Positions 1 through 64,000 of a stretch of DNA of 64,000 nucleotides are shown piece after piece; position 1 is the stretch's first letter, and every line of letters begins with the position of its first letter. The position numbers and the translations under genes were made by a program. The stretch spans positions 3,224,001-3,288,000 of the forward strand of contig NZ_CP100762.1 in assembly GCF_024296665.1 (NCBI RefSeq), in the 5' to 3' direction. This stretch comes from Salinilacihabitans rarus. Lineage in GTDB: Archaea > Halobacteriota > Halobacteria > Halobacteriales > Natrialbaceae. Under the pieces are notes generated by a model. The model searched no databases and had not been told where the DNA came from. It saw only the letters and a list, made by a program, of their open reading frames with translations.

Positions 1-521
1 GTCCGCTCTGCAAGGCCGAGGAGGCCGGCGAGGGGCCGATCCTCGGCGACTGTCCGGAGTGTGGGGAGAGCGCAACGTCGGAGACGTCACGAGACGGTGA
101 CACAGTCGACGAAGGCGGCGAACTCGCGATCAAGACCCTCCGGAGCGGCTCGCGGCTCGTCGGCTGTACGCGCTACCCCGACTGCGAGTACTCGCTGCCC
201 CTGCCCCGTCGCGGCGAGATCGAGGTCACCGACGAGCGCTGTGAGGAACACGACCTGCCCGAACTCGTCGTCCACAGCGGCGACGAGCCGTGGGAACTGG
301 GCTGTCCGATCTGCAACTACCGGGAGTTTCAGGCCCGCGAGAGCGAGTCGGGGTCGGACCTCGAGAGCCTCGACGGCATCGGCGCGAAGACCGCCGAGAA
401 GCTGGCGGCGGTCGGCATCGAGAGTATCGATGATCTGACCGACGCCGATCCCGAGACGGTCGCCGCCGACGTCGACGGGATCAGCGCCGACCGCGTCCGG
501 AGCTGGCAGGCCAACGCCTGA
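1..521 (+). CDS. topA: DNA topoisomerase I, C-terminal part (5' truncated by window edge)
   Basis: The frame is open from position 3 to a TGA at 519-521 with no start in the window, so this is the 3' end of a longer gene. It encodes about 172 residues. Cysteine pairs of topoisomerase-type zinc ribbons are visible (PLCKAEE near the left edge, DCPECGE, then CTRYPDC with a later C-H pair, then GCPICNY). The tail carries a helix-hairpin-helix segment (LDGIGAKTAEKLAAVGI) like the Rad51-N/HhH ends of haloarchaeal type IA topoisomerases. The catalytic domains lie upstream of the window, so identity rests on the zinc-finger plus HhH layout. The alternative is another zinc-ribbon/HhH DNA protein. It converges on the next gene with one base between the stops. 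Confidence 0.8.
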   Translation, partial: PLCKAEEAGEGPILGDCPECGESATSETSRDGDTVDEGGELAIKTLRSGSRLVGCTRYPDCEYSLPLPRRGEIEVTDERCEEHDLPELVVHSGDEPWELGCPICNYREFQARESESGSDLESLDGIGAKTAEKLAAVGIESIDDLTDADPETVAADVDGISADRVRSWQANA

Positions 522-522
522 C

Positions 523-1128
523 TCAGCCGTCGAGGACGCGCTCGACGGCGTCGACGAACTCCTCCGGCTCCTTCACGCCGATCTCCTGCCACCGCTTCTC
601 GCCGTCCCCGTCGACGACGAGCGCGACCGGGTAGCCGACGACCCCGTGCTGGCTCGCCAGCCCCGGCGTCGGATCGTAGCCGACGGGCCAGGTTCCGCCG
701 TGGCGGTCCCACCAGTCGGCGAGTTCGGCGGGCGGGACGGCGTCGGGGGTCTGGTAGGTGACCGAGAGGAACTGCACCTCGTCGTCGATGCGCTCTCGTG
801 CCTCCGCGAGGCGGGGCATCTGTGCCTGACAGTTCCCACAGCCGGTGACGAAGAACTCGACGAGGGTGGCGGGGGCGTCCCCGGGAACGCGCACGAGCCC
901 GCCGTCGCTGCCGGGGGCCTCGACCGTCTCGACCGCGACCGAGCCGTCGGCTTCGATCCCGCCGCCGACTGCGGTCTCGTCGTCGGTCCCGTCGCCGTCG
1001 TCGCCCCCGCCGTCCGGGTCCGACGCGGCGCCCGTCGCGAACGAGGGGAGCCCGCGGACCATCACCGCGCCGCCGCCGACGAGGACGCCGGCGCTGGCGA
1101 GGCCCGCGAGCGCGTCGCGCCGTCTCAC
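523..1128 (-). CDS. TlpA-like thiol-disulfide oxidoreductase (thioredoxin fold, exported)
   Basis: 201 aa. The N-terminus has an arginine-rich start (MRRRDALAG) and a hydrophobic stretch, consistent with a Tat-type signal or anchor. An Asp/Gly-rich linker follows, of the kind found after haloarchaeal signal peptides. The thioredoxin-fold domain starts near residue 85 and contains a redox CxxC motif (TGCGNCQAQMP) and the cis-Pro region (GVVGYPVALVV). It probably acts outside the membrane in disulfide reduction or cytochrome/metalloprotein maturation. No partner gene lies next to it, so the substrate is unknown. The family is clear; the precise role is not. Confidence 0.85.
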   Translation of the reverse strand: MRRRDALAGLASAGVLVGGGAVMVRGLPSFATGAASDPDGGGDDGDGTDDETAVGGGIEADGSVAVETVEAPGSDGGLVRVPGDAPATLVEFFVTGCGNCQAQMPRLAEARERIDDEVQFLSVTYQTPDAVPPAELADWWDRHGGTWPVGYDPTPGLASQHGVVGYPVALVVDGDGEKRWQEIGVKEPEEFVDAVERVLDG

Positions 1129-1334
1129 GGCCGCTCACCTCCCCCGCTCGTCGGGGCCGTCCCCGCGGCGGGACGCGTCGATCGACCTCGGCGGACGTGC
1201 ATACACGGCCCTACGACGTCCGATCAAAAGTCTCCACTGGTTCGGCCGCCGTCGCGGCGGGGTCGGTCGGGATCGTTCGTGCGGAACGTCGTAGATGGCA
1301 AACGCTTAGGCGTTCGGCCCGTCTGATCCCGACA

Positions 1335-3152
1335 ATGATCGAATCCGAGGACCCCGACGAGGAGACGTCCGTTCGGGACGCGGTCGATCGGTCCAGAAGC
1401 GGCGCGCCCGCCGCCGGCGCGGTCGTCCGCGACCGGTTCTCCTCGGACGAGGTCTTCCAGCGCATCGTCGCCGCGGCCGACGAGGAGATCACCTCCGGCA
1501 GCCGCGAACTGTTCTTCAGCGGCCTCGCCGCCGGCTTCGCGATCACGATCACGTTCCTGCTGTACGCCTCGCTGTACGCCTCGACCGGGGGCGACCCGAT
1601 CCTCAGCGCGCTGCTGTACCCGCTGGGGTTCGTCTACATCATCATCGGCGGCTACCAGCTCTACACCGAGAACACGCTGCCGCCGGTGGCGCTGACCCTC
1701 GAACGGCTGGCGAGTATCCCCGCGCTGTTGCGCCACTGGTCGATCGTGCTCGCCGGCAACTTCACCGGCGGCGCCCTCGGCGCGGCCACCCTCTCGTGGG
1801 GCGGGGTCTTCTCGCCGGAGGCGGCGACTGCGGCGTTCGACATCGCCCAGCACGGCGTCGAGACCGGCTGGTGGGACCTGTTCTTCAAGGCCGCCTTCGC
1901 CGGCCTGATCGTCGCCGGCGTCGTCTGGGTCGAGTACGCCGCCCGCGACACGATCTCGCGGCTCGTCGTCGTCTACCTCGCGTTCCTCGCGATCCCGCTC
2001 GGGAACCTCTTTCACGTCGTCGTCTCGTTCACCGAGATGCTCTATCTGGCGTTCGCGGGCCAGATCGCGGTCCACGTCGGACTCGTCGAGTTCGTCCTGC
2101 CGGTGTTGCTCGGGAACACGCTCGGGGGCATCGTCCTCGTGACGGTCGTCAACTACTTCCAGACGAGCGAGCGTCGCCTCGAATCGGCCCGCTTCGACGG
2201 CGTCGACCGACAGCTCTCGCCCCGGGAGTGGGTGTTCGGCAGCTTCGCGGGTCGCTCGTACGTCCCGCTGATCGACACCGCGGAGTCGAGCGGCCACGAC
2301 GACACCGGTCCCTACCGGATCGTGGTCCCGATCGCGAACCCGCGCACCGAGACCCACCTCGTCGACCTCGCCTGCACCCTCGCGCGCGACCGGGAGGGGG
2401 CGACCGTCCACGCCGTCCACATTATCCAGATGCCCAATCGGGCGGCGATGCGTTACGACGCCGGCCAGAGCCAGCGGATCGTCGCCGAGTCCGAGGAACT
2501 GATGGAGGGCATCCGCGAGACGGCACGCAGCTACGACGTCGCCTGCGACACCTCGACGATCGTCTCCCACCGCTCGTTCGAGGACATCATCGACACCGCC
2601 GAGCACCAGGACGCTGATCTGGTCGTGATGGGCTGGGGCAACGACCGGCCGTGGGGCGCCGCCCGGGCCGAGCGCCCGATGGACGAGTTGACCAGCCAGC
2701 TTCCCTGCGACTTCCTCGTGCTGGAGTCCCGGGGGCTCGACGTCTCGCGAGCGCTCCTGCCGACCGCCGGCGGGCCGGACTCGGACCTGAGCGCCGAGGT
2801 CGCGGAGACGCTCCGGACGGTCGTCGGCACCGAGGTCACCCTGCTGCACGTCGTCGACGGCCCCGAGGAGCGCGAGGCCGGCGAGCAGTTCCTCTCCGAG
2901 TGGGCCGCCGAACACGGCCTCGAAGACGCCACGTTCGTCGTCGACGACTCCGGCGACGTCGAGGGGGCGATCTGTCGCGAGGCCGACGACCACTCGCTGA
3001 TCCTCATCGGCGCCACCGAGGAAGGGTTGCTCTACCGGCTGGTGACCGACTCGCTGCACATGGACGTCGTCAACGAGGTCGACAGCTCCGTACTGCTCGC
3101 CGAGCGGCCGGGCGAGCGCAGCCTGATCCAGCGGCTGTTCGGCCACTGGTAG
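1335..3152 (+). CDS. Formate/nitrite-transporter-family channel fused to two UspA domains
   Basis: 605 aa. The ATG at 1335 is chosen because acidic coding sequence begins there and a possible promoter lies about 30 bp upstream; the frame extends further upstream but with non-coding character. Residues 60-310 form an FNT-type channel with six to seven hydrophobic segments, including SGLAAGFAITITFLLYA and AGNFTGGALGA; this family carries formate, nitrite or other small anions. From about residue 326 (YRIVVPIANPRTETH) and again from about 471 (RALLPTAGG) are two universal-stress-protein folds, the second ending with LILIGATEEG. FNT channels are normally about 270 aa, so the tandem Usp tail is an added cytoplasmic sensor or regulator. 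The nucleotide-binding ability of the Usp domains was not established. Confidence 0.88.
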   Translation: MIESEDPDEETSVRDAVDRSRSGAPAAGAVVRDRFSSDEVFQRIVAAADEEITSGSRELFFSGLAAGFAITITFLLYASLYASTGGDPILSALLYPLGFVYIIIGGYQLYTENTLPPVALTLERLASIPALLRHWSIVLAGNFTGGALGAATLSWGGVFSPEAATAAFDIAQHGVETGWWDLFFKAAFAGLIVAGVVWVEYAARDTISRLVVVYLAFLAIPLGNLFHVVVSFTEMLYLAFAGQIAVHVGLVEFVLPVLLGNTLGGIVLVTVVNYFQTSERRLESARFDGVDRQLSPREWVFGSFAGRSYVPLIDTAESSGHDDTGPYRIVVPIANPRTETHLVDLACTLARDREGATVHAVHIIQMPNRAAMRYDAGQSQRIVAESEELMEGIRETARSYDVACDTSTIVSHRSFEDIIDTAEHQDADLVVMGWGNDRPWGAARAERPMDELTSQLPCDFLVLESRGLDVSRALLPTAGGPDSDLSAEVAETLRTVVGTEVTLLHVVDGPEEREAGEQFLSEWAAEHGLEDATFVVDDSGDVEGAICREADDHSLILIGATEEGLLYRLVTDSLHMDVVNEVDSSVLLAERPGERSLIQRLFGHW

Positions 3153-3177
3153 CGTCGAAAACGGAACCCGGTCGCGG

Positions 3178-3930
3178 CTAGTCGCCGGGTTCGACCGTCA
3201 CGGTCGAACTGGCCGAGGGGCTGGCGTCGCCGTCGCGCAGTTGCAGGTACGCCGCGGCCATGATCCCGTAGACGAAGACGAACAGGACGCTGTTGAGGAG
3301 CACGGAGGCGAGGTCGCCGAGGGACGGCGCGCCGGCCGCGGCGAACAGCGGCGGAACGATCCCGGCGACCATCCCGGTGCCGGCGAGGAAGAGGACGACG
3401 AGCCCCAGCCTGAGCCGGTTCCCCCGCGCGAGGGCCCAACTGCGCCGAAGGCCGCCGACGACGCCGCGGTCCTCGACGCCGACCGCGAAGATGAAAAACA
3501 GGAACGAGACGGCGAGGAACAGCCCCGGAACGACGAGCACGAGGGTGCCGACCGCGACCGCGACGCCGACGACGACGCCGCCGACGAGCGTTCGGAGCGT
3601 CGCCCGGCCGACGTGGCGGGTGTACAGCTCCGAGGGGAACGTCGACAGCGCCGACAGCGGCCGCGCGAACCCCCGGGCGACGAGCACGCCGTAGACGCCG
3701 GTGAAGGCGTACGTCGCGCCAAGCAGGACGGCCGCGGCGGTCCCGGAAAGCGGGAGCGTCAGCCCGACCTGAGGGGCCGCCTCCGCCGGCAGGGCGTCCT
3801 CGATGAGCGTGTTCGTCGACGCCACGGTCAGCAACTGCGTGAGGAGCAAGAGCCCGAACAGGACCCCGCCGGTTCGCGTCGGTACGCGTCTGATACCGTC
3901 TCCGATCGCACGCGATAGCTGGAGGGCCAT
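3178..3930 (-). CDS. Multi-pass membrane protein, unknown function
   Basis: 250 aa, start ATG at 3930 (MALQLSRAIGDG). It has about six hydrophobic segments with amphipathic stretches between (VSFLFFIFAVGVEDRGVVGG, SWALARGNRLRLGLVVL). The layout resembles the haloarchaeal DUF7847/GlpQ-type membrane-domain proteins with paired helices and a cytoplasmic SWALARGN-like turn. No catalytic residues are recognised. It ends 26 bp after the convergent channel-Usp gene. A membrane location is certain from the sequence; function is unknown. Confidence 0.8.
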   Translation of the reverse strand: MALQLSRAIGDGIRRVPTRTGGVLFGLLLLTQLLTVASTNTLIEDALPAEAAPQVGLTLPLSGTAAAVLLGATYAFTGVYGVLVARGFARPLSALSTFPSELYTRHVGRATLRTLVGGVVVGVAVAVGTLVLVVPGLFLAVSFLFFIFAVGVEDRGVVGGLRRSWALARGNRLRLGLVVLFLAGTGMVAGIVPPLFAAAGAPSLGDLASVLLNSVLFVFVYGIMAAAYLQLRDGDASPSASSTVTVEPGD

Positions 3931-3989
3931 CGCTACCGTCTCTCGTTCACCAGCTCTTATATGTTTCTGAAATGATCTATCGGGGCCGC

Positions 3990-4304
3990 CTAGTCGGACC
4001 GCGCGTCCATCCGGCCCGCGAGCCGTCGCGTGGACGCGGGGACGGCCCGCACGAGCGCCGAGGTGGGCTCGTAGGCGACGCGCTCGCCCGGTTCCTTGGC
4101 GGCGACGACGCGCCTGAATCCGGGCGCCCGGAAGGTGAGCCGACACCGGCCGTCGGGGCCCGTCCGCGCCTCCGAGCGGGCGCTGGCGACGAGGGCGTCC
4201 GCGACCGGTTTGCCCCGGCCGTCGCGGACGCGGACGGCGAGCGGTTCCCCCACTGGCACGTCGTCGCGGTCGAGGTCGAGAACGAGCGGCCGGACGGTTT
4301 TCAT
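3990..4304 (-). CDS. Small protein with carboxypeptidase-regulatory-like (Ig/transthyretin) fold
   Basis: 104 aa from ATG 4304 (MKTVRPLVLDLDRDD); an in-frame ATG five codons upstream is less likely. The pattern PVGEPLAVRVRDGRGKPVADA followed by GPDGRCRLTFRAPG is typical of carboxypeptidase-regulatory-like or bacterial Ig-like beta-sandwich domains. There is no signal peptide, so it is probably cytoplasmic. It is divergent from the LysE-type gene across 161 bp and follows the membrane-protein gene's promoter region. Function unknown. Confidence 0.65.
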   Translation of the reverse strand: MKTVRPLVLDLDRDDVPVGEPLAVRVRDGRGKPVADALVASARSEARTGPDGRCRLTFRAPGFRRVVAAKEPGERVAYEPTSALVRAVPASTRRLAGRMDARSD

Positions 4305-4465
4305 GCGGGCCGTTACCACGGGAAGGGGAAGAAAGTACGACCTGCCGTTTCAAGCGTCGCGCTCGCGTCGCCCGTGTCGGCTCCAGTCGACGGCGGAACC
4401 GGTGATACCGCCCTGCCGACTCCGGAGCGTTTTTCTTCCTCCCCCGCCGACTCGCGTACCGACTC

Positions 4466-5143
4466 GTGACCTCCGCCGTGACATCGCTGTTCGCCGGCGT
4501 CGTCTTCGGCGTCGCGCTGGCGGCCCCGCCGGGGCCGATGAACGCCATCATCGCCGGGGAGAGCGTCGTCCGCGGGTGGGGCGCGGGCTTTCGCGCCGGC
4601 GTCGGGGCCATGCTCGCGGACGTGGTCTTCTTCGTCCTCGCGTTCGCGGGCGTCGCCGCGGTCGTCGGCGAGAACCCGACCGTCGAGCACCTGCTGTACG
4701 TCTGCGGGGGCGTGCTCATGCTTGCGTTCGCCGTCGACGCCGTCGGCGAGGCCCGCGAGGCGTCGTTCACCGGCGGCGTCGACGACGCCTCGACGGGCTT
4801 CCGGAAGGCGTTCGCGCTCTCGCTGACGAACCCCTACCAGATCGGCTTCTGGCTCACCGTCGGCGTCGGCCTGCTCCAGCCGGGGGTCGTCGACGTCCTC
4901 TCGCGGGTGCCGGCCGTCGGCGCGAGCCTCGAAGGTCTGCTGGTCGTCCAGACGGGGAGCCCGGCGCTGCTCGTGGGCTTCTTCGCGGGCATCCTCGTCT
5001 GGATCGTGACCTACCCGGCCGCGCTCGTCGCCGCCGGGCGGCGCGTCGACGCGTTCGCGCCGGTCGTCGCGCTGCTGAGCGGGGTCGTCCTCGCGGGGTT
5101 CGGTGCGCTCTTTCTCGCGCTGGGCGCCCGCGGGTTCGTCTGA
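4466..5143 (+). CDS. LysE-family amino acid/metabolite exporter
   Basis: 225 aa with a GTG start at 4466. It has six predicted membrane helices. The N-terminal signature AAPPGPMNAIIAGESV matches the conserved LysE/RhtB first-helix motif (PGPxN), and FALSLTNPYQIGFWL matches the second conserved Asn-Pro region. The length is normal for the family. It is likely an inner-membrane exporter of amino acids or related compounds; the substrate cannot be named. Its stop abuts the convergent HD-domain gene directly. Confidence 0.9.
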   Translation: MTSAVTSLFAGVVFGVALAAPPGPMNAIIAGESVVRGWGAGFRAGVGAMLADVVFFVLAFAGVAAVVGENPTVEHLLYVCGGVLMLAFAVDAVGEAREASFTGGVDDASTGFRKAFALSLTNPYQIGFWLTVGVGLLQPGVVDVLSRVPAVGASLEGLLVVQTGSPALLVGFFAGILVWIVTYPAALVAAGRRVDAFAPVVALLSGVVLAGFGALFLALGARGFV

Positions 5144-5818
5144 TCAGTCCCCGAGTTCGGCGATCTCGTCTTCGAGCCACTCCCCGAACCACTTCACGCG
5201 CTTGAGTCGCTGGTGGGCGATGCTCTCGGCCGTGTCGCTCTCGACGCGCGAACCGGCCTCGCGGCCCCGTTCGAGGACGCGCTCGATCATCTCGTCGGCG
5301 TCCATGTGCGTCCGGGCCTCGTAGCCCATCCGCAACAGCATGAGCGCCGTGCCGTTGGCGCCGACCTTGTCGAGCAGGTCGGCCTCGATGAGAGACTGCG
5401 TCTCCAGCGAGACGTCCGACAGATCCCCCTGATAGGAGTGGTTCTCGACGGCGCGACACACCTGATCGACGAACGACTCGGGGTACTCCCCGCGCGATTC
5501 GAGGTACTTGCGGGCGACGCGAGCGCCGGCCTCCGCGTGCAGTTCCTGGTCGGCTTCGAGTTTGGCCACGTCGTGAAAGAGCGCGGCGACGCGCGTGACG
5601 TCGACGTCGGCGCCCTCCTTGCGGGCGATCTCCTCGGCGAGGGAGACGACGTTGAGGATGTGGTTGTGCCGGTACTCCGCGGAGTGCCACGGGTACCAGC
5701 GCATCCGTCCCCCCTCGTCTTCCTTCTCGACGCTGGCCGCGAGGTACTCGAAGACGAACTCGGTCATCGCCTCGAACTCGGCGTCGGAGACTCTGGTCTC
5801 TTTTATCTCGACGCCCAC
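5144..5818 (-). CDS. HD-domain phosphohydrolase
   Basis: 224 aa, ATG at 5818. The HD metal-binding set is visible: YRHNHILNVVSLAEEI (first His), LFHDVAKLEADQ (HD pair), a helix with HAEAGARVARKYL, and a later VENHSYQGD and EADLLDKVGANG (distal His/Asp). These proteins hydrolyse phosphate esters or nucleotides with divalent metals; the substrate is not predictable here. It is preceded by 138 bp containing the putative promoter and is adjacent to, but not transcriptionally coupled with, the chemotaxis genes. Confidence 0.85.
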   Translation of the reverse strand: MGVEIKETRVSDAEFEAMTEFVFEYLAASVEKEDEGGRMRWYPWHSAEYRHNHILNVVSLAEEIARKEGADVDVTRVAALFHDVAKLEADQELHAEAGARVARKYLESRGEYPESFVDQVCRAVENHSYQGDLSDVSLETQSLIEADLLDKVGANGTALMLLRMGYEARTHMDADEMIERVLERGREAGSRVESDTAESIAHQRLKRVKWFGEWLEDEIAELGD

Positions 5819-5956
5819 GATAGATCCCTCCGCAGCAAACGAGCGATAGTCATTGGGTACTGGTTCGGTTGTTTCGCTCTTTAGCCTTTGGTTCGACCGA
5901 ACGAGCGCGCGAGTCGGCCGTCAGGACGCCGCTCACGGTGTCGCGGCGCCGTCCCG

Positions 5957-6781
5957 TCAGCGCCGCCGCCGACGGGCGTCGGGGTCGCGCCGGTAGATCC
6001 GCAGGCGGCTGTCGTGGATCTCGAACTCCGAGCCCGTCTCGGGCGGGATCGTCTCGGCTTTCCCGATGACGAGGTACCCTCCCGGGAGCAGCGACTGCGA
6101 GATGGTATCCAGCATCGAGCGCTTGTAGTCGGCGTCGATGTAGATAAACAGGTTCCGGCAGATCACGAGGTCGAACCCGGCCCGGGGCTCGTCGTTGATG
6201 AGGTCGTGGCGCTCGAACGTGACGTTCCGGCGGACCGCCCTGGAGACGTGGTAGCGCCGGTCGTCGCGCTCGACGTACCGTTCGGGGTCGTCGAGGAACG
6301 CGAGCTGGTCGCGGAGGTCGACGGTGCGTGACTCCTCGTAGACGCCGCTGCGGGCGGTTTCGAGGGCGGGTTCGCTGATGTCGGTCGCCAGCACGTGGAC
6401 GGACGTCTCGTCGATCTCGGGGTCGTCGTGGGCGAGCATCGACAGCGAGTAGGGCTCGCGGCCGTCGGCGCAGGCGGCGCTCCAGACGTGGACGCTCTCG
6501 TTGGCCGCCGAGAGGTCGCGCATGACCTCCCGGATGCCGGCCCAGACGTCCGGGTTGCGAAAGAAGCCGGTGACGTTGATGCTCAGCGCACCCAGCAGCG
6601 CCTCCCGCTCGTCGGGGTCCTCGCGGAGCAACTCGAGGTAGGCCTCGTAGCTCGGGGTGTCGGTCCGTCGCATCCGCGAGGTGACCCGCCGGTCGAGGTA
6701 GCTGTCGTTGTAGTGGCTCGTCGCGAACCCCATCTCCGATTCGACGTACGCGAGCACCCGCTCGAACGCGTCGTCGCTCAC
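5957..6781 (-). CDS. cheR: Chemotaxis protein methyltransferase CheR
   Basis: 274 aa. SAM-dependent methyltransferase that methylates glutamates of transducer proteins. The N-terminal CheR helical domain contains INVTGFFRNPDVW, matching the family NvTxFFRdp motif. The SAM site is WSAACADGREPYSLSML, followed by VLATDISEPALETA and the FDLVICRNLFIYI motif typical of CheR. The C-terminus is basic. Its start overlaps the cheD stop by four bases (ATGA), so it is the last gene of the che operon. Length matches the family. Confidence 0.97.
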   Translation of the reverse strand: MSDDAFERVLAYVESEMGFATSHYNDSYLDRRVTSRMRRTDTPSYEAYLELLREDPDEREALLGALSINVTGFFRNPDVWAGIREVMRDLSAANESVHVWSAACADGREPYSLSMLAHDDPEIDETSVHVLATDISEPALETARSGVYEESRTVDLRDQLAFLDDPERYVERDDRRYHVSRAVRRNVTFERHDLINDEPRAGFDLVICRNLFIYIDADYKRSMLDTISQSLLPGGYLVIGKAETIPPETGSEFEIHDSRLRIYRRDPDARRRRR

Positions 6782-7293
6782 AGCTCCGTCACTCCGCCGC
6801 CGTCGCTTGCGGTCTTGACCACGAGGAGTCCGGTTCCGGGGGTGAACTCGACGGTCCGGCCGTGTTCGCCGCCGACGTCCTCGGCGACGAGCGGGACGCC
6901 GAGTTTCTCGAGTTCCTCCTTGGCGGCTTCGACGTTGCGCTGGCCGACGCCGTCGCCGAAGCTGTCGAACTCGAACATGTCGCTACCGCCGGCGATCTTC
7001 GCCTCGACGTCGGTGTAGGTGGCCCCGCGTTCGACCATCCGGCGCAACAGCGCGCGGATGGCCGTGTCGGCGTACTTGCCGGGTTTGGCGTCGCTGCTCT
7101 CGGACTCGTCGCCGTCCGGAAGCATGACGTGGGCGAGGCCGCCGACGTCCGTCCCGGGATCGTAGAGGGCGATGGCCAGACAGGAGCCGAGGCCGTAGGA
7201 CTTGAGCGTGTCCTCGCCCTCGCTGACGACGAGTTCGGAGATCCCGACCTGTACCGGTTCGGGGGCGCCCGGTTCGGAGCCGTAGGTTTTCAT
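6778..7293 (-). CDS. cheD: Chemoreceptor glutamine deamidase CheD
   Basis: 171 aa. Deamidates receptor glutamines and in Bacillus-type systems binds CheC. The catalytic Cys lies in YGLGSCLAIALYDP and the His in GGLAHVMLPD; KIAGGSDMF and the RNVEAAKEELEKLGVPL region complete the signature. The start overlaps the preceding two-domain cheC by four bases (ATGA), and the stop overlaps cheR. The pairing with cheC genes directly upstream agrees with the known CheC-CheD interaction. Confidence 0.97.
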   Translation of the reverse strand: MKTYGSEPGAPEPVQVGISELVVSEGEDTLKSYGLGSCLAIALYDPGTDVGGLAHVMLPDGDESESSDAKPGKYADTAIRALLRRMVERGATYTDVEAKIAGGSDMFEFDSFGDGVGQRNVEAAKEELEKLGVPLVAEDVGGEHGRTVEFTPGTGLLVVKTASDGGGVTEL

Positions 7294-8534
7294 GTGCCTT
7301 CGATTTCGTCGAACTCGGCGGTCGTCGGCGTCTCCTCGATGCGGCCGACGTCGAGGTTGTTCAGCGCTCGTTCGAGGTCCTCTTCGTCGGGGATCGCGTA
7401 CACCTCGCAGTCGAACTGGCGGCCGGCGGCGGTGATGACGGTGTCGAAGACGAACGCGAACTCCTGGTTCTGGCCGAGGCCGACGACGACGGGGTCGACC
7501 GCCGCGGCGCCGATGTCGTGGATGAACTCCGGCGTCGAGTGGTCGATCGTCGTGTCCAGCACGTTCGCCCAGCCGTCGAGGAAGCCGCTTGCCATGATGT
7601 TCCCGAGTTCCATGATGGCGCTCTTGCCCATCTCGTCGAAGCCCTCCTCCTCCGGACTCTCGGTCCCGGTCGGCACCATCGCCTTGACGACCTCGCGGGC
7701 GGACTCCTCGTCGAACATGAACAGGAGGTAGCCGCTTGGGGTCCCGTCGAACTCGAAGGCGACGCCGACGAGTTTCCCGCCGACGAACTCCTGGGGGATG
7801 GCCTCCAGCGAGACGAAGTTCAGCCGCCGGATCTCGACGCCGGTCTCGATCCCCGTCAGCGACGTCGCCGTCTTCGCGACCTCCTCGGCACCCTGTTCGG
7901 CCATCCGGTCGAAGCCGTCCAGTTTGTCGTACTCGATGCCGTCGTTCTCGCGCAGGCGTTCGAGCAACTGGGCCATCGACTCCCGTTCCGGGAAGAGGTA
8001 GTGGCTGAAGGCGATTTCGGTGCCGACGGCCTCGATCTGGCTCTCGAAGAGCAACGCGAGGTCGCCCTCGTCGGGCGTCTCGTCGACGTCCGCGAGGAAC
8101 GGTTCGGCGGAGGTCCCCTCGATGAACCCCGGCGTCGAGACGTCGATCACCGTCTCCAGAACGTCGGCCCAGCCGTCGATGAAGCCGTTGTTGATCACCT
8201 GACCGACCTCCTTGGCGGCGCTGCGGCTCATCTCGTCGAACGCCTCCACCTCGTCGTCGGCGACGAGCATCTCGACGATCTCGAGGGCGCTCTGGCGGTC
8301 GAAGACGACCACGGCGTGGCCCTCGAGGCCGCCGGAGATGTCGACGCGGATGCCGACCTTCTCGACGCCGTCCTCGAAGTTGCGGCGGATCTCCGAGCCG
8401 CGCATGAAGTTGAGCTTCGTGACGCCTACCCGGGTGTCGACGCCGGCCATCTTCGTGAGCCGGCCGGCCGACAGGCCCGCTCCCTCGCGGGCCATGCGGT
8501 AGAACGTCCCCAGCGCGTTGACGTCCAGCCTCAT
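7290..8534 (-). CDS. cheC: CheC-family protein with two CheC domains
   Basis: 414 aa, twice a normal CheC. The first domain (about residues 1-200) has the active-region motif SAAKEVGQVINNGFIDGW; the second (about 200-400) has SAIMELGNIMASGFLDGW. CheC/CheX phosphatases use a S/D-x3-E-x2-N motif to dephosphorylate CheY-P. The second domain keeps E and N, while the first has Q where N is expected, so it may be a structural or CheD-binding half. The gene overlaps cheD and the small cheC by four bases each. Haloarchaea carry several CheC paralogs; I do not assign a number. Confidence 0.93.
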   Translation of the reverse strand: MRLDVNALGTFYRMAREGAGLSAGRLTKMAGVDTRVGVTKLNFMRGSEIRRNFEDGVEKVGIRVDISGGLEGHAVVVFDRQSALEIVEMLVADDEVEAFDEMSRSAAKEVGQVINNGFIDGWADVLETVIDVSTPGFIEGTSAEPFLADVDETPDEGDLALLFESQIEAVGTEIAFSHYLFPERESMAQLLERLRENDGIEYDKLDGFDRMAEQGAEEVAKTATSLTGIETGVEIRRLNFVSLEAIPQEFVGGKLVGVAFEFDGTPSGYLLFMFDEESAREVVKAMVPTGTESPEEEGFDEMGKSAIMELGNIMASGFLDGWANVLDTTIDHSTPEFIHDIGAAAVDPVVVGLGQNQEFAFVFDTVITAAGRQFDCEVYAIPDEEDLERALNNLDVGRIEETPTTAEFDEIEGT

Positions 8535-9130
8535 GCCGCGTTCGATTCCATTCCGTTGATCATCCGGACGAACTCTTCCAGGTCGGGGAAGGCGTAGATC
8601 TCGGCCTCGATCTGGTAGCTGGGCACCGTCAGGTCCGAGTCGAAAAACAACGCGAGGTCGTCGCTGCCGAGGCTCGCCGTCCGGACGACGACCTCGCTGG
8701 CCTGCGCGTAGACGAGCTGGGGCGCGGCGGTGTCGATCGCCCGGCCGAGGACGTCGGCCCAGCCGTCGATGAAGCCGCTTGCCATCATGTTGCCCATCTC
8801 CTCGACGGCGCTGCGGGCCATCTTGCTCGAGACGTTCGACATGTCGTCGACGACGTCCCGGAGCATGATCGCCGTGATCTTCTTCGCGCTGTCCTCGGGG
8901 AACAACACGAGGATGTGGCCGTGGGGCGGGTCCAGCAGCCGGACGCGGACGCCGACGCGCTTGCCGGGTTCGACGCCCGATTTGATCTCCGCGACGTCGA
9001 CGAAGTTCGTCTTCGTCACCTCCATCTGGGCGTCCTGACCCGTGAGTTTGCTCATGTTGTCCGCGACGCCGTTCGTCCCGACTTTCGCCATCTCGTCTAC
9101 GAAGCTCAGCTTCCGGATGTCGACCATCAT
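8531..9130 (-). CDS. cheC: Single-domain CheC phosphatase-like protein
   Basis: 199 aa. It starts at the double ATG 9130/9127 (MMVDIRKLSF). It has one CheC domain with motif SAVEEMGNMMASGFIDGW, keeping the E-x2-N pair expected for CheY-P phosphatase activity. It is upstream of and overlaps the two-domain cheC, suggesting co-translation. A 151-bp gap separates it from the cheA stop, enough for a second promoter, so cheC-cheC-cheD-cheR may be transcribed both with cheA and on their own. Confidence 0.93.
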   Translation of the reverse strand: MMVDIRKLSFVDEMAKVGTNGVADNMSKLTGQDAQMEVTKTNFVDVAEIKSGVEPGKRVGVRVRLLDPPHGHILVLFPEDSAKKITAIMLRDVVDDMSNVSSKMARSAVEEMGNMMASGFIDGWADVLGRAIDTAAPQLVYAQASEVVVRTASLGSDDLALFFDSDLTVPSYQIEAEIYAFPDLEEFVRMINGMESNAA

Positions 9131-9281
9131 GCTCGTTCGCTCCTCCGTGATCGTGCGTTCTCGTTCGCGGTGTCGTCTCGAGCCGATGCGTTCGTCGCGT
9201 CCGTTCGCGGGGACGACGCGGACGCCGTGTGGATGTGAGTGGGTCGAATCATGGGTGTGTCTCGAAGTAGTACGGATGCGG

Positions 9282-12200
9282 TCATAGTGTCGTTACGTCG
9301 AGGATGGTGACGACCTCGCCCCGGCCGCGGACGGTCGCGCCGCTGAGGCCGGGGATGCCGCCCATGAACCCCTCGAAGGGCTTGACGACGACCTCCCGCT
9401 GGTCGTGGACCTCGTCGCAGCGGAGCGCGATCGGTCGGACGTCGTCGCGGATGCGGACGACCATGCCGACGTCCGCCTCGCCGCCGTCCGTTCCGAGGGC
9501 CTCGTCGAGGTCGACGACGGGAACCTCCTCGCCGTCGTCGCCGACGAAGACCTCCCGGCCGTCGACGCGCTCGACGGCGGTCGAGTCGCCGATGTCCCGG
9601 ACGGCCTTGACCGGGACGCCGAACTCCTCGCCGCCGCTCTCGAGGAACAGGATCTCGTCGATCGCCACGGTCACCGGCAGGGACATCGTCACCGTCGTCC
9701 CCTCGCCGGGTTCGCTGTCGATCTCGATCGACCCGTCGAGGTCCTCGATCGTCCGCTCGACGACGTCCATCCCGACGCCGCGGCCGCTGACGTCGGTGAC
9801 CTCCTCGGCCGTCGACAGCCCGGGGTGGAAGATCAGTTCGTAGGCCTCCGCGTCGTCGAGCGCGTCGGCCTCGTCCTCGTCGAGGACGTCCGCCTCGACG
9901 GCCGCCTCGCGCAGCGCGTCCGGGTCGAGGCCGCGGCCGTCGTCCTCGACGTCGATTGTGACCCGGCCGCGCTCGCGCGCCGCCCGGACGGCGACGGAGC
10001 CCGTCGCCGGCTTGTCGGCGGCCTCGCGCTCCTCGGGCGCTTCGATGCCGTGGTCGACGGCGTTTCGCACGAGGTGGATCAGCGGGTCGCCGATCCGGTC
10101 GAGGATCCCGCGGTCGAGTTCGACGTCCTCGCCGCGCAGGTCGAACTCGACGTCTTTCCCCTGGTCGCGCGCGATGTCGCGGACGACCCGCGGGAGCCGG
10201 TTGGTGACCGACCCCAGCGGGACCAGCCGGACGTCCATCACGGCCTCCTGGAGGTCCGTGGTGATGTCCTCGAGCTGGTCGAGTTCGTCGTCGAGCGTTC
10301 CGTAGTCGGCGCCGGAGTCGACCGCGTAGCGGAGCCTGACGCGGCTCGTGACCAGCCCTTCGACGAGGTTCAGAAGCGAGTCGATCTGTTCGGCGTCGAC
10401 CCGGATCGACCCCGGTCGGTCGTCCTCGTCGTCGCCGGACTCCTCGTCCGGGATCGCCGGCACGTCGACGTCCGGAACCTCCATCTCGGGGACGTCCTCG
10501 TAGACGCGCTCGGCCGCGGCGTCGCCGCCGCTCGCGTCGCCGAAGCCGTCGTCCGTAGCGGCGTCGGCCTCGGCGGTCTCGAGGGCGCCGAGGGCTCCGG
10601 CGTCCGCCTCGAACTCGCCGACGTCGAAGTCGTCGTCCGCCTCCACGTCGAGGTCGCCGAGGTCGTCGTCGTCGAAAGAGTCCTCGAAGTCGTCGTCCGC
10701 GTCGCCGAAGTCGTCGTCCGCGTCGCCGTCGAACCCGTCGAGGTCGTCGTCGAAGTCGGCGGCGGCGCCGCGCTCGAACGCGACCTCGTCCGCGCCGGGG
10801 TCGAACCCGGCGTCGGCAGTCCCGGAGTCGGCGTCGGACTCGAACCCGGCCTCGGGCTCGGCGCCCTCGTCGGTCGGTTCGGGCTCGTCGACGCCCTCCG
10901 CGTCGGCGGAGACGCCGTCGCCGGCCGGTTCGTCGGGCTCGATTGCCCCCTCGTCGACCTCGGAATCCGGCTCGTCGGTCCCGTCGGTCGACTCGTCGCC
11001 GGCCGCCTCATCGACCTCGGCGGTCGATTCGTGGCCGTCGCCCGCCGGTTCGGGTTCGTCGCTCGCTTCGGTCTCGTCTGCCTCGGCCGCGTCCGCGGGC
11101 TCCTCGACCGTCCCGACGGCCTGTTCGTCCGTCGCCCCGTCGTCTCCCGCCGACGTCGAGGAGACGTCGGGTTCGTCGTCCGCGGCCGGTTCGGCCGTCG
11201 CCGCGCCGTCGTCCGACCCTGACGCGGGGGTGGCGACCGACTCGAACGAGAACGTCTCGTCGACCGGGGGGTCCGGTTCGTCCGCGTCGGCCGCGCCGTC
11301 GTCGTCCGCCGGGTCCGGTTCGTCCGCGTCGGCCGCGCCGTCGTCGACCGGGGGGTCCGGTTCGTCCGCGTCGGCCGCGCCGTCGTCGACCGGGGGGTCC
11401 GGTTCGTTCGCGTCGGCCGCGCCGTCGTCGACCGGGGGGTCCGGTTCGTTCGCGTCGGCCGCGCCGTCGTCAACCGAGAGGTCGGGCGACGAGTCGACGG
11501 CGGTCCCGGCGTCGGCGGCGGTCGAGTCGGCGGCTGGCGACGCGTCGGCGTCGCCGCCATCGTCGGGGTCGTCGGCCGCGTCATCGCCGAGAAACGAGCC
11601 GTCGTCGTCGAAGTCGTCGCCGAGGAGTTCGTCCATGCCGACCTCCTCCTCGTCGAACTCGTCGAACTCGAGTTCCTCCAGTTCCTCCTGGAGTTCGTCG
11701 AACTCGACCATCTCGACTTCCTCTTTCAGCTCCGCGAAGACGGCGCTGGCGTCGTCGACCTCGTCGGCCTCCTCGTCGGGTTCGTCGTCCGGCTCGTCGT
11801 CGGCCTCCTCCTCCTCCGTGAGGTCCTCCTCGTCGAGCAGGTCGTCGAACGAGCCGGCCTCGCCCATGTCGTCGAACGCCTCGAGGTCGTCGTCGTCCTC
11901 GACGTCCTCGACCATCGCGTCGAGGTCGTCGAACGCCTCGAACTCGTCGAGCAGTTCGTCGACCGACAGCTCCTCGGCCTCGTCGGGCGAGATGTCGACG
12001 TCGGCGTCGGGCTGGCCGATGGTGATCCCGCCGTCGCGCTCGATGCGGTCGGTGACGCTGACGATCTCGTAGTCGGCGACGGCGTCGATCGGGTCGAACG
12101 CCGCCGCGATGGCGGCCTCGCCGACGGCGCTGCCGAAGACGGCGTCGAACGTCCAGTTGTACTCCTCGTTCTCGATCGCCTCGCGCGAGGGTTCGGTCCC

Positions 12201-12758
12201 GATGAGGTCGAAGGCGTCCGCGAGCGCGTCGGCGACCAGCCTTCCGTTGTTGACCTCCTCGTCCGGCTCGATCGAGAGGCGAGCGAGGAACGCGTCGTGG
12301 TCGTCGTCGGTCGGCGCCTCGAACCGCGCGAGCGTGGCGTCTATCTCGTCGTCGGTCGGCGCGCGGATCGCCGGGGCCTCCGTCGCCTCTTCGAGGTGGT
12401 CCCGGAGCGCCTCGATCGTCGCCGTCGGGTCGGTCCGGATCTCCTCGTGGACCGCGACCTCGTCGACCATCCCTTCGAGTTCGTCGACGGCGTCGAAGAC
12501 GACGTCCATGAGTTCGGGGGTCACCGGCACCCCGCCGGCGCGTACCGCGTCCAGCAGGTCCTCGATCGCGTGTGCGAGGTCGCTCGCCCGCGTCAGCCCC
12601 ATCGCCCCGCAGTTGCCTTTCAGGGTGTGGGCGATGCGGAAGATCTCCTCCATCGCCGCCTCGTCGCCGGGGTCGCGCTCGAGCGCGAGTAGCGCGTTGT
12701 TCAGTTCCGTGATGTTCTCCTCGCTCTCCTGAACGAACTCCGTCCAGTAATCGGTCAT
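9282..12758 (-). CDS. cheA: Chemotaxis histidine kinase CheA with very long acidic linker
   Basis: 1158 aa from ATG 12758 (MTDYWTEFVQESEEN). The HPt domain has the phospho-acceptor His44 in IFRIAHTLKGNCGAMGL. The dimerisation helix begins at IRVDAEQIDSLLNLVEGL. The ATPase has the N-box LIHLVRNAVDHGIEAPEER (about residue 898) and a G-box around DVSGRGVGMD (about 990). A CheW-like domain fills the end. Usual CheA length is about 650-700 aa. Here residues about 290-780 are mostly Asp/Glu/Ala/Pro low-complexity sequence, including a five-copy 14-aa tandem repeat. The kinase receives transducer/CheW input and phosphorylates CheY and CheB. The start overlaps the cheB stop by four bases. Confidence 0.97.
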   Translation of the reverse strand: MTDYWTEFVQESEENITELNNALLALERDPGDEAAMEEIFRIAHTLKGNCGAMGLTRASDLAHAIEDLLDAVRAGGVPVTPELMDVVFDAVDELEGMVDEVAVHEEIRTDPTATIEALRDHLEEATEAPAIRAPTDDEIDATLARFEAPTDDDHDAFLARLSIEPDEEVNNGRLVADALADAFDLIGTEPSREAIENEEYNWTFDAVFGSAVGEAAIAAAFDPIDAVADYEIVSVTDRIERDGGITIGQPDADVDISPDEAEELSVDELLDEFEAFDDLDAMVEDVEDDDDLEAFDDMGEAGSFDDLLDEEDLTEEEEADDEPDDEPDEEADEVDDASAVFAELKEEVEMVEFDELQEELEELEFDEFDEEEVGMDELLGDDFDDDGSFLGDDAADDPDDGGDADASPAADSTAADAGTAVDSSPDLSVDDGAADANEPDPPVDDGAADANEPDPPVDDGAADADEPDPPVDDGAADADEPDPADDDGAADADEPDPPVDETFSFESVATPASGSDDGAATAEPAADDEPDVSSTSAGDDGATDEQAVGTVEEPADAAEADETEASDEPEPAGDGHESTAEVDEAAGDESTDGTDEPDSEVDEGAIEPDEPAGDGVSADAEGVDEPEPTDEGAEPEAGFESDADSGTADAGFDPGADEVAFERGAAADFDDDLDGFDGDADDDFGDADDDFEDSFDDDDLGDLDVEADDDFDVGEFEADAGALGALETAEADAATDDGFGDASGGDAAAERVYEDVPEMEVPDVDVPAIPDEESGDDEDDRPGSIRVDAEQIDSLLNLVEGLVTSRVRLRYAVDSGADYGTLDDELDQLEDITTDLQEAVMDVRLVPLGSVTNRLPRVVRDIARDQGKDVEFDLRGEDVELDRGILDRIGDPLIHLVRNAVDHGIEAPEEREAADKPATGSVAVRAARERGRVTIDVEDDGRGLDPDALREAAVEADVLDEDEADALDDAEAYELIFHPGLSTAEEVTDVSGRGVGMDVVERTIEDLDGSIEIDSEPGEGTTVTMSLPVTVAIDEILFLESGGEEFGVPVKAVRDIGDSTAVERVDGREVFVGDDGEEVPVVDLDEALGTDGGEADVGMVVRIRDDVRPIALRCDEVHDQREVVVKPFEGFMGGIPGLSGATVRGRGEVVTILDVTTL
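11271..11480. repeat. Five tandem 42-bp repeats inside cheA
   Basis: The plus-strand word GTCCGGTTCG recurs at 11271, 11313, 11355, 11397 and 11439, an exact 42-bp period. In the CheA frame each unit encodes 14 residues of the form VDDGAADA(N/D)EPDPP, at about residues 427-496. Differences are single bases (N/D changes, one unit with SS/DD). The period is a multiple of three, so copy number can change without a frameshift. Confidence 0.95.
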
Positions 12759-13873
12759 CGTTCTCCCTCCGTGTCGAACGCGTCGACGATGCTCTCGGCG
12801 ACCCCCTCGGCGGGGACGACCTCGTCGACGCGACCGGTCTCGATGGCTTTCGCCGGAATGCCGAAGACCGGGCTCGTCCGCTCGTCCTGGGCGATGGTCC
12901 GGCCGCCGGCCTCCTTGACGGCCTCGATCCCCGCCGCGCCGTCGCGGCCCATCCCCGAGAGGACGACCCCGCACAGCGGGTCCGACACCCGCTCGGCCGC
13001 CGTCCGCATCGTCACGTCGATCGCCGGGCGAACCCCGTGGATCCGCTCGCCGTCTTCGAGGCCGACCCGGACGCGGCCGCCGACGTTGTTCCGCACCGCG
13101 AGGTGGTAGCCCCCGCGGGCGACCAGCGCCTCGCCGGGGCCGATCCGGTCGCCGTCGCGGGCCTCGCGCACCTCGTACTCGCTGATCGCGTCGAGTCGCT
13201 CGGCGAACCGCGCGGTGAACTCCGAGGGCATGTGCTGGACGACGAGCAGTTTCGCCCCGAGGTCGGCCGGCAGCGTCGCGACCAGTCGCTCGACGATCCG
13301 CGGCCCGCCCGTCGACGCGCCGACGACGACCGTCGGGTCCCCGCTGGGTTCGCCGTCGAGCGCGACGGTCTCGGCGTCGCCTTCCCGCGCGACCGTGCCG
13401 GCGACCCCTCGCCGGTCCGCGGTCTCGGCGGCGACGCCGGCCGCGTGGGCCGCCGCCGTCGTGCGTGCAAGCGCCAGCGAGGAGATACTCGCGGCCGCGA
13501 GGTCGTCGACCTTCTCGACGACCGCCGCCGCGAAGTCGTCGATGTCCCGGCCGTCGGTGTTCGCCTTGGGGAGGAAGTCGACGGCCCCGCGCTCCAGCGC
13601 GTCGAGGGTGGCCTCCGCGCCGTCTGCGGTGTCGGCGCTGAGCATCAGCACGGGCGTCGGGGCCGCGGACATGATCCGTGCGACCGCCTCGATGCCGCTC
13701 ATCCCGGGCATCTCGACGTCCATGGTCACGACGTCGGGGTCGTGTTCGTCGACCGCCTCGACCGCCGTGGCGCCGTCGGCGGCGGTCACGACGTCGTAGC
13801 CGGCGTTCGTGAGCGCGTCGTCGACGACCCGGCGGATGAACCGCGAGTCGTCGACGACGAGTACGCGCGTCAT
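12755..13873 (-). CDS. cheB: Protein-glutamate methylesterase CheB
   Basis: 372 aa from ATG 13873, which overlaps the cheY stop (ATGA). The receiver domain at the N-terminus has VVDDSRF and phospho-acceptor Asp52 in VVTMDVEMPGMSG. An Ala/Asp-rich linker leads to the methylesterase domain with the catalytic Ser in VVGASTGGPRIV, His in VVQHMPSEFT and Asp in LSGMGRDGAAG. It demethylates or deamidates transducers when phosphorylated by CheA. Length and order cheY-cheB-cheA match the usual haloarchaeal che operon. Confidence 0.97.
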   Translation of the reverse strand: MTRVLVVDDSRFIRRVVDDALTNAGYDVVTAADGATAVEAVDEHDPDVVTMDVEMPGMSGIEAVARIMSAAPTPVLMLSADTADGAEATLDALERGAVDFLPKANTDGRDIDDFAAAVVEKVDDLAAASISSLALARTTAAAHAAGVAAETADRRGVAGTVAREGDAETVALDGEPSGDPTVVVGASTGGPRIVERLVATLPADLGAKLLVVQHMPSEFTARFAERLDAISEYEVREARDGDRIGPGEALVARGGYHLAVRNNVGGRVRVGLEDGERIHGVRPAIDVTMRTAAERVSDPLCGVVLSGMGRDGAAGIEAVKEAGGRTIAQDERTSPVFGIPAKAIETGRVDEVVPAEGVAESIVDAFDTEGER

Positions 13874-14232
13874 GCGGGAACGACGTCTGCCAGGGCCTTC
13901 CGAACGCTGGGTTCTTCGAACGGCTTCGTGACGTATCCGTCCGCACCGGCTTTCACGGCCAGTTTCATCTTCTCGCGCTGGCCGACGCTCGTACACATGA
14001 TGACCCGCGAACCGGGATCGAGTTTCTTGATCGCCGCGGTCGCCTTGATGCCGTTGCACTTCGGCATCACGATGTCCATCATGACGATGTCGGGCCGGTG
14101 TTCCTTGTACAGCTTAACGGCCTCGGCGCCGTTGGCCGCCTCCCCGACGATATCGTACTCCTCTTCGAGAATCTGTCGGAGGAGGTTCCGCATAAAATGT
14201 GAGTCGTCTACGATGAGGACCCCTGTCGACAT
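13870..14232 (-). CDS. cheY: Chemotaxis response regulator CheY
   Basis: 120 aa, a receiver domain only. The acidic pocket is VDDSHFM, the phospho-acceptor is Asp53 (IVMMDIVMP), the switch Thr is in MCTSVGQ and the conserved Lys in YVTKPFEEP. It is the first gene of the operon; a TATA-like box lies about 40 bp upstream of the ATG and a perfect 8-4-8 inverted repeat just beyond it. Phosphorylated CheY acts on the archaellum switch. No archaellin genes are in the window. Confidence 0.97.
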   Translation of the reverse strand: MSTGVLIVDDSHFMRNLLRQILEEEYDIVGEAANGAEAVKLYKEHRPDIVMMDIVMPKCNGIKATAAIKKLDPGSRVIMCTSVGQREKMKLAVKAGADGYVTKPFEEPSVRKALADVVPA

Positions 14233-14269
14233 TCAGTTGTACACCAAGGTTCGATACCGATACGACTAC

Positions 14270-14306
14270 CATAAATGCTGTCTCTCGGTTATCAGACGTG
14301 ATAACC
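14270..14306 (-). promoter_or_regulatory. cheY operon promoter with palindromic operator candidate
   Basis: On the minus strand CATTTATGG (about 14270-14277) sits about 40 bp before the cheY start, suitable for an archaeal TATA box with a short leader. Immediately upstream, GGTTATCA at 14287-14294 and TGATAACC at 14299-14306 form a perfect palindrome with a 4-nt spacer. The position overlaps or abuts the BRE/upstream activator zone, so a dimeric regulator is likely. This is inferred from position and symmetry only. Confidence 0.6.
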
Positions 14307-14342
14307 AACGAACTCGACGCCGGCTCTCGATCCGACCGCCGC

Positions 14343-14918
14343 TCAGGCCGGCCGCCCGGCGGCCAGCAATAACCGGTCGACGTCGACCAGCGGGGTGACC
14401 TCGACGACGATCCGCCCCGCGTCGGTCCCGTCCGCTCGCTCCCGCTCGACCAGTCCGACGACCAGCGGGTGTTCGAGCGCGCCGCCGGCGACGTCCGCCG
14501 CCACCTCGTCGGGGTCGCGGACGTCGCTTTCCGGAACGGACTCGACGCCGCGGACCTCGTCGACGATCATCGCCGCCGGCTGGCGGTCGGTCGGCCGGTC
14601 GAAGACGACGAGGCGGGGTTCGTCGCTCGGCGCCGCCTCGGCCGGGAACAGTTCCCGGGGCTCGATCACCGCGGTGATCTCCCCGCGGAGGTCGACCACG
14701 CCCGTAATCGCCTCCGGCGAGCGGGGGACGCGCGTCGGCGACGTCGGCGGGTCGACGATCGTCTTCACCTCGTCGACGGACACCGCGAGCCGTCGCTCGC
14801 CGATCGAGAAGAACAGGAAGCGTTCGAGTTCCTCCTCCGGTTCGTCGTCCCCCTCTCGTTGCTCCTCGGAGTCGTCGATGTCGATCCCGAGGAGTTTCTC
14901 GGGAAGGTCCGCGGACAT
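14343..14918 (-). CDS. cheW: Chemotaxis coupling protein CheW
   Basis: 191 aa. The CheW fold is seen from FLFFSIGERRLAVSVDEVKTI through the conserved GVVDLRGEITAVIEPRELF segment. It links transducers to CheA. The N-terminal 35 residues are an acidic extension. It lies 110 bp upstream of cheY with the promoter/palindrome between, so cheW and the cheYBA operon are probably separate transcripts in the same direction, although read-through is possible. Slightly longer than bacterial CheW because of the extension. Confidence 0.95.
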   Translation of the reverse strand: MSADLPEKLLGIDIDDSEEQREGDDEPEEELERFLFFSIGERRLAVSVDEVKTIVDPPTSPTRVPRSPEAITGVVDLRGEITAVIEPRELFPAEAAPSDEPRLVVFDRPTDRQPAAMIVDEVRGVESVPESDVRDPDEVAADVAGGALEHPLVVGLVERERADGTDAGRIVVEVTPLVDVDRLLLAAGRPA

Positions 14919-14970
14919 GTTCTCAGCTGAGTATCTCAGCCCTCGGATAAAACGTTGACCCCCGGCTCGC

Positions 14971-15744
14971 TCAGCCGAACCCCGGCGGCCCCCGGTCGGA
15001 GTCGTCCTCGATCTCGACGTCGAGGCCCATCTCCTCGCGTCGCCGCCGCAGGCGCAGGATCTGGCGGTAGTAGTAGGCGATCCCGGCGCCGCCGAGGGTG
15101 AGCGCGACGGCGATCAGGCCGGCGAACAGCCTGAGGTCCCGTGTGGCGTAGTACTGCAGGGTGATCGTCGAGTCGACGTGCTCCCACGCCAGTCGCTCGC
15201 GGTCGTCGACGACCTCCCGCTCGTAGCCGCCGGGGCTCGCGTCGCCGATCAGGAAGTTCGAGGTCCGATAGCCCGCCGGGAGGGTCACCTCGTAGGAGCC
15301 CTCGACGTACGCCGGCAGCTGGAACGTCTTCCCGTCGGCGGGGCCGGAGAACGCGAGCGTCCCGTTGCCGTCCGGGACGCGGACCTCGGTGGCCGACCGG
15401 CTCCGATCGATCTCGAGTTGCGAGCCGGTCAGTTCGGTCCCGTTCGGGTGCCAGTAGCGGACGGCGCGGATATCGAGGGGCTCGTCGCGGAAGAAACCCG
15501 ACCGGTACAGCGACAGCTCCTCGGTGTCGTTGAGGTCGTAGACCGCCCGGAACTCCCCGCTGCTCAGGAGGCCGCCGCTCTCGACGTCGACGACGACGTC
15601 GGCGTCACGCTCCCTGAGGTCGGCGTAGTCGGCCTCGCTGTCGAGTTCCTCGTCGGGAATGTCGCCGTCGAATAACGCGGCACAGCCGGCGCTGGTCACG
15701 AGCAGGGCGGCCACGACCGTCGCGAGGGCGAGTCGACGATTCAT
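14971..15744 (-). CDS. DUF5803-type lipoprotein with C-terminal membrane helix
   Basis: 257 aa. The signal peptide ends in a lipobox (LLVTSAGCAALF, Cys at about residue 21). An external beta-rich domain follows, then one membrane helix near residues 208-230 (FAGLIAVALTLGGAGIAYYY) and a basic-then-acidic cytoplasmic tail. The architecture matches the haloarchaeal DUF5803 family, of unknown function. It lies four bases after (in transcription order) the DUF2110 gene and is probably co-transcribed with tfe-DUF2110. Confidence 0.8.
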   Translation of the reverse strand: MNRRLALATVVAALLVTSAGCAALFDGDIPDEELDSEADYADLRERDADVVVDVESGGLLSSGEFRAVYDLNDTEELSLYRSGFFRDEPLDIRAVRYWHPNGTELTGSQLEIDRSRSATEVRVPDGNGTLAFSGPADGKTFQLPAYVEGSYEVTLPAGYRTSNFLIGDASPGGYEREVVDDRERLAWEHVDSTITLQYYATRDLRLFAGLIAVALTLGGAGIAYYYRQILRLRRRREEMGLDVEIEDDSDRGPPGFG

Positions 15745-15748
15745 ACGG

Positions 15749-16423
15749 TCAGGGGACGACGGCGCGCAGTTCCGCCGGGAGGTACTCGCCGACGCTGGCG
15801 ATCAGCCCCGGCGGGTCGGTGTCCTCGGTACAGATCACGCTCTGTTCGAGCAGGCCGAGTCGCTCGACGGTGACGTAGTCGCGGGCGTGGCCGGCGCGGT
15901 TGAGCGTCGCGCGCACCTCCGCGCGGGTCGCGCTGTTGACGTTCAGTCGGCCGTTCCCGCGGGACCACTCGTAGAGCCGGTCGCGCTCCTCGTCGGCCAG
16001 CCGGGCGGGCTCGTCCTCCCCGCCCCGGACGAACCGCAACGGCAGGTGCTGGACGAGGCCGAACCGCTCGCGGATCTGGGCCGGGGAGCCCGGGCCGAGG
16101 CCGAGTTCGTCCGCCGGGATCCGGACCGGCTCCCCGGCGTCGAGGGTGAACCCCTCCTCGTCCCACGATTCGAGGGTCCCGACGTAGGTCTCGCCCGGTT
16201 CGAGGTCGGGGACGACCTCGCCCCACTCCTCGCGGAGGACGTTGCGGGCGACGACGGCGTCCTCGCCTTCGACCGTCACCGACGGGAAGTCGTCGTGGCG
16301 GACCCCGACCTCGTAGTCGACGTCGAGGTCGCCGACGGCGTTGTCGACCAGCGAGCGCAGCGAGTTCAGCGCCCGCTCGCGGGCCTCGCCCTCGACGTAC
16401 AGTTTCGTCGCGAGTACGACCAT
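15749..16423 (-). CDS. DUF2110 family protein
   Basis: 224 aa from ATG 16423, which overlaps the tfe stop (TGATG). The N-terminal half resembles a ferredoxin-like fold; the middle has an S1/OB-like strand set (GETYVGTLESWDEEGFTLD). DUF2110 is an archaeal family repeatedly found directly after tfe, suggesting a role with transcription or RNA. No catalytic residues recognised. Confidence 0.85.
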   Translation of the reverse strand: MVVLATKLYVEGEARERALNSLRSLVDNAVGDLDVDYEVGVRHDDFPSVTVEGEDAVVARNVLREEWGEVVPDLEPGETYVGTLESWDEEGFTLDAGEPVRIPADELGLGPGSPAQIRERFGLVQHLPLRFVRGGEDEPARLADEERDRLYEWSRGNGRLNVNSATRAEVRATLNRAGHARDYVTVERLGLLEQSVICTEDTDPPGLIASVGEYLPAELRAVVP

Positions 16424-16941
16424 CAGACGTCGATGTTGAGTTCGTCCTCGAGCTCGGCGATGCGCTCCTCCATCGCGTCGACGAGCCGGTCGTTGTCCAT
16501 CGATTCCAGCGGCGAGCCACACTCGGGACACTCGAAGCCGAAGTCCATCGCCTCCCCGAACTCGAAGCGGATCGAGCAGATCTCACAGAGGTAGAACTCG
16601 TGGGTGCGCTCGTACTCCTGGCGCTCCTCGAGGGCCTCGTGGAGCCGGTACATCTCCTCTTCGAGGTTCTCCGGGATGTTGTCGTACTCGAACGTCCAGA
16701 GATACGTGAGCCAGCCCGAGTCCTCGTCGCGCAGCCGTCGGTAGCTCGCCAGATCGTTCTCGTAGAGGATAAACAGCGCCCGACGGACGTCGTTGAGTTC
16801 GAGGTCGAGTTCCTCCGCGAGTTCCTCGTCGGTCACCTCGCCGTCCGGCGGTGCCGCCGCGACGGGCATCCCCTTGGGACCGACCAGCTCGTGTAAGTAC
16901 TTCTGGATGACCGGGTCCTCGAGCAGGTCCTCAAAAGCCAT
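16423..16941 (-). CDS. tfe: Transcription initiation factor TFE (alpha subunit)
   Basis: 172 aa from ATG 16941 (MAFEDLLEDPVIQKYL). The N-terminal winged helix includes EVTDEELAEELDLELNDVRR. A coiled linker follows, then a zinc ribbon (CEICSIRFEF ... FECPECGSPL). TFE stabilises the open promoter complex with TBP, TFB and RNA polymerase. An in-frame ATG nine codons upstream is disfavoured because the family starts with this helix. It is first in a probable tfe-DUF2110-DUF5803 operon. Confidence 0.96.
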   Translation of the reverse strand: MAFEDLLEDPVIQKYLHELVGPKGMPVAAAPPDGEVTDEELAEELDLELNDVRRALFILYENDLASYRRLRDEDSGWLTYLWTFEYDNIPENLEEEMYRLHEALEERQEYERTHEFYLCEICSIRFEFGEAMDFGFECPECGSPLESMDNDRLVDAMEERIAELEDELNIDV

Positions 16942-17002
16942 TAACTGTCCGTAAGGCCATGCGGCCATTAAGTCTTGTCAACCGTTTCGGCCGCTCGCCC
17001 GC

Positions 17003-17665
17003 TCACTCCCGCTCGCCGTCGGCCGTCCCGACAACGGACTCCATGAGTTCGATCACGTTCCCCTCCTCGACCGGGCGCAGTTCCCGCGGGTAGGCGCCGA
17101 CGGTCACGAGCAGGTCGCCGTCGGCCGCGACGGCCTCGGTGACGTGGAGGTCGACCGGGAGGTCGACTCCGGCGAACGTCGCGTCGGCGGTGAACCGCGA
17201 GCGGGTCGTCTCCTGGTCGAGGATCGTCACCGTCCCGTCCTCGTCGTGCTCGGGGTCGCCGATGTCGTCGTAGTTGTCCCCGACGAGGTCGACGAGGTCG
17301 GCGGTGGACATCTCCGCGACGGGGTTGAACTCCTCGCCGAGCACCTCGACTTTCGGCGTCGACAGCACGACGAAGACGGCCGCCGGCTGTCGGAGCAGCG
17401 ACCCCACCTCGACCGCCTTCTCGTGTTCGGTCACGTAGTTGATCACGACGACCGTCGCCGACTGGCCGGCGGCCTCGAACTCCCGTTCGACCCGCGCGTC
17501 CTCGACGCCGGTCTCCTCGTAGCCCGTCTCCTCGCGGGTAGCCGCGGCGACGCCGCCGGGGGAGGCCTCGAACGTCGTCGGCCCGTCCCGGAGCAGGCTT
17601 GTACAGCCGGCGAGGCCCGCGAGTCCGACGCTCCCGGCGCCCGCGATCACGGTTCGGCGCTTCAT
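17003..17665 (-). CDS. DUF6517-type Tat lipoprotein
   Basis: 220 aa. The signal has an RR motif (MKRRTVIAGAG) and lipobox LAGLAGCTSLL, so it is exported by Tat and lipid-anchored. The mature part is acidic with no metal or catalytic motif that I recognise. Layout fits haloarchaeal DUF6517. It is preceded by a 112-bp divergent promoter region shared with the phosphodiesterase gene. Confidence 0.78.
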   Translation of the reverse strand: MKRRTVIAGAGSVGLAGLAGCTSLLRDGPTTFEASPGGVAAATREETGYEETGVEDARVEREFEAAGQSATVVVINYVTEHEKAVEVGSLLRQPAAVFVVLSTPKVEVLGEEFNPVAEMSTADLVDLVGDNYDDIGDPEHDEDGTVTILDQETTRSRFTADATFAGVDLPVDLHVTEAVAADGDLLVTVGAYPRELRPVEEGNVIELMESVVGTADGERE

Positions 17666-17777
17666 GTCCGCAGGACTCGCCGGTCGGTTCCCATGAGTGT
17701 ATCGGGTTCGGACGGACGTCGCCGGCGTGCTGTCAACGTAGACGAATTATCGCCAGCTATTTACTGGTACGCGACAC

Positions 17778-18335
17778 GTGTCGCTCGTGGAACTCGCACT
17801 TATCTCCGACACGCACGTCCCGGAGCGAGCGACGTCGATCCCCGAGCCGTTCCGGGAGCGGATCGCGGCGGCCGACCACGTGATCCACGCCGGCGACTTC
17901 GAGACGCCCGACGTCCTCGAGGAGGTCCGCGACCTCGCGTCGGATCTGACCGCCGTCCACGGCAACGCCGACCCGGCCGGGATCGGTCTCCCGGCGGTCG
18001 CGGACGTGGCCGTCGACGGCGTCACGTTCGTCGTCACCCACGGGACGATCGACCCGGTCGAGTCGGCGGTCTACGGCCACGACGGGCTGGTCATGCGGGA
18101 CGACGACTGGCTGAACGCGATCGCGGACACCGCTCGCGCCCGGACTCGCGCGTGGGACGGCGAGGGAATCGTGGGGATCGGCGGCCACTCCCACCGCGTC
18201 GAGGACGAGGTTCACGACGGCGTTCGCGTGCTCAACCCCGGCTCCGCGACGGGGGCGGAGCCGGCCGAGGTCGCGACGATGATGACCGTCGACGTCGACG
18301 ACGGGGCAGTCGACGTGACGGTTCACGAGGCCTGA
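17778..18335 (+). CDS. YfcE/MJ0936-type metallophosphoesterase
   Basis: 185 aa, GTG start at 17778. The metal-binding motifs occur in canonical order: ALISDTHVPE, VIHAGDFETP, AVHGNADP, VTHG, GIGGHSHRVE, and the end motif LNPGSATG. This family of small phosphodiesterases cleaves phosphodiesters such as bis-pNPP in vitro; the natural substrate is not clear. Length is standard. It converges on the trm56 gene. Confidence 0.92.
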   Translation: MSLVELALISDTHVPERATSIPEPFRERIAAADHVIHAGDFETPDVLEEVRDLASDLTAVHGNADPAGIGLPAVADVAVDGVTFVVTHGTIDPVESAVYGHDGLVMRDDDWLNAIADTARARTRAWDGEGIVGIGGHSHRVEDEVHDGVRVLNPGSATGAEPAEVATMMTVDVDDGAVDVTVHEA

Positions 18336-18351
18336 GCCGGCTGCGACGACC

Positions 18352-18900
18352 TCAGGAGTCGTCGACGTCGACGACGCGCTTGCCCGTCTCCCGGGGCACG
18401 ACCCGGCGGTCGGCGTCCTCCCACTCGCGGTCGAGTTCGCGGCCCTCGAACAGCCGGTCGAGGAACACCGCGAGGCCGGCGACCTCCGAGTGGGGCTGGT
18501 TCGTGACGCCGACGTTCCAGTCGGCGGCCTCGTAGACGTCGAACGGCACCTTCTCGGCGCCGACGACGACCAGCAGGGGCTCGTCGGCGTCGGCCCGCGC
18601 GGCGCGGAGCTCCGCTTCGACGTCCTGGACGCGCTCGCCGTACATCGTCAGGTGGACGACCAGTCCCTCCCAGTTCCGGACGACGCCGCGGGGGGAGTCG
18701 GTGAGTTCGGCCTCGAACGGCCCGCCGAAGCGGTCGGTGATGTCCGCGACGGTCTCCAGCGCGCCAGCGGCGTTCTCGGGGAAGAGGACGCGGTCGGCCC
18801 CGAGCGCCCGCGCCGTCAGGCCGACGTGAGTCGTCATGCGCTCGTCCCGGCCGGGCCGGTGGCCGAGTCGGAGCACCGCGACCTCGGGTTCCTCGTGCAT
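18352..18900 (-). CDS. tRNA (cytidine(56)-2'-O)-methyltransferase Trm56
   Basis: 182 aa. The N-terminal signature VAVLRLGHRPGRDERMTTHV is characteristic of archaeal Trm56, a SPOUT methyltransferase that modifies C56 in the T-loop of tRNA. SPOUT knot residues follow (LLVVVGAEKVPFDVYE and NVGVTNQPHSEVAGLAVFLD). Length agrees with the family. Transcribed alone. Confidence 0.93.
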   Translation of the reverse strand: MHEEPEVAVLRLGHRPGRDERMTTHVGLTARALGADRVLFPENAAGALETVADITDRFGGPFEAELTDSPRGVVRNWEGLVVHLTMYGERVQDVEAELRAARADADEPLLVVVGAEKVPFDVYEAADWNVGVTNQPHSEVAGLAVFLDRLFEGRELDREWEDADRRVVPRETGKRVVDVDDS

Positions 18901-19036
18901 GGTCGAGACGAGTCGCGGGCCGGGTTAGGCGGTTTCGCTTTCCCGACGACGACGGTTTTTTGCCGGTTCGGTGCGCTCGCCCAGCTATGACGCGACGGCT
19001 ATCGACCGGCGGCGACCGCGGGCGGGGGAGACGACG

Positions 19037-19261
19037 ATGAGTTCTGGCGCGCTCGACGCGGTACGCGAGTACGTCGCCGAACACCGCTACGGCCTGCTGA
19101 CGGACCTCGCGTTCGCGGTCGTCTGGGTCACGATGGTGTCGATCCTGTTCGAAGTCGTCGACGGCCCCCGCTGGGCTTACTACATGTTCATGCTCGCCGG
19201 GGTCGTCGCTTACTACGGGCTGTTCGGCTTCGAGCCGACAGAAAAAGGGTCCGAGTCGTAG
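19037..19261 (+). CDS. Small two-helix membrane protein
   Basis: 74 aa. Two membrane segments (LAFAVVWVTMVSILFEVV and YMFMLAGVVAYYGLFGF) with acidic/charged ends. No family function is known to me. A 17-codon reading frame (ATG 18987, TGA 19038-19040) precedes it and overlaps its start by four bases (ATGA), so it may be translated by coupling. It converges with the Usp gene with two bases between stops. Confidence 0.7.
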   Translation: MSSGALDAVREYVAEHRYGLLTDLAFAVVWVTMVSILFEVVDGPRWAYYMFMLAGVVAYYGLFGFEPTEKGSES

Positions 19262-19263
19262 CG

Positions 19264-19722
19264 TTACTCGTCCTCGGCGTCGACGACGAGCACCGGTACC
19301 CGGGACGTCCGCAGGACGCGCTCGGTCACGCTGCCGAGCAGCGCCCGGCGGACGCCCGAGCGGCCGTGCGAGCCGATGACGATCAGGTCGATCCCGTTCG
19401 CCTCGGCGTAGTCGGCGATCTCGATGTGCGGGCGGCCCGCGACGACCGACTCGATCACCTCGATGCCGTACTTCCCGGCGCGGTCGGCGACGACGTCGGT
19501 GGCCTCCAGCGCGCGGGACTCCAGTTCGGGCATCTCGTCGAACCGGCCCGCCTTGATGCGTTCGACCTGTTCGGTACCGAGGCCGACGTCGACCGCGTCG
19601 GTGTCGACGACGTACAGTGCGTGCAAGTTCGCGCCGTAGCGTTCGGCGAGGTCGACCGCGTGGTCGATGGCGGCTTCGGCGACGTCGCTTCCGTCAGTCG
19701 GGATGAGGATCGTGTCGTACAT
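19264..19722 (-). CDS. Universal stress protein (UspA family)
   Basis: 152 aa. The start is TILIPTDGSDVAEAAIDHAV, and the ATP-binding type motif near the C-terminus is VIGSHGRSGVRRALLGSVTE (G-x2-G-x9-G-S/T), so nucleotide binding is likely. It is located two bases downstream of the acetate-type symporter gene on the same strand and is almost certainly co-transcribed with it. Usp proteins are often linked to haloarchaeal transporters as energy- or stress-responsive partners. Confidence 0.93.
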   Translation of the reverse strand: MYDTILIPTDGSDVAEAAIDHAVDLAERYGANLHALYVVDTDAVDVGLGTEQVERIKAGRFDEMPELESRALEATDVVADRAGKYGIEVIESVVAGRPHIEIADYAEANGIDLIVIGSHGRSGVRRALLGSVTERVLRTSRVPVLVVDAEDE

Positions 19723-19724
19723 GA

Positions 19725-21368
19725 TCAGTCGTCAGAGGGGGCGTTGCCGCCGACGACGTCCTCGGCGGAGTCCGTGCGCTGCATCGGTTTCGGGCTGTGA
19801 CACTGCCGGACGAGGCGCTTGACGTCCTCGGGCGGGTCGTTCGTCACGAGCGAGACGACGACGATGACTCCCATGACCAGCGGGGCGCCGACAAGCGCCG
19901 ACGAGGTCGCCGGGAGCACCGCCTGGATCGCCCCGTCGCCGAGGTTGAGGAACCACGCGTCGAGTATCGACCCGAACGAGAGCGTCAGACCGACGAGCAT
20001 GCCGGCGATCGCCCCCTCGCGGGTGGTGTTTTCCCACCACAGTCCGAGGAAGAACACCGGGAAGAAAACGGTTCCGGCGATGGCGAACGCCGCGGCGACG
20101 AGTTCGGCGATGAGCCCCGGGGGATTCAACGCGGTGATCGTGACCAGCAGGCCGACCACGAGGATCGCGACCCGGCCGACGATCAACTGCTCGCGCTGGG
20201 AGGCGTCCTCCTTGATGAGGTTGGTGTAGATGTCGTGTGCGGCGGCCGAGGAGGCCGTGATGAACAGCCCCGCGACCGTCGCCAGCGCGGCCGCGACCGC
20301 ACCGGCGGCGACCAGTCCGACCAGCCACTGGGGAAGGTCGGCGAGCGCGGTGGTCATCACGACGGTCGCGTCCGCCTCCACGCCGGTCATGCCGGTGTAG
20401 CTGCCGTAGCCGCCGTCCTCGTACAGGATCGCGGCGAACGCGGCGTACGCGGCCGTGCCCCAGTAGAGGAGGCAGATGAAGAACAGCCCCCACACCGTCG
20501 ACCAGCGCGCGGTGCGCTCGTTGTCGACCGTGTAGAAGCGCACGAGGACGTGCGGGAGTCCGCAGGTGCCGACGATCAGGGTGAAACACGTCGCCACCCA
20601 CGTGTAGTAGCCGGCGTTGGCGAACGGTTCGGTGAACTGCTCGTCGAGGCTGGCGACCTGGGCCACCTCGTCGCCGAACTGCAGGTACGGCAGGACCGAC
20701 GAGAAGCCCTGCGACCAGCCGACGGCGTACAGCCCGATCAGGAACGCGCCGATCAGGATGACGTACTGCAGCGCCATGTTCTTGGTCGCGCCGAGCATCC
20801 CCGAGAGGGCGACGTAGCCGACCGTGACGAGCATCAGCAGGACGACGCCGACCTCGTAGGGGACGCCGAAGATGTACTGAGCCATCAGCCCCATGCCGCT
20901 GCCCTGACCGACCGCGTAGACGTACGCGATCAGCAGCGTCGTCAGCGCCGCGAGGCCGCGACCGAAGTCGGAGTAGAACCGATCACCGATGAAGTCCGGC
21001 GCGGTGTACTTCCCGAATCGGCGGAACTGCGCGGCCATGAAGATCAGCAGGATGAAGTACCCCGTCGTCCAGCCGACGAGATACGCCAGCCCGAAGTAGC
21101 CGGCCAGCGCGATCAGCGACGCGACCCCGAGGTAGGAGGCGGCGCTCATCCAGTTCGCGCCGATCGCCATCCCGTTCTCGATGGGCCCGATCGAGCGGCC
21201 CGCGACCCACAGGTCGTCGACCGCGGCGACGCGGAAGAACCAGCCGACCGCGAGGAAAAGCACCAGCATCCCGACGAGGATCAGCGCCGGGAGCAGTTTG
21301 AAGCCGCCCTCGGCGACGTCGAACGCCTCCCCCTGCAGGAGAATCTCTACCATCGGGATCTCTATCAT
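19725..21368 (-). CDS. Sodium:solute symporter large subunit (acetate/monocarboxylate type)
   Basis: 547 aa, 13 or so membrane helices of the SSS fold. The conserved segment VAGRSIGPIENGMAIGANWM and the sodium-site helix AAALATVAGLFITASSAAAHD are present. Together with the DUF4212 small subunit just upstream and two acetyl-CoA synthetases beyond it, the best reading is uptake of acetate or another short monocarboxylate. The ATG at 21368 overlaps the small-subunit stop by four bases. ActP-like symporters are the nearest described group; the substrate is inferred from context. Confidence 0.9.
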   Translation of the reverse strand: MIEIPMVEILLQGEAFDVAEGGFKLLPALILVGMLVLFLAVGWFFRVAAVDDLWVAGRSIGPIENGMAIGANWMSAASYLGVASLIALAGYFGLAYLVGWTTGYFILLIFMAAQFRRFGKYTAPDFIGDRFYSDFGRGLAALTTLLIAYVYAVGQGSGMGLMAQYIFGVPYEVGVVLLMLVTVGYVALSGMLGATKNMALQYVILIGAFLIGLYAVGWSQGFSSVLPYLQFGDEVAQVASLDEQFTEPFANAGYYTWVATCFTLIVGTCGLPHVLVRFYTVDNERTARWSTVWGLFFICLLYWGTAAYAAFAAILYEDGGYGSYTGMTGVEADATVVMTTALADLPQWLVGLVAAGAVAAALATVAGLFITASSAAAHDIYTNLIKEDASQREQLIVGRVAILVVGLLVTITALNPPGLIAELVAAAFAIAGTVFFPVFFLGLWWENTTREGAIAGMLVGLTLSFGSILDAWFLNLGDGAIQAVLPATSSALVGAPLVMGVIVVVSLVTNDPPEDVKRLVRQCHSPKPMQRTDSAEDVVGGNAPSDD

Positions 21369-21775
21369 TGTTCACCTCCGTCGGCGGCCATCGCGCCGCT
21401 CGACTCGGCTTCCCCTTCGTGGCTGATGCCGTACTTCTCGTCGAGGCGGTCGCGCTGCCAGGCGTACGCCGCCGAGAGGGCGAGCGCCCCGGCCGGCGCG
21501 ACCAGCGCCGTCAGGAAGAAGTGCAGCGGATAGCCGCCAAGCACCTCGGTTTCGGTCATGACCTCCGGCGCGACCGCGGCGGCGGTCACGGGGCCGAACA
21601 CGAACAGGGCCCAGATCGCGAAGAAGCCCCAGATCACCTTCAGGTGATCCCGCATGAACGGGGTCGCGGGCTTGAACATGTTTATCTCCGCGTTCAGGTA
21701 GTCTGCGGTCTGTACGCCTCCGTCCGTCTCGACGGCGCGTTCGCCGTCGGATTCGTGGGTGGTATTGTCTGTCAT
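21365..21775 (-). CDS. DUF4212 sodium/substrate symporter small subunit
   Basis: 136 aa from ATG 21775 (MTDNTTHESDGE). It has two membrane helices (VIWGFFAIWALFVFGPVTAA and HFFLTALVAPAGALALSAAY) and the C-terminal RDRLDEKYGI segment typical of DUF4212. These proteins form the obligate small partner of SSS symporters. An ATG eleven codons upstream (21808) is possible but its extra residues look non-coding. First gene of the symporter-Usp operon. Confidence 0.9.
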   Translation of the reverse strand: MTDNTTHESDGERAVETDGGVQTADYLNAEINMFKPATPFMRDHLKVIWGFFAIWALFVFGPVTAAAVAPEVMTETEVLGGYPLHFFLTALVAPAGALALSAAYAWQRDRLDEKYGISHEGEAESSGAMAADGGEQ

Positions 21776-21836
21776 TATTTCTGATACGTTTGGTCCGCGG
21801 CCGGTCACTGAGTCACGTGCAAAAACGACCCGGGGG

Positions 21837-23813
<1,977 letters not shown>

Positions 23814-24058
23814 GGTACAGAGAATCAATGTTGGATAACCATGGTAAACACCGGATCTAGGTGTACAAAACGAGCGATAATTTCCTATACTATGATGATT
23901 ACTTTTGCGTATTCTAAATGGAATAATTCGTTCGGCTCGCCTACGGCGGCCCCCGGGTGGGCCGTCGCGGACGGGTCGGACCCGGGTTTCGGCCGCCGAG
24001 CGCGGTCGCGGCGGGCCGGCCTTCTAGATGCTTAGTTTCACCGCGTCGACGCGAGAGA

Positions 24059-26212
24059 CTACTGGCGATCCTCGGCGGGCGGGGCGTCGAAGAACGTCCG
24101 GAGGAGTTCGCGCTGGCCCTTCCGGAGGTGGCTGTGGAGCGTCGGCGAGGTGATCCCCATCGCGTCGGCGATCTCCTCGGCGGTGCTCTCGCGGGGCCAG
24201 TCGTAGTAGCCGCCGAAGTACGCCGCCCGCAGGGCGGCCTCCTGCCGGTCGGTCAGGCGATCTTCGAGGCCTTCGCGGAACTCGCGGGCGGTCTGGACCG
24301 ACCGCTCGACCTCGCGTTTGCCGAGCAGTTCGGAGTCGGGGAACGCCGACCGGAGGCCGCCGACGAGCGTCCGGAGGTCGGCGTCGGCGGCACACTCGAC
24401 GGCGATCGTCGCCTCGCCGTCGGCGACCGTCATCTCGACGACGGTCGCGCCGTACTCGGTCAGCGTCAGCGTCGGCGAGGAGCCCTCGACGACGAACTCG
24501 ACGCGCCAGCCGTCCTCGTAGGTCTCGATCAGCCGGCAGTCGTCGATGCCGGGGTCCTCGGCGGCGAGGTCGAAGACCTCCGCCGGCGGGGCTTCTTCGA
24601 GGTGGACGTAGTAGAGCTGGGTCGTCTCGGAGACGGGGACGAGCGAGTCGAGTTCGAACCGGCAGTCGAGGCGCGCGGAGGCGTCGACGAAGAACGAGCG
24701 GCCGTCCCGGCAGGCGAACTCGAGTTCGACCAGCGTGTCCGACAGCAGCAGGTTGCGCCGCCGGACGGCGGCGACGGCGTAGCCGACCTGCCGGCCGAGC
24801 GTCTCGAGCCACTCGCGCTCGTCGTCGGCGAACGCGTCCGGGCGGTCGGCCCCGACGTGGAGGGTGCCGTAGACCGTGTCGCCGTAGCCCAGCGGGACCG
24901 ACGCGACGGCCCCGTCGAACGCGACGCCCTCGACCTCCTCGCGGACCGCGACGCCGTCGTCGCCGGAGTCGTCGAGCGCGTCGGCGAGTCGTTCGACCTC
25001 CGCCGGCGAGACGCCGGCGGTCGCCCGCCAGGAGCGCGCCCCGCCCGAGAGGGTCGTCCGGTCGATCCAGGCGAACGCGTAGGCGTCGCCGTCGGCCAGC
25101 GCGACGCACGTCTCCGTCTCGACCTCCTCGTGGGTCGAGGCCTCGAACAGCGCCGTCGCGACCGCGCGACTCCGGCGGGCGACCTCGTGGGCGCGTTCGA
25201 GGGCCGCGTGCTCCTCGCGGAGGGATTCGAGGCGGTCGTGGAAGGCGGTGACGTCGCAGACGAACAGCGCGAATCCCCGGTGGCGGCCGGCCTCGCCGCG
25301 CAGCGGCGTGACGACCTCGGTCGCGCGAAAGCGCGACCCGTCCTTGCGGACGAGCCAGCCGTCCTCCTCGACGCCGCGGCCGTCGAGTGCCGCCTCCAGC
25401 AGCCGTTCGGGGACGCCCCGGTCGACGTCCTCGTCGGTGAACAGGGCGGAGACGTGGGTGCCGACGACCTCGCCGGCCCGGTAGCCGAAGGTGGTCGCGG
25501 CGCTGCGGTTCCAGCGGTCGACGTAGCCGTCCTCGTCGAGGCGGACCAGCGCGCAGCGGTCGGTCGCCGAGAGCAGCGAGCGCACGACGCCGGCGTCGGC
25601 GACGCCCCCGGACGGGACGTCGGCGCTCGCCTCCGCGCCGGCGCCCGTCTCCGGGTCGGCGGCCGCGAACGCGTCGACGACCTCCTCGTCGGTCGGTTCG
25701 GGCAGGTAGGCTTCGAGCGCCTCGAAGCTCCGCCAGCCGCCGGCGGCTTTCACCGCGCGGGGGTTGACGTCGGCGGCGAGCGCCCGCCGGGCGAAGAACC
25801 GCCGGAGGTCGCTCGTCGAGGTCGACGAGAGCGAGGGGTCGTCGGCGCGGTCGGCCACCTCGGCGACCAGCATCTGGAGGCGCCGGGGCGTCACGGGGAA
25901 CAGCCGTTCGTCGTCCCCGACGCCGTTGCTGCGCGCGTAGCGGCGCAGTTCGCGTTCGAGCCGCGCCGGCAGGTAGGCGGCGCGGTCGATTTCGTCCCCG
26001 TCGGCCGCCGGCACGCACAGCAGATACCGCGGCGGGTCGGTCCGGACCCGGTCGACGGCGCCCGGGGTCAGCCGCGACAGTTCCGCGGGACGGAGGCCGA
26101 CTTCCGCACAGAGGCGGACGACGAGCGCCTCGCGGTAGGTCTCGGCGGCGTCGAGCAGCGCCTCGTACCCCGCCTCGGTCAGCCGCTCGCCCCGCCCCGT
26201 CTCCGCGCTCAT
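24059..26212 (-). CDS. Bat-like (bacterio-opsin activator) HTH-10 regulator with recombinase-like N-domain, PAS and GAF
   Basis: 717 aa from ATG 26212; a TATA-like ATTATG lies about 35 bp upstream. Residues 10-165 resemble a tyrosine-recombinase catalytic fold but with degenerate residues (SDLRRFFARRAL ... GGWRSFEALEAYL). A PAS domain follows (VDRWNRSAATTFGYRAGEVV, about residues 210-320), then a GAF domain (about 345-500), then a Bat-type region and a C-terminal HTH_10 (LTDRQEAALRAAYFGGYYDW ... ADAMGITSPTLHSHLRKGQ). Such proteins activate bop in Halobacterium. Its position between the two acs genes suggests control of acetate genes, which is inference. Confidence 0.9.
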   Translation of the reverse strand: MSAETGRGERLTEAGYEALLDAAETYREALVVRLCAEVGLRPAELSRLTPGAVDRVRTDPPRYLLCVPAADGDEIDRAAYLPARLERELRRYARSNGVGDDERLFPVTPRRLQMLVAEVADRADDPSLSSTSTSDLRRFFARRALAADVNPRAVKAAGGWRSFEALEAYLPEPTDEEVVDAFAAADPETGAGAEASADVPSGGVADAGVVRSLLSATDRCALVRLDEDGYVDRWNRSAATTFGYRAGEVVGTHVSALFTDEDVDRGVPERLLEAALDGRGVEEDGWLVRKDGSRFRATEVVTPLRGEAGRHRGFALFVCDVTAFHDRLESLREEHAALERAHEVARRSRAVATALFEASTHEEVETETCVALADGDAYAFAWIDRTTLSGGARSWRATAGVSPAEVERLADALDDSGDDGVAVREEVEGVAFDGAVASVPLGYGDTVYGTLHVGADRPDAFADDEREWLETLGRQVGYAVAAVRRRNLLLSDTLVELEFACRDGRSFFVDASARLDCRFELDSLVPVSETTQLYYVHLEEAPPAEVFDLAAEDPGIDDCRLIETYEDGWRVEFVVEGSSPTLTLTEYGATVVEMTVADGEATIAVECAADADLRTLVGGLRSAFPDSELLGKREVERSVQTAREFREGLEDRLTDRQEAALRAAYFGGYYDWPRESTAEEIADAMGITSPTLHSHLRKGQRELLRTFFDAPPAEDRQ

Positions 26213-26327
26213 GCTTCGGGGTATCCGCGGGGGCGAACATAATAGTGCCGCCGTGGCGCGCCGGCCCGTCCGCTCGCCGGTACACCCAGCGCGAGCGTGG
26301 TCCCGAGGCCCCGTCTCGTCCCCGCAC

Positions 26328-26362
26328 TTCGATTTCGCGAGTCTCCGATTCGCGAAATCGAA
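26328..26362 (-). terminator. Perfect 13-bp stem-loop directly after acs paralog 2
   Basis: TTCGATTTCGCGA at 26328-26340 pairs perfectly with TCGCGAAATCGAA at 26350-26362, leaving a 9-nt loop. It starts one base after the acs stop codon (26364-26366) in the transcript direction. No U-run follows, so it may be an RNA-processing or stability hairpin rather than a classical terminator. It also lies in the region upstream of the Bat-like gene. Confidence 0.6.
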
Positions 26363-26363
26363 C

Positions 26364-28343
<1,980 letters not shown>

Positions 28344-28415
28344 GTCTCGTCCGAACCGACGGAGGTGAGACGAATAAACGTTCCTCCGATTCGCAAGCCG
28401 GCCCGGCGATCCGGC

Positions 28416-28748
28416 TCAGACCGTGAGCGTCGTACTGGCCTCGCAGTCCTCGTTGCGCGCCCGGAGTTCGGCGCGGGCGACGTACCGACCGGGGTCGAGC
28501 GCGTCGCAGTCGGCCTCGTAGGTCGCCGTCTCGCCGGCGTCGAGCGTCTCCGACCCCAGCACCTGAGCGAACATCCGGCCCTCGGTGAACCGCCACACCT
28601 CTTCGTCGTCGGCCTCGACGACGAACTCGGCCTTGCAGGCGTCCGGGAAACGGAGTTCGACCGGCTCGTCGCCGACGTTGGTAACCGAAAACTGCAGTCG
28701 GGGGGCGTCGCCGTCGACAGTCGCGTCGAGCGTTCCCTCGAGGGGCAT
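28416..28748 (-). CDS. BsuPI-type (intracellular proteinase inhibitor) domain protein
   Basis: 110 aa. A beta-sandwich pattern is present: RLQFSVTNVGDEPVELRFPD then VWRFTEGRMFAQVLG and LDAGETATYEADCDAL. It matches the BsuPI inhibitor family of Bacillus intracellular protease inhibitors. It sits beside the halolysin-like protease gene, on the same strand and downstream of it by 197 bp. A TATATA sequence at about 28771-28776 gives it its own promoter with a short leader. The protease-inhibitor pairing is suggestive, but there is no signal peptide, so a cytoplasmic target is more likely. Confidence 0.8.
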   Translation of the reverse strand: MPLEGTLDATVDGDAPRLQFSVTNVGDEPVELRFPDACKAEFVVEADDEEVWRFTEGRMFAQVLGSETLDAGETATYEADCDALDPGRYVARAELRARNEDCEASTTLTV

Positions 28749-28945
28749 GGCCCGACGTTCGCGGTGCGGTCGTATATATCACCCGCCGCCGGGCCGCCGA
28801 AAACGTCACCACGGCGGGAGGCGGGTACGCGACCGGCGCGAGGGGGGTACCGCGCCGGTCGATGCCTCGCCGCAAACTACGGTTATTTCCAACGACAATT
28901 AAAGGTTGGGATCGCCTGCCCGTCGGACGGGTGACTCGCGGCGGA

Positions 28946-30088
28946 TTAACTCGAGAGACCGAGCGCCGCGGCGACGTCGAGCAGGCCGCTGCCCTGTTCG
29001 TTGTCCGCGAGACCGATGTCTTCGGCCGTGTCCGTCAGTTGCTGGCGCGCTTCGGTGTTCGTGTAGCCGTTGGCCATCAGCTGACCGCCCGCACCGGAGA
29101 CGTGCGGACACGCCATCGAGGTGCCCGAGAGCGTGTCGTAGCCGCCGGGGATCGTCGAGTAGACGTCCTCGCCCGGCGCGGCGATCTCGACTTCGGGGCC
29201 GGTCGAGGAGAAAGACGCCAGCGAGTCGTCCTCGCTCGTCGCGCTGACGGCGACGAACTCCTCGTAGGCCGCGGGATAGCCGACACAGTCCGTACACGGG
29301 CCGTCGTTACCCGCGGCGGCCACGAGCAACACGCCGTTGTTGTAGGCGTACTGGCCGGCGTCTTTGAGCGTCTGTGACCCGGAACTCGCGCCGAGGCTGA
29401 GGCTGGCGACGTCCCAGCCCTGGTCTGCGACGTACTCGATGCCCGCCGCGATGTCGGAGAACGACCCGCTGCCGCGCTTGTCGAGGACCTTGACCGCGTG
29501 CAGCGTCGCCTCGGTCGAGACGCCGACGACACCTTCGCTGTTGTCGACGGCGTCGGCGGTCCCCGCACAGTGGGTGCCGTGTTCGTTGTCGTCGTCCCAG
29601 GGCTCTCTGCAGATGCTCGGACCGCCCTTGCACTCCACGAACGCCGTGCCCGAACCCAGGTTGGCCTGCAGGTCCGGGTGGTCGGAGTCGATGCCCGTGT
29701 CGAGAATCGCGATGTCGGCGCCGGCCCCCGTCTCGCCGTTGCTGTGGGCCACGTCCGCGTCGACGCGGTCGATGCCCCACGGCGTCGTCTGCGCCAGTGC
29801 GTGCATCGTGCCGTTCTCCTCGACGTAGCGGACGTTCGGGTTCCGCCGGAGGCCGTCGATCGAGCGCTTCGCCGCCCGGATCGTCAGCGCGTCGAACGCG
29901 AACTCGCGGACGACCTCCGAGGCGGCCTCGATGGCCGCGGCCCGGCCGCTGTCGGCGGCGAACCCGACGTTCACCTCGACCGTCTCGTCCGGGTCGGCGG
30001 CCGCCAGACCGACGACCGCGTTCCCGGCGACGGCGCCGACGGTCGCTTTCAGCACGCTACGTCTGCTCGGTGTGGGGTTCTCTGACAT
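28946..30088 (-). CDS. Halolysin-like subtilase (S8 serine protease), Tat-exported
   Basis: 380 aa from ATG 30088 (MSENPTPSRRSVLKA); the RR motif fits Tat export. An I9-type propeptide (about residues 36-100, ending VRYVEENGTMHALAQ) precedes the catalytic domain. The catalytic triad is Asp130 (AILDTGIDSDHPD), His170 (NEHGTHCAGT) and Ser324 (SGTSMACPHVSG), with oxyanion Asn261 (AAAGNDGP). It lacks the C-terminal extension seen in classical halolysins, so it is a compact form. Likely a secreted protease. Its promoter region contains a perfect inverted repeat at 30149-30172. Confidence 0.95.
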   Translation of the reverse strand: MSENPTPSRRSVLKATVGAVAGNAVVGLAAADPDETVEVNVGFAADSGRAAAIEAASEVVREFAFDALTIRAAKRSIDGLRRNPNVRYVEENGTMHALAQTTPWGIDRVDADVAHSNGETGAGADIAILDTGIDSDHPDLQANLGSGTAFVECKGGPSICREPWDDDNEHGTHCAGTADAVDNSEGVVGVSTEATLHAVKVLDKRGSGSFSDIAAGIEYVADQGWDVASLSLGASSGSQTLKDAGQYAYNNGVLLVAAAGNDGPCTDCVGYPAAYEEFVAVSATSEDDSLASFSSTGPEVEIAAPGEDVYSTIPGGYDTLSGTSMACPHVSGAGGQLMANGYTNTEARQQLTDTAEDIGLADNEQGSGLLDVAAALGLSS

Positions 30089-30148
30089 CCCAGCCAACGG
30101 TGATAGCTAAAAACAATTAAACATTTTTGCTGTGTGTTGATATCATCG

Positions 30149-30172
30149 GATAGTCAAGATTTCGTGACTATC
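30149..30172. promoter_or_regulatory. Inverted repeat upstream of the protease gene
   Basis: GATAGTCA at 30149-30156 and TGACTATC at 30165-30172 are perfect inverted copies with an 8-nt spacer, about 61-84 bp upstream of the halolysin ATG. The surrounding DNA is A+T-rich (AAAAACAATTAAACATTTTT at about 30109-30127), the only such stretch for several kb. It could be an operator or upstream activator site; the divergent DUF2797 gene starts 150 bp away. Confidence 0.5.
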
Positions 30173-30323
30173 TACCGGATTTCGACCACGGATCGTGAGC
30201 GCTCGAATAACGTAGCTGACAATTGGGTTTTCGACCGGTCGCTCCCCGGCGAAAGCGCGCCCCGGCAGCCGACCCCTCGGCCGGAACGGTACGCCTATCC
30301 CGCCGCCCCGCGTACCCCGGCGC

Positions 30324-31082
30324 GTGCAGATCGTCGGCTACGAACCCAGCGGAACCGGCTCGTCGCTGCTGTTGAGCGACGGCGACGGCGGCGAGGTCGT
30401 CCGCCGCCGGCTCGACCCGGGCGAGGCGCTCTCCTACGCGCTGGGGACGCGCCGCTGTGCCGGCGCGCTCGACGGCGACGTCCATCACGCGTGCGACCGC
30501 TCGGCGGCGCCGTACTGCGAGTACCACGCGAGCACGTGGGTCTGCGCGCGGTGTACCGGCACCTGTCTGAAAGACGAGATGGACTGCTACGAGGACCACG
30601 CCGTCTACCTCGCCGCGTTCGCGCCGGAGACGTTCAAGGTGGGCGTCACCCGCGCCTGGCGGCTTGAGACCCGCCTGCGCGAGCAGGGCGCCGACCGCGC
30701 CGCACACGTCCACACCGTCTCGAACGGCCGGATCGCCCGCGAGATCGAGGCCGACGTCGCGACGCGGCTGGTCGACCGCGTCCGGACCGACGCGAAGGTT
30801 GGCGCGCTCGCGGCCGACGTCGACCGCGACGCCTGGGAGTCCGTGCTCGCGGAGTTCGACGTGATCGACCGCTACGCGTTCGACTACGGGCTGGACCTCG
30901 ACTCGCGGCCGGTAGGCGAGACGCTCGCGACCGGCACCGTCGTCGGCGTCAAGGGCCGCCTGCTCGTCCTCGAACGCGGGGGGACCACCTACGCGGTCGA
31001 CATGCGCGACCTCGTCGGCTACGAACTCGCGGCCGGATCGTCGAGCCGACGGCTGCAGTCGTCGCTGACCTCCTTCGAATAG
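30324..31082 (+). CDS. DUF2797 protein with cysteine-rich N-domain and GIY-YIG-like core
   Basis: 252 aa, GTG start at 30324. A Cys/His cluster near residues 45-88 (RRCAGAL, HHACDR, YCEYHASTWVCARCTGTC) should bind zinc. A GIY-YIG-like core follows (AVYLAAFAPETFKVGVTRAWRLETRLREQGA) in the same order as known DUF2797 proteins. Function of the family is not established; an RNA or DNA role is plausible. Stand-alone, followed 41 bp later by a small acidic protein gene. Confidence 0.85.
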   Translation: MQIVGYEPSGTGSSLLLSDGDGGEVVRRRLDPGEALSYALGTRRCAGALDGDVHHACDRSAAPYCEYHASTWVCARCTGTCLKDEMDCYEDHAVYLAAFAPETFKVGVTRAWRLETRLREQGADRAAHVHTVSNGRIAREIEADVATRLVDRVRTDAKVGALAADVDRDAWESVLAEFDVIDRYAFDYGLDLDSRPVGETLATGTVVGVKGRLLVLERGGTTYAVDMRDLVGYELAAGSSSRRLQSSLTSFE

Positions 31083-31123
31083 TCATAACAACCCTTTTCC
31101 GGCACCGGGGTGAAGCCGGTGAC

Positions 31124-31504
31124 ATGGCAGACGAGAACGACCCCGACGCCGGCGAGAACGGCGAGGCGGGCGAGAACGGCGACGAGGCCGAGGAGAAGTC
31201 CTTCCGCGAGCGGGTCGAGGAGATCCGCGAGCGGCGCGCTGAGGAGGCCGAGGAGGGCGAGGCCCCCGAGAGCCCGTTCGGCGGCGGCGGTGGCGGCCCC
31301 GGCGGGATGGGCGGCAACCCGTTCGCCCAGATGATGGGCGGCATGATGGGCGGCGGTCCGGGCGGTCCGGGCGGTCCGGGCGGCGCCCGCGGCGAGAGCG
31401 TCGGCAACGAGGAACTCGTCCGCGAGGTCCGTCAACTCCGCGACGAACTGCGCGACCAGACCCGCGCGCTCAACCGCATCGCCGACGCGCTCGAAGACGA
31501 GTAA
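31124..31504 (+). CDS. Acidic Gly/Met-rich coiled-coil protein
   Basis: 126 aa. An acidic start leads to an Arg/Glu helix (SFRERVEEIRERRAEEAEE), then a Gly/Met/Pro low-complexity middle (FGGGGGGPGGMGG, MMGGMMGG, GGPGGPGG). The last 35 residues form a heptad-like coiled coil (VREVRQLRDELRDQTRALNR). The Gly-Pro part comes from a 9-bp tandem DNA repeat near 31355-31385. Found in haloarchaea as a short conserved protein, to my knowledge without function. Clear coding character. Confidence 0.75.
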   Translation: MADENDPDAGENGEAGENGDEAEEKSFRERVEEIRERRAEEAEEGEAPESPFGGGGGGPGGMGGNPFAQMMGGMMGGGPGGPGGPGGARGESVGNEELVREVRQLRDELRDQTRALNRIADALEDE

Positions 31505-31505
31505 C

Positions 31506-32648
31506 TCACGGTTCTTCGACGGCCGCGCGCTCGCGGTCACACACCGCCTCGTAGAGCCGCTGCGCCCGGTCGAGCGAGCGGTCGAGGCCGAGGCGTTCCC
31601 GGGCGGCGAGACAGCCCCGTTCGAGCGCGCCGCGTTCGGCGAGGGTCCGCCGGATCGCCGCCCGGAACGCGCCGACGTCGCCGGGCCGGTAGCGGTAGCC
31701 CGTCGCCCCCTCGTCGACGGTCTCGGCGAGCGCGCCGGCGTCGACGGCGACGACGGGAGTGCCACAGGCGATCGATTCGAGCGCCACGAGCCCCTGGGTC
31801 TCGACCGGACTCGGGTGGGCGAAGGCGTCGAGCGCGGCGTACAGTTCCGGCAGTTCGGATCGGTCGCGAAAGCCGAGAAAGCGGGCGTCGACCCCGAGGC
31901 CGGCCGCCCGCCGTTCGAGGCGGTCGCGGGCCGGCCCGTCGCCGCCGAGGACGAGCGTGACGTCGTCGAGGCCGGCGACCGCCTCCAGTAACTCCCCGAG
32001 GTTCTTCTCGTGGCCGTGTCGCCCCGTGTAGCCGACGACGGGCGCGTCGAGGCCGTAGCGCTCGCGGAACGCCGTCGCGTCGACGGGCCGGAAGCGTTCG
32101 AGGTCGACGCCGTTCGAGACGACGCGGACGGGTGCGTCGAGGGCGACCCGCTCGCGGAGGTGACGGCGGGTCGTCCGCGTCGGCGCGAGCACGAGGTCGG
32201 CGCGGCCGTAGAACCACCGCTCGTAGGCGTCGGTAGCCCGGCCCAGCGCGGCGGCGAGGCGGTCGGTCGGCGCGAGGTAGCGGACGTACGCCGGCGCGGG
32301 CGTGTGGTAGGTGGCGACCAGCGGCGCGCCCGCCCGCCGGGCGAGGCGCAGCGCCGCGAGGCCGACCGCGAAGGGGGTGTGAGCGTGGACGACGTCGACC
32401 GCGTCCGCGTCGGCCGCGACCGCGTCCGGGAGCCGCGGCCCGCCCAGCCGGTAGCCGTCGTAGAACGGCAGGGCGACGCTGCCGACGGGGTGTTCGAACC
32501 GGTCGGGGTCGTGGTCGCCGGCGGGGAAGACGACGTCCATCCGGCCGCCACGGCGGAGCCAGCGGTCGCGCCACGCCCTGACCGCGTAGGTCACGCCGTT
32601 GACCGTCGGGAGGTACGTGTCCGTGAACGCGACGACGCGCTCGACCAT
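31506..32648 (-). CDS. GT4-family glycosyltransferase
   Basis: 380 aa. GT-B fold. The N-terminal Rossmann half begins VVAFTDTYLPTVNGVTYAVR, characteristic of the GT4 group that includes plant SQD2-like and mannosyl transferases. The C-terminal nucleotide-sugar half has GYTGRHGHEKNLGELLEAV, LGFRDRSELPELYAALDAF and the EX7E-like segment PSPVETQGLVALESIACG. It is likely a cytoplasmic-face transferase making glycolipid or surface sugar. It converges with the upstream acidic protein gene and is followed on the same strand by PAP2 and binding-protein genes. Confidence 0.92.
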   Translation of the reverse strand: MVERVVAFTDTYLPTVNGVTYAVRAWRDRWLRRGGRMDVVFPAGDHDPDRFEHPVGSVALPFYDGYRLGGPRLPDAVAADADAVDVVHAHTPFAVGLAALRLARRAGAPLVATYHTPAPAYVRYLAPTDRLAAALGRATDAYERWFYGRADLVLAPTRTTRRHLRERVALDAPVRVVSNGVDLERFRPVDATAFRERYGLDAPVVGYTGRHGHEKNLGELLEAVAGLDDVTLVLGGDGPARDRLERRAAGLGVDARFLGFRDRSELPELYAALDAFAHPSPVETQGLVALESIACGTPVVAVDAGALAETVDEGATGYRYRPGDVGAFRAAIRRTLAERGALERGCLAARERLGLDRSLDRAQRLYEAVCDRERAAVEEP

Positions 32649-32691
32649 CGTCGTGGGCCACCCCGGCCGGTCAGTTAAGTAATCGGCCCGA

Positions 32692-33567
32692 TCACTCTTC
32701 CCGCCGGCGGAACGGCGACCGCTCCGAGAGGCCGTCGGGGACGCTCACGCGGTCGTCGACGGCGTCCCAGACCGACCAGCGCCCCACCAGCCGGGTCGCG
32801 AGGGCGACGGAGACGTACGCGAGGCCGACGCCCGCGACCACGTCGATCGCCCAGTGGATGCCGAGGTACATCGTCGAGACGGCGACGCTGATCGCGAGGG
32901 CGGCGGCGACCGGCAGCCACGCCGGGTAGACCCGCCGCGTGCGGTAGGCGAGGGCGGCGACGGTAAACGAGAGCGAGGCGTGCAGCGACGGGAAGACGTT
33001 CGTGTTGCGGTTGACCTCGCGCGTGACGAGTTGGTACTCCGGGAAGGTGTCGTACAGCAAGGCGTCGACGAGTTCGGGCATCACGTTGCGCGGCCCGTAG
33101 GCGATCACGAAGACGTACAGCACGAGGCCGAGGGCGTAGTTGAGCGTGTACGCGGCCAGCAACTCGCGCAGCGGCCGGGTGTTCGACAGCGCGGCGTAGG
33201 CGACGACGGGGAAGACGAGCAGGAAGACGTAGCCGTAGATGTAGACGTACGAGAAGTACGCCGTCACCGCGGGCGTCGCCCGCGCCTGCAGCCAGACGAC
33301 GAACGCGCCCTCGACCTCGTAGATCCACCACGTCAGGTTCCAGTCGAGCATCCAGGAGACCTCCGGGACGGCGGTGCGGGCGATGCCGTTGAACAGCAAC
33401 ACCGCGACGAGGACGGCCGTGATCGGGGCGGCGTCGCGGACGCGGGTGCGCCACTCGGCGGCCGTCCGGGCCAGCCGCTCGCGGCCGACGACGGCGGCGG
33501 TGGCGACGGCCAGTCCGAGGCCGATGACGACCGCGAGGCGGAGGAGCGTGCGTTCGAGCACCGACAT
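32692..33567 (-). CDS. PAP2-superfamily integral membrane phosphatase/transferase
   Basis: 291 aa from ATG 33567. It has seven or so hydrophobic segments. The PAP2 motifs are VFPSLHASLSFTVAALAY (second motif) and LGIHWAIDVVAGVGLAYV (third). The first motif (usually KxxxxxxRP) is represented only by YGPRNVMPELV, so it is divergent, as in archaeal inositol-phosphotransferase-like members. It probably acts on a lipid phosphate. The ATG overlaps the stop of the upstream binding-protein gene by one base (TGATG), implying co-translation. Confidence 0.85.
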   Translation of the reverse strand: MSVLERTLLRLAVVIGLGLAVATAAVVGRERLARTAAEWRTRVRDAAPITAVLVAVLLFNGIARTAVPEVSWMLDWNLTWWIYEVEGAFVVWLQARATPAVTAYFSYVYIYGYVFLLVFPVVAYAALSNTRPLRELLAAYTLNYALGLVLYVFVIAYGPRNVMPELVDALLYDTFPEYQLVTREVNRNTNVFPSLHASLSFTVAALAYRTRRVYPAWLPVAAALAISVAVSTMYLGIHWAIDVVAGVGLAYVSVALATRLVGRWSVWDAVDDRVSVPDGLSERSPFRRREE

Positions 33568-35330
33568 CACTCCCTCACCACCAGTTCGTCGCCGTCGTAG
33601 ACGAAGCCGGCGTTCTCGAAGGCGGCTCGCGCCGCCCCGACGTCGAGGTCGCCGTCGGTCCCGAAGAACGGCACTTCGGGGTCCCGGCCGTCCCACGCGA
33701 GGCCCTCGGGCACCCACTCGCCTCCGGCCGTCGCGTCCAGCGGCGTCGCGATCGGCGTCGCGTACCCCTCGAACACCGTCTCCGCGAGCCACGCCTTGTC
33801 GAGCAGGCGCGCGACCGCCCGCCGGAAGTAGGGGTTGCCCAGCGGGTCGACGCGGACGTTGAACCCGACGTGGTAGAACGTCGGCGACGGCGATTCGATC
33901 AGGGTCAGTTCGGGGGCCTCGGGGACGCTCTCGATCGTGTACGCTTCCAGCGGCGTGGCGGTGAAGTCGGCTTCCCCGCTCTCGATGCGCTCGATGGCGG
34001 AGGTGCTTCGCGGGTCGATCAGAAAGCGCAGTTCCTCGACGGTCGGTTCGGGGAGGTCGACGGCCGGCCGCAGGGTGAAGTGGTCGTCGTAGCGCCGGAG
34101 GGCGAGGTGGTCGCGCTCGGCCCGGCCGGCGAACCGGTAGGGGCCGCTGCCGACCGCGGGCACGTTGTCGACGACGACGGCTTCGGTCGTCCCCGCGGCG
34201 ATTTCGACGCCGGGGACGGTCGCGGGGTCGGCCCGCTCCGCCCAGACGTGTTTCGGCAGGATCGGCACGGTAAACGCCCGCTCGCCGACCTCGTGGCTTG
34301 CGGTCACGTGGAGGGTACACGCCCGGTCGTCGTGGACCTCGACGCGCTCGACGGCTTCGGCCGCCCCGCGGTAGATGGGTGCGGGGGCGCCGACGTCGGC
34401 CCGGCCGAGCGAGGTGTCTTCGAGGAACCGGTAGGTGAACGCCACGTCGGCGGCCGTCAGCGGTTCGCCGTCGTGAAAGCGCAGATCCTCGCGCAGGGTC
34501 ACCGTCGCCGACCGACCGTCCCACTCCCAGTCCGCGGCGAGCCACGGCACGAGGTCGCCGCCGTCGTCGGTCGCCAGCGAGTCGTACAGCAGGTCGACGA
34601 TCGTTCCCCGGTTGCGGTACTCCGCCGCCAGCGGGTTGACGTTCTGGGACGGGCGGGGGTCCATCACCGTCGCGTGGAGGTCGGCCGCGGCGCCGTCGGC
34701 GGTCGGGTCGAGGCCGAGGTAGCCCAGCCGGCTCGCGGGGTGGTCCTCGCCCCAGCCGTCGTAGCGGTCGGCCCGGGCGAGGCGGACCTCGTCCGGCGCA
34801 CAGAGCGGGACGAACGGCTGCTCGCGGGCGACCGTTTCGAGGACGTCCCCGACGGCCGCCCGGCGGTCGGCGCCCTCGGCGAGACGGGCGCGTTCGAGGC
34901 GCTCGTCGAGGTCCACGTCGGCGTAGCCGAACGGGTTCTGCCAGCCCGCCTCCGCGGCGTAGCGAGAGTGCAGGGTCTCGTAGAGGTACGCCGGGTCGGT
35001 CCCGCCGGGGTGGACGCCGACGTAGCAGTCGAAGTCGCCGTTTATCAGCACCGTCCGGAGGAACTCCTCGTTCGAGCGGAACTCGATGCTGGCGCCGATC
35101 CCGACCGCTTCGAGGGCCGCGGCGAGACGGCGCGCGATCCGGACCGCCTGCCGGTCGCCGTCGGCGGGGAGGGTCACGATCGACAGCGAGAGCTTCGACA
35201 GCCGGTCGCGGTTGGCCGCGCTGCGAACCCGCCGGAGACAGCCGGCGGTCGCCGCCAGCCCGGCGGTCGCGCCCGCCAGTACCGACCGCCTGCTGGTCCC
35301 GTCGTCCGGGTCGGCCGGGCGTCCGTTCAT
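33567..35330 (-). CDS. Family-5 (oligopeptide-type) substrate-binding lipoprotein, apparently circularly permuted
   Basis: 587 aa from ATG 35330. Tat lipoprotein signal: SRRSVLAG and lipobox TAGC (Cys31). Residues 45-205 (LSIVTLPADGDR, LAAALEAVGIGASIEF, VLINGDFDCYVGVHPGGTDP, REQPFVPLCAPDEV) correspond to the segment that closes normal family-5 binding proteins. Residues 215-587 start with the normal N-terminal part (IVDLLYDSLATDDGGDLVPW, LREDLRFHDGEPLTAADVAF). The protein ends at AAFENAGFVYDGDELVVRE, which in ordinary members comes just before the part found here at the front. No ABC permease or ATPase genes are adjacent. The PAP2 gene is translationally coupled. Confidence 0.88.
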   Translation of the reverse strand: MNGRPADPDDGTSRRSVLAGATAGLAATAGCLRRVRSAANRDRLSKLSLSIVTLPADGDRQAVRIARRLAAALEAVGIGASIEFRSNEEFLRTVLINGDFDCYVGVHPGGTDPAYLYETLHSRYAAEAGWQNPFGYADVDLDERLERARLAEGADRRAAVGDVLETVAREQPFVPLCAPDEVRLARADRYDGWGEDHPASRLGYLGLDPTADGAAADLHATVMDPRPSQNVNPLAAEYRNRGTIVDLLYDSLATDDGGDLVPWLAADWEWDGRSATVTLREDLRFHDGEPLTAADVAFTYRFLEDTSLGRADVGAPAPIYRGAAEAVERVEVHDDRACTLHVTASHEVGERAFTVPILPKHVWAERADPATVPGVEIAAGTTEAVVVDNVPAVGSGPYRFAGRAERDHLALRRYDDHFTLRPAVDLPEPTVEELRFLIDPRSTSAIERIESGEADFTATPLEAYTIESVPEAPELTLIESPSPTFYHVGFNVRVDPLGNPYFRRAVARLLDKAWLAETVFEGYATPIATPLDATAGGEWVPEGLAWDGRDPEVPFFGTDGDLDVGAARAAFENAGFVYDGDELVVRE

Positions 35331-35420
35331 GAGTTCTCTCCCACAGTTCGCCGGTGGTGATATAACAGTATTACGCACCGCGACGGCCGACGCCGGCCGC
35401 TACCGGGCGATTCGCGACGG

Positions 35421-36491
35421 TCATCGCGATCGGTCGAGCAGGCGGCGGTACCGCTCGACTAGCCCCTCGCCGACGACTTCGAGACGGTGGCGCTCGGCGG
35501 TCTCGCGGGCTCGCTCGCCCAGCCGTCGCCGCAGGCCGGGGTCGGCGGCCAGCCGATCGAGCGCCTCGCGGAACTCGCGTTCGCTCGCGCAGGTGAGACA
35601 GTCGACGCCGTCGGTGAAGAACTCCTCGAACACCGGCAGGTCACGGAGGACGACCGGCTTCCGGCAGGCCATCGCTTCGAGGACGGCGATGCCCTGATTC
35701 TCCGCCCGCGTCGGGAAGAGGAAGACGTCGCCGGCGGCGAACGCGCCGCGGCGGTTCTCGACCCAGCCGGTGAAGGTGACGTTGGCGGGCGGATGTCGCG
35801 TCCAGCGACGGACCGTGGGGCTCGTCAGCGGTCCGTGGTCGAAGGGGCCGAACCAGACGAACTCGCGGTCGCCGTGCCGGGCGAGCCGACAGAACGTCGA
35901 CAGCCCCTTGCGCTCGAAGACGTTCCCGACGGTGAAGACGACGACGCCCTCCAGATCGTACCGCTCCCGGTAGGGCTCGCGGAACCGCTCGTAGCCCGCG
36001 AGCGCGTCGAGGTCGACGCCGTTGGTCACCGTCTCGACGGGTGCCTCGACGGGGTAGCCGTCGAGCAGCCGCTTCGTGTGCTCGCTCGGACAGAGCACGA
36101 GGTCGGCCTGCGAGTAGAAGCGCCGCAGGTACCGGCCGAGCGGCCCCGCGAGCCGGTTCGAGCCCCGGAAGCTCCCGCGGAAATCCTCGCGCGTGACGTG
36201 GGCGTGTACCACCAGCGGCCGCCCCGTCAGTCGCGCGTGGCGGGCGACGACGAGCGATCCGGGGCCGACGGTGTTGCAGTGGGCCAGATCGTAGTCGACG
36301 ACGGCCCCGTCGCCGCGGGCGAGGCGGGCGGGGACCCGTCGCGGCGGGCCGGCCAGCGGTCCGGTTGCTACCGAGACGTCGACCCCTCGCTCCCCGAGAC
36401 GCGACAGCGCCGTCCGCTGGTGGTCGGCGGCCGTCCCGATGCCGCTGTGCCGGAGCAACCGGGGGCATTCGAGGTAGTGGAGGACGCGCAC
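35421..36491 (-). CDS. GT4-family glycosyltransferase
   Basis: 356 aa from GTG 36491 (VRVLHYLECPRLLRHSGIG); a TTG further upstream at 36563 extends the frame but adds non-conserved residues. Motifs: VHAHVTREDFRGSFRG in the acceptor half, LVLCPSEHTKRLL, GNVFERKGLSTFCRLA, and donor-site PTRAENQGIAVLEAMACRKP. Likely mannosyl- or glucosyltransferase of a surface glycan or glycolipid. Same strand as, and 90 bp upstream of, the permuted binding protein; divergent from the RNase P gene. Confidence 0.9.
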   Translation of the reverse strand: MRVLHYLECPRLLRHSGIGTAADHQRTALSRLGERGVDVSVATGPLAGPPRRVPARLARGDGAVVDYDLAHCNTVGPGSLVVARHARLTGRPLVVHAHVTREDFRGSFRGSNRLAGPLGRYLRRFYSQADLVLCPSEHTKRLLDGYPVEAPVETVTNGVDLDALAGYERFREPYRERYDLEGVVVFTVGNVFERKGLSTFCRLARHGDREFVWFGPFDHGPLTSPTVRRWTRHPPANVTFTGWVENRRGAFAAGDVFLFPTRAENQGIAVLEAMACRKPVVLRDLPVFEEFFTDGVDCLTCASEREFREALDRLAADPGLRRRLGERARETAERHRLEVVGEGLVERYRRLLDRSR

Positions 36492-36589
36492 GTCCGCACC
36501 TCCACGGGCGCGGCCAAAGCCTCCGGGACGGCTCGCGCCGTGCGGGACGGAACGCAAGGCCAATAGGCCGGCCGGGGCAACGGTGAGGC

Positions 36590-36868
36590 ATGGGAATCGC
36601 CGCCGAGCGGATCGAACGCCTCCACGCCCTCGCTCGCGCGGCCGCCGCCGACTGCGAGGACGACCGGGCGCGCTACTACGTCCGGCTTGCCCGCCGCGTC
36701 GCCGAGCGCAACCGCCTCGCGCTGCCCCGGGCGTTCAGGCGGTTCACCTGCGACGCCTGCGACGCCTACCTCCGCCCGGGGAAGAACGCCCGGGTGCGCC
36801 TGCGCGACGGCCACGTCGTCGTCACCTGCGACTGCGGCGCGCAGGCTCGTTATCCATACGAGGACTGA
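36590..36868 (+). CDS. rnp4: Ribonuclease P protein component 4 (Rpp21/Rpr2)
   Basis: 92 aa. The N-terminal helices (IERLHALARAAAADCEDDRARYYV, split here as visible parts) are followed by a zinc ribbon: FTCDACDAYLRPGKN and VVVTCDCGAQARYPY. This matches Rpp21/Rpr2 proteins that bind the RNase P RNA specificity domain for tRNA 5' processing. It is followed 52 bp later by the YhbY-type gene, an arrangement common in euryarchaea. Start ATG at 36590. Confidence 0.94.
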   Translation: MGIAAERIERLHALARAAAADCEDDRARYYVRLARRVAERNRLALPRAFRRFTCDACDAYLRPGKNARVRLRDGHVVVTCDCGAQARYPYED

Positions 36869-36920
36869 TCGCGGGTTCCGATTCGAGAACATTCAAACGC
36901 CTCGCACGAGTACCCCGCCC

Positions 36921-37169
36921 ATGGACAGACAGGAACTCAAGCGGCGCGCACACGACCTCGACGTCACCGTCTGGGTCGGCAAGAGCGGCGTCGAGGCCGT
37001 CGTGGACGAACTCGACGATCAGTTGTCGAACGCGGACCTCGTGAAGGTGAAGTTCCTCCGGGCGGCCCGGGCCGGCGGGTCGACCGAGGAGAAGGCCGCG
37101 GACCTCGCCGAGCGCGTGAACGCCGAGTTGATCGAGACGCGCGGACACACGGCAGTGCTGTACCGATGA
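36921..37169 (+). CDS. YhbY/CRM-domain RNA-binding protein
   Basis: 82 aa from ATG 36921. The CRM (YhbY) fold is seen: TVWVGKSGVEAVVDELDDQL with the GxxG-like loop WVGKSG, and LVKVKFLRA near the middle, ending ELIETRGHTAVLYR. CRM proteins bind structured RNA such as pre-rRNA. It lies downstream of rnp4 and next to the SRP RNA gene, so this is a small RNA-metabolism neighbourhood. Confidence 0.93.
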   Translation: MDRQELKRRAHDLDVTVWVGKSGVEAVVDELDDQLSNADLVKVKFLRAARAGGSTEEKAADLAERVNAELIETRGHTAVLYR

Positions 37170-37281
37170 CGGCGGCGTCGGCTTCGAGAGCTTCCTCGTC
37201 TCGATGGCCGGCATCGGACCTTTTCCACGCGAGCGAGGCACACGGCGCCGCCGCTCGCGAGGGAAGAAATGCGGTATGAGT

Positions 37282-37590
37282 GTGGACGCCCGCGGTTGCC
37301 CGGCGTTCCGACCGGGGGAGTCCCGGTTGCCTCCTCCACCCCGCGACCCGTCGAGCGACAGGTGTCCGGCGGTCCACTGCTCGCTTCCGCGCCTGATGGG
37401 CTGTCGCCGGTTAACCGCGATGGGGCGTCCCTGCGGACGGCCACCGCGGACCGCTGTCCCCGACGGACGAGGCTTCTCCGTTGGCTCCCGGGGCCCCGGC
37501 CGGTCTGACCGGACGCCCGCGGGTTTCGGTCCCCGCTGAAGGCCATACTGCGGGTTTCGAGCAGGGCCTAACTGCCCGACCTAGTCCACT
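37282..37590 (-). ncRNA. Signal recognition particle (7S) RNA
   Basis: About 309 nt, with no protein-like composition in any frame. On the minus strand the ends pair: GTGGAC (37589-37584) with GTCCAC (37287-37282), helix 1. The 5' Alu part reads CTAGGTCGGGC ... TCGAAACCCGCAGTATGG ... CAGCGGGG, as in archaeal 7S RNAs. The SRP54-binding helix 8 is at 37399-37374: CAGGCGC-GGAA-GCGAGCAG, i.e. the symmetric loop with a GGAA tetraloop. Exact ends are approximate by a few bases. A TATA-like CTTAAGTAG lies about 20-28 bp upstream. The RNA assembles with SRP19 and SRP54 for protein targeting. Confidence 0.9.
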
Positions 37591-37606
37591 TCGGGGTAGT
37601 CGACCG

Positions 37607-37615
37607 CTACTTAAG
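37607..37615 (-). promoter_or_regulatory. TATA-like box of the SRP RNA gene
   Basis: Minus-strand CTTAAGTAG lies 18-26 bp before the predicted RNA 5' end and is the only A/T-containing window in the area. Spacing fits an archaeal TBP site. Confidence 0.6.
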
Positions 37616-37709
37616 GGCCTTTCGTCTCTCCCGCGATCCGCGACCCGGATCGGACCCGGTCGCCGCCGCGACCACAGAACCTTACCCGTCGTCGACGTAG
37701 TGGCGTGCG

Positions 37710-38852
37710 ATGTCACAGGAGGCCCCACCCGGGCGGGCCACGAGCGCGACCGACCGCCGCTGGCTCGGCCTGCTCGCGCTCGTCGTCGGCCTGTTCGCGG
37801 CGCTCGTCGTGCTGCCGTACCTCCAGTACGTGCTGGCGGCGATCGTCCTCGCGTACGTCCTCTACCCGCTGCAGCGTCGGCTCGAACCGCGGTTCGGCCG
37901 CACCGTCACGGCCGTGATCGTGCTCGCGCTGGGGACCGTCGCGATCCTGATCCCGGTGGCGGTCATCCTCGCGGCCGCGATCGAACAGGGCCTCGAAATC
38001 GCGGACGCCGTCGCGGCCGGCGACCTCGGCGTCGAGGAGGTCGAGCGCCGACTCGGCGAGTTCGGCCTCGAGGTCGACCTCCAGGAACTGTACGGACAGC
38101 TTAGAGAGCCCATCGGCACCGTCCTCCAGGGTCTGACCAACGAGGCGGCGGGGATCGTCGGCGGCGTCCCCGAGTTCCTGATCGGGCTGACGGTGCTGTT
38201 GTTCGTGCTCTACTCGCTGTTGCGCGACGGCGACCGGTTCGTCGACTGGCTCGGCTCGGTGCTGCCGCTGCGGCCCGCGGTTCGCGCGGATCTGTTCCGC
38301 CGGGTCGACCGACTCATGTACGTCGCGATCGTCGCCAACGTCCTCGTCGCGGGCGTACAGGCGCTGCTGACGGTGATCGGGCTGGCGCTCGTCGGCGTCT
38401 CCGGGCTGGCCTTCTTCGGCATCCTCACGTTCGTCGTCTCGCTGCTACCGCTGGTCGGGGCCTCGCTCGTCTGGGCGCCGACGTCGCTGTACCTGCTGCT
38501 CGTCGGCCGGCCGGTCGCCGGCGCGTTGCTGTTCGCCTACGGCGCGGTCATCGTGAGCCTCTCGGACAACGTCCTCCGGCCGATCACCGTCGGCCGCGGC
38601 GCCAGCCTCAGCGTCGCGGTCGTCATCCTCGGCATCTTCGGCGGCGTCGCCGTCGCCGGCGTGATGGGGCTGTTCTTCGGCCCGATCGTCCTCGGGACGC
38701 TCAAGACGCTGCTCGAACTGTACGCCCGGGAGGCGCCGAACGCGGAAGCGCCGGCCGAAGCGGAGACGTCCGCGGCCGAGTCGCCGGACGGGCCGCGAAT
38801 GGCGGAGTCGCCGGACGCCCCGGAGTCCGACGGGGAGCCGGAGGGACGCTGA
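37710..38852 (+). CDS. AI-2E family (PerM-like) membrane transporter
   Basis: 380 aa. Hydrophobic segments are paired at the N-terminus (LALVVGLFAALVVLPYLQYV), a helical cytosolic part occupies about residues 90-150 (EQGLEIADAVAAGDLGVEEV), and five or so helices make up the C-terminal half with the conserved LLPLVGASLVWAPTSLYLLL and DNVLRPITVGRG segments. The family includes putative autoinducer-2 exporters and Na+/H+ antiporters; substrate unknown. The last 50 residues are an acidic, Pro/Glu-rich tail. Confidence 0.92.
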   Translation: MSQEAPPGRATSATDRRWLGLLALVVGLFAALVVLPYLQYVLAAIVLAYVLYPLQRRLEPRFGRTVTAVIVLALGTVAILIPVAVILAAAIEQGLEIADAVAAGDLGVEEVERRLGEFGLEVDLQELYGQLREPIGTVLQGLTNEAAGIVGGVPEFLIGLTVLLFVLYSLLRDGDRFVDWLGSVLPLRPAVRADLFRRVDRLMYVAIVANVLVAGVQALLTVIGLALVGVSGLAFFGILTFVVSLLPLVGASLVWAPTSLYLLLVGRPVAGALLFAYGAVIVSLSDNVLRPITVGRGASLSVAVVILGIFGGVAVAGVMGLFFGPIVLGTLKTLLELYAREAPNAEAPAEAETSAAESPDGPRMAESPDAPESDGEPEGR

Positions 38853-38967
38853 TCAGCTCTCGCCCTCGGCGCGTTCGAGGGCGGAGCCGACGCCGCCGAC
38901 GTCCCCGCAGGTGACGCTGGGCGGTTCGGGTTCGGCGGCGCCCGGGAGCCCGTACGCGGCGGGGCGG

Positions 38968-39339
38968 TCAGCCCTCGATGGGGATCGTCTTGCCGCGGAC
39001 GGTCGTCCCCTCGGCCGGGAGTCGGACCTCCAGAACGCCGTTCGTGTACGCCGCGGTGATCCCCTCGTCGTCGACGTCCCGGGGGAAGCGGAACCGACGG
39101 TGGTAGGTCTTCTTGCGCCCGCGGTCCTCGTCGACCTGCTCGGCGGCGACGTTCAGCACGCCGTCGTCCCAGGCGACCTCGATCTCGTCGCGCTCGAACC
39201 CGGGCACGTCGACGGTGAGGACGAACTCGCCGTCCTCCTCGTACAGTTCGTAGTCGTTACCACCGATGTCGCCGAACAGCTGGGAGGGCAGGTCGAGCCC
39301 CTGCATCCAGCCACTGGGTGAACTCGTGGGGAGCGCCAT
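38968..39339 (-). CDS. hsp20: Hsp20/alpha-crystallin small heat shock protein
   Basis: 123 aa. The alpha-crystallin domain starts at NDYELYEEDGEFVLTVDVPG and includes the conserved FRFPRDVDDEGITAAYTNGV followed by LEVRLP, the GVL pattern of the family. ATP-independent chaperone. TTTATCG about 27-33 bp upstream of the ATG is a good TATA box, and the flank has A-rich stretches. Downstream of it, 38853-38967 holds no gene that I can support. Confidence 0.95.
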   Translation of the reverse strand: MALPTSSPSGWMQGLDLPSQLFGDIGGNDYELYEEDGEFVLTVDVPGFERDEIEVAWDDGVLNVAAEQVDEDRGRKKTYHRRFRFPRDVDDEGITAAYTNGVLEVRLPAEGTTVRGKTIPIEG

Positions 39340-39443
39340 GGCTGTTCACCTCGCGTCCACGATAAACTATGTCGGCGGTTCGTATTGTATTTTTCGCTTG
39401 CATTTTCAGGGTCGAACCGGGCGATGGGCGGCGTGCGGCGCCG

Positions 39444-39863
39444 TCAGACGAGTCCCAGCGCCCGGACGTACCACGCCGCCGCCCCCGCGAGGGCGACCGC
39501 GGCGAGGGCGACGAGCCAGCGGTGGTAGGCGAACCACTCCTCCTCGCCGATGCTCAGGATCACGCTCTCGGGGACCGAGACCGCCCAGAGCAGGACGAGC
39601 GCGGCGAGGACGACCCCGAGGACGAGCGTGAGGCCGGCGACGAAGTCGGGGTCGCTGCGGCCCTGCCGGCCCGCGGCGAAGAGGACGACGGCGACGACCG
39701 CCAGCAGCGAGAGGAACTGCGGGCCGGCGACGCCGGCGTCGTAGTAGAGGGCGACCGTCCGGGCGTCGGCGTCCGAGAGGAGGACGTACGGGGCGAGGAC
39801 GGCGAGCAGGTACGCGACCGCGGCGACGACGCCGGCGGTCGGCGGGCGCGTTCGAGCGCGCAT
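39444..39863 (-). CDS. Four-helix membrane protein, unknown function
   Basis: 139 aa from ATG 39863 (MRARTRPPTAGVVAAVAY). It has four membrane helices with short loops (FLSLLAVVAVVLFAAGR, GLTLVLGVVLAALVLLWAVS, WLVALAAVALAGAAAWYV). It resembles haloarchaeal DUF7548-type proteins, but I am not certain of the family. Divergent from the DUF5798 gene. Confidence 0.75.
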   Translation of the reverse strand: MRARTRPPTAGVVAAVAYLLAVLAPYVLLSDADARTVALYYDAGVAGPQFLSLLAVVAVVLFAAGRQGRSDPDFVAGLTLVLGVVLAALVLLWAVSVPESVILSIGEEEWFAYHRWLVALAAVALAGAAAWYVRALGLV

Positions 39864-40001
39864 ACCCGGGGCGTCGCCGGCCGCTCGCATAAGCGCGGCG
39901 GCCGCTCGCTCGCGTCGACGGGCCGACCACCGGGGCGAGCGGCCGGCGTGTGCCCGCGACGGAGGAAAAGGCCCAATTGTCTGGACGCCCCATCGAGGGG
40001 T

Positions 40002-40331
40002 ATGGGACTCGGCAGCACCGCGAAAAAGCTCCAGATGGTCTCCGAGCGGGCCGAACAGATGTACAAGCAGGTCCAGGACCTCACCGAGCGAATCGTCCGC
40101 CTCGAGGAGGCGGTCGACGACACCCACGAGACGGTGACGACGATGGACCACCGGCTGACCGAACAGCGCGCGCTGCTGGTCGCGCTGGCCGAGGAGCAGG
40201 GCCTCGACGGAGAGGCGATCCTCGCGGAGGCCGCCATCGACGAGGCCGAAGCCGACGACGGCGACGAGGCGGCGACGAGCGACGAGGAGACGCCGCCGGA
40301 GGAGTCGGCGGCGGCCGACGCGAGCGAGTAG
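40002..40331 (+). CDS. DUF5798 coiled-coil protein
   Basis: 109 aa from ATG 40002 (MGLGSTAKKLQMVSERAEQ). The first 80 residues form a long coiled coil (VQDLTERIVRLEEAVDDTHE, HRLTEQRALLVALAEEQGL). The last 35 residues are almost entirely Asp, Glu, Ala and Ser. It matches the haloarchaeal DUF5798 family; no function known. Confidence 0.82.
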   Translation: MGLGSTAKKLQMVSERAEQMYKQVQDLTERIVRLEEAVDDTHETVTTMDHRLTEQRALLVALAEEQGLDGEAILAEAAIDEAEADDGDEAATSDEETPPEESAAADASE

Positions 40332-40410
40332 TCGCGGATCTATTTCTCCCGCTCGGTACCTCTCACGGGTGATTTTCGCGGACGCTCGTGATGGCAAGAG
40401 CTAACAACGG

Positions 40411-40425
40411 GGGCAACATTTGCCC
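40411..40425 (+). promoter_or_regulatory. Short hairpin 5 bp before the cysteine synthase start
   Basis: GGGCAA (40411-40416) and TTGCCC (40420-40425) are perfect inverted copies with a 3-nt centre. The site falls between the expected TATA position and the ATG at 40431, so it could be an operator at the transcription start or an RNA hairpin limiting translation. Confidence 0.35.
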
Positions 40426-40430
40426 GTACG

Positions 40431-41411
40431 ATGACGACCCACGAGCGACCGTTGGACTCCGTGCTCGAGGCCGTCGGCGAGACGCCGCTGGTCCGCGTGC
40501 ACGACGCGCCGACGGGGGTGCCCGTCTACGCGAAACTCGAGTCGTTCAACCCCGGCGCGAGCGTGAAAGACCGCATCGGGAAGTTCATGCTCGAACGGAT
40601 GCTCGAACGCGGCGAACTCCCCGCGGGCGGGACGGTGATCGAGCCGACCGCGGGCAACACGGGGATCGGGCTGGCCATCGCCGCCCGCCAGCTCGGCCTC
40701 GACGCGATCTTCGTCGTCCCCGAGCGGTTCAGCGTCGAGAAACAGCAGCTGATGGCCGCCCTCGGCGCCGAGATCGTCAACACGCCCACCGACGACGGGA
40801 TGGGCGGAGCGATCGAGCGCGCCCACGAACTCGCCGACGAACTCGACGACGCCGTCGTCCCCCAGCAGTTCGCGAACCCGCTCAACACCGAGGCCCACTA
40901 CGAGACCACCGGCCCGGAGATCTACGAGGCGCTCTCGGGCGAGGTCGGCGCCGTCGTCGCCGGCTGTGGCACCGCCGGGACGCTCATGGGCATCGCCCGT
41001 TACGCCCGCGAGCAGAACCCTGACACGTACGTCGCCGCCGTCGAACCCGAGGGGTCGCTGTTCGGCGACCTCGTCGGCGAGGATCGCGAGGAAGACGAGT
41101 ACAAGATCGAGGGCATCGGCACCCACGACGTCGAGACGAACGAACTGTTCGAACCCGACCTCGTCGACGAGGTGTACGCCGTCCCCGACGAGGCCGCCCA
41201 CGAGGAACTCGCCCGGCTGGCCCGCGACGAGGGCCACCTCGTCGGGTCGAGCGCGGGCGCCGCGAGCGTCGCCGCCAAGCACGTCGCCCGGGGGATCGCC
41301 GACGGCGAGATCGACGCCCCCTACGACGCGGTCGTCACCGTCTTCCCCGACTCCAGCGAGCGCTACCTCTCGAAGGGGATCTACCGCTCGTTCGAGGAGT
41401 GGACGTCGTAG
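40431..41411 (+). CDS. cysK: Cysteine synthase / cystathionine beta-synthase-like PLP enzyme
   Basis: 326 aa. Fold-type II PLP enzyme. The Schiff-base Lys is in KLESFNPGASVKDRIGKFML, the substrate loop is EPTAGNTGIGLAIAARQ, the phosphate-binding glycine loop is VAGCGTAGTLMGIAR, and the catalytic serine region is LVGSSAGAASVAA. It makes cysteine from O-acetylserine, O-phosphoserine or cystathionine-pathway intermediates; the exact donor is not decidable. Normal length. Stand-alone gene. Confidence 0.93.
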   Translation: MTTHERPLDSVLEAVGETPLVRVHDAPTGVPVYAKLESFNPGASVKDRIGKFMLERMLERGELPAGGTVIEPTAGNTGIGLAIAARQLGLDAIFVVPERFSVEKQQLMAALGAEIVNTPTDDGMGGAIERAHELADELDDAVVPQQFANPLNTEAHYETTGPEIYEALSGEVGAVVAGCGTAGTLMGIARYAREQNPDTYVAAVEPEGSLFGDLVGEDREEDEYKIEGIGTHDVETNELFEPDLVDEVYAVPDEAAHEELARLARDEGHLVGSSAGAASVAAKHVARGIADGEIDAPYDAVVTVFPDSSERYLSKGIYRSFEEWTS

Positions 41412-41535
41412 CGCCGGACTGTACGACCGGTCGGAACCGCCGACTTCGACGCCGACCGACTCCCCCGCCGTCCGGGCCCGTCCTGTCGGTAAATCGACCG
41501 GAACGAGCCCGCTCGCGGCCGATCCGGTGCGCGGG

Positions 41536-41593
41536 TTTATATGTCTCAGCGCACAACCCGCATCGAGAGATGTCGAAAGGTGACGTGACGTGA
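41536..41593 (+). promoter_or_regulatory. Symporter promoter with 7-codon leader ORF
   Basis: TTTATATG at 41536-41543 is a strong TATA box. About 27 bp further on, an ATG at 41570 opens a seven-residue frame, MSKGDVT, that ends TGA at 41591-41593. The GTG start of the symporter (41590) overlaps this stop by four bases (GTGA). The predicted transcript starts just before the small ORF, so ribosomes would meet it first, and symporter translation is probably coupled to it. Confidence 0.55.
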
Positions 41594-42903
41594 GTGGGAG
41601 TCGGATTCACAGCGTGTGGCGCTCTTATCGGTCGATTCCGATCGTCTACCGGCTCGGGGCGGCGTTCGTCCTCGGCTCGATCGTCGGCCTCGCGGTCGGC
41701 CAGCCGGCGACGGCGCTCGAACCCCTCGGCGACCTGTTCGTCGACCTGCTGAGCATGATCGTGATCCCCATCGTGGTGTTCACGCTCGTGATGGGGATGC
41801 GCCGGCTGAGCCCGGGTCGCCTCGGGCGCGTGGGCGGACAGGTGGTCCTCGTCTACCTCGTGACCTCCGGGATCGCCGTGCTGTTCGGCCTCCTCGTGGC
41901 GAACCTCCTCCAGCCGGGGGCCCGCCTCTCGCTGAGCGGCGTCGAACAGCCGGACGTCGAGGAGCCGCCGGCGCTCGCCGACGTGGTACTCGGTATCGTT
42001 CCGGACAACCCGATCGCGGCGATGGCTGCGGGCGAGGTGCTGCCGACGATCTTCTTCACGATCGCCTTCGGGCTGGCGCTGGCGCTGGTCCAGGAGTCGG
42101 CCCGAAACGAGAACGTCCGCAACGGCGTCCAGACCATCTTCGACATCGTCGAGGCCGGCGCCGAGGCGATGTTCAAGATCGTCTGGGGCGTGATGGAGTA
42201 CGGCGTCGTCGGCGTCTTCGCGCTGATGGCCGTCGCCTTCGGCGAGGCGGGGCTCGGCGCCGTCCGGACGTTCGGGCTCCTCGTCGCCACCCTCCTCGTC
42301 GCCGTCCTGTTGCACGTCGCGGTCGTGCAACTCGGCGGCATCGTCGTCCTCCTGCTGGGCCAGTCGCCGACCGCCTTCCTCACGGGCATCCGGGAGGCGC
42401 TCGTCACCGCGCTCGGCACCGCCTCGAGCGCCGGGACGCTGCCGGTCAGCATGGCCAACGCCGACGACAACCTCCACGTCGACGAGGGCATCTACGGCTT
42501 CTCGCTGCCGCTGGGCGCGACGATCAACATGGACGGGACGGCACTCTATCAGGGCGTCGCGGCCGTCTTCGCGGCCAACCTCGCGGGCGTCTCGCTGAGC
42601 TTCGGCGAGCAACTCGTCGTCGTCCTCGTCGCCGTCTTCGCGAGCATCGGCACCGCGGGCGTCCCCAGCGCGGGGCTGATCATGCTCACGCTCGTGCTGG
42701 AACAGCTCGGCCTGCCCCTCACGATCGTCGCGTTCGTCGCGGGCGTCGATCCCCTCCTCGACCGGCTCCGGACCCTGACCAACGTCAGCGGCGACCTCGC
42801 GGTGACGACGCTCGTCGCGAACTGGAACGACGCCGTCGACTTCGACCGCGGCTCGTGGGTCGGCGAGGCGCCGACGACGTCGGGGGCGCCGGCGGAGGAC
42901 TGA
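41590..42903 (+). CDS. Dicarboxylate/amino acid:cation symporter (DAACS, GltP/DctA type)
   Basis: 437 aa, GTG start. Features of the glutamate-transporter fold: the HP1-type serine-rich loop (GTASSAGTLPVSMANADDN), the TM7 motif GATINMDGTALYQGVAAVFAA, and the HP2 loop ASIGTAGVPSAGLIMLTLVL, ending with VDPLLDRLRTLTNVSGDL. It carries aspartate, glutamate or C4-dicarboxylates with Na+ or H+; the exact substrate cannot be told. Length is typical. Confidence 0.95.
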   Translation: MSGSRIHSVWRSYRSIPIVYRLGAAFVLGSIVGLAVGQPATALEPLGDLFVDLLSMIVIPIVVFTLVMGMRRLSPGRLGRVGGQVVLVYLVTSGIAVLFGLLVANLLQPGARLSLSGVEQPDVEEPPALADVVLGIVPDNPIAAMAAGEVLPTIFFTIAFGLALALVQESARNENVRNGVQTIFDIVEAGAEAMFKIVWGVMEYGVVGVFALMAVAFGEAGLGAVRTFGLLVATLLVAVLLHVAVVQLGGIVVLLLGQSPTAFLTGIREALVTALGTASSAGTLPVSMANADDNLHVDEGIYGFSLPLGATINMDGTALYQGVAAVFAANLAGVSLSFGEQLVVVLVAVFASIGTAGVPSAGLIMLTLVLEQLGLPLTIVAFVAGVDPLLDRLRTLTNVSGDLAVTTLVANWNDAVDFDRGSWVGEAPTTSGAPAED

Positions 42904-42954
42904 CGGGCCGGCGCGACTCCATTCCGACGCGCCACCCTGCTGGACCGTCGCCGA

Positions 42955-43365
42955 TCAGCCAAGCAGCCGCCGGTGTTCGACTTTCATGCACCGATCCTGG
43001 ACGACCCGTTTGCCCGCCTCCTCGGCGCGTTCGGCGGCCTCGTCGTCTTCGATCCCGAGTTGCGTCCAGACGGCGCCCGCGTCCTCGCGCTCGATCGCCT
43101 CGTCGACGATCCCGCTTACCTCCTCGCTCGGCCGGAAGACGTCGACGACGTCGACCTCCTCGTCGACCTCGGCGAGGGAGTCGTACGCCGGCCGATCGAA
43201 AATCTCGTCGGCGTAGGGGTTGACCGGGATCACCTCGTAACCCTGCTCGCGGAGGTACGCCGGAACGCCGTGGGCGGGCTTGCCGGGCGTGCTCGAACAG
43301 CCGACCACGGCGATCGTCTCCGCGTCGAGGATCTCGCGCAGTTCGTCGTCGCTCTCGACTGGCAT
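42955..43365 (-). CDS. CoA-binding (YccU-like) Rossmann protein
   Basis: 136 aa. The Rossmann strand and loop VVGCSSTPGKPAHGVPAYL, then VIPVNPYADEIFDRPAYDSL, and VWTQLGIEDDEAAERAEEAG with the end motif VVQDRCMKVEHRRLLG form the stand-alone CoA_binding domain (COG1832). The biological role is unknown; it probably binds CoA or a related nucleotide. Confidence 0.92.
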   Translation of the reverse strand: MPVESDDELREILDAETIAVVGCSSTPGKPAHGVPAYLREQGYEVIPVNPYADEIFDRPAYDSLAEVDEEVDVVDVFRPSEEVSGIVDEAIEREDAGAVWTQLGIEDDEAAERAEEAGKRVVQDRCMKVEHRRLLG

Positions 43366-43401
43366 ACCCGGACGAACGGGAGCCAGCGGTAAACCTCCAG
43401 C

Positions 43402-43645
43402 GGCCGACGACCTCGACGCACCGTCGGCCCGCCGGCCCGTCGGCGGACGCGAGCGTGGAGTCCGAGGCGTCGGCGCTTTTCACGCGGCCGGTGAAGACGT
43501 GGAACCGGAAGACGGGCTGGCGGTCGGCGTACACGAGCAGCGTCGACGCGATCCGGCGCTTTCCCGACGGCGGCGGCCCCGAGACGAGGACGTTCGTTCC
43601 CGGTTCGAGTTCGGCGTCCGGGAGCACGTGTGCGAGGTCGTCCAT
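43402..43645 (-). pseudogene. Remnant of a haloarchaeal RecA-like (DUF7504-type) gene
   Basis: From ATG 43645 the frame reads MDDLAHVLPDAELEPG, then NVLVSGPPPSGKRRIAS (a P-loop with Lys-Arg), then jumps to a segment ending VFRFHVFTGRVKSADAS and RCVEVVGRW. The middle portion expected of a P-loop protein of this type is missing. The frame then runs into the next gene without a sensible end. It therefore looks like an internally deleted gene. A+T-rich DNA upstream (near 43728-43740) is its likely old promoter. The family name is my best guess. Confidence 0.45.
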
Positions 43646-43812
43646 TGCTCACTTCCGTACCAGCCCTGCCGGATGCGACGAGACGCGCCGACCACGCCGT
43701 GTACGGTACCAAAATACACCAGCTAGCTTGAATTATTTTTGAACACCCATGTCCGATCACCGTGGGACGGCGCCGACGGAAAGTACCGGTAGCGGCCGCC
43801 GTCGGCGACTGC

Positions 43813-44664
43813 TCACGGGACCCCCAGTTCGGCCGCCGCCCGGCCGACGACGAACGCGAGCGCGGCGAGGAACATTCCGTACTTCAGTCGCGTCTGGCCG
43901 GCCGTCGGGTTCTCGAAGCTCTCGTAGGCCGCGGAGAGCATGACCGCGTCCGCCGGGACGACCACGAGCAGGTACGCCTCCTCGAAGTACCCGAGCAGGT
44001 ACGGCAGCGGACTCGCGAGCACGGCCAGCGCGAGCAGGACGGCCGCGACCTGCAGCGAGCGGCGCTCGCCGATCGCGATCGGCAGCGTGTGCAGGCCCTC
44101 CTCGCGGTCGCCCTCGACGTCCTCGACGTCCTTGACGATCTCGCGGGTGAGCGTCGACACCCCCGCGAGCACGAACAGGACGAGCGTCGGCCGGACGTCC
44201 CCGACGGCCGCCCCGCCGAAGAGGAACGTGCTCCCGACGAGGTAGGCGACCAGCGCGTTGCCAAGCCCCGGCAGGCCCTTGAAGAACTCGGTGTAGGCGA
44301 CGAGCGCGAGCAGGTTGACCGCCGCGATGGCGAGCGCCAGCGCCGGGAGGACGAGCGCGAGCGCGACCGCCGCGGCGAAGAGGGCGCCGCTGAACGCGAG
44401 CGCGCCGCGGGGACTCACGGCACCCCGGGGGATGGGCCGGTCGGGCCGGTTGATCCGGTCGATCTCGCGGTCGAAGTAGTCGTTGATCGCGTTGCCCGCC
44501 CCGACCGCGAGGCCGGTCGCGGCGACCGCCGCGGCGACCGCGAGGCCGTGCTCGCCGAGGCCGCCGGCGACGAACGCGCCGGTGAACGTCAACACCGCCG
44601 CCGCGACCGCGTTCCCCGGCCGCGTCAACTCCAGCAACCCGCGCGCCGTCTCCCCGAGGGTCAT
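43813..44664 (-). CDS. UbiA prenyltransferase, probably geranylgeranylglycerol-phosphate geranylgeranyltransferase
   Basis: 283 aa from ATG 44664 (MTLGETARGLLELTRPGN). The polyprenyl-diphosphate Mg sites are visible: GNAINDYFDREIDRINRPDR (first Asp-rich motif) and IVKDVEDVEGDREEGLHT (second). Eight or nine helices. The archaeal subgroup attaches the second geranylgeranyl chain to make digeranylgeranylglyceryl phosphate, the archaeal lipid core. Other UbiA roles (quinone or heme) are less likely given the LTRPGN start and the RPDRPIPRGAV segment. Monocistronic. Confidence 0.9.
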   Translation of the reverse strand: MTLGETARGLLELTRPGNAVAAAVLTFTGAFVAGGLGEHGLAVAAAVAATGLAVGAGNAINDYFDREIDRINRPDRPIPRGAVSPRGALAFSGALFAAAVALALVLPALALAIAAVNLLALVAYTEFFKGLPGLGNALVAYLVGSTFLFGGAAVGDVRPTLVLFVLAGVSTLTREIVKDVEDVEGDREEGLHTLPIAIGERRSLQVAAVLLALAVLASPLPYLLGYFEEAYLLVVVPADAVMLSAAYESFENPTAGQTRLKYGMFLAALAFVVGRAAAELGVP

Positions 44665-44741
44665 CACTCGGGACTGTTCAGTCGCGGGGTATAAGCCGTG
44701 CGATGCGCCGGCGCGGTGAGAAGGACGATCGGATCGTCGGA

Positions 44742-44927
44742 TCAGCGCCACTCCTCGAGGTCACAGAGGAGGTGGCACTCGACCGTGATCCAGCGGGTCA
44801 TCCGCTCGTCGCCGGTGGCCTCGGCCGGGACGGCGGTCCAGTTCACCTCGTCGTCGGTGAGCAACTCGAGGGTACCATCCTGCCGACGGCCGTCGGCGTC
44901 GCCGACGGGGGCCTCGTTCACGGTCAT
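44742..44927 (-). CDS. Small DUF7511-like protein
   Basis: 61 aa from ATG 44927 (MTVNEAPVGDADG). The core LELLTDDEVNWTAVPAEATG followed by DERMTRWITVE is the pattern I associate with haloarchaeal DUF7511. Function unknown. It lies just before the tRNA-Arg gene, on the opposite strand. Confidence 0.7.
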   Translation of the reverse strand: MTVNEAPVGDADGRRQDGTLELLTDDEVNWTAVPAEATGDERMTRWITVECHLLCDLEEWR

Positions 44928-45027
44928 GGCTCGCCTGACACTTGGCGTCGTTCGGGTATGACCTTCTCCGCTGATTTTCACTCCATGGGAACGACGTGAC
45001 GGGCCGGCCGCGAAAAAATCGAGTGAC

Positions 45028-45034
45028 TTATACG
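45028..45034 (+). promoter_or_regulatory. TATA box of tRNA-Arg
   Basis: TTATACG at 45028-45034 lies 26-32 bp upstream of the tRNA 5' end, ideal for TBP. A preceding A-run (CGAAAAAATC) could serve as BRE context. Confidence 0.65.
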
Positions 45035-45059
45035 GGGTCGACGGAAACCAATCAGGTGA

Positions 45060-45134
45060 GGGCGCTTAGCTCAGTCTGGACAGAGTGCTTGGCTTCGGAC
45101 CAAGTTGTCGCGGGTTCAAATCCTGCAGCGCCCA
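45060..45134 (+). tRNA. tRNA-Arg (anticodon TCG); integration target of the adjacent element
   Basis: 75 nt cloverleaf: acceptor GGGCGCT/AGCGCCC plus discriminator A, D-arm GCTC/GAGT, anticodon stem CTTGG/CCAAG with loop CTTCGGA (anticodon TCG, reading CGA), T-arm GCGGG/CCTGC with loop TTCAAAT. No intron, no encoded CCA. Base composition falls abruptly downstream and an integrase operon follows, so the 3' end is the probable attachment core. A second copy of the 3' end was not found up to 64 kb. Confidence 0.96.
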
Positions 45135-45178
45135 TCCGTTTTCATGATGGTTAGGATTCCACAGACGGCGGAGGGTTG

Positions 45179-45490
45179 CTTATAAAGAACCCCCCCGTCG
45201 ACCGAGGTAGATTCCATCATGTTCCGTGATGCGGGTCGACGCCGTCATGCGGTTCGCAGGATACCAAACGTGTAGAACCGTGTTAAATGTTCGCGAATCG
45301 ACTCAGTTCTGCGCGCGAGTTAGTGGTGGAGCGCGCACCAACTCTAACTTGCTTGCTGTCGCACGCAGCGTGCGCCGTTCTCACTGTGCGTGCGACAAAC
45401 CCCGTGTTCGTCTAACGCTCAGTGAGTCACGCTCACTGTGCGTGAGAACTGACACTTCTCAAACAAATATTGGCGCGTTTTATCATTCGA
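45179..45490 (+). ncRNA. Candidate structured RNA between tRNA-Arg and the integrase genes
   Basis: A near-consensus TATA box (CTTATAAAG, 45179-45187) points rightward but no convincing protein frame follows; the longest frame has non-haloarchaeal composition. Downstream are several perfect inverted repeats: TGCGCGC 45310-45316 with GCGCGCA 45331-45337; GTTAG 45319-45323 with CTAAC 45344-45348; GTCGCACGC 45358-45366 with GCGTGCGAC 45388-45396; GTTCTCAC 45377-45384 with GTGAGAAC 45442-45449; CAGTGAG 45420-45426 with CTCACTG 45432-45438. Some are mutually exclusive, so alternative folds exist. A T-rich GTTTTATC near 45478-45485 could end the transcript. Alternatively these are recombination arm sites. 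Confidence 0.4.
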
Positions 45491-45573
45491 GCAAAATCCG
45501 GGGAGTAGAGACAGGTGAGAGCCATCTTATGTAGCCATCTCGGGTATATCCTATCATATATCTGAGGCTGACC

Positions 45574-45580
45574 CTTAAGT
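45574..45580 (+). promoter_or_regulatory. Promoter of the integrase operon
   Basis: CTTAAGT at 45574-45580 lies 28-34 bp before the ATG at 45608, so the transcript would be essentially leaderless. A second A/T-rich segment (ATCATATATCTG, about 45553-45564) is just upstream. Confidence 0.5.
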
Positions 45581-45607
45581 CAATGTGACTAACGAGGTTC
45601 AGGTGCA

Positions 45608-45808
45608 ATGCGAGATCAGAAAGGAACGGCCTCAATACGCGCTATCTATGCCCGGTATCCCCGGGAACCAAAGATAGCGCTGATCGGCCAGCGCCACAGT
45701 CGGACCGAGCCCAACCACAGCTCGGGATCGTACAGCGGGTTGAACACCGCTACTGATCGTCAAGCCTCGACGACTTGGCAAGACGAAGAGGTGAGTTTCG
45801 ATGAGTGA
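45608..45808 (+). CDS. Small ORF at the head of the integrase operon
   Basis: 66 aa, no family recognised; not acidic except at its end (TWQDEEVSFDE). Support comes from position: a TATA-like box at the right distance, and an 8-base overlap (ATGAGTGA) with the next gene, the same type of overlap that joins the following two genes. It could be a real element-encoded peptide or a leader that couples translation of the downstream domain protein. Confidence 0.45.
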   Translation: MRDQKGTASIRAIYARYPREPKIALIGQRHSRTEPNHSSGSYSGLNTATDRQASTTWQDEEVSFDE

Positions 45809-46145
45809 ACAAGAGCGACTCGACGCCTTTGAACAAGGTAACCGCGACCACTCAACGATTGAAGAAGCTGTAGATAGCTACCTCGATCACCGGAAGAACG
45901 AGTCCGAGCTCATGGAAAGCACGGTGGAAGTCGAGAAGCGACGACTCGGGTACCTTGTCGATTATTGCGAACAGCAGGGTATCGAGACGCCGCGCGAGCT
46001 GCTATCCCACGACCTCGACAAGTATCGTACTTGGCGTCGATCTGAAGCGCCTCTGAAAGTCGAGGAGCTTGCTGAATCGACTATCATCGAGCACATGAAA
46101 ACGGTCGACAGGTTTGTCGCCTACGTGGAGGTGAAAGATGAGTAA
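45801..46145 (+). CDS. Stand-alone integrase core-binding (SAM-like) domain protein
   Basis: 114 aa. It aligns along its length with the first 115 residues of the integrase encoded next: TIEEAVDSYLDHRKNESELM versus TVDEAVEAYLSRRKTESKTT, both continuing with LVDYCEQQGIE / LVEYCELEGIE and EHMKTVDRF / EHMKTIRVF. It has no catalytic domain. Its last eight bases overlap the integrase start (ATGAGTAA). It should bind the same DNA core or dimerise with the integrase, so a role as inhibitor, accessory or excision factor is plausible but not shown. Confidence 0.8.
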   Translation: MSEQERLDAFEQGNRDHSTIEEAVDSYLDHRKNESELMESTVEVEKRRLGYLVDYCEQQGIETPRELLSHDLDKYRTWRRSEAPLKVEELAESTIIEHMKTVDRFVAYVEVKDE

Positions 46146-47241
46146 GTCGGACAAGCGACAGCCATCAAGTCCTCGAGAGCCAATCCAGATCACCGTCGAT
46201 GAGGCCGTCGAAGCGTATCTCAGTCGGCGCAAAACCGAGAGTAAAACGACGCAAGGAACCGTCGAGACACATCGAAAGCGCCTGAACCACCTCGTGGAAT
46301 ACTGCGAACTCGAGGGAATCGAATACGTCTGCGATCTTCGCGGGAAAGACATCGAACAGTATCGCGAGTGGCGACGGACTGAGGCTACTGAAAAGGTCGA
46401 TGTGTTGGCTCCTAAGACGCTCCAAGAGCATATGAAGACGATTCGTGTCTTCTTCCGCGCGATGGAGTCGATGGAGTACGTAACGCCAGGAATGGCCGAT
46501 CGCGTGTATGTCCCGGACATCGAAGACGAAGACGAGACGAGTGATGAGATCCTCGAGTATGACCGTGCAGAGGAGATCCTGAGCCACATCGCGAAAGCCG
46601 AAAGTGGAAAAGCAGAGGAAGTCGTGTGGCGACTGTTCGTGGATAGCGGTCTGAGACTCGGCAGCGTTCACTCGATCGACGTACCTGACGTTCATCTCGA
46701 TGCAGAAGTTCCTCACATCGAGCTTCGAAACCGACCTGAAGAAGGAACAAACTTGAAAAATCGCGACGACTCCGAACGGCGCGTCTTCATTACAGAAGAA
46801 ACCGCTGAAGCCATCGAACAGTATCTCCAGTACAATCATCCCAAGGTCACCGACGACTATGGTCGCATGCCGCTCATAGGGACGTCCCATGGTCGAGCGA
46901 ATCCTTCCACCATCCGCGGGATGGTCTACAAATGGACACGGCCCTGTGAACTCGGGGAAACGTGCCCTCACGGTAAGCAGCCCAGCACCTGTGAAACAGC
47001 GGAGAATCGGGACAAGCCATCGGATTGTCCATCGACTCGCTCGCCACACGACATCCGACGTGGGTACATCACTCACGTCAGTAGTGAGGGGGTCCCACCG
47101 CGAGTCCTGAGTGATCGCGTCGACGCCGAACCGGGGACGGTAAAAAAGTATTACAACAAGAACGACGACGAAGAAAAGATGCAAGCTCGTAAAGAGCTCA
47201 TAGAGCGCATCATGCAGGACGAAGAAGAGGTTAACTACTAG
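46138..47241 (+). CDS. int: Tyrosine-type site-specific integrase
   Basis: 367 aa. The N-terminal core-binding domain spans about residues 15-115. In the catalytic domain, Arg173 (DSGLRLGSVHS), His304 and Arg307 (RSPHDIRRGYITHVSSEG) and a Tyr at 338/339 (GTVKKYYNKNDDE) are seen. The usual second His/Trp position is Asp (SDRVDAEPG). A Cys-rich insertion with C270, C276, C285 and C297 (CELGETCPHGKQ ... CETAEN ... DCPST) suggests a metal-binding finger, common in haloarchaeal integrases. It would insert the element at tRNA-Arg. The gene is complete. Confidence 0.93.
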   Translation: MSKSDKRQPSSPREPIQITVDEAVEAYLSRRKTESKTTQGTVETHRKRLNHLVEYCELEGIEYVCDLRGKDIEQYREWRRTEATEKVDVLAPKTLQEHMKTIRVFFRAMESMEYVTPGMADRVYVPDIEDEDETSDEILEYDRAEEILSHIAKAESGKAEEVVWRLFVDSGLRLGSVHSIDVPDVHLDAEVPHIELRNRPEEGTNLKNRDDSERRVFITEETAEAIEQYLQYNHPKVTDDYGRMPLIGTSHGRANPSTIRGMVYKWTRPCELGETCPHGKQPSTCETAENRDKPSDCPSTRSPHDIRRGYITHVSSEGVPPRVLSDRVDAEPGTVKKYYNKNDDEEKMQARKELIERIMQDEEEVNY

Positions 47242-47434
47242 GGATGAATTGGTCCACCTGGGATTGGGATACCTCTTCCTTCCTCCGCTGATTCCGACAC
47301 AGTAGCCGACTGGCGTCTCTAAACTGATCGCCTGTTAGCGACTGCTAAATCCAGATTTCGTTACAGGGTAGTAGGACACTCGACTTCACAGACCATATCT
47401 GAAAGAGTAGATTCTGACCGAAACCAAATGTAGA

Positions 47435-47818
47435 TTAGCTCCGGACCTCATTCCAGCCTTCCCTCGCAAGCGGGTAGGCTTGCTTCAAGATCAACTCAGC
47501 CGTGAGGTCTCGTAGATCATCAACAGTGGGATCGTAGTCGATCTCTTCGTAGAGACGCTCAGTTCTCTCGAGAGCAACGGTTGAGACCTCATCGAGGACT
47601 ATAACCGTCCACTCGACGACCCCGATACGTCCTCCAGCGTGGGTAGGACGAATTTCGAGTTCACAGCGGACCAGAACAGGATCTTCCCAGTCACGGAAGC
47701 AGACTTCCCTCCTGACGCTCATCCCTAATGGAGTCGCACCTACGACATTGCTGACACTCGTTCGGGCCTTGTCAGCGGTCGGGAACCACTCAAGCAAGTC
47801 GTGTTGATCAGCACTCAC
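47435..47818 (-). CDS. Orphan acidic protein, second gene of a pair
   Basis: 127 aa. Central beta-rich region (REVCFRDWEDPVLVRCELEI, GVVEWTVIVLDEV) and C-terminal helices. No family recognised. Its ATG overlaps the stop of the 222-aa gene upstream by four bases (ATGA), so the two are co-translated and probably act together. Base composition is lower in G+C than the core chromosome. Confidence 0.75.
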   Translation of the reverse strand: MSADQHDLLEWFPTADKARTSVSNVVGATPLGMSVRREVCFRDWEDPVLVRCELEIRPTHAGGRIGVVEWTVIVLDEVSTVALERTERLYEEIDYDPTVDDLRDLTAELILKQAYPLAREGWNEVRS

Positions 47819-48483
47819 AGATCGATTCCCTCCATTATGGATGGTTGACCCTCATCTGCGTCGCAGAATTTCGCAATGTCCTCTGGTTGAAGGTCTGGGC
47901 CCAGACAGTCCGGGTGGACCCAGACTGCGAATCCACTTTGGCCTTCGAGGGCTTCGTCGATCTGCACTCGACCTTCCGATCCAGGGCCACGCCATCGAAC
48001 ATATGCATCGTCTAGAGACTCGAGCGCACAGATCACCGCTGGGAGTAGCTGGTTATAGATCGTCCCCTCGTACTCGACATCAGCCTGCTCTGCGGCATCG
48101 AACTCGAGAGAGACACTATTCGAGATGAACGTAGCAGCAGCGTCAGGCGAATCCCACGACCCGTCGCTCATACTGCGATAATCCTTCTGAGTCGGGACCC
48201 CTAACCCAGCCTGTTGATTGACTTTGCGCAGCCGGTCGCTATTGTTCAAGTCCTGTTCTGAAACGAACAGGATGATCCCCGGTCTGTGGGCGTTGTCTCG
48301 ACCAAACGAAATTCGGCCTAACGATTTCACGGCTAGGTGACCCGACGGAATGGGTGCCCGTGCAAGGTAGTGGAAAGCTGGCGAAAGAAGGTCGCTTGGT
48401 GGAGCATTGCCCATTGCTACCTTTTTAGCGATGTCTCGAAGCTCGGTCAGCGCCTCCTTGTCTAACTGCTCTTGGTTGCTCAT
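47815..48483 (-). CDS. Orphan protein, first gene of a pair
   Basis: 222 aa. It starts MSNQEQLDKEALTELRDIAK. Mixed alpha/beta composition with segments such as RPGIILFVSEQDLNNSDRLR and GQSGFAVWVHPDCLGPDL; no catalytic motif seen. A clear TATA-like CTTATAATG lies about 30-37 bp upstream (48512-48520). Co-transcribed with the 127-aa gene. Toxin-antitoxin function was considered but nothing in the sequence supports it. Confidence 0.75.
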   Translation of the reverse strand: MSNQEQLDKEALTELRDIAKKVAMGNAPPSDLLSPAFHYLARAPIPSGHLAVKSLGRISFGRDNAHRPGIILFVSEQDLNNSDRLRKVNQQAGLGVPTQKDYRSMSDGSWDSPDAAATFISNSVSLEFDAAEQADVEYEGTIYNQLLPAVICALESLDDAYVRWRGPGSEGRVQIDEALEGQSGFAVWVHPDCLGPDLQPEDIAKFCDADEGQPSIMEGIDL

Positions 48484-48855
48484 TCGTTCCGTGACGCAGT
48501 CAAGGATGGTTCATTATAAGCCTGAGGACCCTCCAGATACTCGACTTTGAAGGAGTAATATGGGAAGATGACCCGATAGAAGGGTTATGTAGCACGGAAA
48601 GCCGTTGTTGCAACAAAGAACTGAGGAACTCAAAATCGGTCTATAATTAACAGAGCCAGCAGCTAACGAGCAGATTGCCCCCTTGAATGTACAATGGGAT
48701 TCGGAAAGCAGTCAAGACGATCGTCGTCGACTGCACTCCCTGACAAACTTCCAGCCAACTTTCGAACCAAAAATGGGGTGATCGCAGTGGTCTGAGGATA
48801 CTGTTTTGACGTGAACTCTACTAAGAAGCGGAAAGATGTCAATATACAGAGTTGG

Positions 48856-48884
48856 ACACACACACCGTGCTTCATCTGCAAATG
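48856..48884 (-). repeat. ORB-like repeat copy 1
   Basis: Plus strand: ACACACACACCGTGCTTCAT, then CTGCAAATG. Followed by CCTCTGAGAGAGGGAGGGCC, which corresponds to the flanking segment of copies 3 and 4. In ORB sense the motif lies on the minus strand with the G/GT tract pointing left. Confidence 0.8.
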
Positions 48885-49070
48885 CCTCTGAGAGAGGGAG
48901 GGCCCCAGAAATAGTGCCCGGTCACAGTATTGGGCGTACTCTACAGTGAGACTTTGCCTTCGGAATAATCGATAGGATGGGTGCTTCTGTGAGTAGATGT
49001 GGGGGAACTAACAAGATGGCCGAGTGGAGAGTTTACACACAACTCTCGAAGACTTAGACTGAGATTCCAG

Positions 49071-49099
49071 ACACACACCCCGTGTTTCATCTGCAAATG
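49071..49099 (-). repeat. ORB-like repeat copy 2
   Basis: Plus strand: ACACACACCCCGTGTTTCAT, then CTGCAAATG. It keeps the full CCCC/GGGG string and the TTTCAT half. It is the inner left copy, about 100 bp from the A+T-rich core. Confidence 0.85.
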
Positions 49100-49430
49100 T
49101 ATCTGAGAAGGCCCGTCGGGTAGCTTTTCGCCGGTCCCTGAAAAAGAGAACTGCCTGTAGAGCGCCTATATTGCTCGTTTCTCATGGATAGAGGTGGATA
49201 TACGATCTGCTGAGTAGATTCTCTGATAGCAGTAATAATAACCTATACCAAAAGAGTTTTATTATAGTTAATAAGGAGTCTCTCAGCAAGAGGTGAGTAA
49301 AAGATCATATCTCGAGGTAATCCTGCTCTTGGGAACTTGCGATAGAATCAGGGTAGATGATTCTCTGTCCTACGCTAATTGGATGATTCCAAAGTCACTG
49401 ATTTCGAAGGGGGCCTCCCTTCTCACGTGG

Positions 49431-49459
49431 ACTTGCAGATGAAGTACGGTGTGTGTCTC
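49431..49459 (+). repeat. ORB-like repeat copy 3 (within a longer direct repeat)
   Basis: ACTTGCAGATGAAGTACGGT, then GTGTGTCTC. Together with about 50 bp to its left (49381 on: GGATGATTCCAAAGTCACTG) it is an imperfect direct repeat of the copy-4 region (49519 on: TGATGATTTCAAGACCGCTG). Confidence 0.85.
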
Positions 49460-49568
49460 CAAGCGCATCACCTTCTCAGCGAGTTCAGTGAATCGAAAGC
49501 AACATCGATCCACTAAGTTGATGATTTCAAGACCGCTGATTCGGAGGGGGTCCCCCCCTCTCAAGAGG

Positions 49569-49600
49569 ACTTGCAGATGAAACACGGGGTGTGTGTGTCG
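49569..49600 (+). repeat. ORB-like repeat copy 4
   Basis: ACTTGCAGATGAAACACGGG, then GTGTGTGTGTCG, the best-conserved copy. It is preceded by GGAGGGGGTCCCCCCCTCTC (49542-49561), a G/C palindrome also present in degenerate form beside the other copies. Confidence 0.88.
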
Positions 49601-50233
49601 AAGCTTGAGCCAGACCTAGGTCTTTCGACCTGGGACGAACAGTCTCACCAAAGTGGAGAAGCAACAGTAGTAGGATTGACTTCTGTAACCGGGACGTTGT
49701 CTCTCCGAGAAACGTATCTAGAACATCTTCGTTGAATCCAACAATTTTCTCTCTTCTTCGCATCTTGTAGTGGATCTCTTCGAGCGGGAACTCACCGTCC
49801 GTCTGATTGATAGTCTCCCTGCTGTCGTCGAAAACTCATCTCGTCGATGATTGAATGTCATGTATAGTAACGCTGTCGTCAGCCGATAGTGTATCCGATG
49901 CATCCCTAGACCAGTCGTGAGATCCAATCTAGAGAGGGATCGTGTCTATAGATGTAATAGCAACCAGGATGAGTACATATGACTCGTTAGACTCCGATCG
50001 TCAAGTCAGACCAACGATAAGCAAATCCCAGTACGGCAAGATGCAACTACTTATCCTAGTCCGGTCCGCAACATCTCATACACCGTACCGGTATGAGTAA
50101 CGGCCCGCGTAGTGGCGCGGGCCAGGTGCGGTGTTGGAGCAACCGCGTATGCAATTACGAGCTATCAGACAAAAACGTCTCGCTCGGTTCCAGATGCACA
50201 GTCTTCCAAGCAGGCTACCTGAAGGAGGAAGCG

Positions 50234-50584
50234 ATGACTGACGCTGGGAGCACCGACTACGAGCTGCCGTTCGGTATGATCCTCAGTAGTCAACGACGCG
50301 TCAATGTCGCCCGCTATCTGCTCGAGGAATCTCCCGAACCACCAGTAGATGTCGGTGATCTGGCCGAGGGAGTTGCAGCAATCGAGGTCAGCAAAGAACC
50401 GCGCCAGGTCACCGGGGTAGAGAAGCATCGAGTCTACGTCTCGCTCATCCAAAGCCATCTTGACCCTCTCCACCGACAAGATGTTGTCCGATTCGACCAC
50501 GACCGCAATGTCGTCTATCCAGGAGCAAATCTACGGACGTTCTACGCTTTCGCGATCTTGTTACCTGGTTCCAACATTCAGTAG
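50234..50584 (+). CDS. DUF7344-type winged-helix regulator
   Basis: 116 aa from ATG 50234, chosen because GGAGG lies 8 bases upstream; an in-frame ATG at 50093 adds 47 atypical residues. The pattern LSSQRRVNVARYLLEES, VGDLAEGVAAIEV and VEKHRVYVSLIQSHLDPLHR is the haloarchaeal DUF7344 HTH fold. It is a probable DNA-binding regulator of the element. Upstream is a hairpin (GGCCCGCG 50102-50109, CGCGGGCC 50116-50123) in what would be a 150-nt leader. Confidence 0.8.
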   Translation: MTDAGSTDYELPFGMILSSQRRVNVARYLLEESPEPPVDVGDLAEGVAAIEVSKEPRQVTGVEKHRVYVSLIQSHLDPLHRQDVVRFDHDRNVVYPGANLRTFYAFAILLPGSNIQ

Positions 50585-50662
50585 CTAAACTCCAGTCTCA
50601 GAACTGCAAGAGCGAGAATTCTCTCTTTGATGGCAAGTGAGTTTAATTAGTTGATGCTAGGT

Positions 50663-51082
50663 CTACACGTCCTTGAGGTGTTTGTATCGAATCGTATAGC
50701 CACCAGGAAACGTACGTCCCTCACAGTACGCTTCACGGTTGAACAGGAGTTCGAGTCGTCCGTGGGGCCAGTTGTACGCTTTCTGATTCCTGCGTAGATT
50801 GAACCCTGGGATGCACTCCCAGCCGTCGACTCGTCCGGTGAGCCGATGCATGTACTTCCGTCCGGTGTCGGGATTGGAGACTCCTGAACAGTTGCACATG
50901 ATCTCCTGAGCCGTCGTAATTTTCCGAGGATCAGCGGGGCTCGTTCGCTCGATACACAAGGCCAGTATTTGACGAACTACTGCTTCTGTCTTTGCTTCCG
51001 CAGTCTTTGGAACGCATCCATCAACGCGATCAAATGCCGCCCAAATCTCTCTATCGGTTGGTCCCCGCTCTTTTCCTGTCAT
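50663..51082 (-). CDS. Orphan protein
   Basis: 139 aa. The start MTGKERGPTDREIWAAFDRV leads to a helical N-half (AEAKTEAVVRQILALCIERT), followed by a more basic C-half with aromatic residues (GFNLRRNQKAYNWPHGRLEL, YTIRYKHLKDV). An HTH-like arrangement is possible (ITTAQEIMCNCSGVSNPDTG). No family recognised. Converges with the DUF7344 gene. Confidence 0.65.
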   Translation of the reverse strand: MTGKERGPTDREIWAAFDRVDGCVPKTAEAKTEAVVRQILALCIERTSPADPRKITTAQEIMCNCSGVSNPDTGRKYMHRLTGRVDGWECIPGFNLRRNQKAYNWPHGRLELLFNREAYCEGRTFPGGYTIRYKHLKDV

Positions 51083-51316
51083 ATTCTGCCATTCTCACCT
51101 TGGACTGAAGAACATTAGGCGCAAGCTCGGATGCACAAACCGATAATCAACCAACAACGTTGATCTGAGGGTGTATCGATCAGAGGTCTTAGACAATCTA
51201 AGTCGGTTCCTTAGTCCGAAACTCAATACAGGAGCAGACGGTCTTCTATCCCATTTCTAAACCTCCTGATCTAAGCCAACTAATAGCCAACTACTGATAG
51301 GCCATATCGTCGTTTG

Positions 51317-51979
51317 ATGACACAGGAAGCAGATGTCGAGAACTCTGCACCGGATCTTCCACCGGTCGACGAGTTCTATTCAGGACTGGAGGCGCTTGAC
51401 TCGACCCTGGTCGAGTTACCTCAAGACGTTCCAGAACCGACGGAAATCACTACGACTGAATCACCAACTGACGTGCGCGAAACGGAAACACCTGTAGGAG
51501 AGACTTGGTTCACAGTTTCAGAGATAGTTAGAGAGAATTTCTCGGGGCTCTCAGCTGCGAACCACGAATATGATCCTCAGGCGAATGAACCGCTGTATCT
51601 AAGAGCAGCGTATCCCGATCCATCGGAGCCGGCCACAACGATCAGAGTCACGTACAAACCTTCAGGGACCCTCTTTGTCGAAGCAAAATACTACATCGGT
51701 CTCGCATCGTGGCCATACTATCTCGGGACGAACGAGGGGCTCTCTATACCGGTCCTCTATGCAGCTGCGATCGCAGCAGGCCTCAACTACAGCTCTGTCG
51801 CAGTCGCGACAGGACAAACTCAGCTCAGCTATCACCAAGGTCTCGCAGTCAACTCGGCAGTCGGTGACGTCCACGAGCGCTTAGAAGACCTTCGAGATGA
51901 TACGGCGGAATCAACCAGCGAGGACACACTTGACAAGTTCCTAGCTCTCGTCAAAGATCGACCCGAATGGACGATCTAG
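51317..51979 (+). CDS. Orphan acidic protein
   Basis: 220 aa from ATG 51317. An acidic, Thr/Pro-rich start (about residues 1-65) precedes a domain with IRVTYKPSGTLFVEAKYYIG and VLYAAAIAAGLNYSSVAVAT, and a charged helical tail. No signal peptide. No family recognised. It converges with the defence cluster's last gene. Confidence 0.65.
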   Translation: MTQEADVENSAPDLPPVDEFYSGLEALDSTLVELPQDVPEPTEITTTESPTDVRETETPVGETWFTVSEIVRENFSGLSAANHEYDPQANEPLYLRAAYPDPSEPATTIRVTYKPSGTLFVEAKYYIGLASWPYYLGTNEGLSIPVLYAAAIAAGLNYSSVAVATGQTQLSYHQGLAVNSAVGDVHERLEDLRDDTAESTSEDTLDKFLALVKDRPEWTI

Positions 51980-52030
51980 TCCAGAGGTAGTGGAGGACGG
52001 CAGTTAGCCTAGTTCGGAAGGACAGAATTG

Positions 52031-54946
52031 CTAAACTGGAAGAGCAAGGCAGAGATTCTCAACATCCGGAGCAAGCGAGATCACCTGCGCTTTTCGTTCC
52101 AATTCCTTGCGCCGATCTTCGATACGCTGCTCGAGCTTGTTGAGCCGCTCCCGTTGACCGCGAATGGCAATGTCCATGTTTGATCCGGCCTCAGCCTTGC
52201 GTTCATAGTCCTCGATGAACTCCTCAATTCGTTGGCGCTCAGCTTCTGCGTATTCCTCCAGATCATCCAGTTCTTGCTGAGTCTCCTCTCGCCGGCGTTG
52301 ATGGAGCTCTTCTCGCAGCGATGCGACCCGCTGACTGATGTAGCGATCAGCTGCTGCTCGCAGTTGATCCTGGCTCTGAATCAGAGAGCGCACGCGGTCT
52401 GCATCGGGCGATCCTTTGACGCTGTCCCCCTGAACGACACGTTGGCCCAGTCGCTCTCGAGGATCCTGATGGTGAGCATCGACGTACACTGGAATCATAT
52501 CTTCGCGAATGACCTCACCTGTCCCGTCCTCGAACTTCACACGGTAGTTGTAGCCGATCCCTGGCTCGTCGATGAACGGGAGAAGCTTCAGACCGACATC
52601 GCCCTGCTCACTATTCAGTACGTGTTGCATGAGTCGCTGGACCAACTCGTCGTCGGGAGACACGTAGTCGATACCGTCGTGGTCCATCGCGAAGTCACGG
52701 CTAAACGTGAACGGGCCGTACTCCTCATCGGTTCCTTGCCGGAGAGAGTCGGGTAGTTCGGCCCTGTAGAGATTGTTTCCGGCCTTTTCTACATCCCCGC
52801 CGAGCGCCTCGACCCCACGCTCGACGAACTCGTGAATGTCCGCCTCGGTTCCGTAGACGTCCTCCGACTCGTCCATGACTTCCTGAATCTTCTCACGGCT
52901 TTCCTGGTCGAACGTACTCGTGTCGATCAGGCTGCGCTCGTACCACTCCTCGAGCGTGCGCTGGCGCTCGTCGATGAGCTCTTCGAGTTCCTCTTTGGTC
53001 GCGCTCGGGGGCTCCTCGTTCTGGATGGAATCCATGATGAGCGAGTCGACGTCGATGTCGTCGAGCATTCCCAGTACGTCAGCGGTGTTCCCAAGTTTGC
53101 CCCGGATATTCTCGACCTTGTTCTGGAGCATCTCGAAAATCTCGCCCTCACGAGTATCCTCGAACGAGAAGTTCCAGACCTTGACCTCCTTGTCTTGGCC
53201 GTAGCGATGGATGCGACCGATGCGCTGCTCGAGGCGATTCGGGTTCCACGGCAGTTCGTAGTTCACCATGATGTGGCAGCTGTGCTGGAGGTCGATCCCC
53301 TCACTCGCTGCGTCAGTCGCGAAGAGCAGGCGGGACTGTCCGTGGTTGAATTCGTCCTCTATGCGGGCGCGTTCCTCCTTGTCGACGTCACCGTGGATGA
53401 CGAGAATCTCGTCAGCCCAAGGTTCGTCCTTTACCAGGTCGAGCAGGTAGTCCAGCGTGTCGCGGTATTCGGTGAACAGCAGCAGTTTCTCGTCGGGTTG
53501 CTCCTCGAGCAATTGCTGGATGTAGCGCCGTACCTTCTGGGCCTTGGAGTCGACAGGAATGCCCTCAGCGAGCGAGACGAGGTCGCGGAGCGTCTCAATC
53601 TCTTCCTCGAGCTGCGCGTCGCTCTCGGTGACAGTTAGGGCGGCGAGTTCCTCTTCGGCCTCTTGCTTGTCGTCTTCGTCGAGGTCCTCTCCGTCCAGAT
53701 ACGCGGCGGCTTCGTCCGAGAGACTGGTGGTAGTCGACTGCTCGTCGACGAGGTCTCGCAGTCGTCGACTCAACGTCGACTGAATGGCCCCGATGCTGCT
53801 GACGAGGCGTTTCTGCATGAGTGCCATCGCGAATCCGACTGCCGGCTCGTTCAGCTTCTCAGAGCGGTTGTAAACGTTCTTGACGTAGTCGGTGACGGCG
53901 CGGTAGAACTGCCGCTCCTCGTGGGTCATCTCGACGGGAACCGTATTGACGTCGCGATCGGGGAAGATACGCTCGCCGTTCTCGTCGTAGATTGTCTGTT
54001 TCCCTCGACGGATCATCACGCGGTCGACGGCCTCCTTGGAGAGCTCTTGATCCTCGGCGACGAGGAAGGGGTCGATGTACTCGACAAGTGAACGAAATGC
54101 CTCGCCCTTGCCGTCGTGCGGTGTCGCGCTGAGTAGCAGGAGAGCGTCGGAATTGCCGGCGACCCGTTCGACCATCTTCGACGTCTTGCTCGGCGACTCC
54201 CCCCGTTTGGCGGCCTTGTGTGCCTCGTCGACCACAACGACGTCCCAGAAGGCTTCCTCGAGGGCGGGTTGGAACTCGTCCTGTCTGAGGAATGCCTGGC
54301 TCGTTACCATCTGCTGGTGGTCCTGATCCCAGATGTTCGCCTCCTCGCCAAGTCGGCGACGTTCTCCCTCGACCCACTGTCGGTCTGCCGGCGTGAGATC
54401 GATGTCGAAGAAGCGGTCCATGTCCCGAATCCACTTCTTCTGGAGATGCGCAGGAACGACGAACAGAACACGGTCAGCACGATTTCGAGCGGTGAGTTCC
54501 TTGAGGATGAGGCCGGCTTCGATAGTCTTCCCAAGGCCAACGTCGTCGGCGATGAGCGCACGCTGGCGCAGTTTCTGCATTACCCAGTTGACTGCGGCGA
54601 GCTGGTATGGTTCGAGGCGAACCAGCGAGTTCGAAATACTCAGTAACTGGCCTTGTTCATGGGCAATCTGAAGTTGGAGAGCCTGGGAGCGTAGATCGAA
54701 CCAATCGGCTGAGACTGCCTCGTGGTCGGGATGGAGTTGATCGGCTGACGCTGGTTCTAACTCACCCATCTGCTCGTGTTTTGGCTCGATTTCGACGTCG
54801 TCGATACAGACGGTTTTCACGCCTTCGTCTTCGACGTACGCTCGGAGGTATTCGAGATCACCAACCGAGTAGGTCTTAATGACCTCGGCAGGGGTGCCGT
54901 TTAGGAGAATCGCGTCGCCGGCTTCGAGAGACATCATGGTTGCCAT
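52031..54946 (-). CDS. brxHII: SNF2-family helicase, BrxHII/DrmD-like
   Basis: 971 aa. Superfamily 2 motifs: Walker A DDVGLGKT (residues 134-141), DEAH (240-243), SATPHDG (273-279), then in the second RecA lobe LLFATDAASEGIDLQHS and RLEQRIGRIHRYGQDKEV (motif VI). The C-terminal third is a long Glu/Arg coiled coil (about 860-950). This is the RapA/SNF2-like type found with BREX (BrxHII) and class 1 DISARM (DrmD). Next to pglZ and pglX the BREX assignment is preferred. It probably moves on DNA for the restriction step. Last gene of the cluster. Confidence 0.87.
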   Translation of the reverse strand: MATMMSLEAGDAILLNGTPAEVIKTYSVGDLEYLRAYVEDEGVKTVCIDDVEIEPKHEQMGELEPASADQLHPDHEAVSADWFDLRSQALQLQIAHEQGQLLSISNSLVRLEPYQLAAVNWVMQKLRQRALIADDVGLGKTIEAGLILKELTARNRADRVLFVVPAHLQKKWIRDMDRFFDIDLTPADRQWVEGERRRLGEEANIWDQDHQQMVTSQAFLRQDEFQPALEEAFWDVVVVDEAHKAAKRGESPSKTSKMVERVAGNSDALLLLSATPHDGKGEAFRSLVEYIDPFLVAEDQELSKEAVDRVMIRRGKQTIYDENGERIFPDRDVNTVPVEMTHEERQFYRAVTDYVKNVYNRSEKLNEPAVGFAMALMQKRLVSSIGAIQSTLSRRLRDLVDEQSTTTSLSDEAAAYLDGEDLDEDDKQEAEEELAALTVTESDAQLEEEIETLRDLVSLAEGIPVDSKAQKVRRYIQQLLEEQPDEKLLLFTEYRDTLDYLLDLVKDEPWADEILVIHGDVDKEERARIEDEFNHGQSRLLFATDAASEGIDLQHSCHIMVNYELPWNPNRLEQRIGRIHRYGQDKEVKVWNFSFEDTREGEIFEMLQNKVENIRGKLGNTADVLGMLDDIDVDSLIMDSIQNEEPPSATKEELEELIDERQRTLEEWYERSLIDTSTFDQESREKIQEVMDESEDVYGTEADIHEFVERGVEALGGDVEKAGNNLYRAELPDSLRQGTDEEYGPFTFSRDFAMDHDGIDYVSPDDELVQRLMQHVLNSEQGDVGLKLLPFIDEPGIGYNYRVKFEDGTGEVIREDMIPVYVDAHHQDPRERLGQRVVQGDSVKGSPDADRVRSLIQSQDQLRAAADRYISQRVASLREELHQRRREETQQELDDLEEYAEAERQRIEEFIEDYERKAEAGSNMDIAIRGQRERLNKLEQRIEDRRKELERKAQVISLAPDVENLCLALPV

Positions 54947-54984
54947 ATTATTGCTTGGTTAGTGATCATTTCGCTAGTGGTAGC

Positions 54985-55410
54985 TCAATTGCAATTCTCA
55001 TCTAATTTCGCAACCGCCCGTTCGAACGTGTGATCTTCGAGTAATTTCGCTCGTTCCGCATTCGACTCGATCATCTGCTTACGGCTTTTAGTATTGATTC
55101 GGAATTCTTTTGCGCCGACTTCTTCGAAAGTTGCATAGAACACCTCGTCTTTGTCAACAATGTATCCAGCAAACAGGTCGACTTGACCTGCCTCATACCG
55201 ATCTGTGAAGATTCGATATTTCCATGGTTTGCGGTTGTTCTGATTCGCTTTCTTGACTTGGACTCGGAGCAGCTCGTCGTCCTTGTCTGCAACGAGGTCG
55301 TACTTATACTGGCCGTGCGTATATGAGACTCGACACCCGTTACGAATCAAGTCCGTCGCAACGGCGAATTCGGCTAATTCGCCATCGAGGTGGCCTTCAT
55401 TCCGACTCAT
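54985..55410 (-). CDS. Small PD-(D/E)XK-like nuclease
   Basis: 141 aa from ATG 55410 (MSRNEGHLDGELAEFA). The nuclease core has an early acidic helix (LDGELAEFAVATDLIRNGC), Asp38 in YKYDLVADKDDELL and the Q-x-K strand VQVKKANQ (Gln51, Lys53), a known variant of the E-x-K half. It resembles the intron-associated/Holliday-resolvase-like branch. It lies between pglZ and brxHII but has its own TATA box inside an inverted repeat, so it is probably separately controlled. Function in defence is inferred. Confidence 0.75.
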   Translation of the reverse strand: MSRNEGHLDGELAEFAVATDLIRNGCRVSYTHGQYKYDLVADKDDELLRVQVKKANQNNRKPWKYRIFTDRYEAGQVDLFAGYIVDKDEVFYATFEEVGAKEFRINTKSRKQMIESNAERAKLLEDHTFERAVAKLDENCN

Positions 55411-55429
55411 AATCCAGTTCGCGCCCACA

Positions 55430-55454
55430 TTCCCAATTATGTATTGGTTGGGAA
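55430..55454 (-). promoter_or_regulatory. Operator-like inverted repeat enclosing the nuclease TATA box
   Basis: TTCCCAA (55430-55436) and TTGGGAA (55448-55454) are perfect inverted copies. The 11-nt spacer reads CCAATACATAA on the minus strand, a TATA-like element 27-37 bp upstream of the nuclease ATG. A protein bound to the repeat would block TBP, so repression is likely. Confidence 0.6.
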
Positions 55455-55497
55455 GATCACCTTCTGAAGAGCATTTGGAAGTCCGGTCGGATTCAGG

Positions 55498-57678
55498 TTA
55501 TTCCTGTGTGATAGTGACGAAGTTCAGGACGAACTCCTGCGGAAGGACTCCACCATGGTAGAAGCGAGCGTCGGGCAGTCCCTGATTGCGGAAGCGCTGA
55601 ATCGGGTCGGCGAGTGCACTGATCTTCGTATCTTCATCGAGATAGCCCAGGTGAGCATTCTCGTCGAGTAGGACGCCAGGTGCGTCTTCGTCGATGTTCT
55701 CGCCGGCGACCCAGCGCCGTGTGACTTTCTCAGCCTCGTCCGGCGGGTGGATGTCGTCGATGTCGACGGTCTTCGGGAGCGAGACGAAGCCATGGTCAGC
55801 GAGGATGTACGCGCGGTCCCACTCGCCCTGCTCGAGCTTCTCGCAGATGATGTCTGAGATTGTCTCGATACGATCGCTGAACAGCGCCTCGAAGTCAGTC
55901 AGTTCCTCCTCACCGGCCTTGTCGAGGTCGTTCCAGTAGTAGGCGACGCGGGTGTTGGACCAGCCTGATTCGTCGTCCTCGCTCTGCATGATGTAGCTCC
56001 AGCCGTCGTCCTTCAGCAACTTCTCGCGCTGGTAGTTGCTGATCGTGCGGCCGTTTCGCTCGGGCACGAGTTCGCCGTCGTCCAGTTCGATGTTGAAGCT
56101 GAACTTGCTGCCCGGCGTGAGTGCCGCCTTTCCGAACTCGGTGTCAGAGGGAAGCGTCCCGACCCAGGCGTTCTCGTCAACTTCGAGGCCCGGAAGCTCG
56201 TGCCGAACAGCTTCTGCCAGTTCGTGTGCGAGGTCGAAGCGCAACGCGTCGACGATGAAGAGCGCGACGCTCTGACCGCTCTGGAGGTGTTCCTTCTCCT
56301 GATCGAAGAACTGGTGGGCGTAGCTTTCACCGACGAACGGCGATCCCGCTTCGATCTGATCGATGACGAGATCGCCGAGGTCACTGAGGTACTCGAGGTA
56401 GCGTGACTCTGTTAGCGATATGCGCAGGTCGTCGAGTGTCGCCGTTGCGGGATGCTCTTCGGGGAGGTCACGTTCTGGTTCGCCAGAGATAATGAGGTTG
56501 AAGACGGCGTTGTCGATCTGCCAGGTTCCGTCCTCGACGTCGCCATAGAGATCGACGACGTCGGTCGTATCACCGCGTTCCTCCCACGTCTCAAGTTCCT
56601 GGGCGAGATTAGCAACTTCAACGGCCTGCTCCCAGACGTGCGTCCACGGAACGTCGCCATAGGTCATTTCGAGACGCTGGTGGCGCTTGGATGCACGACC
56701 CGCGCACGTCTCGTACTCGCCGGCGTGGAACGACTGCGCCCACTCGTCCCAGAGCTCGTGTTCGAGCGAGGCGTCAACGGGACAGTCGGCGAGTTCCCAC
56801 GGGTCGTCGTAGGTACGCAGAATGTCGTGCCAGAAGCGGGCATCAGGGTCGAGATAGACGTGTGCCAGCTCTTCGGCACGCTCGGAATCGACCTTGCTCA
56901 GCAGCGACTGGAGTTCAGGCCGGGAAATACCGAGTCCTGAGCTTGGTTCGGGCTGGTACTCAGCGTCGAGGTGTGACTTCTCGAGGCCTTCTTCCACGAG
57001 CCACTCTGCAACTGCCCAGCGGCGGGTGCGCGTTACGAGTACGTTCTCATCGGTCACGCCTTCGACGGCGGTGATGCCCTCATCGACCAGCAGGTCACGA
57101 ATCTCCAGAAAGTCGTCCCGTTCCTCGTCGTCATCGGGATTCGGGAGATTCTCGGCGCCGTGTTCGAGGACGAACTGGACGGGATCGTCGTGGCCGTCGA
57201 GGACAATTTTCGTCTTAAGTCCCTGAAGCGTTGGAAGGCCACCGTCGCCGTTGAGTTCTTGGAAGAGCGTCTTCGCGACTTGTTCCCGGTCTTCGCCGTC
57301 AGCTTCCTCGTAGGCCGTACGGATCGAGGCTGCCTGCAAACGATCCTTCTCGAAGCAGCGTGCCGCGAGTTTTCCGATATGTTGTTCGACAACTCCACCA
57401 GTGTTCTCGACGTCCTTGAACCAGTCTACATCGTCGCTGCGCGCCTGCGGTACGTACCAGACGGTTCGATCACGGGGTGCGTCGGCGCGTAGCTCGAGTG
57501 GCGTCTGTTCGGCCGCGTGGAACGCACACCCCAGCGATTGGCTCACGCTCTCGACGATGTCGCGCAGGTAGCCACCGTCGTCCCACCAGAGGATGACTGG
57601 GTCCTCGTCGGGCGCCTCGTTGATAGCGGTCTGGATAGCGTCTTCAGCGCACTGTGGGAGGGTCTTCGTCGCGGGCAT
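55498..57678 (-). CDS. pglZ: BREX phosphatase-like protein PglZ
   Basis: 726 aa. The C-terminal alkaline-phosphatase-like PglZ domain has metal/catalytic motifs VDALRFDLA (residues 476-484), GTLPSDTEFGKAALTPG (about 508-524) and YILADHGFVSLP (about 640). The N-terminal 400 residues are helical and family-specific. PglZ is a hallmark of all BREX systems. It begins two bases after the pglX stop, so the two are co-translated. To my memory the haloarchaeal forms belong to BREX type 5. Confidence 0.93.
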   Translation of the reverse strand: MPATKTLPQCAEDAIQTAINEAPDEDPVILWWDDGGYLRDIVESVSQSLGCAFHAAEQTPLELRADAPRDRTVWYVPQARSDDVDWFKDVENTGGVVEQHIGKLAARCFEKDRLQAASIRTAYEEADGEDREQVAKTLFQELNGDGGLPTLQGLKTKIVLDGHDDPVQFVLEHGAENLPNPDDDEERDDFLEIRDLLVDEGITAVEGVTDENVLVTRTRRWAVAEWLVEEGLEKSHLDAEYQPEPSSGLGISRPELQSLLSKVDSERAEELAHVYLDPDARFWHDILRTYDDPWELADCPVDASLEHELWDEWAQSFHAGEYETCAGRASKRHQRLEMTYGDVPWTHVWEQAVEVANLAQELETWEERGDTTDVVDLYGDVEDGTWQIDNAVFNLIISGEPERDLPEEHPATATLDDLRISLTESRYLEYLSDLGDLVIDQIEAGSPFVGESYAHQFFDQEKEHLQSGQSVALFIVDALRFDLAHELAEAVRHELPGLEVDENAWVGTLPSDTEFGKAALTPGSKFSFNIELDDGELVPERNGRTISNYQREKLLKDDGWSYIMQSEDDESGWSNTRVAYYWNDLDKAGEEELTDFEALFSDRIETISDIICEKLEQGEWDRAYILADHGFVSLPKTVDIDDIHPPDEAEKVTRRWVAGENIDEDAPGVLLDENAHLGYLDEDTKISALADPIQRFRNQGLPDARFYHGGVLPQEFVLNFVTITQE

Positions 57679-57680
57679 GG

Positions 57681-60600
57681 TTACAGGACGTCGTCGTCAA
57701 CAGTCTTCGGAACGATTTCGGCATCGGCAAGCGGCGTGATGTTGATTTCGACGCCGTACTTGTGATTCGGCTGGTAGCCAGCAGTGGTGATTTCCGATAG
57801 CGCGCGGTCGGCCCAGTCGGACGGGATTTCTGACGAGACCTCCTCACAGTCCTCAGAAATGGACTCACCGAGTTCGATATACTCATCTAAGTCACTCGCA
57901 AGCTGGGAGATCAGCCGCTGTCGCCGTGAGATGCCGGCATCATCGAGCCGGGCCTGATCGGCCTTTTCGAAGTTGTCGAAGTAGTATGTCATGTAGAGGA
58001 TGCCATTACTCGCGAAGTGCGAACTCCCGAGGAGGTCGTCAGTGTAGTAGTCAAACAAATCGTACAGGTGTGCTTCCACGGGCTGATCTGAGTCTGCCGC
58101 GTACGCTTCGAATGCAGCCTCGAGGTCTTCCAGCGCGTCGAACCATTCCTCACGCTTGTTCTCGACCTTCTCGTAGAAATTCCCGGTGAACAGTTCACCC
58201 ATATCCACATCCTCCATCGCAGCGAGTTCATCGACAATCTCGAGACGTTCTTCGGTTCGACGGCGGAACTCGGAAACACGCTCGGCAGCTGCGTCAGTGG
58301 CCTGTTGCTCGTCGGCCGACCACTGACGGGGCTCGGGCTGTGCCAACTCGGCGAGTCGTTCTTCGAACACCGCGATCTGTTCGAGCCCACTCTCACACCG
58401 GGCGTACTCCTCGGCAGCCTCAGCCTGCTCGCTCGCGGAGAGTGAATCATCGCTCCGGCGACGATTCGCGGCGCTTCGACGCTCGCGCAGGAGATTCTTC
58501 CGCGGTTCGAGATAGCGGTTCTGTAAGCGGTCGAATACGCTTTCATCCAGTTGGTGGTAGTCCACGAGACAGCCGAACCCTTCGCCTTCTGGGTCTGAGA
58601 CGAGTCGCTCGGTCGTGAACCGCCAAAGGATGGGTGTGCGGTCGAACTTCTGAACGTGGTAGTCAAAGAGATCCTCCTCCAGCCACTTTCTAAGGTTGGG
58701 ATAGGCTTCCTCAGTAGCGCTCTCGTTCCCAAGTACGTCGTCGACCTCGGCAATGCGGTCGTCGGCGTACTCGCCCCAGATACGCTCAAACTCTGCCTCG
58801 ATGAGGGTCAGGAGATCGTCCTTGCCCTCGACGGCGGAGAGGGGGATAATGCCGTCGTCAGATTCCTGGACTGCACGAAGGGTGAAATGCAGTACAAGAT
58901 TCTTCACTTGTTCAGGGAACCCATCGGGTCTATCCGGTACTGCTTCTGGATTCGGTACTTCGCGGTCGCTAGGTTTCTCGACAGTTCGGAGCCAAATTTC
59001 TTGTTGGATTTGATCCCGAGTTTCATCATCAATTCCCAACGTCTCACACACTCTTTGGTCGATTTCGTCTGCAAGTGCTTGGATACGCTGTCTACGAATG
59101 AGGTCGGTCTTTTCGGATTTCCGGCAGACTTCGATCAGGGTATCTTCCTTATTACCGGTCTCAAACAGGCTTTCCGCACTCTTCGATGTATCCCGCGTGT
59201 GCTGATGGTTCGGATAGAAGAATCCAGACACGGCAGATTCCGGGAGGAGTTTTGGGCCAACGTAGTAGGGACTCTGCATTTCATGCGTTCGTCTTTCCAA
59301 GAATAGAGCATGCTGTTGCTTGGCTTTCTCCGCTATCTGTTTGTTTTCCTCTAACTCTCGGAACCACGGGAGCATACCGATATACCCAGACTCCCACTTC
59401 CGTCCGGGAGTGAGACACAGAGCAAGGCTGTGGAAGAGGTCGGTATTCAATGCCCCTAATAACAACCAAGTAGAAAGGTCCTCATTCGGGAACAGCATAT
59501 TACTCGCGTGACCGAAGTACCCGCCGCTGGGATAATGACCAAAGCGTCGCCCGGTGCGCTTGATATATGCCCAAGTTAGCCCTTCTCGGGTCTGATAGCT
59601 CATATTTCGAAGGACTGAGCTGGATGACCGAGCGACATGACTTCCCTCGTCTTCCCAGTTAATGACTTCATCAATCTGTGGCCGGACCCAAACATCTCCA
59701 CCCGCGTTGGTGAACGGTCTAAAGTGTGGCTCGTTGACTTCCCAGTGCTTGCGGAGGAATCGTGCGTTGTTTCCAGTCTGCATTCCGACCTTTACATCAC
59801 CGATTCCCTGGCCCTCAATATCCGGGACTGACGGGTCTATTTTCAGCTCTGTGTCATGGAGGCTTCTGATTTTCGAGGGCAACGAGTAGCAGATCGATGA
59901 ACCCGGAACCGATTCGAATTCGCTCATTTCTATCGAGAAGTATCTCTTTATATCAGTGTCATCACTGCCGAAACTGGATCGAAGATACGTGAGCTCTTTC
60001 TCTGACTTATCAACATCATGAAGGCGGATGAAGGTCCCAGTATCATCCTGTTGGGCATTCTTACGGACAACCGTTCCTGCTGTTGCGACGGTTGCATTGT
60101 CCAATATCTCGTACCCATATTCCGCAAGGAAATCGAATCCCCCTCGGTCCCCGATGAAATCAGCACGGAACGGCTCGAATGTCTGACTGAAAAGGAACGA
60201 ACGGGGGACCAACATACCTACACGTCCTGCGTCTTTAGCCAACCGTTCACAGGCTTCAAAGAAATTGATGTAGTATTGTGGTTTATACAAATAATGATCC
60301 TCTACATAGTCTCGAACAGCTTTCGGCATTCGACCCCGCGACCCATAAGGCGGGTTCATCAGGGCCGTATCGTACTCCTGTGTCAGCACCACTAATAGAT
60401 GCAGGAAACTCCGGAGGTTCTGCTCACCAAACGAATCGCTCGTCTGATCCTCTACTGCCCGCCGAAGCGCTTTCAGGAAGGAATGCAGCGACTGGTGGGC
60501 CCCCCCGTTGTAGTCGCTGAGTTCCGCTTGCGTCTTACTGGAATCGAACGCTTCTTCCAGCGTCCCATTTACATCTAGCAGGCTCCCGAGCGCCTCGGTG

Positions 60601-61880
60601 TGCTGGAACGTCTCGATCACGTCGTCCAACGCCTCCCGAAGATCGCTCCCCTCACCGGTGATCTCGTCCAGCACGTCGGTAGCTTCCTCAACCTCGGCAA
60701 CGCGAGCGTCTGCACAGACGATCCCGACGTTCGGCATCTCGAACTGCCCGTCTTCTGCTTCAGTACGAGTTCGAGCTTTGAGATAGAGATTGAATGCCGA
60801 GAGCTGGCAGGAGCGCAGGTCGATGTCGATACCGTAAAGGTTGTGCTCCAGAACCTTCGAGGGAATCTCTGCTCGATCAAGATCAGTTTCGGCCCACCAG
60901 ATACGCTCCAAAATGTCGAAGGCGTATAGTAGGAAGTGTCCGCTGCCACACGCGGGATCAATGACACGCAGTTCTCGTGGATGGTCGAATTCCGGGGCGT
61001 CGCCGGATTCCTCGTCTGGGATGAGGTACGTGCAGAGTTCCGGAACGCTGGGAGCGTCCGCCGGCGTGGCCAGGCGTTCTTTTCGCTCCTCAGGAGAGAG
61101 GGCTTCAGGTTCCGGGATAGTATCCTCTTGGTCGGTTGCTTCAAGGTAGAGTTTCCCAAGTGAGTTATCTGCGAGCATGCGAACGACCCAGTGAGGCGTG
61201 TAGAACTGGTTCGCCGGACCGACGTCCTCCGGTTCAAGTTTGTTCTTGGCATCCAACGCCTCGACGACTGGACGGTTGTAATATTCGTAGACCCAGCCGA
61301 GGACATCGTCGGCCCGCCAGACCTCGTCGGGAATCTCGTCGAGCATTCCGCAAAGTTCCTCGAAGGTATCGTCGTCCGGGTCAATCTGGCTGTAGGCCGA
61401 GTCCCGGTTGAAGAGAATCTCTATCTCCTCAGCCAATCGGTCACAAGCGTCGTGATATGCTTGGATAATTGCTTCGTCCTCAAGCAGGAACTCCTCGTGA
61501 ACGAGAGTCTCAGCAGCGGGTGTCAGACCGTTGTCTTTGAAGACGGTGACCTCCTCATCGATGAAGTCCCGTACCTCCATGCAGCGAAGCGCAGCAAGAC
61601 GATTGACGATCGTGTAGCCGACGCCAGTTACGTACTGTTCGAACGCCTCGTCCCAGGTGTGACCATCGACTCCTTCGAGGTCAATAGCTTCAGCGAGTTT
61701 CTGAGTGTCCTCATCGAGATCGTCAAAGTCCTCTGGTTCGTCATCGAGTCCTTTCTGCGTGAGTTGAAATTCGACGTTATCCTCGACGCGCTCACGTAGG
61801 TCCTCGACGACATCCTCGAGATGTTCGCGTTCTTCTTTGTCCAGTTGGGCCTTCCGTTGGGAGAGAGAATCGCTTGCCAT
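57681..61880 (-). CDS. pglX: BREX adenine-specific DNA methyltransferase PglX
   Basis: 1399 aa from ATG 61880 (MASDSLSQRKAQLDKEE); the upstream frame extension overlaps the SLATT gene and is not used. Motifs: QFYTPHWVVRMLADNSLG (about 225-242), SAM motif I DPACGSGHF (308-316), and the N6-adenine catalytic NPPY (509-512, in TALMNPPYGSRG). A long helical C-terminus (about 1150-1399) follows a target-recognition region. PglX methylates a non-palindromic adenine site to mark self DNA in BREX. An 82-bp gap after the SLATT gene contains a possible promoter. Confidence 0.94.
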   Translation of the reverse strand: MASDSLSQRKAQLDKEEREHLEDVVEDLRERVEDNVEFQLTQKGLDDEPEDFDDLDEDTQKLAEAIDLEGVDGHTWDEAFEQYVTGVGYTIVNRLAALRCMEVRDFIDEEVTVFKDNGLTPAAETLVHEEFLLEDEAIIQAYHDACDRLAEEIEILFNRDSAYSQIDPDDDTFEELCGMLDEIPDEVWRADDVLGWVYEYYNRPVVEALDAKNKLEPEDVGPANQFYTPHWVVRMLADNSLGKLYLEATDQEDTIPEPEALSPEERKERLATPADAPSVPELCTYLIPDEESGDAPEFDHPRELRVIDPACGSGHFLLYAFDILERIWWAETDLDRAEIPSKVLEHNLYGIDIDLRSCQLSAFNLYLKARTRTEAEDGQFEMPNVGIVCADARVAEVEEATDVLDEITGEGSDLREALDDVIETFQHTEALGSLLDVNGTLEEAFDSSKTQAELSDYNGGAHQSLHSFLKALRRAVEDQTSDSFGEQNLRSFLHLLVVLTQEYDTALMNPPYGSRGRMPKAVRDYVEDHYLYKPQYYINFFEACERLAKDAGRVGMLVPRSFLFSQTFEPFRADFIGDRGGFDFLAEYGYEILDNATVATAGTVVRKNAQQDDTGTFIRLHDVDKSEKELTYLRSSFGSDDTDIKRYFSIEMSEFESVPGSSICYSLPSKIRSLHDTELKIDPSVPDIEGQGIGDVKVGMQTGNNARFLRKHWEVNEPHFRPFTNAGGDVWVRPQIDEVINWEDEGSHVARSSSSVLRNMSYQTREGLTWAYIKRTGRRFGHYPSGGYFGHASNMLFPNEDLSTWLLLGALNTDLFHSLALCLTPGRKWESGYIGMLPWFRELEENKQIAEKAKQQHALFLERRTHEMQSPYYVGPKLLPESAVSGFFYPNHQHTRDTSKSAESLFETGNKEDTLIEVCRKSEKTDLIRRQRIQALADEIDQRVCETLGIDDETRDQIQQEIWLRTVEKPSDREVPNPEAVPDRPDGFPEQVKNLVLHFTLRAVQESDDGIIPLSAVEGKDDLLTLIEAEFERIWGEYADDRIAEVDDVLGNESATEEAYPNLRKWLEEDLFDYHVQKFDRTPILWRFTTERLVSDPEGEGFGCLVDYHQLDESVFDRLQNRYLEPRKNLLRERRSAANRRRSDDSLSASEQAEAAEEYARCESGLEQIAVFEERLAELAQPEPRQWSADEQQATDAAAERVSEFRRRTEERLEIVDELAAMEDVDMGELFTGNFYEKVENKREEWFDALEDLEAAFEAYAADSDQPVEAHLYDLFDYYTDDLLGSSHFASNGILYMTYYFDNFEKADQARLDDAGISRRQRLISQLASDLDEYIELGESISEDCEEVSSEIPSDWADRALSEITTAGYQPNHKYGVEINITPLADAEIVPKTVDDDVL

Positions 61881-61962
61881 GGGAGGTAATTGTGTATACC
61901 ATGTCCGAATCACACTACCCTCTTTAATGTTGTCGAGTGGTAATGAGCTCAGCCCGCTAAAA

Positions 61963-62607
61963 CTAAGTCGACTTCTCGGAATGGTCCTCCAATTCGGCAT
62001 CGTCTGCCAACCGATCTGCGACCTCTTCCTCAGAAAGACTGTGATCAGGGTCAGCAGGAGCCAGCCTAGCCTCACCAGTGAGACGTTCTTTGGCCTCCTC
62101 GGTGGTCTCTATCTCCTCGTAGATGGATTCATCCAGCTTTTCGTACCACTTGCTGGTTACCTCGGGCATATCCTCATTGAGGTTCCGTCGCCGCTTGGCC
62201 AGTTCCCGATAGCGCGACCGCATTTGTTCGAGACCGACCTCTTTCCTGGCCAATTCCAACTTGATGAAGTCGCGATAATCGTCGAAAAGCCGATGATACG
62301 CGTTTGCTGCACGGTAATAGTTCTCGGCTGTGTCACCAGGATCTGCCATCCTCCGATAACCGGAGATGATAGCCGTGGTGATCGCCAGACTAACTAGAAT
62401 AATCTGGGGCGTCGAATCCCAGATGAGAGCGACCGTTAGCAACCCTGCGACGCCGAAAACGAACCAATCGAGACGGCGGTCTAACTTCGCATACCAATCT
62501 GCGCCAACGTAGTAGGCTTTGAACGTCCACAAGACGCTATCTGCTTCGTTAGCTACGCGTTCGCGCAGCCGTTCGTGTGCCTCGTAGTCGAAATCGTCGT
62601 CTGTCAT
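61963..62607 (-). CDS. SLATT-family two-transmembrane effector
   Basis: 214 aa from ATG 62607, 14 bp after the CD-NTase stop. An N-terminal helix (HERLRERVANEADSVLWTFK) precedes two adjacent membrane helices (about residues 50-85: FVFGVAGLLTVALIWD and IILVSLAITTAIISGYRR) and a long helical/acidic C-tail. This is the SLATT (SMODS- and SLOG-associating 2TM) layout. Such proteins are predicted to form pores or damage membranes when triggered by a cyclic nucleotide. Its place next to a CD-NTase supports a CBASS-type effector. Confidence 0.86.
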   Translation of the reverse strand: MTDDDFDYEAHERLRERVANEADSVLWTFKAYYVGADWYAKLDRRLDWFVFGVAGLLTVALIWDSTPQIILVSLAITTAIISGYRRMADPGDTAENYYRAANAYHRLFDDYRDFIKLELARKEVGLEQMRSRYRELAKRRRNLNEDMPEVTSKWYEKLDESIYEEIETTEEAKERLTGEARLAPADPDHSLSEEEVADRLADDAELEDHSEKST

Positions 62608-62621
62608 AGAGAGATAACCGC

Positions 62622-63698
62622 CTACTTGAAGCCGTCGCCGTAGACTTCGCGATATTTCTCTTTGGCTTCCTGGGTTTTGCCTTCCTTTTTGAGCCATTCC
62701 GCTTCCTCGATCTTCTCGCTAGCCTGATACGCCTTTTTGGCGGCTTTCTTCTTTTCTTCCGTACTCATTCCCTTATCAATCTGCTCGCGATAGACTGGTT
62801 CTCGAGTCTCGTCGTTGACGTACCGTGGGAGGTTCCGGAAGAAGTTGCTCATGTGCTCGTGAGTAGAAGCACTAGCAGGAGCATCGTTTTGGAAGTATTT
62901 GTAGGCCATCATCACCATGTGGTAGGAACTCACCAGCTTACCGTTCTCCTCGTTCCACTTCTTCGCGGAGACTGCAACACGCTGGAGGTTGCCGCCGTTA
63001 TTCTCGTCGACTGCGTCGTACATCGATTGGAACTTACGGGGGTTCGTTCCGACCCACGAGCTTCCTCCGTACGTATCGGGAATAGCGTAACCGTTGTTGG
63101 GATCATCTGCACCCATCGGTTGAATCGGGATCTCCATGCCCCCGATGGTAACGGGATCTGTGGGGTTCTCCGCGTTGTGAACGTCGCTATACCGGAACGC
63201 AGGGGCGACTTCGACAGTGAAATCACTGAACTTCACCGCTACCACGTTTCGATCGATATGGACGTCCTGGTTGGGATACTTCTTCTCCAGTCGCCGCTTC
63301 ACAGCTCGTAGAGCATTCTGGGGCCCGTTCTGGCTAGTAGCCCATCGACCGTGCTCATCGGCGTCGAGGACGACCAAGACATCGACGTCGGAGTCCTCCT
63401 CTAGCGGACCGGTCATCGTACCCTGCATCACCGAGCCGTAGATGTGATCCTCCTCGATCGCCAGACCTTCGTCTTTCAGATTGTCAACGACGTTTTCACG
63501 CCGTTCCTGCATATCTTTGGCCTGCCTATCGGTTATCTGAGCGTCTTCGGCGTAGTCCTGATGGGACTCCTCGATCTTCTGCTCGGCCTCCCGTCGAGAA
63601 TCTTCTCCGTCGGAGGACGCCTGATCATCACTAGGAGGTGATCGACTACCTCCACCAGAGCCACCCTGATACTCGCCGACAGTTCGAGTGTTACCCAT
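62622..63698 (-). CDS. CD-NTase (SMODS nucleotidyltransferase)
   Basis: 358 aa. The nucleotidyltransferase signature is complete: GS at residues 88-89 (HIYGSVMQGT), Asp104 and Asp106 in EDSDVDVLVVLD, and a third acidic residue near 163 (FTVEVAPAF). A helical C-terminal domain follows (about 230-340). The first 45 residues are Gly/Ser/Asp-rich and poorly ordered. Such enzymes make cyclic oligonucleotides after phage sensing. It overlaps the upstream 100-aa gene by eight bases (ATGGGTAA) and precedes the SLATT gene. No E1/E2 or HORMA/TRIP13 helper genes are visible, as in type I CBASS. Confidence 0.92.
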   Translation of the reverse strand: MGNTRTVGEYQGGSGGGSRSPPSDDQASSDGEDSRREAEQKIEESHQDYAEDAQITDRQAKDMQERRENVVDNLKDEGLAIEEDHIYGSVMQGTMTGPLEEDSDVDVLVVLDADEHGRWATSQNGPQNALRAVKRRLEKKYPNQDVHIDRNVVAVKFSDFTVEVAPAFRYSDVHNAENPTDPVTIGGMEIPIQPMGADDPNNGYAIPDTYGGSSWVGTNPRKFQSMYDAVDENNGGNLQRVAVSAKKWNEENGKLVSSYHMVMMAYKYFQNDAPASASTHEHMSNFFRNLPRYVNDETREPVYREQIDKGMSTEEKKKAAKKAYQASEKIEEAEWLKKEGKTQEAKEKYREVYGDGFK

Positions 63699-63993
63699 GG
63701 GCCATCACCTCGCCGGGAGATGCCGCGAAAGATCCTAATGTCGATTGACCGGCACCGAGTACAGGTTCAGTCTCCTCTCGCCACTGGATATACTGTTTTT
63801 GCGCGGTATGGATCGGAACGTCTCGTAATTCTGCTTTCCTGATCCATCGTTGACCTGCCGCCGCGACAACTTCCGGTGGCATCCGGGCCAGACCGTCTTT
63901 CGCCTGAAGCCCGATGAGCAATAGCCCATCAACGCCGAGCTCGTTAACGACCTCTCGAACGTCCTCGTTGAGTTTGTTGATGCCATTGCCCAT
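63691..63993 (-). CDS. 100-aa protein at the head of the visible defence cluster (possibly 5' incomplete)
   Basis: 100 aa from ATG 63993, only seven bases from the window edge; the frame stays open upstream, so a longer protein is possible. The sequence has an alpha/beta look (VVNELGVDGLLLIGLQAKDG, PPEVVAAAGQRWIRKAEL) and no recognised motif. The eight-base overlap with the CD-NTase gene indicates translational coupling and a shared function, perhaps sensor or partner of the CD-NTase. Confidence 0.6.
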   Translation of the reverse strand: MGNGINKLNEDVREVVNELGVDGLLLIGLQAKDGLARMPPEVVAAAGQRWIRKAELRDVPIHTAQKQYIQWREETEPVLGAGQSTLGSFAASPGEVMAHG

Positions 63994-64000
63994 TTTGCCG

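Follow-up and report, generated by a model that had tools for sequence, protein, structure and literature searches.

The gene at positions 33567-35330 on the minus strand of the window, the 64-kb stretch of DNA analysed here, encodes a family-5 (OppA/DppA-type) substrate-binding protein that is circularly permuted. This confirms the preliminary description of the protein as a circularly permuted family-5 binding protein, which is borne out by Pfam PF00496, by HMMs of the two halves of the fold, by a profile search of solved structures (PDB) and by alignment to a doubled profile. The window corresponds to 3224001-3288000 of a haloarchaeal genome of 3.62 Mb on a single contig, and the ORF is genuine, running from an ATG at 35330 to a stop at 33567 with a product of 587 aa. 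The explanation that best accommodates the data as a whole, and that we think rather probable, is that this permuted fold belongs to a widespread family paired with PAP2 genes, that such permutations had repeated origins by way of gene duplication, and that the protein acts outside the cell as the partner of a PAP2_3 enzyme. The features on which the analysis draws are as follows.

33567-35330, minus strand: circularly permuted family-5 substrate-binding lipoprotein, 587 aa (ORF and translation, order tests, structure model)
35238-35330, minus strand: predicted Tat signal (SRRSVL) and lipobox ending at Cys31 (sequence; conservation in relatives)
34707-35198, minus strand: moved segment, residues ~45-208, equivalent to the canonical family-5 C-terminal third (PF00496 289-360, C half HMM, PDB profile search)
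34692-34706, minus strand: linker between the old C- and N-termini, of variable length among relatives (family alignment)
33570-34691, minus strand: N half, residues ~214-587, from the canonical start to the cut, ending AAFENAGFVYDGDELVVRE (PF00496 2-280, N half HMM, VIA-align to NikZ 1-328)
32692-33567, minus strand: predicted PAP2_3 family integral-membrane phosphatase/phosphotransferase (PF14378, 6.6e-17)
35421-36563, minus strand: GT4 glycosyltransferase, upstream (Pfam; not conserved beside relatives)
31506-32648, minus strand: GT4 glycosyltransferase, downstream (Pfam; not conserved beside relatives)

Order of the two halves and site of the cut

PF00496 scores the protein at 147 bits against a curated cut-off of 32.4, which places it in family 5, and the match covers residues 260-578 while using profile positions 2-280 only. 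When the N-terminal segment was searched alone, it matched PF00496 positions 289-360, with a score for the query's own segment under the curated cut-off. The isolated N-terminal segments of all 13 family members tested match the family-5 profile (best E 2.4e-6). A profile made from these 13 segments and searched against solved structures gave 10 matches, every one to a family-5-type binding protein or to LpqW, and every one in the C-terminal part of the chain (residues 345-515). Half HMMs (N half, C half) built from 19 canonical haloarchaeal proteins located the C half at residues 55-186 of the query (8e-13) and the N half at 228-535 (1e-41), and they found no second C half in it. Both halves of the fold are present, as judged by the half HMMs and the doubled profile, and they do not follow the canonical order of N half before C half. 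The C half comes first, and the protein is therefore classed as a permuted variant of family 5. All fold and sequence matches listed for it are to family 5.

The alignment to a doubled canonical sequence that the preliminary description proposed brought residues 51-576 into one unbroken piece (178 bits, model 327-811, on a circle of 491 columns). With the single canonical profile the query aligned in two pieces of 139 and 35 bits, one ending at 320 and the other starting at 327, and doubling the profile brings no gain for canonical proteins. The junction is near-seamless in profile coordinates, passing from 280 to 289 in Pfam and from 320 to 327 in the haloarchaeal profile. Since the halves share one family, the junction is near-seamless and there is no second C-lobe, this is a true permutation rather than a random fusion, as the matching junctions had been taken to mean. 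Chance is excluded as the source of the permuted order.

Structure prediction agrees. An AlphaFold2 model with 26 relatives as input reached a pLDDT of 81 and a pTM of 0.78. VIA-align superposed model residues 212-587 on residues 1-328 of NikZ (4oet; 323 residues, Z 22.9, rmsd 2.4), and residues 206-587 on residues 1-362 of OppA (1ola); both VIA-align and Foldseek keep strictly to sequence order, and the superposition therefore covers the unmoved part and not the moved one. Judged by the lobe limits of OppA, these superpositions place the cut inside the large C-lobe, and the new ends lie where canonical proteins pass from a helix (AxxLLEEAG) to a strand of that lobe. Most of the moved segment is well predicted when the full-length chain is modelled, and the segment is poorly predicted alone (pLDDT 64), which is expected because it is part of a lobe and not a free domain. 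The layout thus stands much as it was first read: the usual C-terminal end after the lipobox, then the N-terminal lobe, then a stop just before the moved part. Of the two observations that had been named as grounds for abandoning this reading, an N-terminal segment unrelated to the canonical C-lobe and a second normal C-lobe, neither was made.

The protein is predicted from its sequence to be a Tat-exported lipoprotein, with a twin arginine followed by a lipobox cysteine (SRRSVL...TAGC); R14, R15, L18, G30 and C31 are invariant in the 26 relatives aligned. All 26 of these full sequences have the same order and the Tat and lipobox residues, and the motif E-x-G-W-Q-N-P-F is invariant within their moved segments. 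In this alignment the linker that joins the old ends is tens of residues longer in some Halorubrum. Matches to the permuted protein at E <= 1e-60 occur in 188 of the 292 haloarchaeal genomes searched, and the listed matches span the permuted model; among the named relatives are members of Natronococcus, Natrinema, Natrialba, Natronorubrum, Halorubrum, Halobellus and Haloarcula. The host genome carries another copy (G000:C1:252105-253835), which is 38% identical and has the same permuted order. For the most divergent members, P0002 and L112, the order was read from the family alignment and the doubled profile, the C half being weak or missed alone. In database records the product is labelled 'ABC transporter substrate-binding protein'.

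Permuted order recurs in haloarchaeal family 5

A PF00496 search of other haloarchaea returned many matches that end sharply at profile positions 257-297. Candidates fetched from outside the PAP2-linked family (L105-L108 and L115-L143) were permuted by the half-HMM test in 33 of 33 cases. Two other proteins looked possibly permuted by their Pfam ends; L110 is canonical, and L109 is most likely so.

In a tree of the unmoved N half (IQ-TREE, 61 rows, 329 columns), the permuted sequences occupy at least four separate positions and have canonical proteins as close sisters. These positions are a clade of 28 sequences that includes the PAP2-linked family (support 100/99); L105/L124/L127/L139; L108/L117, sister to canonical L005/L151/L148; and L132/L133/L143, beside canonical L002 and L099. 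Four changes of state were counted over the 5-95% range of bootstrap trees, and a single clade of all permuted rows was rejected (p-AU 1.1e-7), with the L105/L124/L127/L139 and L108/L117 clades separated less firmly (p-AU 0.03 for joining). The moved segments agree with this tree: in L108 the segment shares 45% identity with canonical L151 and about 25% with other permuted clades, and in L132 it is closer to canonical L002 than to permuted proteins of other clades. Whole proteins were therefore permuted, rather than built from unrelated halves. In the large clade and in L108 the cut follows the AxxLLEEAG helix, whereas in the L105 and L132 clades it precedes this helix. One more protein, L146:3948-5888 (the same gene as L084), whose canonical sister is L002, is permuted with a cut about 90 residues further into the C half, and a short stretch is repeated at both of its ends as an overlap remnant.

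We conclude from the tree that the permuted order arose several times in haloarchaeal family-5 proteins. Counts of change on the tree do not tell gains from losses, and gains are the likelier because the canonical order is found elsewhere. The samples from outside the haloarchaea were small: 36 archaeal genomes of the phylum yielded a single candidate (G319), which proved canonical, and in seven bacterial genomes judged by Pfam end points (98 rows) no match ended in 257-297, bar one split match.

Tandem arrangements also occur in the family. A single ORF of 1582 aa, L147:4114-8859, encodes two consecutive canonical family-5 units, and no neighbouring permease was found. The ORF belongs to a distant branch and is not a direct ancestor of the permuted proteins; it is possible that it represents the kind of intermediate that leads towards permutation. 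Separately, an archaeal ORF of 1521 aa (L156:2516-7078) has long repeat-rich regions, then a canonical family-5 domain, then more sequence.

A history with one ancient permutation, followed by returns to the canonical order or by swapping of halves between genes, would account for the 28 permuted sequences, the PAP2-linked family included, that form one well supported clade, and the change counts, blind to gain versus loss, leave room for it. We nevertheless judge it improbable in view of the four changes on bootstrap trees and the rejection of a single clade (p 1e-7). The moved segments of L108 and L132 are nearer to canonical L151/L005 and L002, respectively, so the halves travelled together; the cut points vary by clade, lying on either side of one helix or, in L146, much further downstream; and outside the haloarchaea the small samples show the canonical order only. 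Far less credible still, with a probability close to nil, is that the protein is a truncated family-5 protein whose N-terminal segment is a domain of unrelated or independent origin, a reading that could appeal to the low pLDDT of the isolated segment and to the query's Pfam match below the cut-off. Against it stand the position of 10 of 10 solved-structure matches in the C-terminal part, the contiguous doubled-profile alignment, the good prediction of most of the segment in the full-length model and an arrangement common to 26 of 26 aligned relatives, so that it is in substance already refuted.

Gene context: a PAP2_3 neighbour and no adjacent permease

The ATG of the PAP2_3 gene overlaps the stop of the binding-protein gene by one base (TGATG). 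The survey of haloarchaeal homologs that the preliminary description had suggested found, beside the shared permuted order, a PAP2 gene directly downstream and on the same strand in 75 of 82 copies of the permuted protein, with gaps mostly of -6 to +24 nt; the 82 copies are those members of the family whose end is complete and whose downstream sequence is long enough to judge. The other seven are all in loci with a second binding-protein copy alongside. The PF14378 match and the conserved histidine motifs assign the downstream gene to PAP2_3, which we take to be the Aur1/IPC-synthase-like group. The gene keeps the PSLH and HWxxD motifs of PAP2_3 phosphatases and differs from them in being tied to a binding protein. 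Across 75 PAP2 sequences the PRN, PSLH and HWxxD motifs hardly vary, which, by the standards of the PAP2 superfamily, suggests an active enzyme.

Annotated records show two adjacent binding-protein/PAP2 pairs in Natronorubrum bangense (L158) and a single pair each in Haloferax gibbonsii and Halobaculum halophilum, the latter two close to arylsulfotransferase-type and sugar/glycosyltransferase genes. In L145:578-5520, two permuted binding proteins alternate in tandem with two PAP2 genes, and similar alternating arrays are seen in several Natrialbaceae and in Natronorubrum bangense. The third strong PAP2_3 gene of the host genome (G000:C1:2702404-2702871, L074) is beside neither permuted family-5 protein. 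The two glycosyltransferases that flank the pair in the window were considered as part of the unit and rejected, as no homologue lies near any other locus. Elsewhere in the window, 28946-30097 (minus strand) encodes a putative subtilisin-like secreted protease of halolysin type with a Tat-like signal, ordinary for haloarchaea.

The preliminary description had also reported that no permease genes accompany the binding protein. A permease HMM found none in the window and none in 30-odd related loci with 6-kb flanks; the permease nearest to the window copy is about 325 kb away, and that nearest to the second genome copy is 6.3 kb away, in a separate operon. Neither the window copy nor the relatives checked thus have the adjacent permease by which an ABC importer binding protein is recognized. 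The host genome contains 41 BPD_transp_1 matches, and each of its five canonical family-5 proteins has two permease matches adjacent. Among the 33 permuted family-5 proteins outside the PAP2-linked family, permeases were present in the fetched stretch for 30, mostly in ordinary ABC operons. Since most other permuted proteins have permeases, their absence is a trait of the PAP2-linked family and not of permutation.

Proposed role, precedents and significance

We propose that the former C-terminal third, now placed after the lipobox and followed via the variable linker by the former N-terminus, would still fold with the rest of the protein into the usual two-lobed clamp. Tat would export the binding protein folded, and the lipid would now anchor the C-lobe side in the membrane. 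Outside the cell, the protein may then partner the PAP2_3 enzyme as its ligand-binding component, and would either deliver or sense a phosphorylated lipid or glycan headgroup. The permutation itself may have begun with a fused tandem duplication that later lost its outer parts, a route that fits both the two tandem canonical units of L147 and the overlap remnant at both ends of L146.

In our view the protein most likely works with the phosphatase as a binding partner outside the cell, and not as part of an importer. The partnership is read from gene order, and permutation alone implies no non-transport role, given the permuted proteins of other clades in ordinary ABC operons. The protein could instead be an ordinary importer component that hands its ligand to an ABC permease encoded elsewhere, with PAP2_3 acting on a released or imported phosphate compound. 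ABC import is compatible with permutation, as the permuted relatives that adjoin permeases in 30 of 33 fetched loci indicate, and the 41 BPD_transp_1 matches mean that distant permeases could serve the binding protein. Import is nonetheless unlikely, though it deserves some weight: every canonical family-5 protein of the genome adjoins its own permeases, the loci of the PAP2-linked family that were tested have no permease within 6 kb, and the PAP2 pairing is near-constant. As to the wider proposition, that haloarchaea repeatedly permuted family 5, with at least four origins near one cut site and one elsewhere, and that one family left ABC transport for partnership with a PAP2_3 lipid phosphatase, we are evenly divided between accepting and doubting it.

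The canonical cluster C proteins NikZ/NikA, AppA, DppA, OppA and TM1223/TM1226 resemble the permuted protein in fold and in the sequence of both halves. They differ in carrying the C-terminal third at the end, whereas the permuted protein has it at the N-terminus and lacks accompanying permeases. A natural circular permutation of a substrate-binding lipoprotein is known from Treponema pallidum, where the glucose-binding MglB-2 (Tp0684), proposed as 'Type Ic/Cluster Bc', still binds its ligand (PMC4990184). MglB-2 is a type I, sugar-binding protein with another cut, found in spirochaetes and Gram-positives, in contrast to the family-5 proteins of several origins in haloarchaea described here. 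It is the only close natural precedent found among open-licence papers, and it belongs to a different class; no report of permuted family-5 proteins or of the binding-protein/PAP2 pair was found among these papers. For the role of the permuted protein, LpqW of mycobacteria may provide the best analogy. This lipoprotein is reported to channel phosphatidylinositol mannoside towards lipomannan (PMC3229680). LpqW (PDB 2grv) is a transporter-free, family-5-like lipoprotein whose C-terminal part is matched by the moved segment, but it is bacterial and has the canonical order.

Few natural circular permutations of large binding proteins have been documented, and the repeated permutation of one family at nearly one place within one archaeal class would be a natural experiment. 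It raises the questions of why the loop at the cut site accepts new termini, whether permutation is easier for proteins that Tat exports already folded, and what is gained by shifting the lipid anchor to the opposite lobe. The permutation escapes annotation pipelines, with Pfam seeing the middle only and records calling the product an ABC transporter protein, even though the PAP2-linked family lacks an adjacent transporter. The PAP2 pairing offers a direct lead to a candidate cell-envelope function that roughly two thirds of the haloarchaeal genomes surveyed would share.
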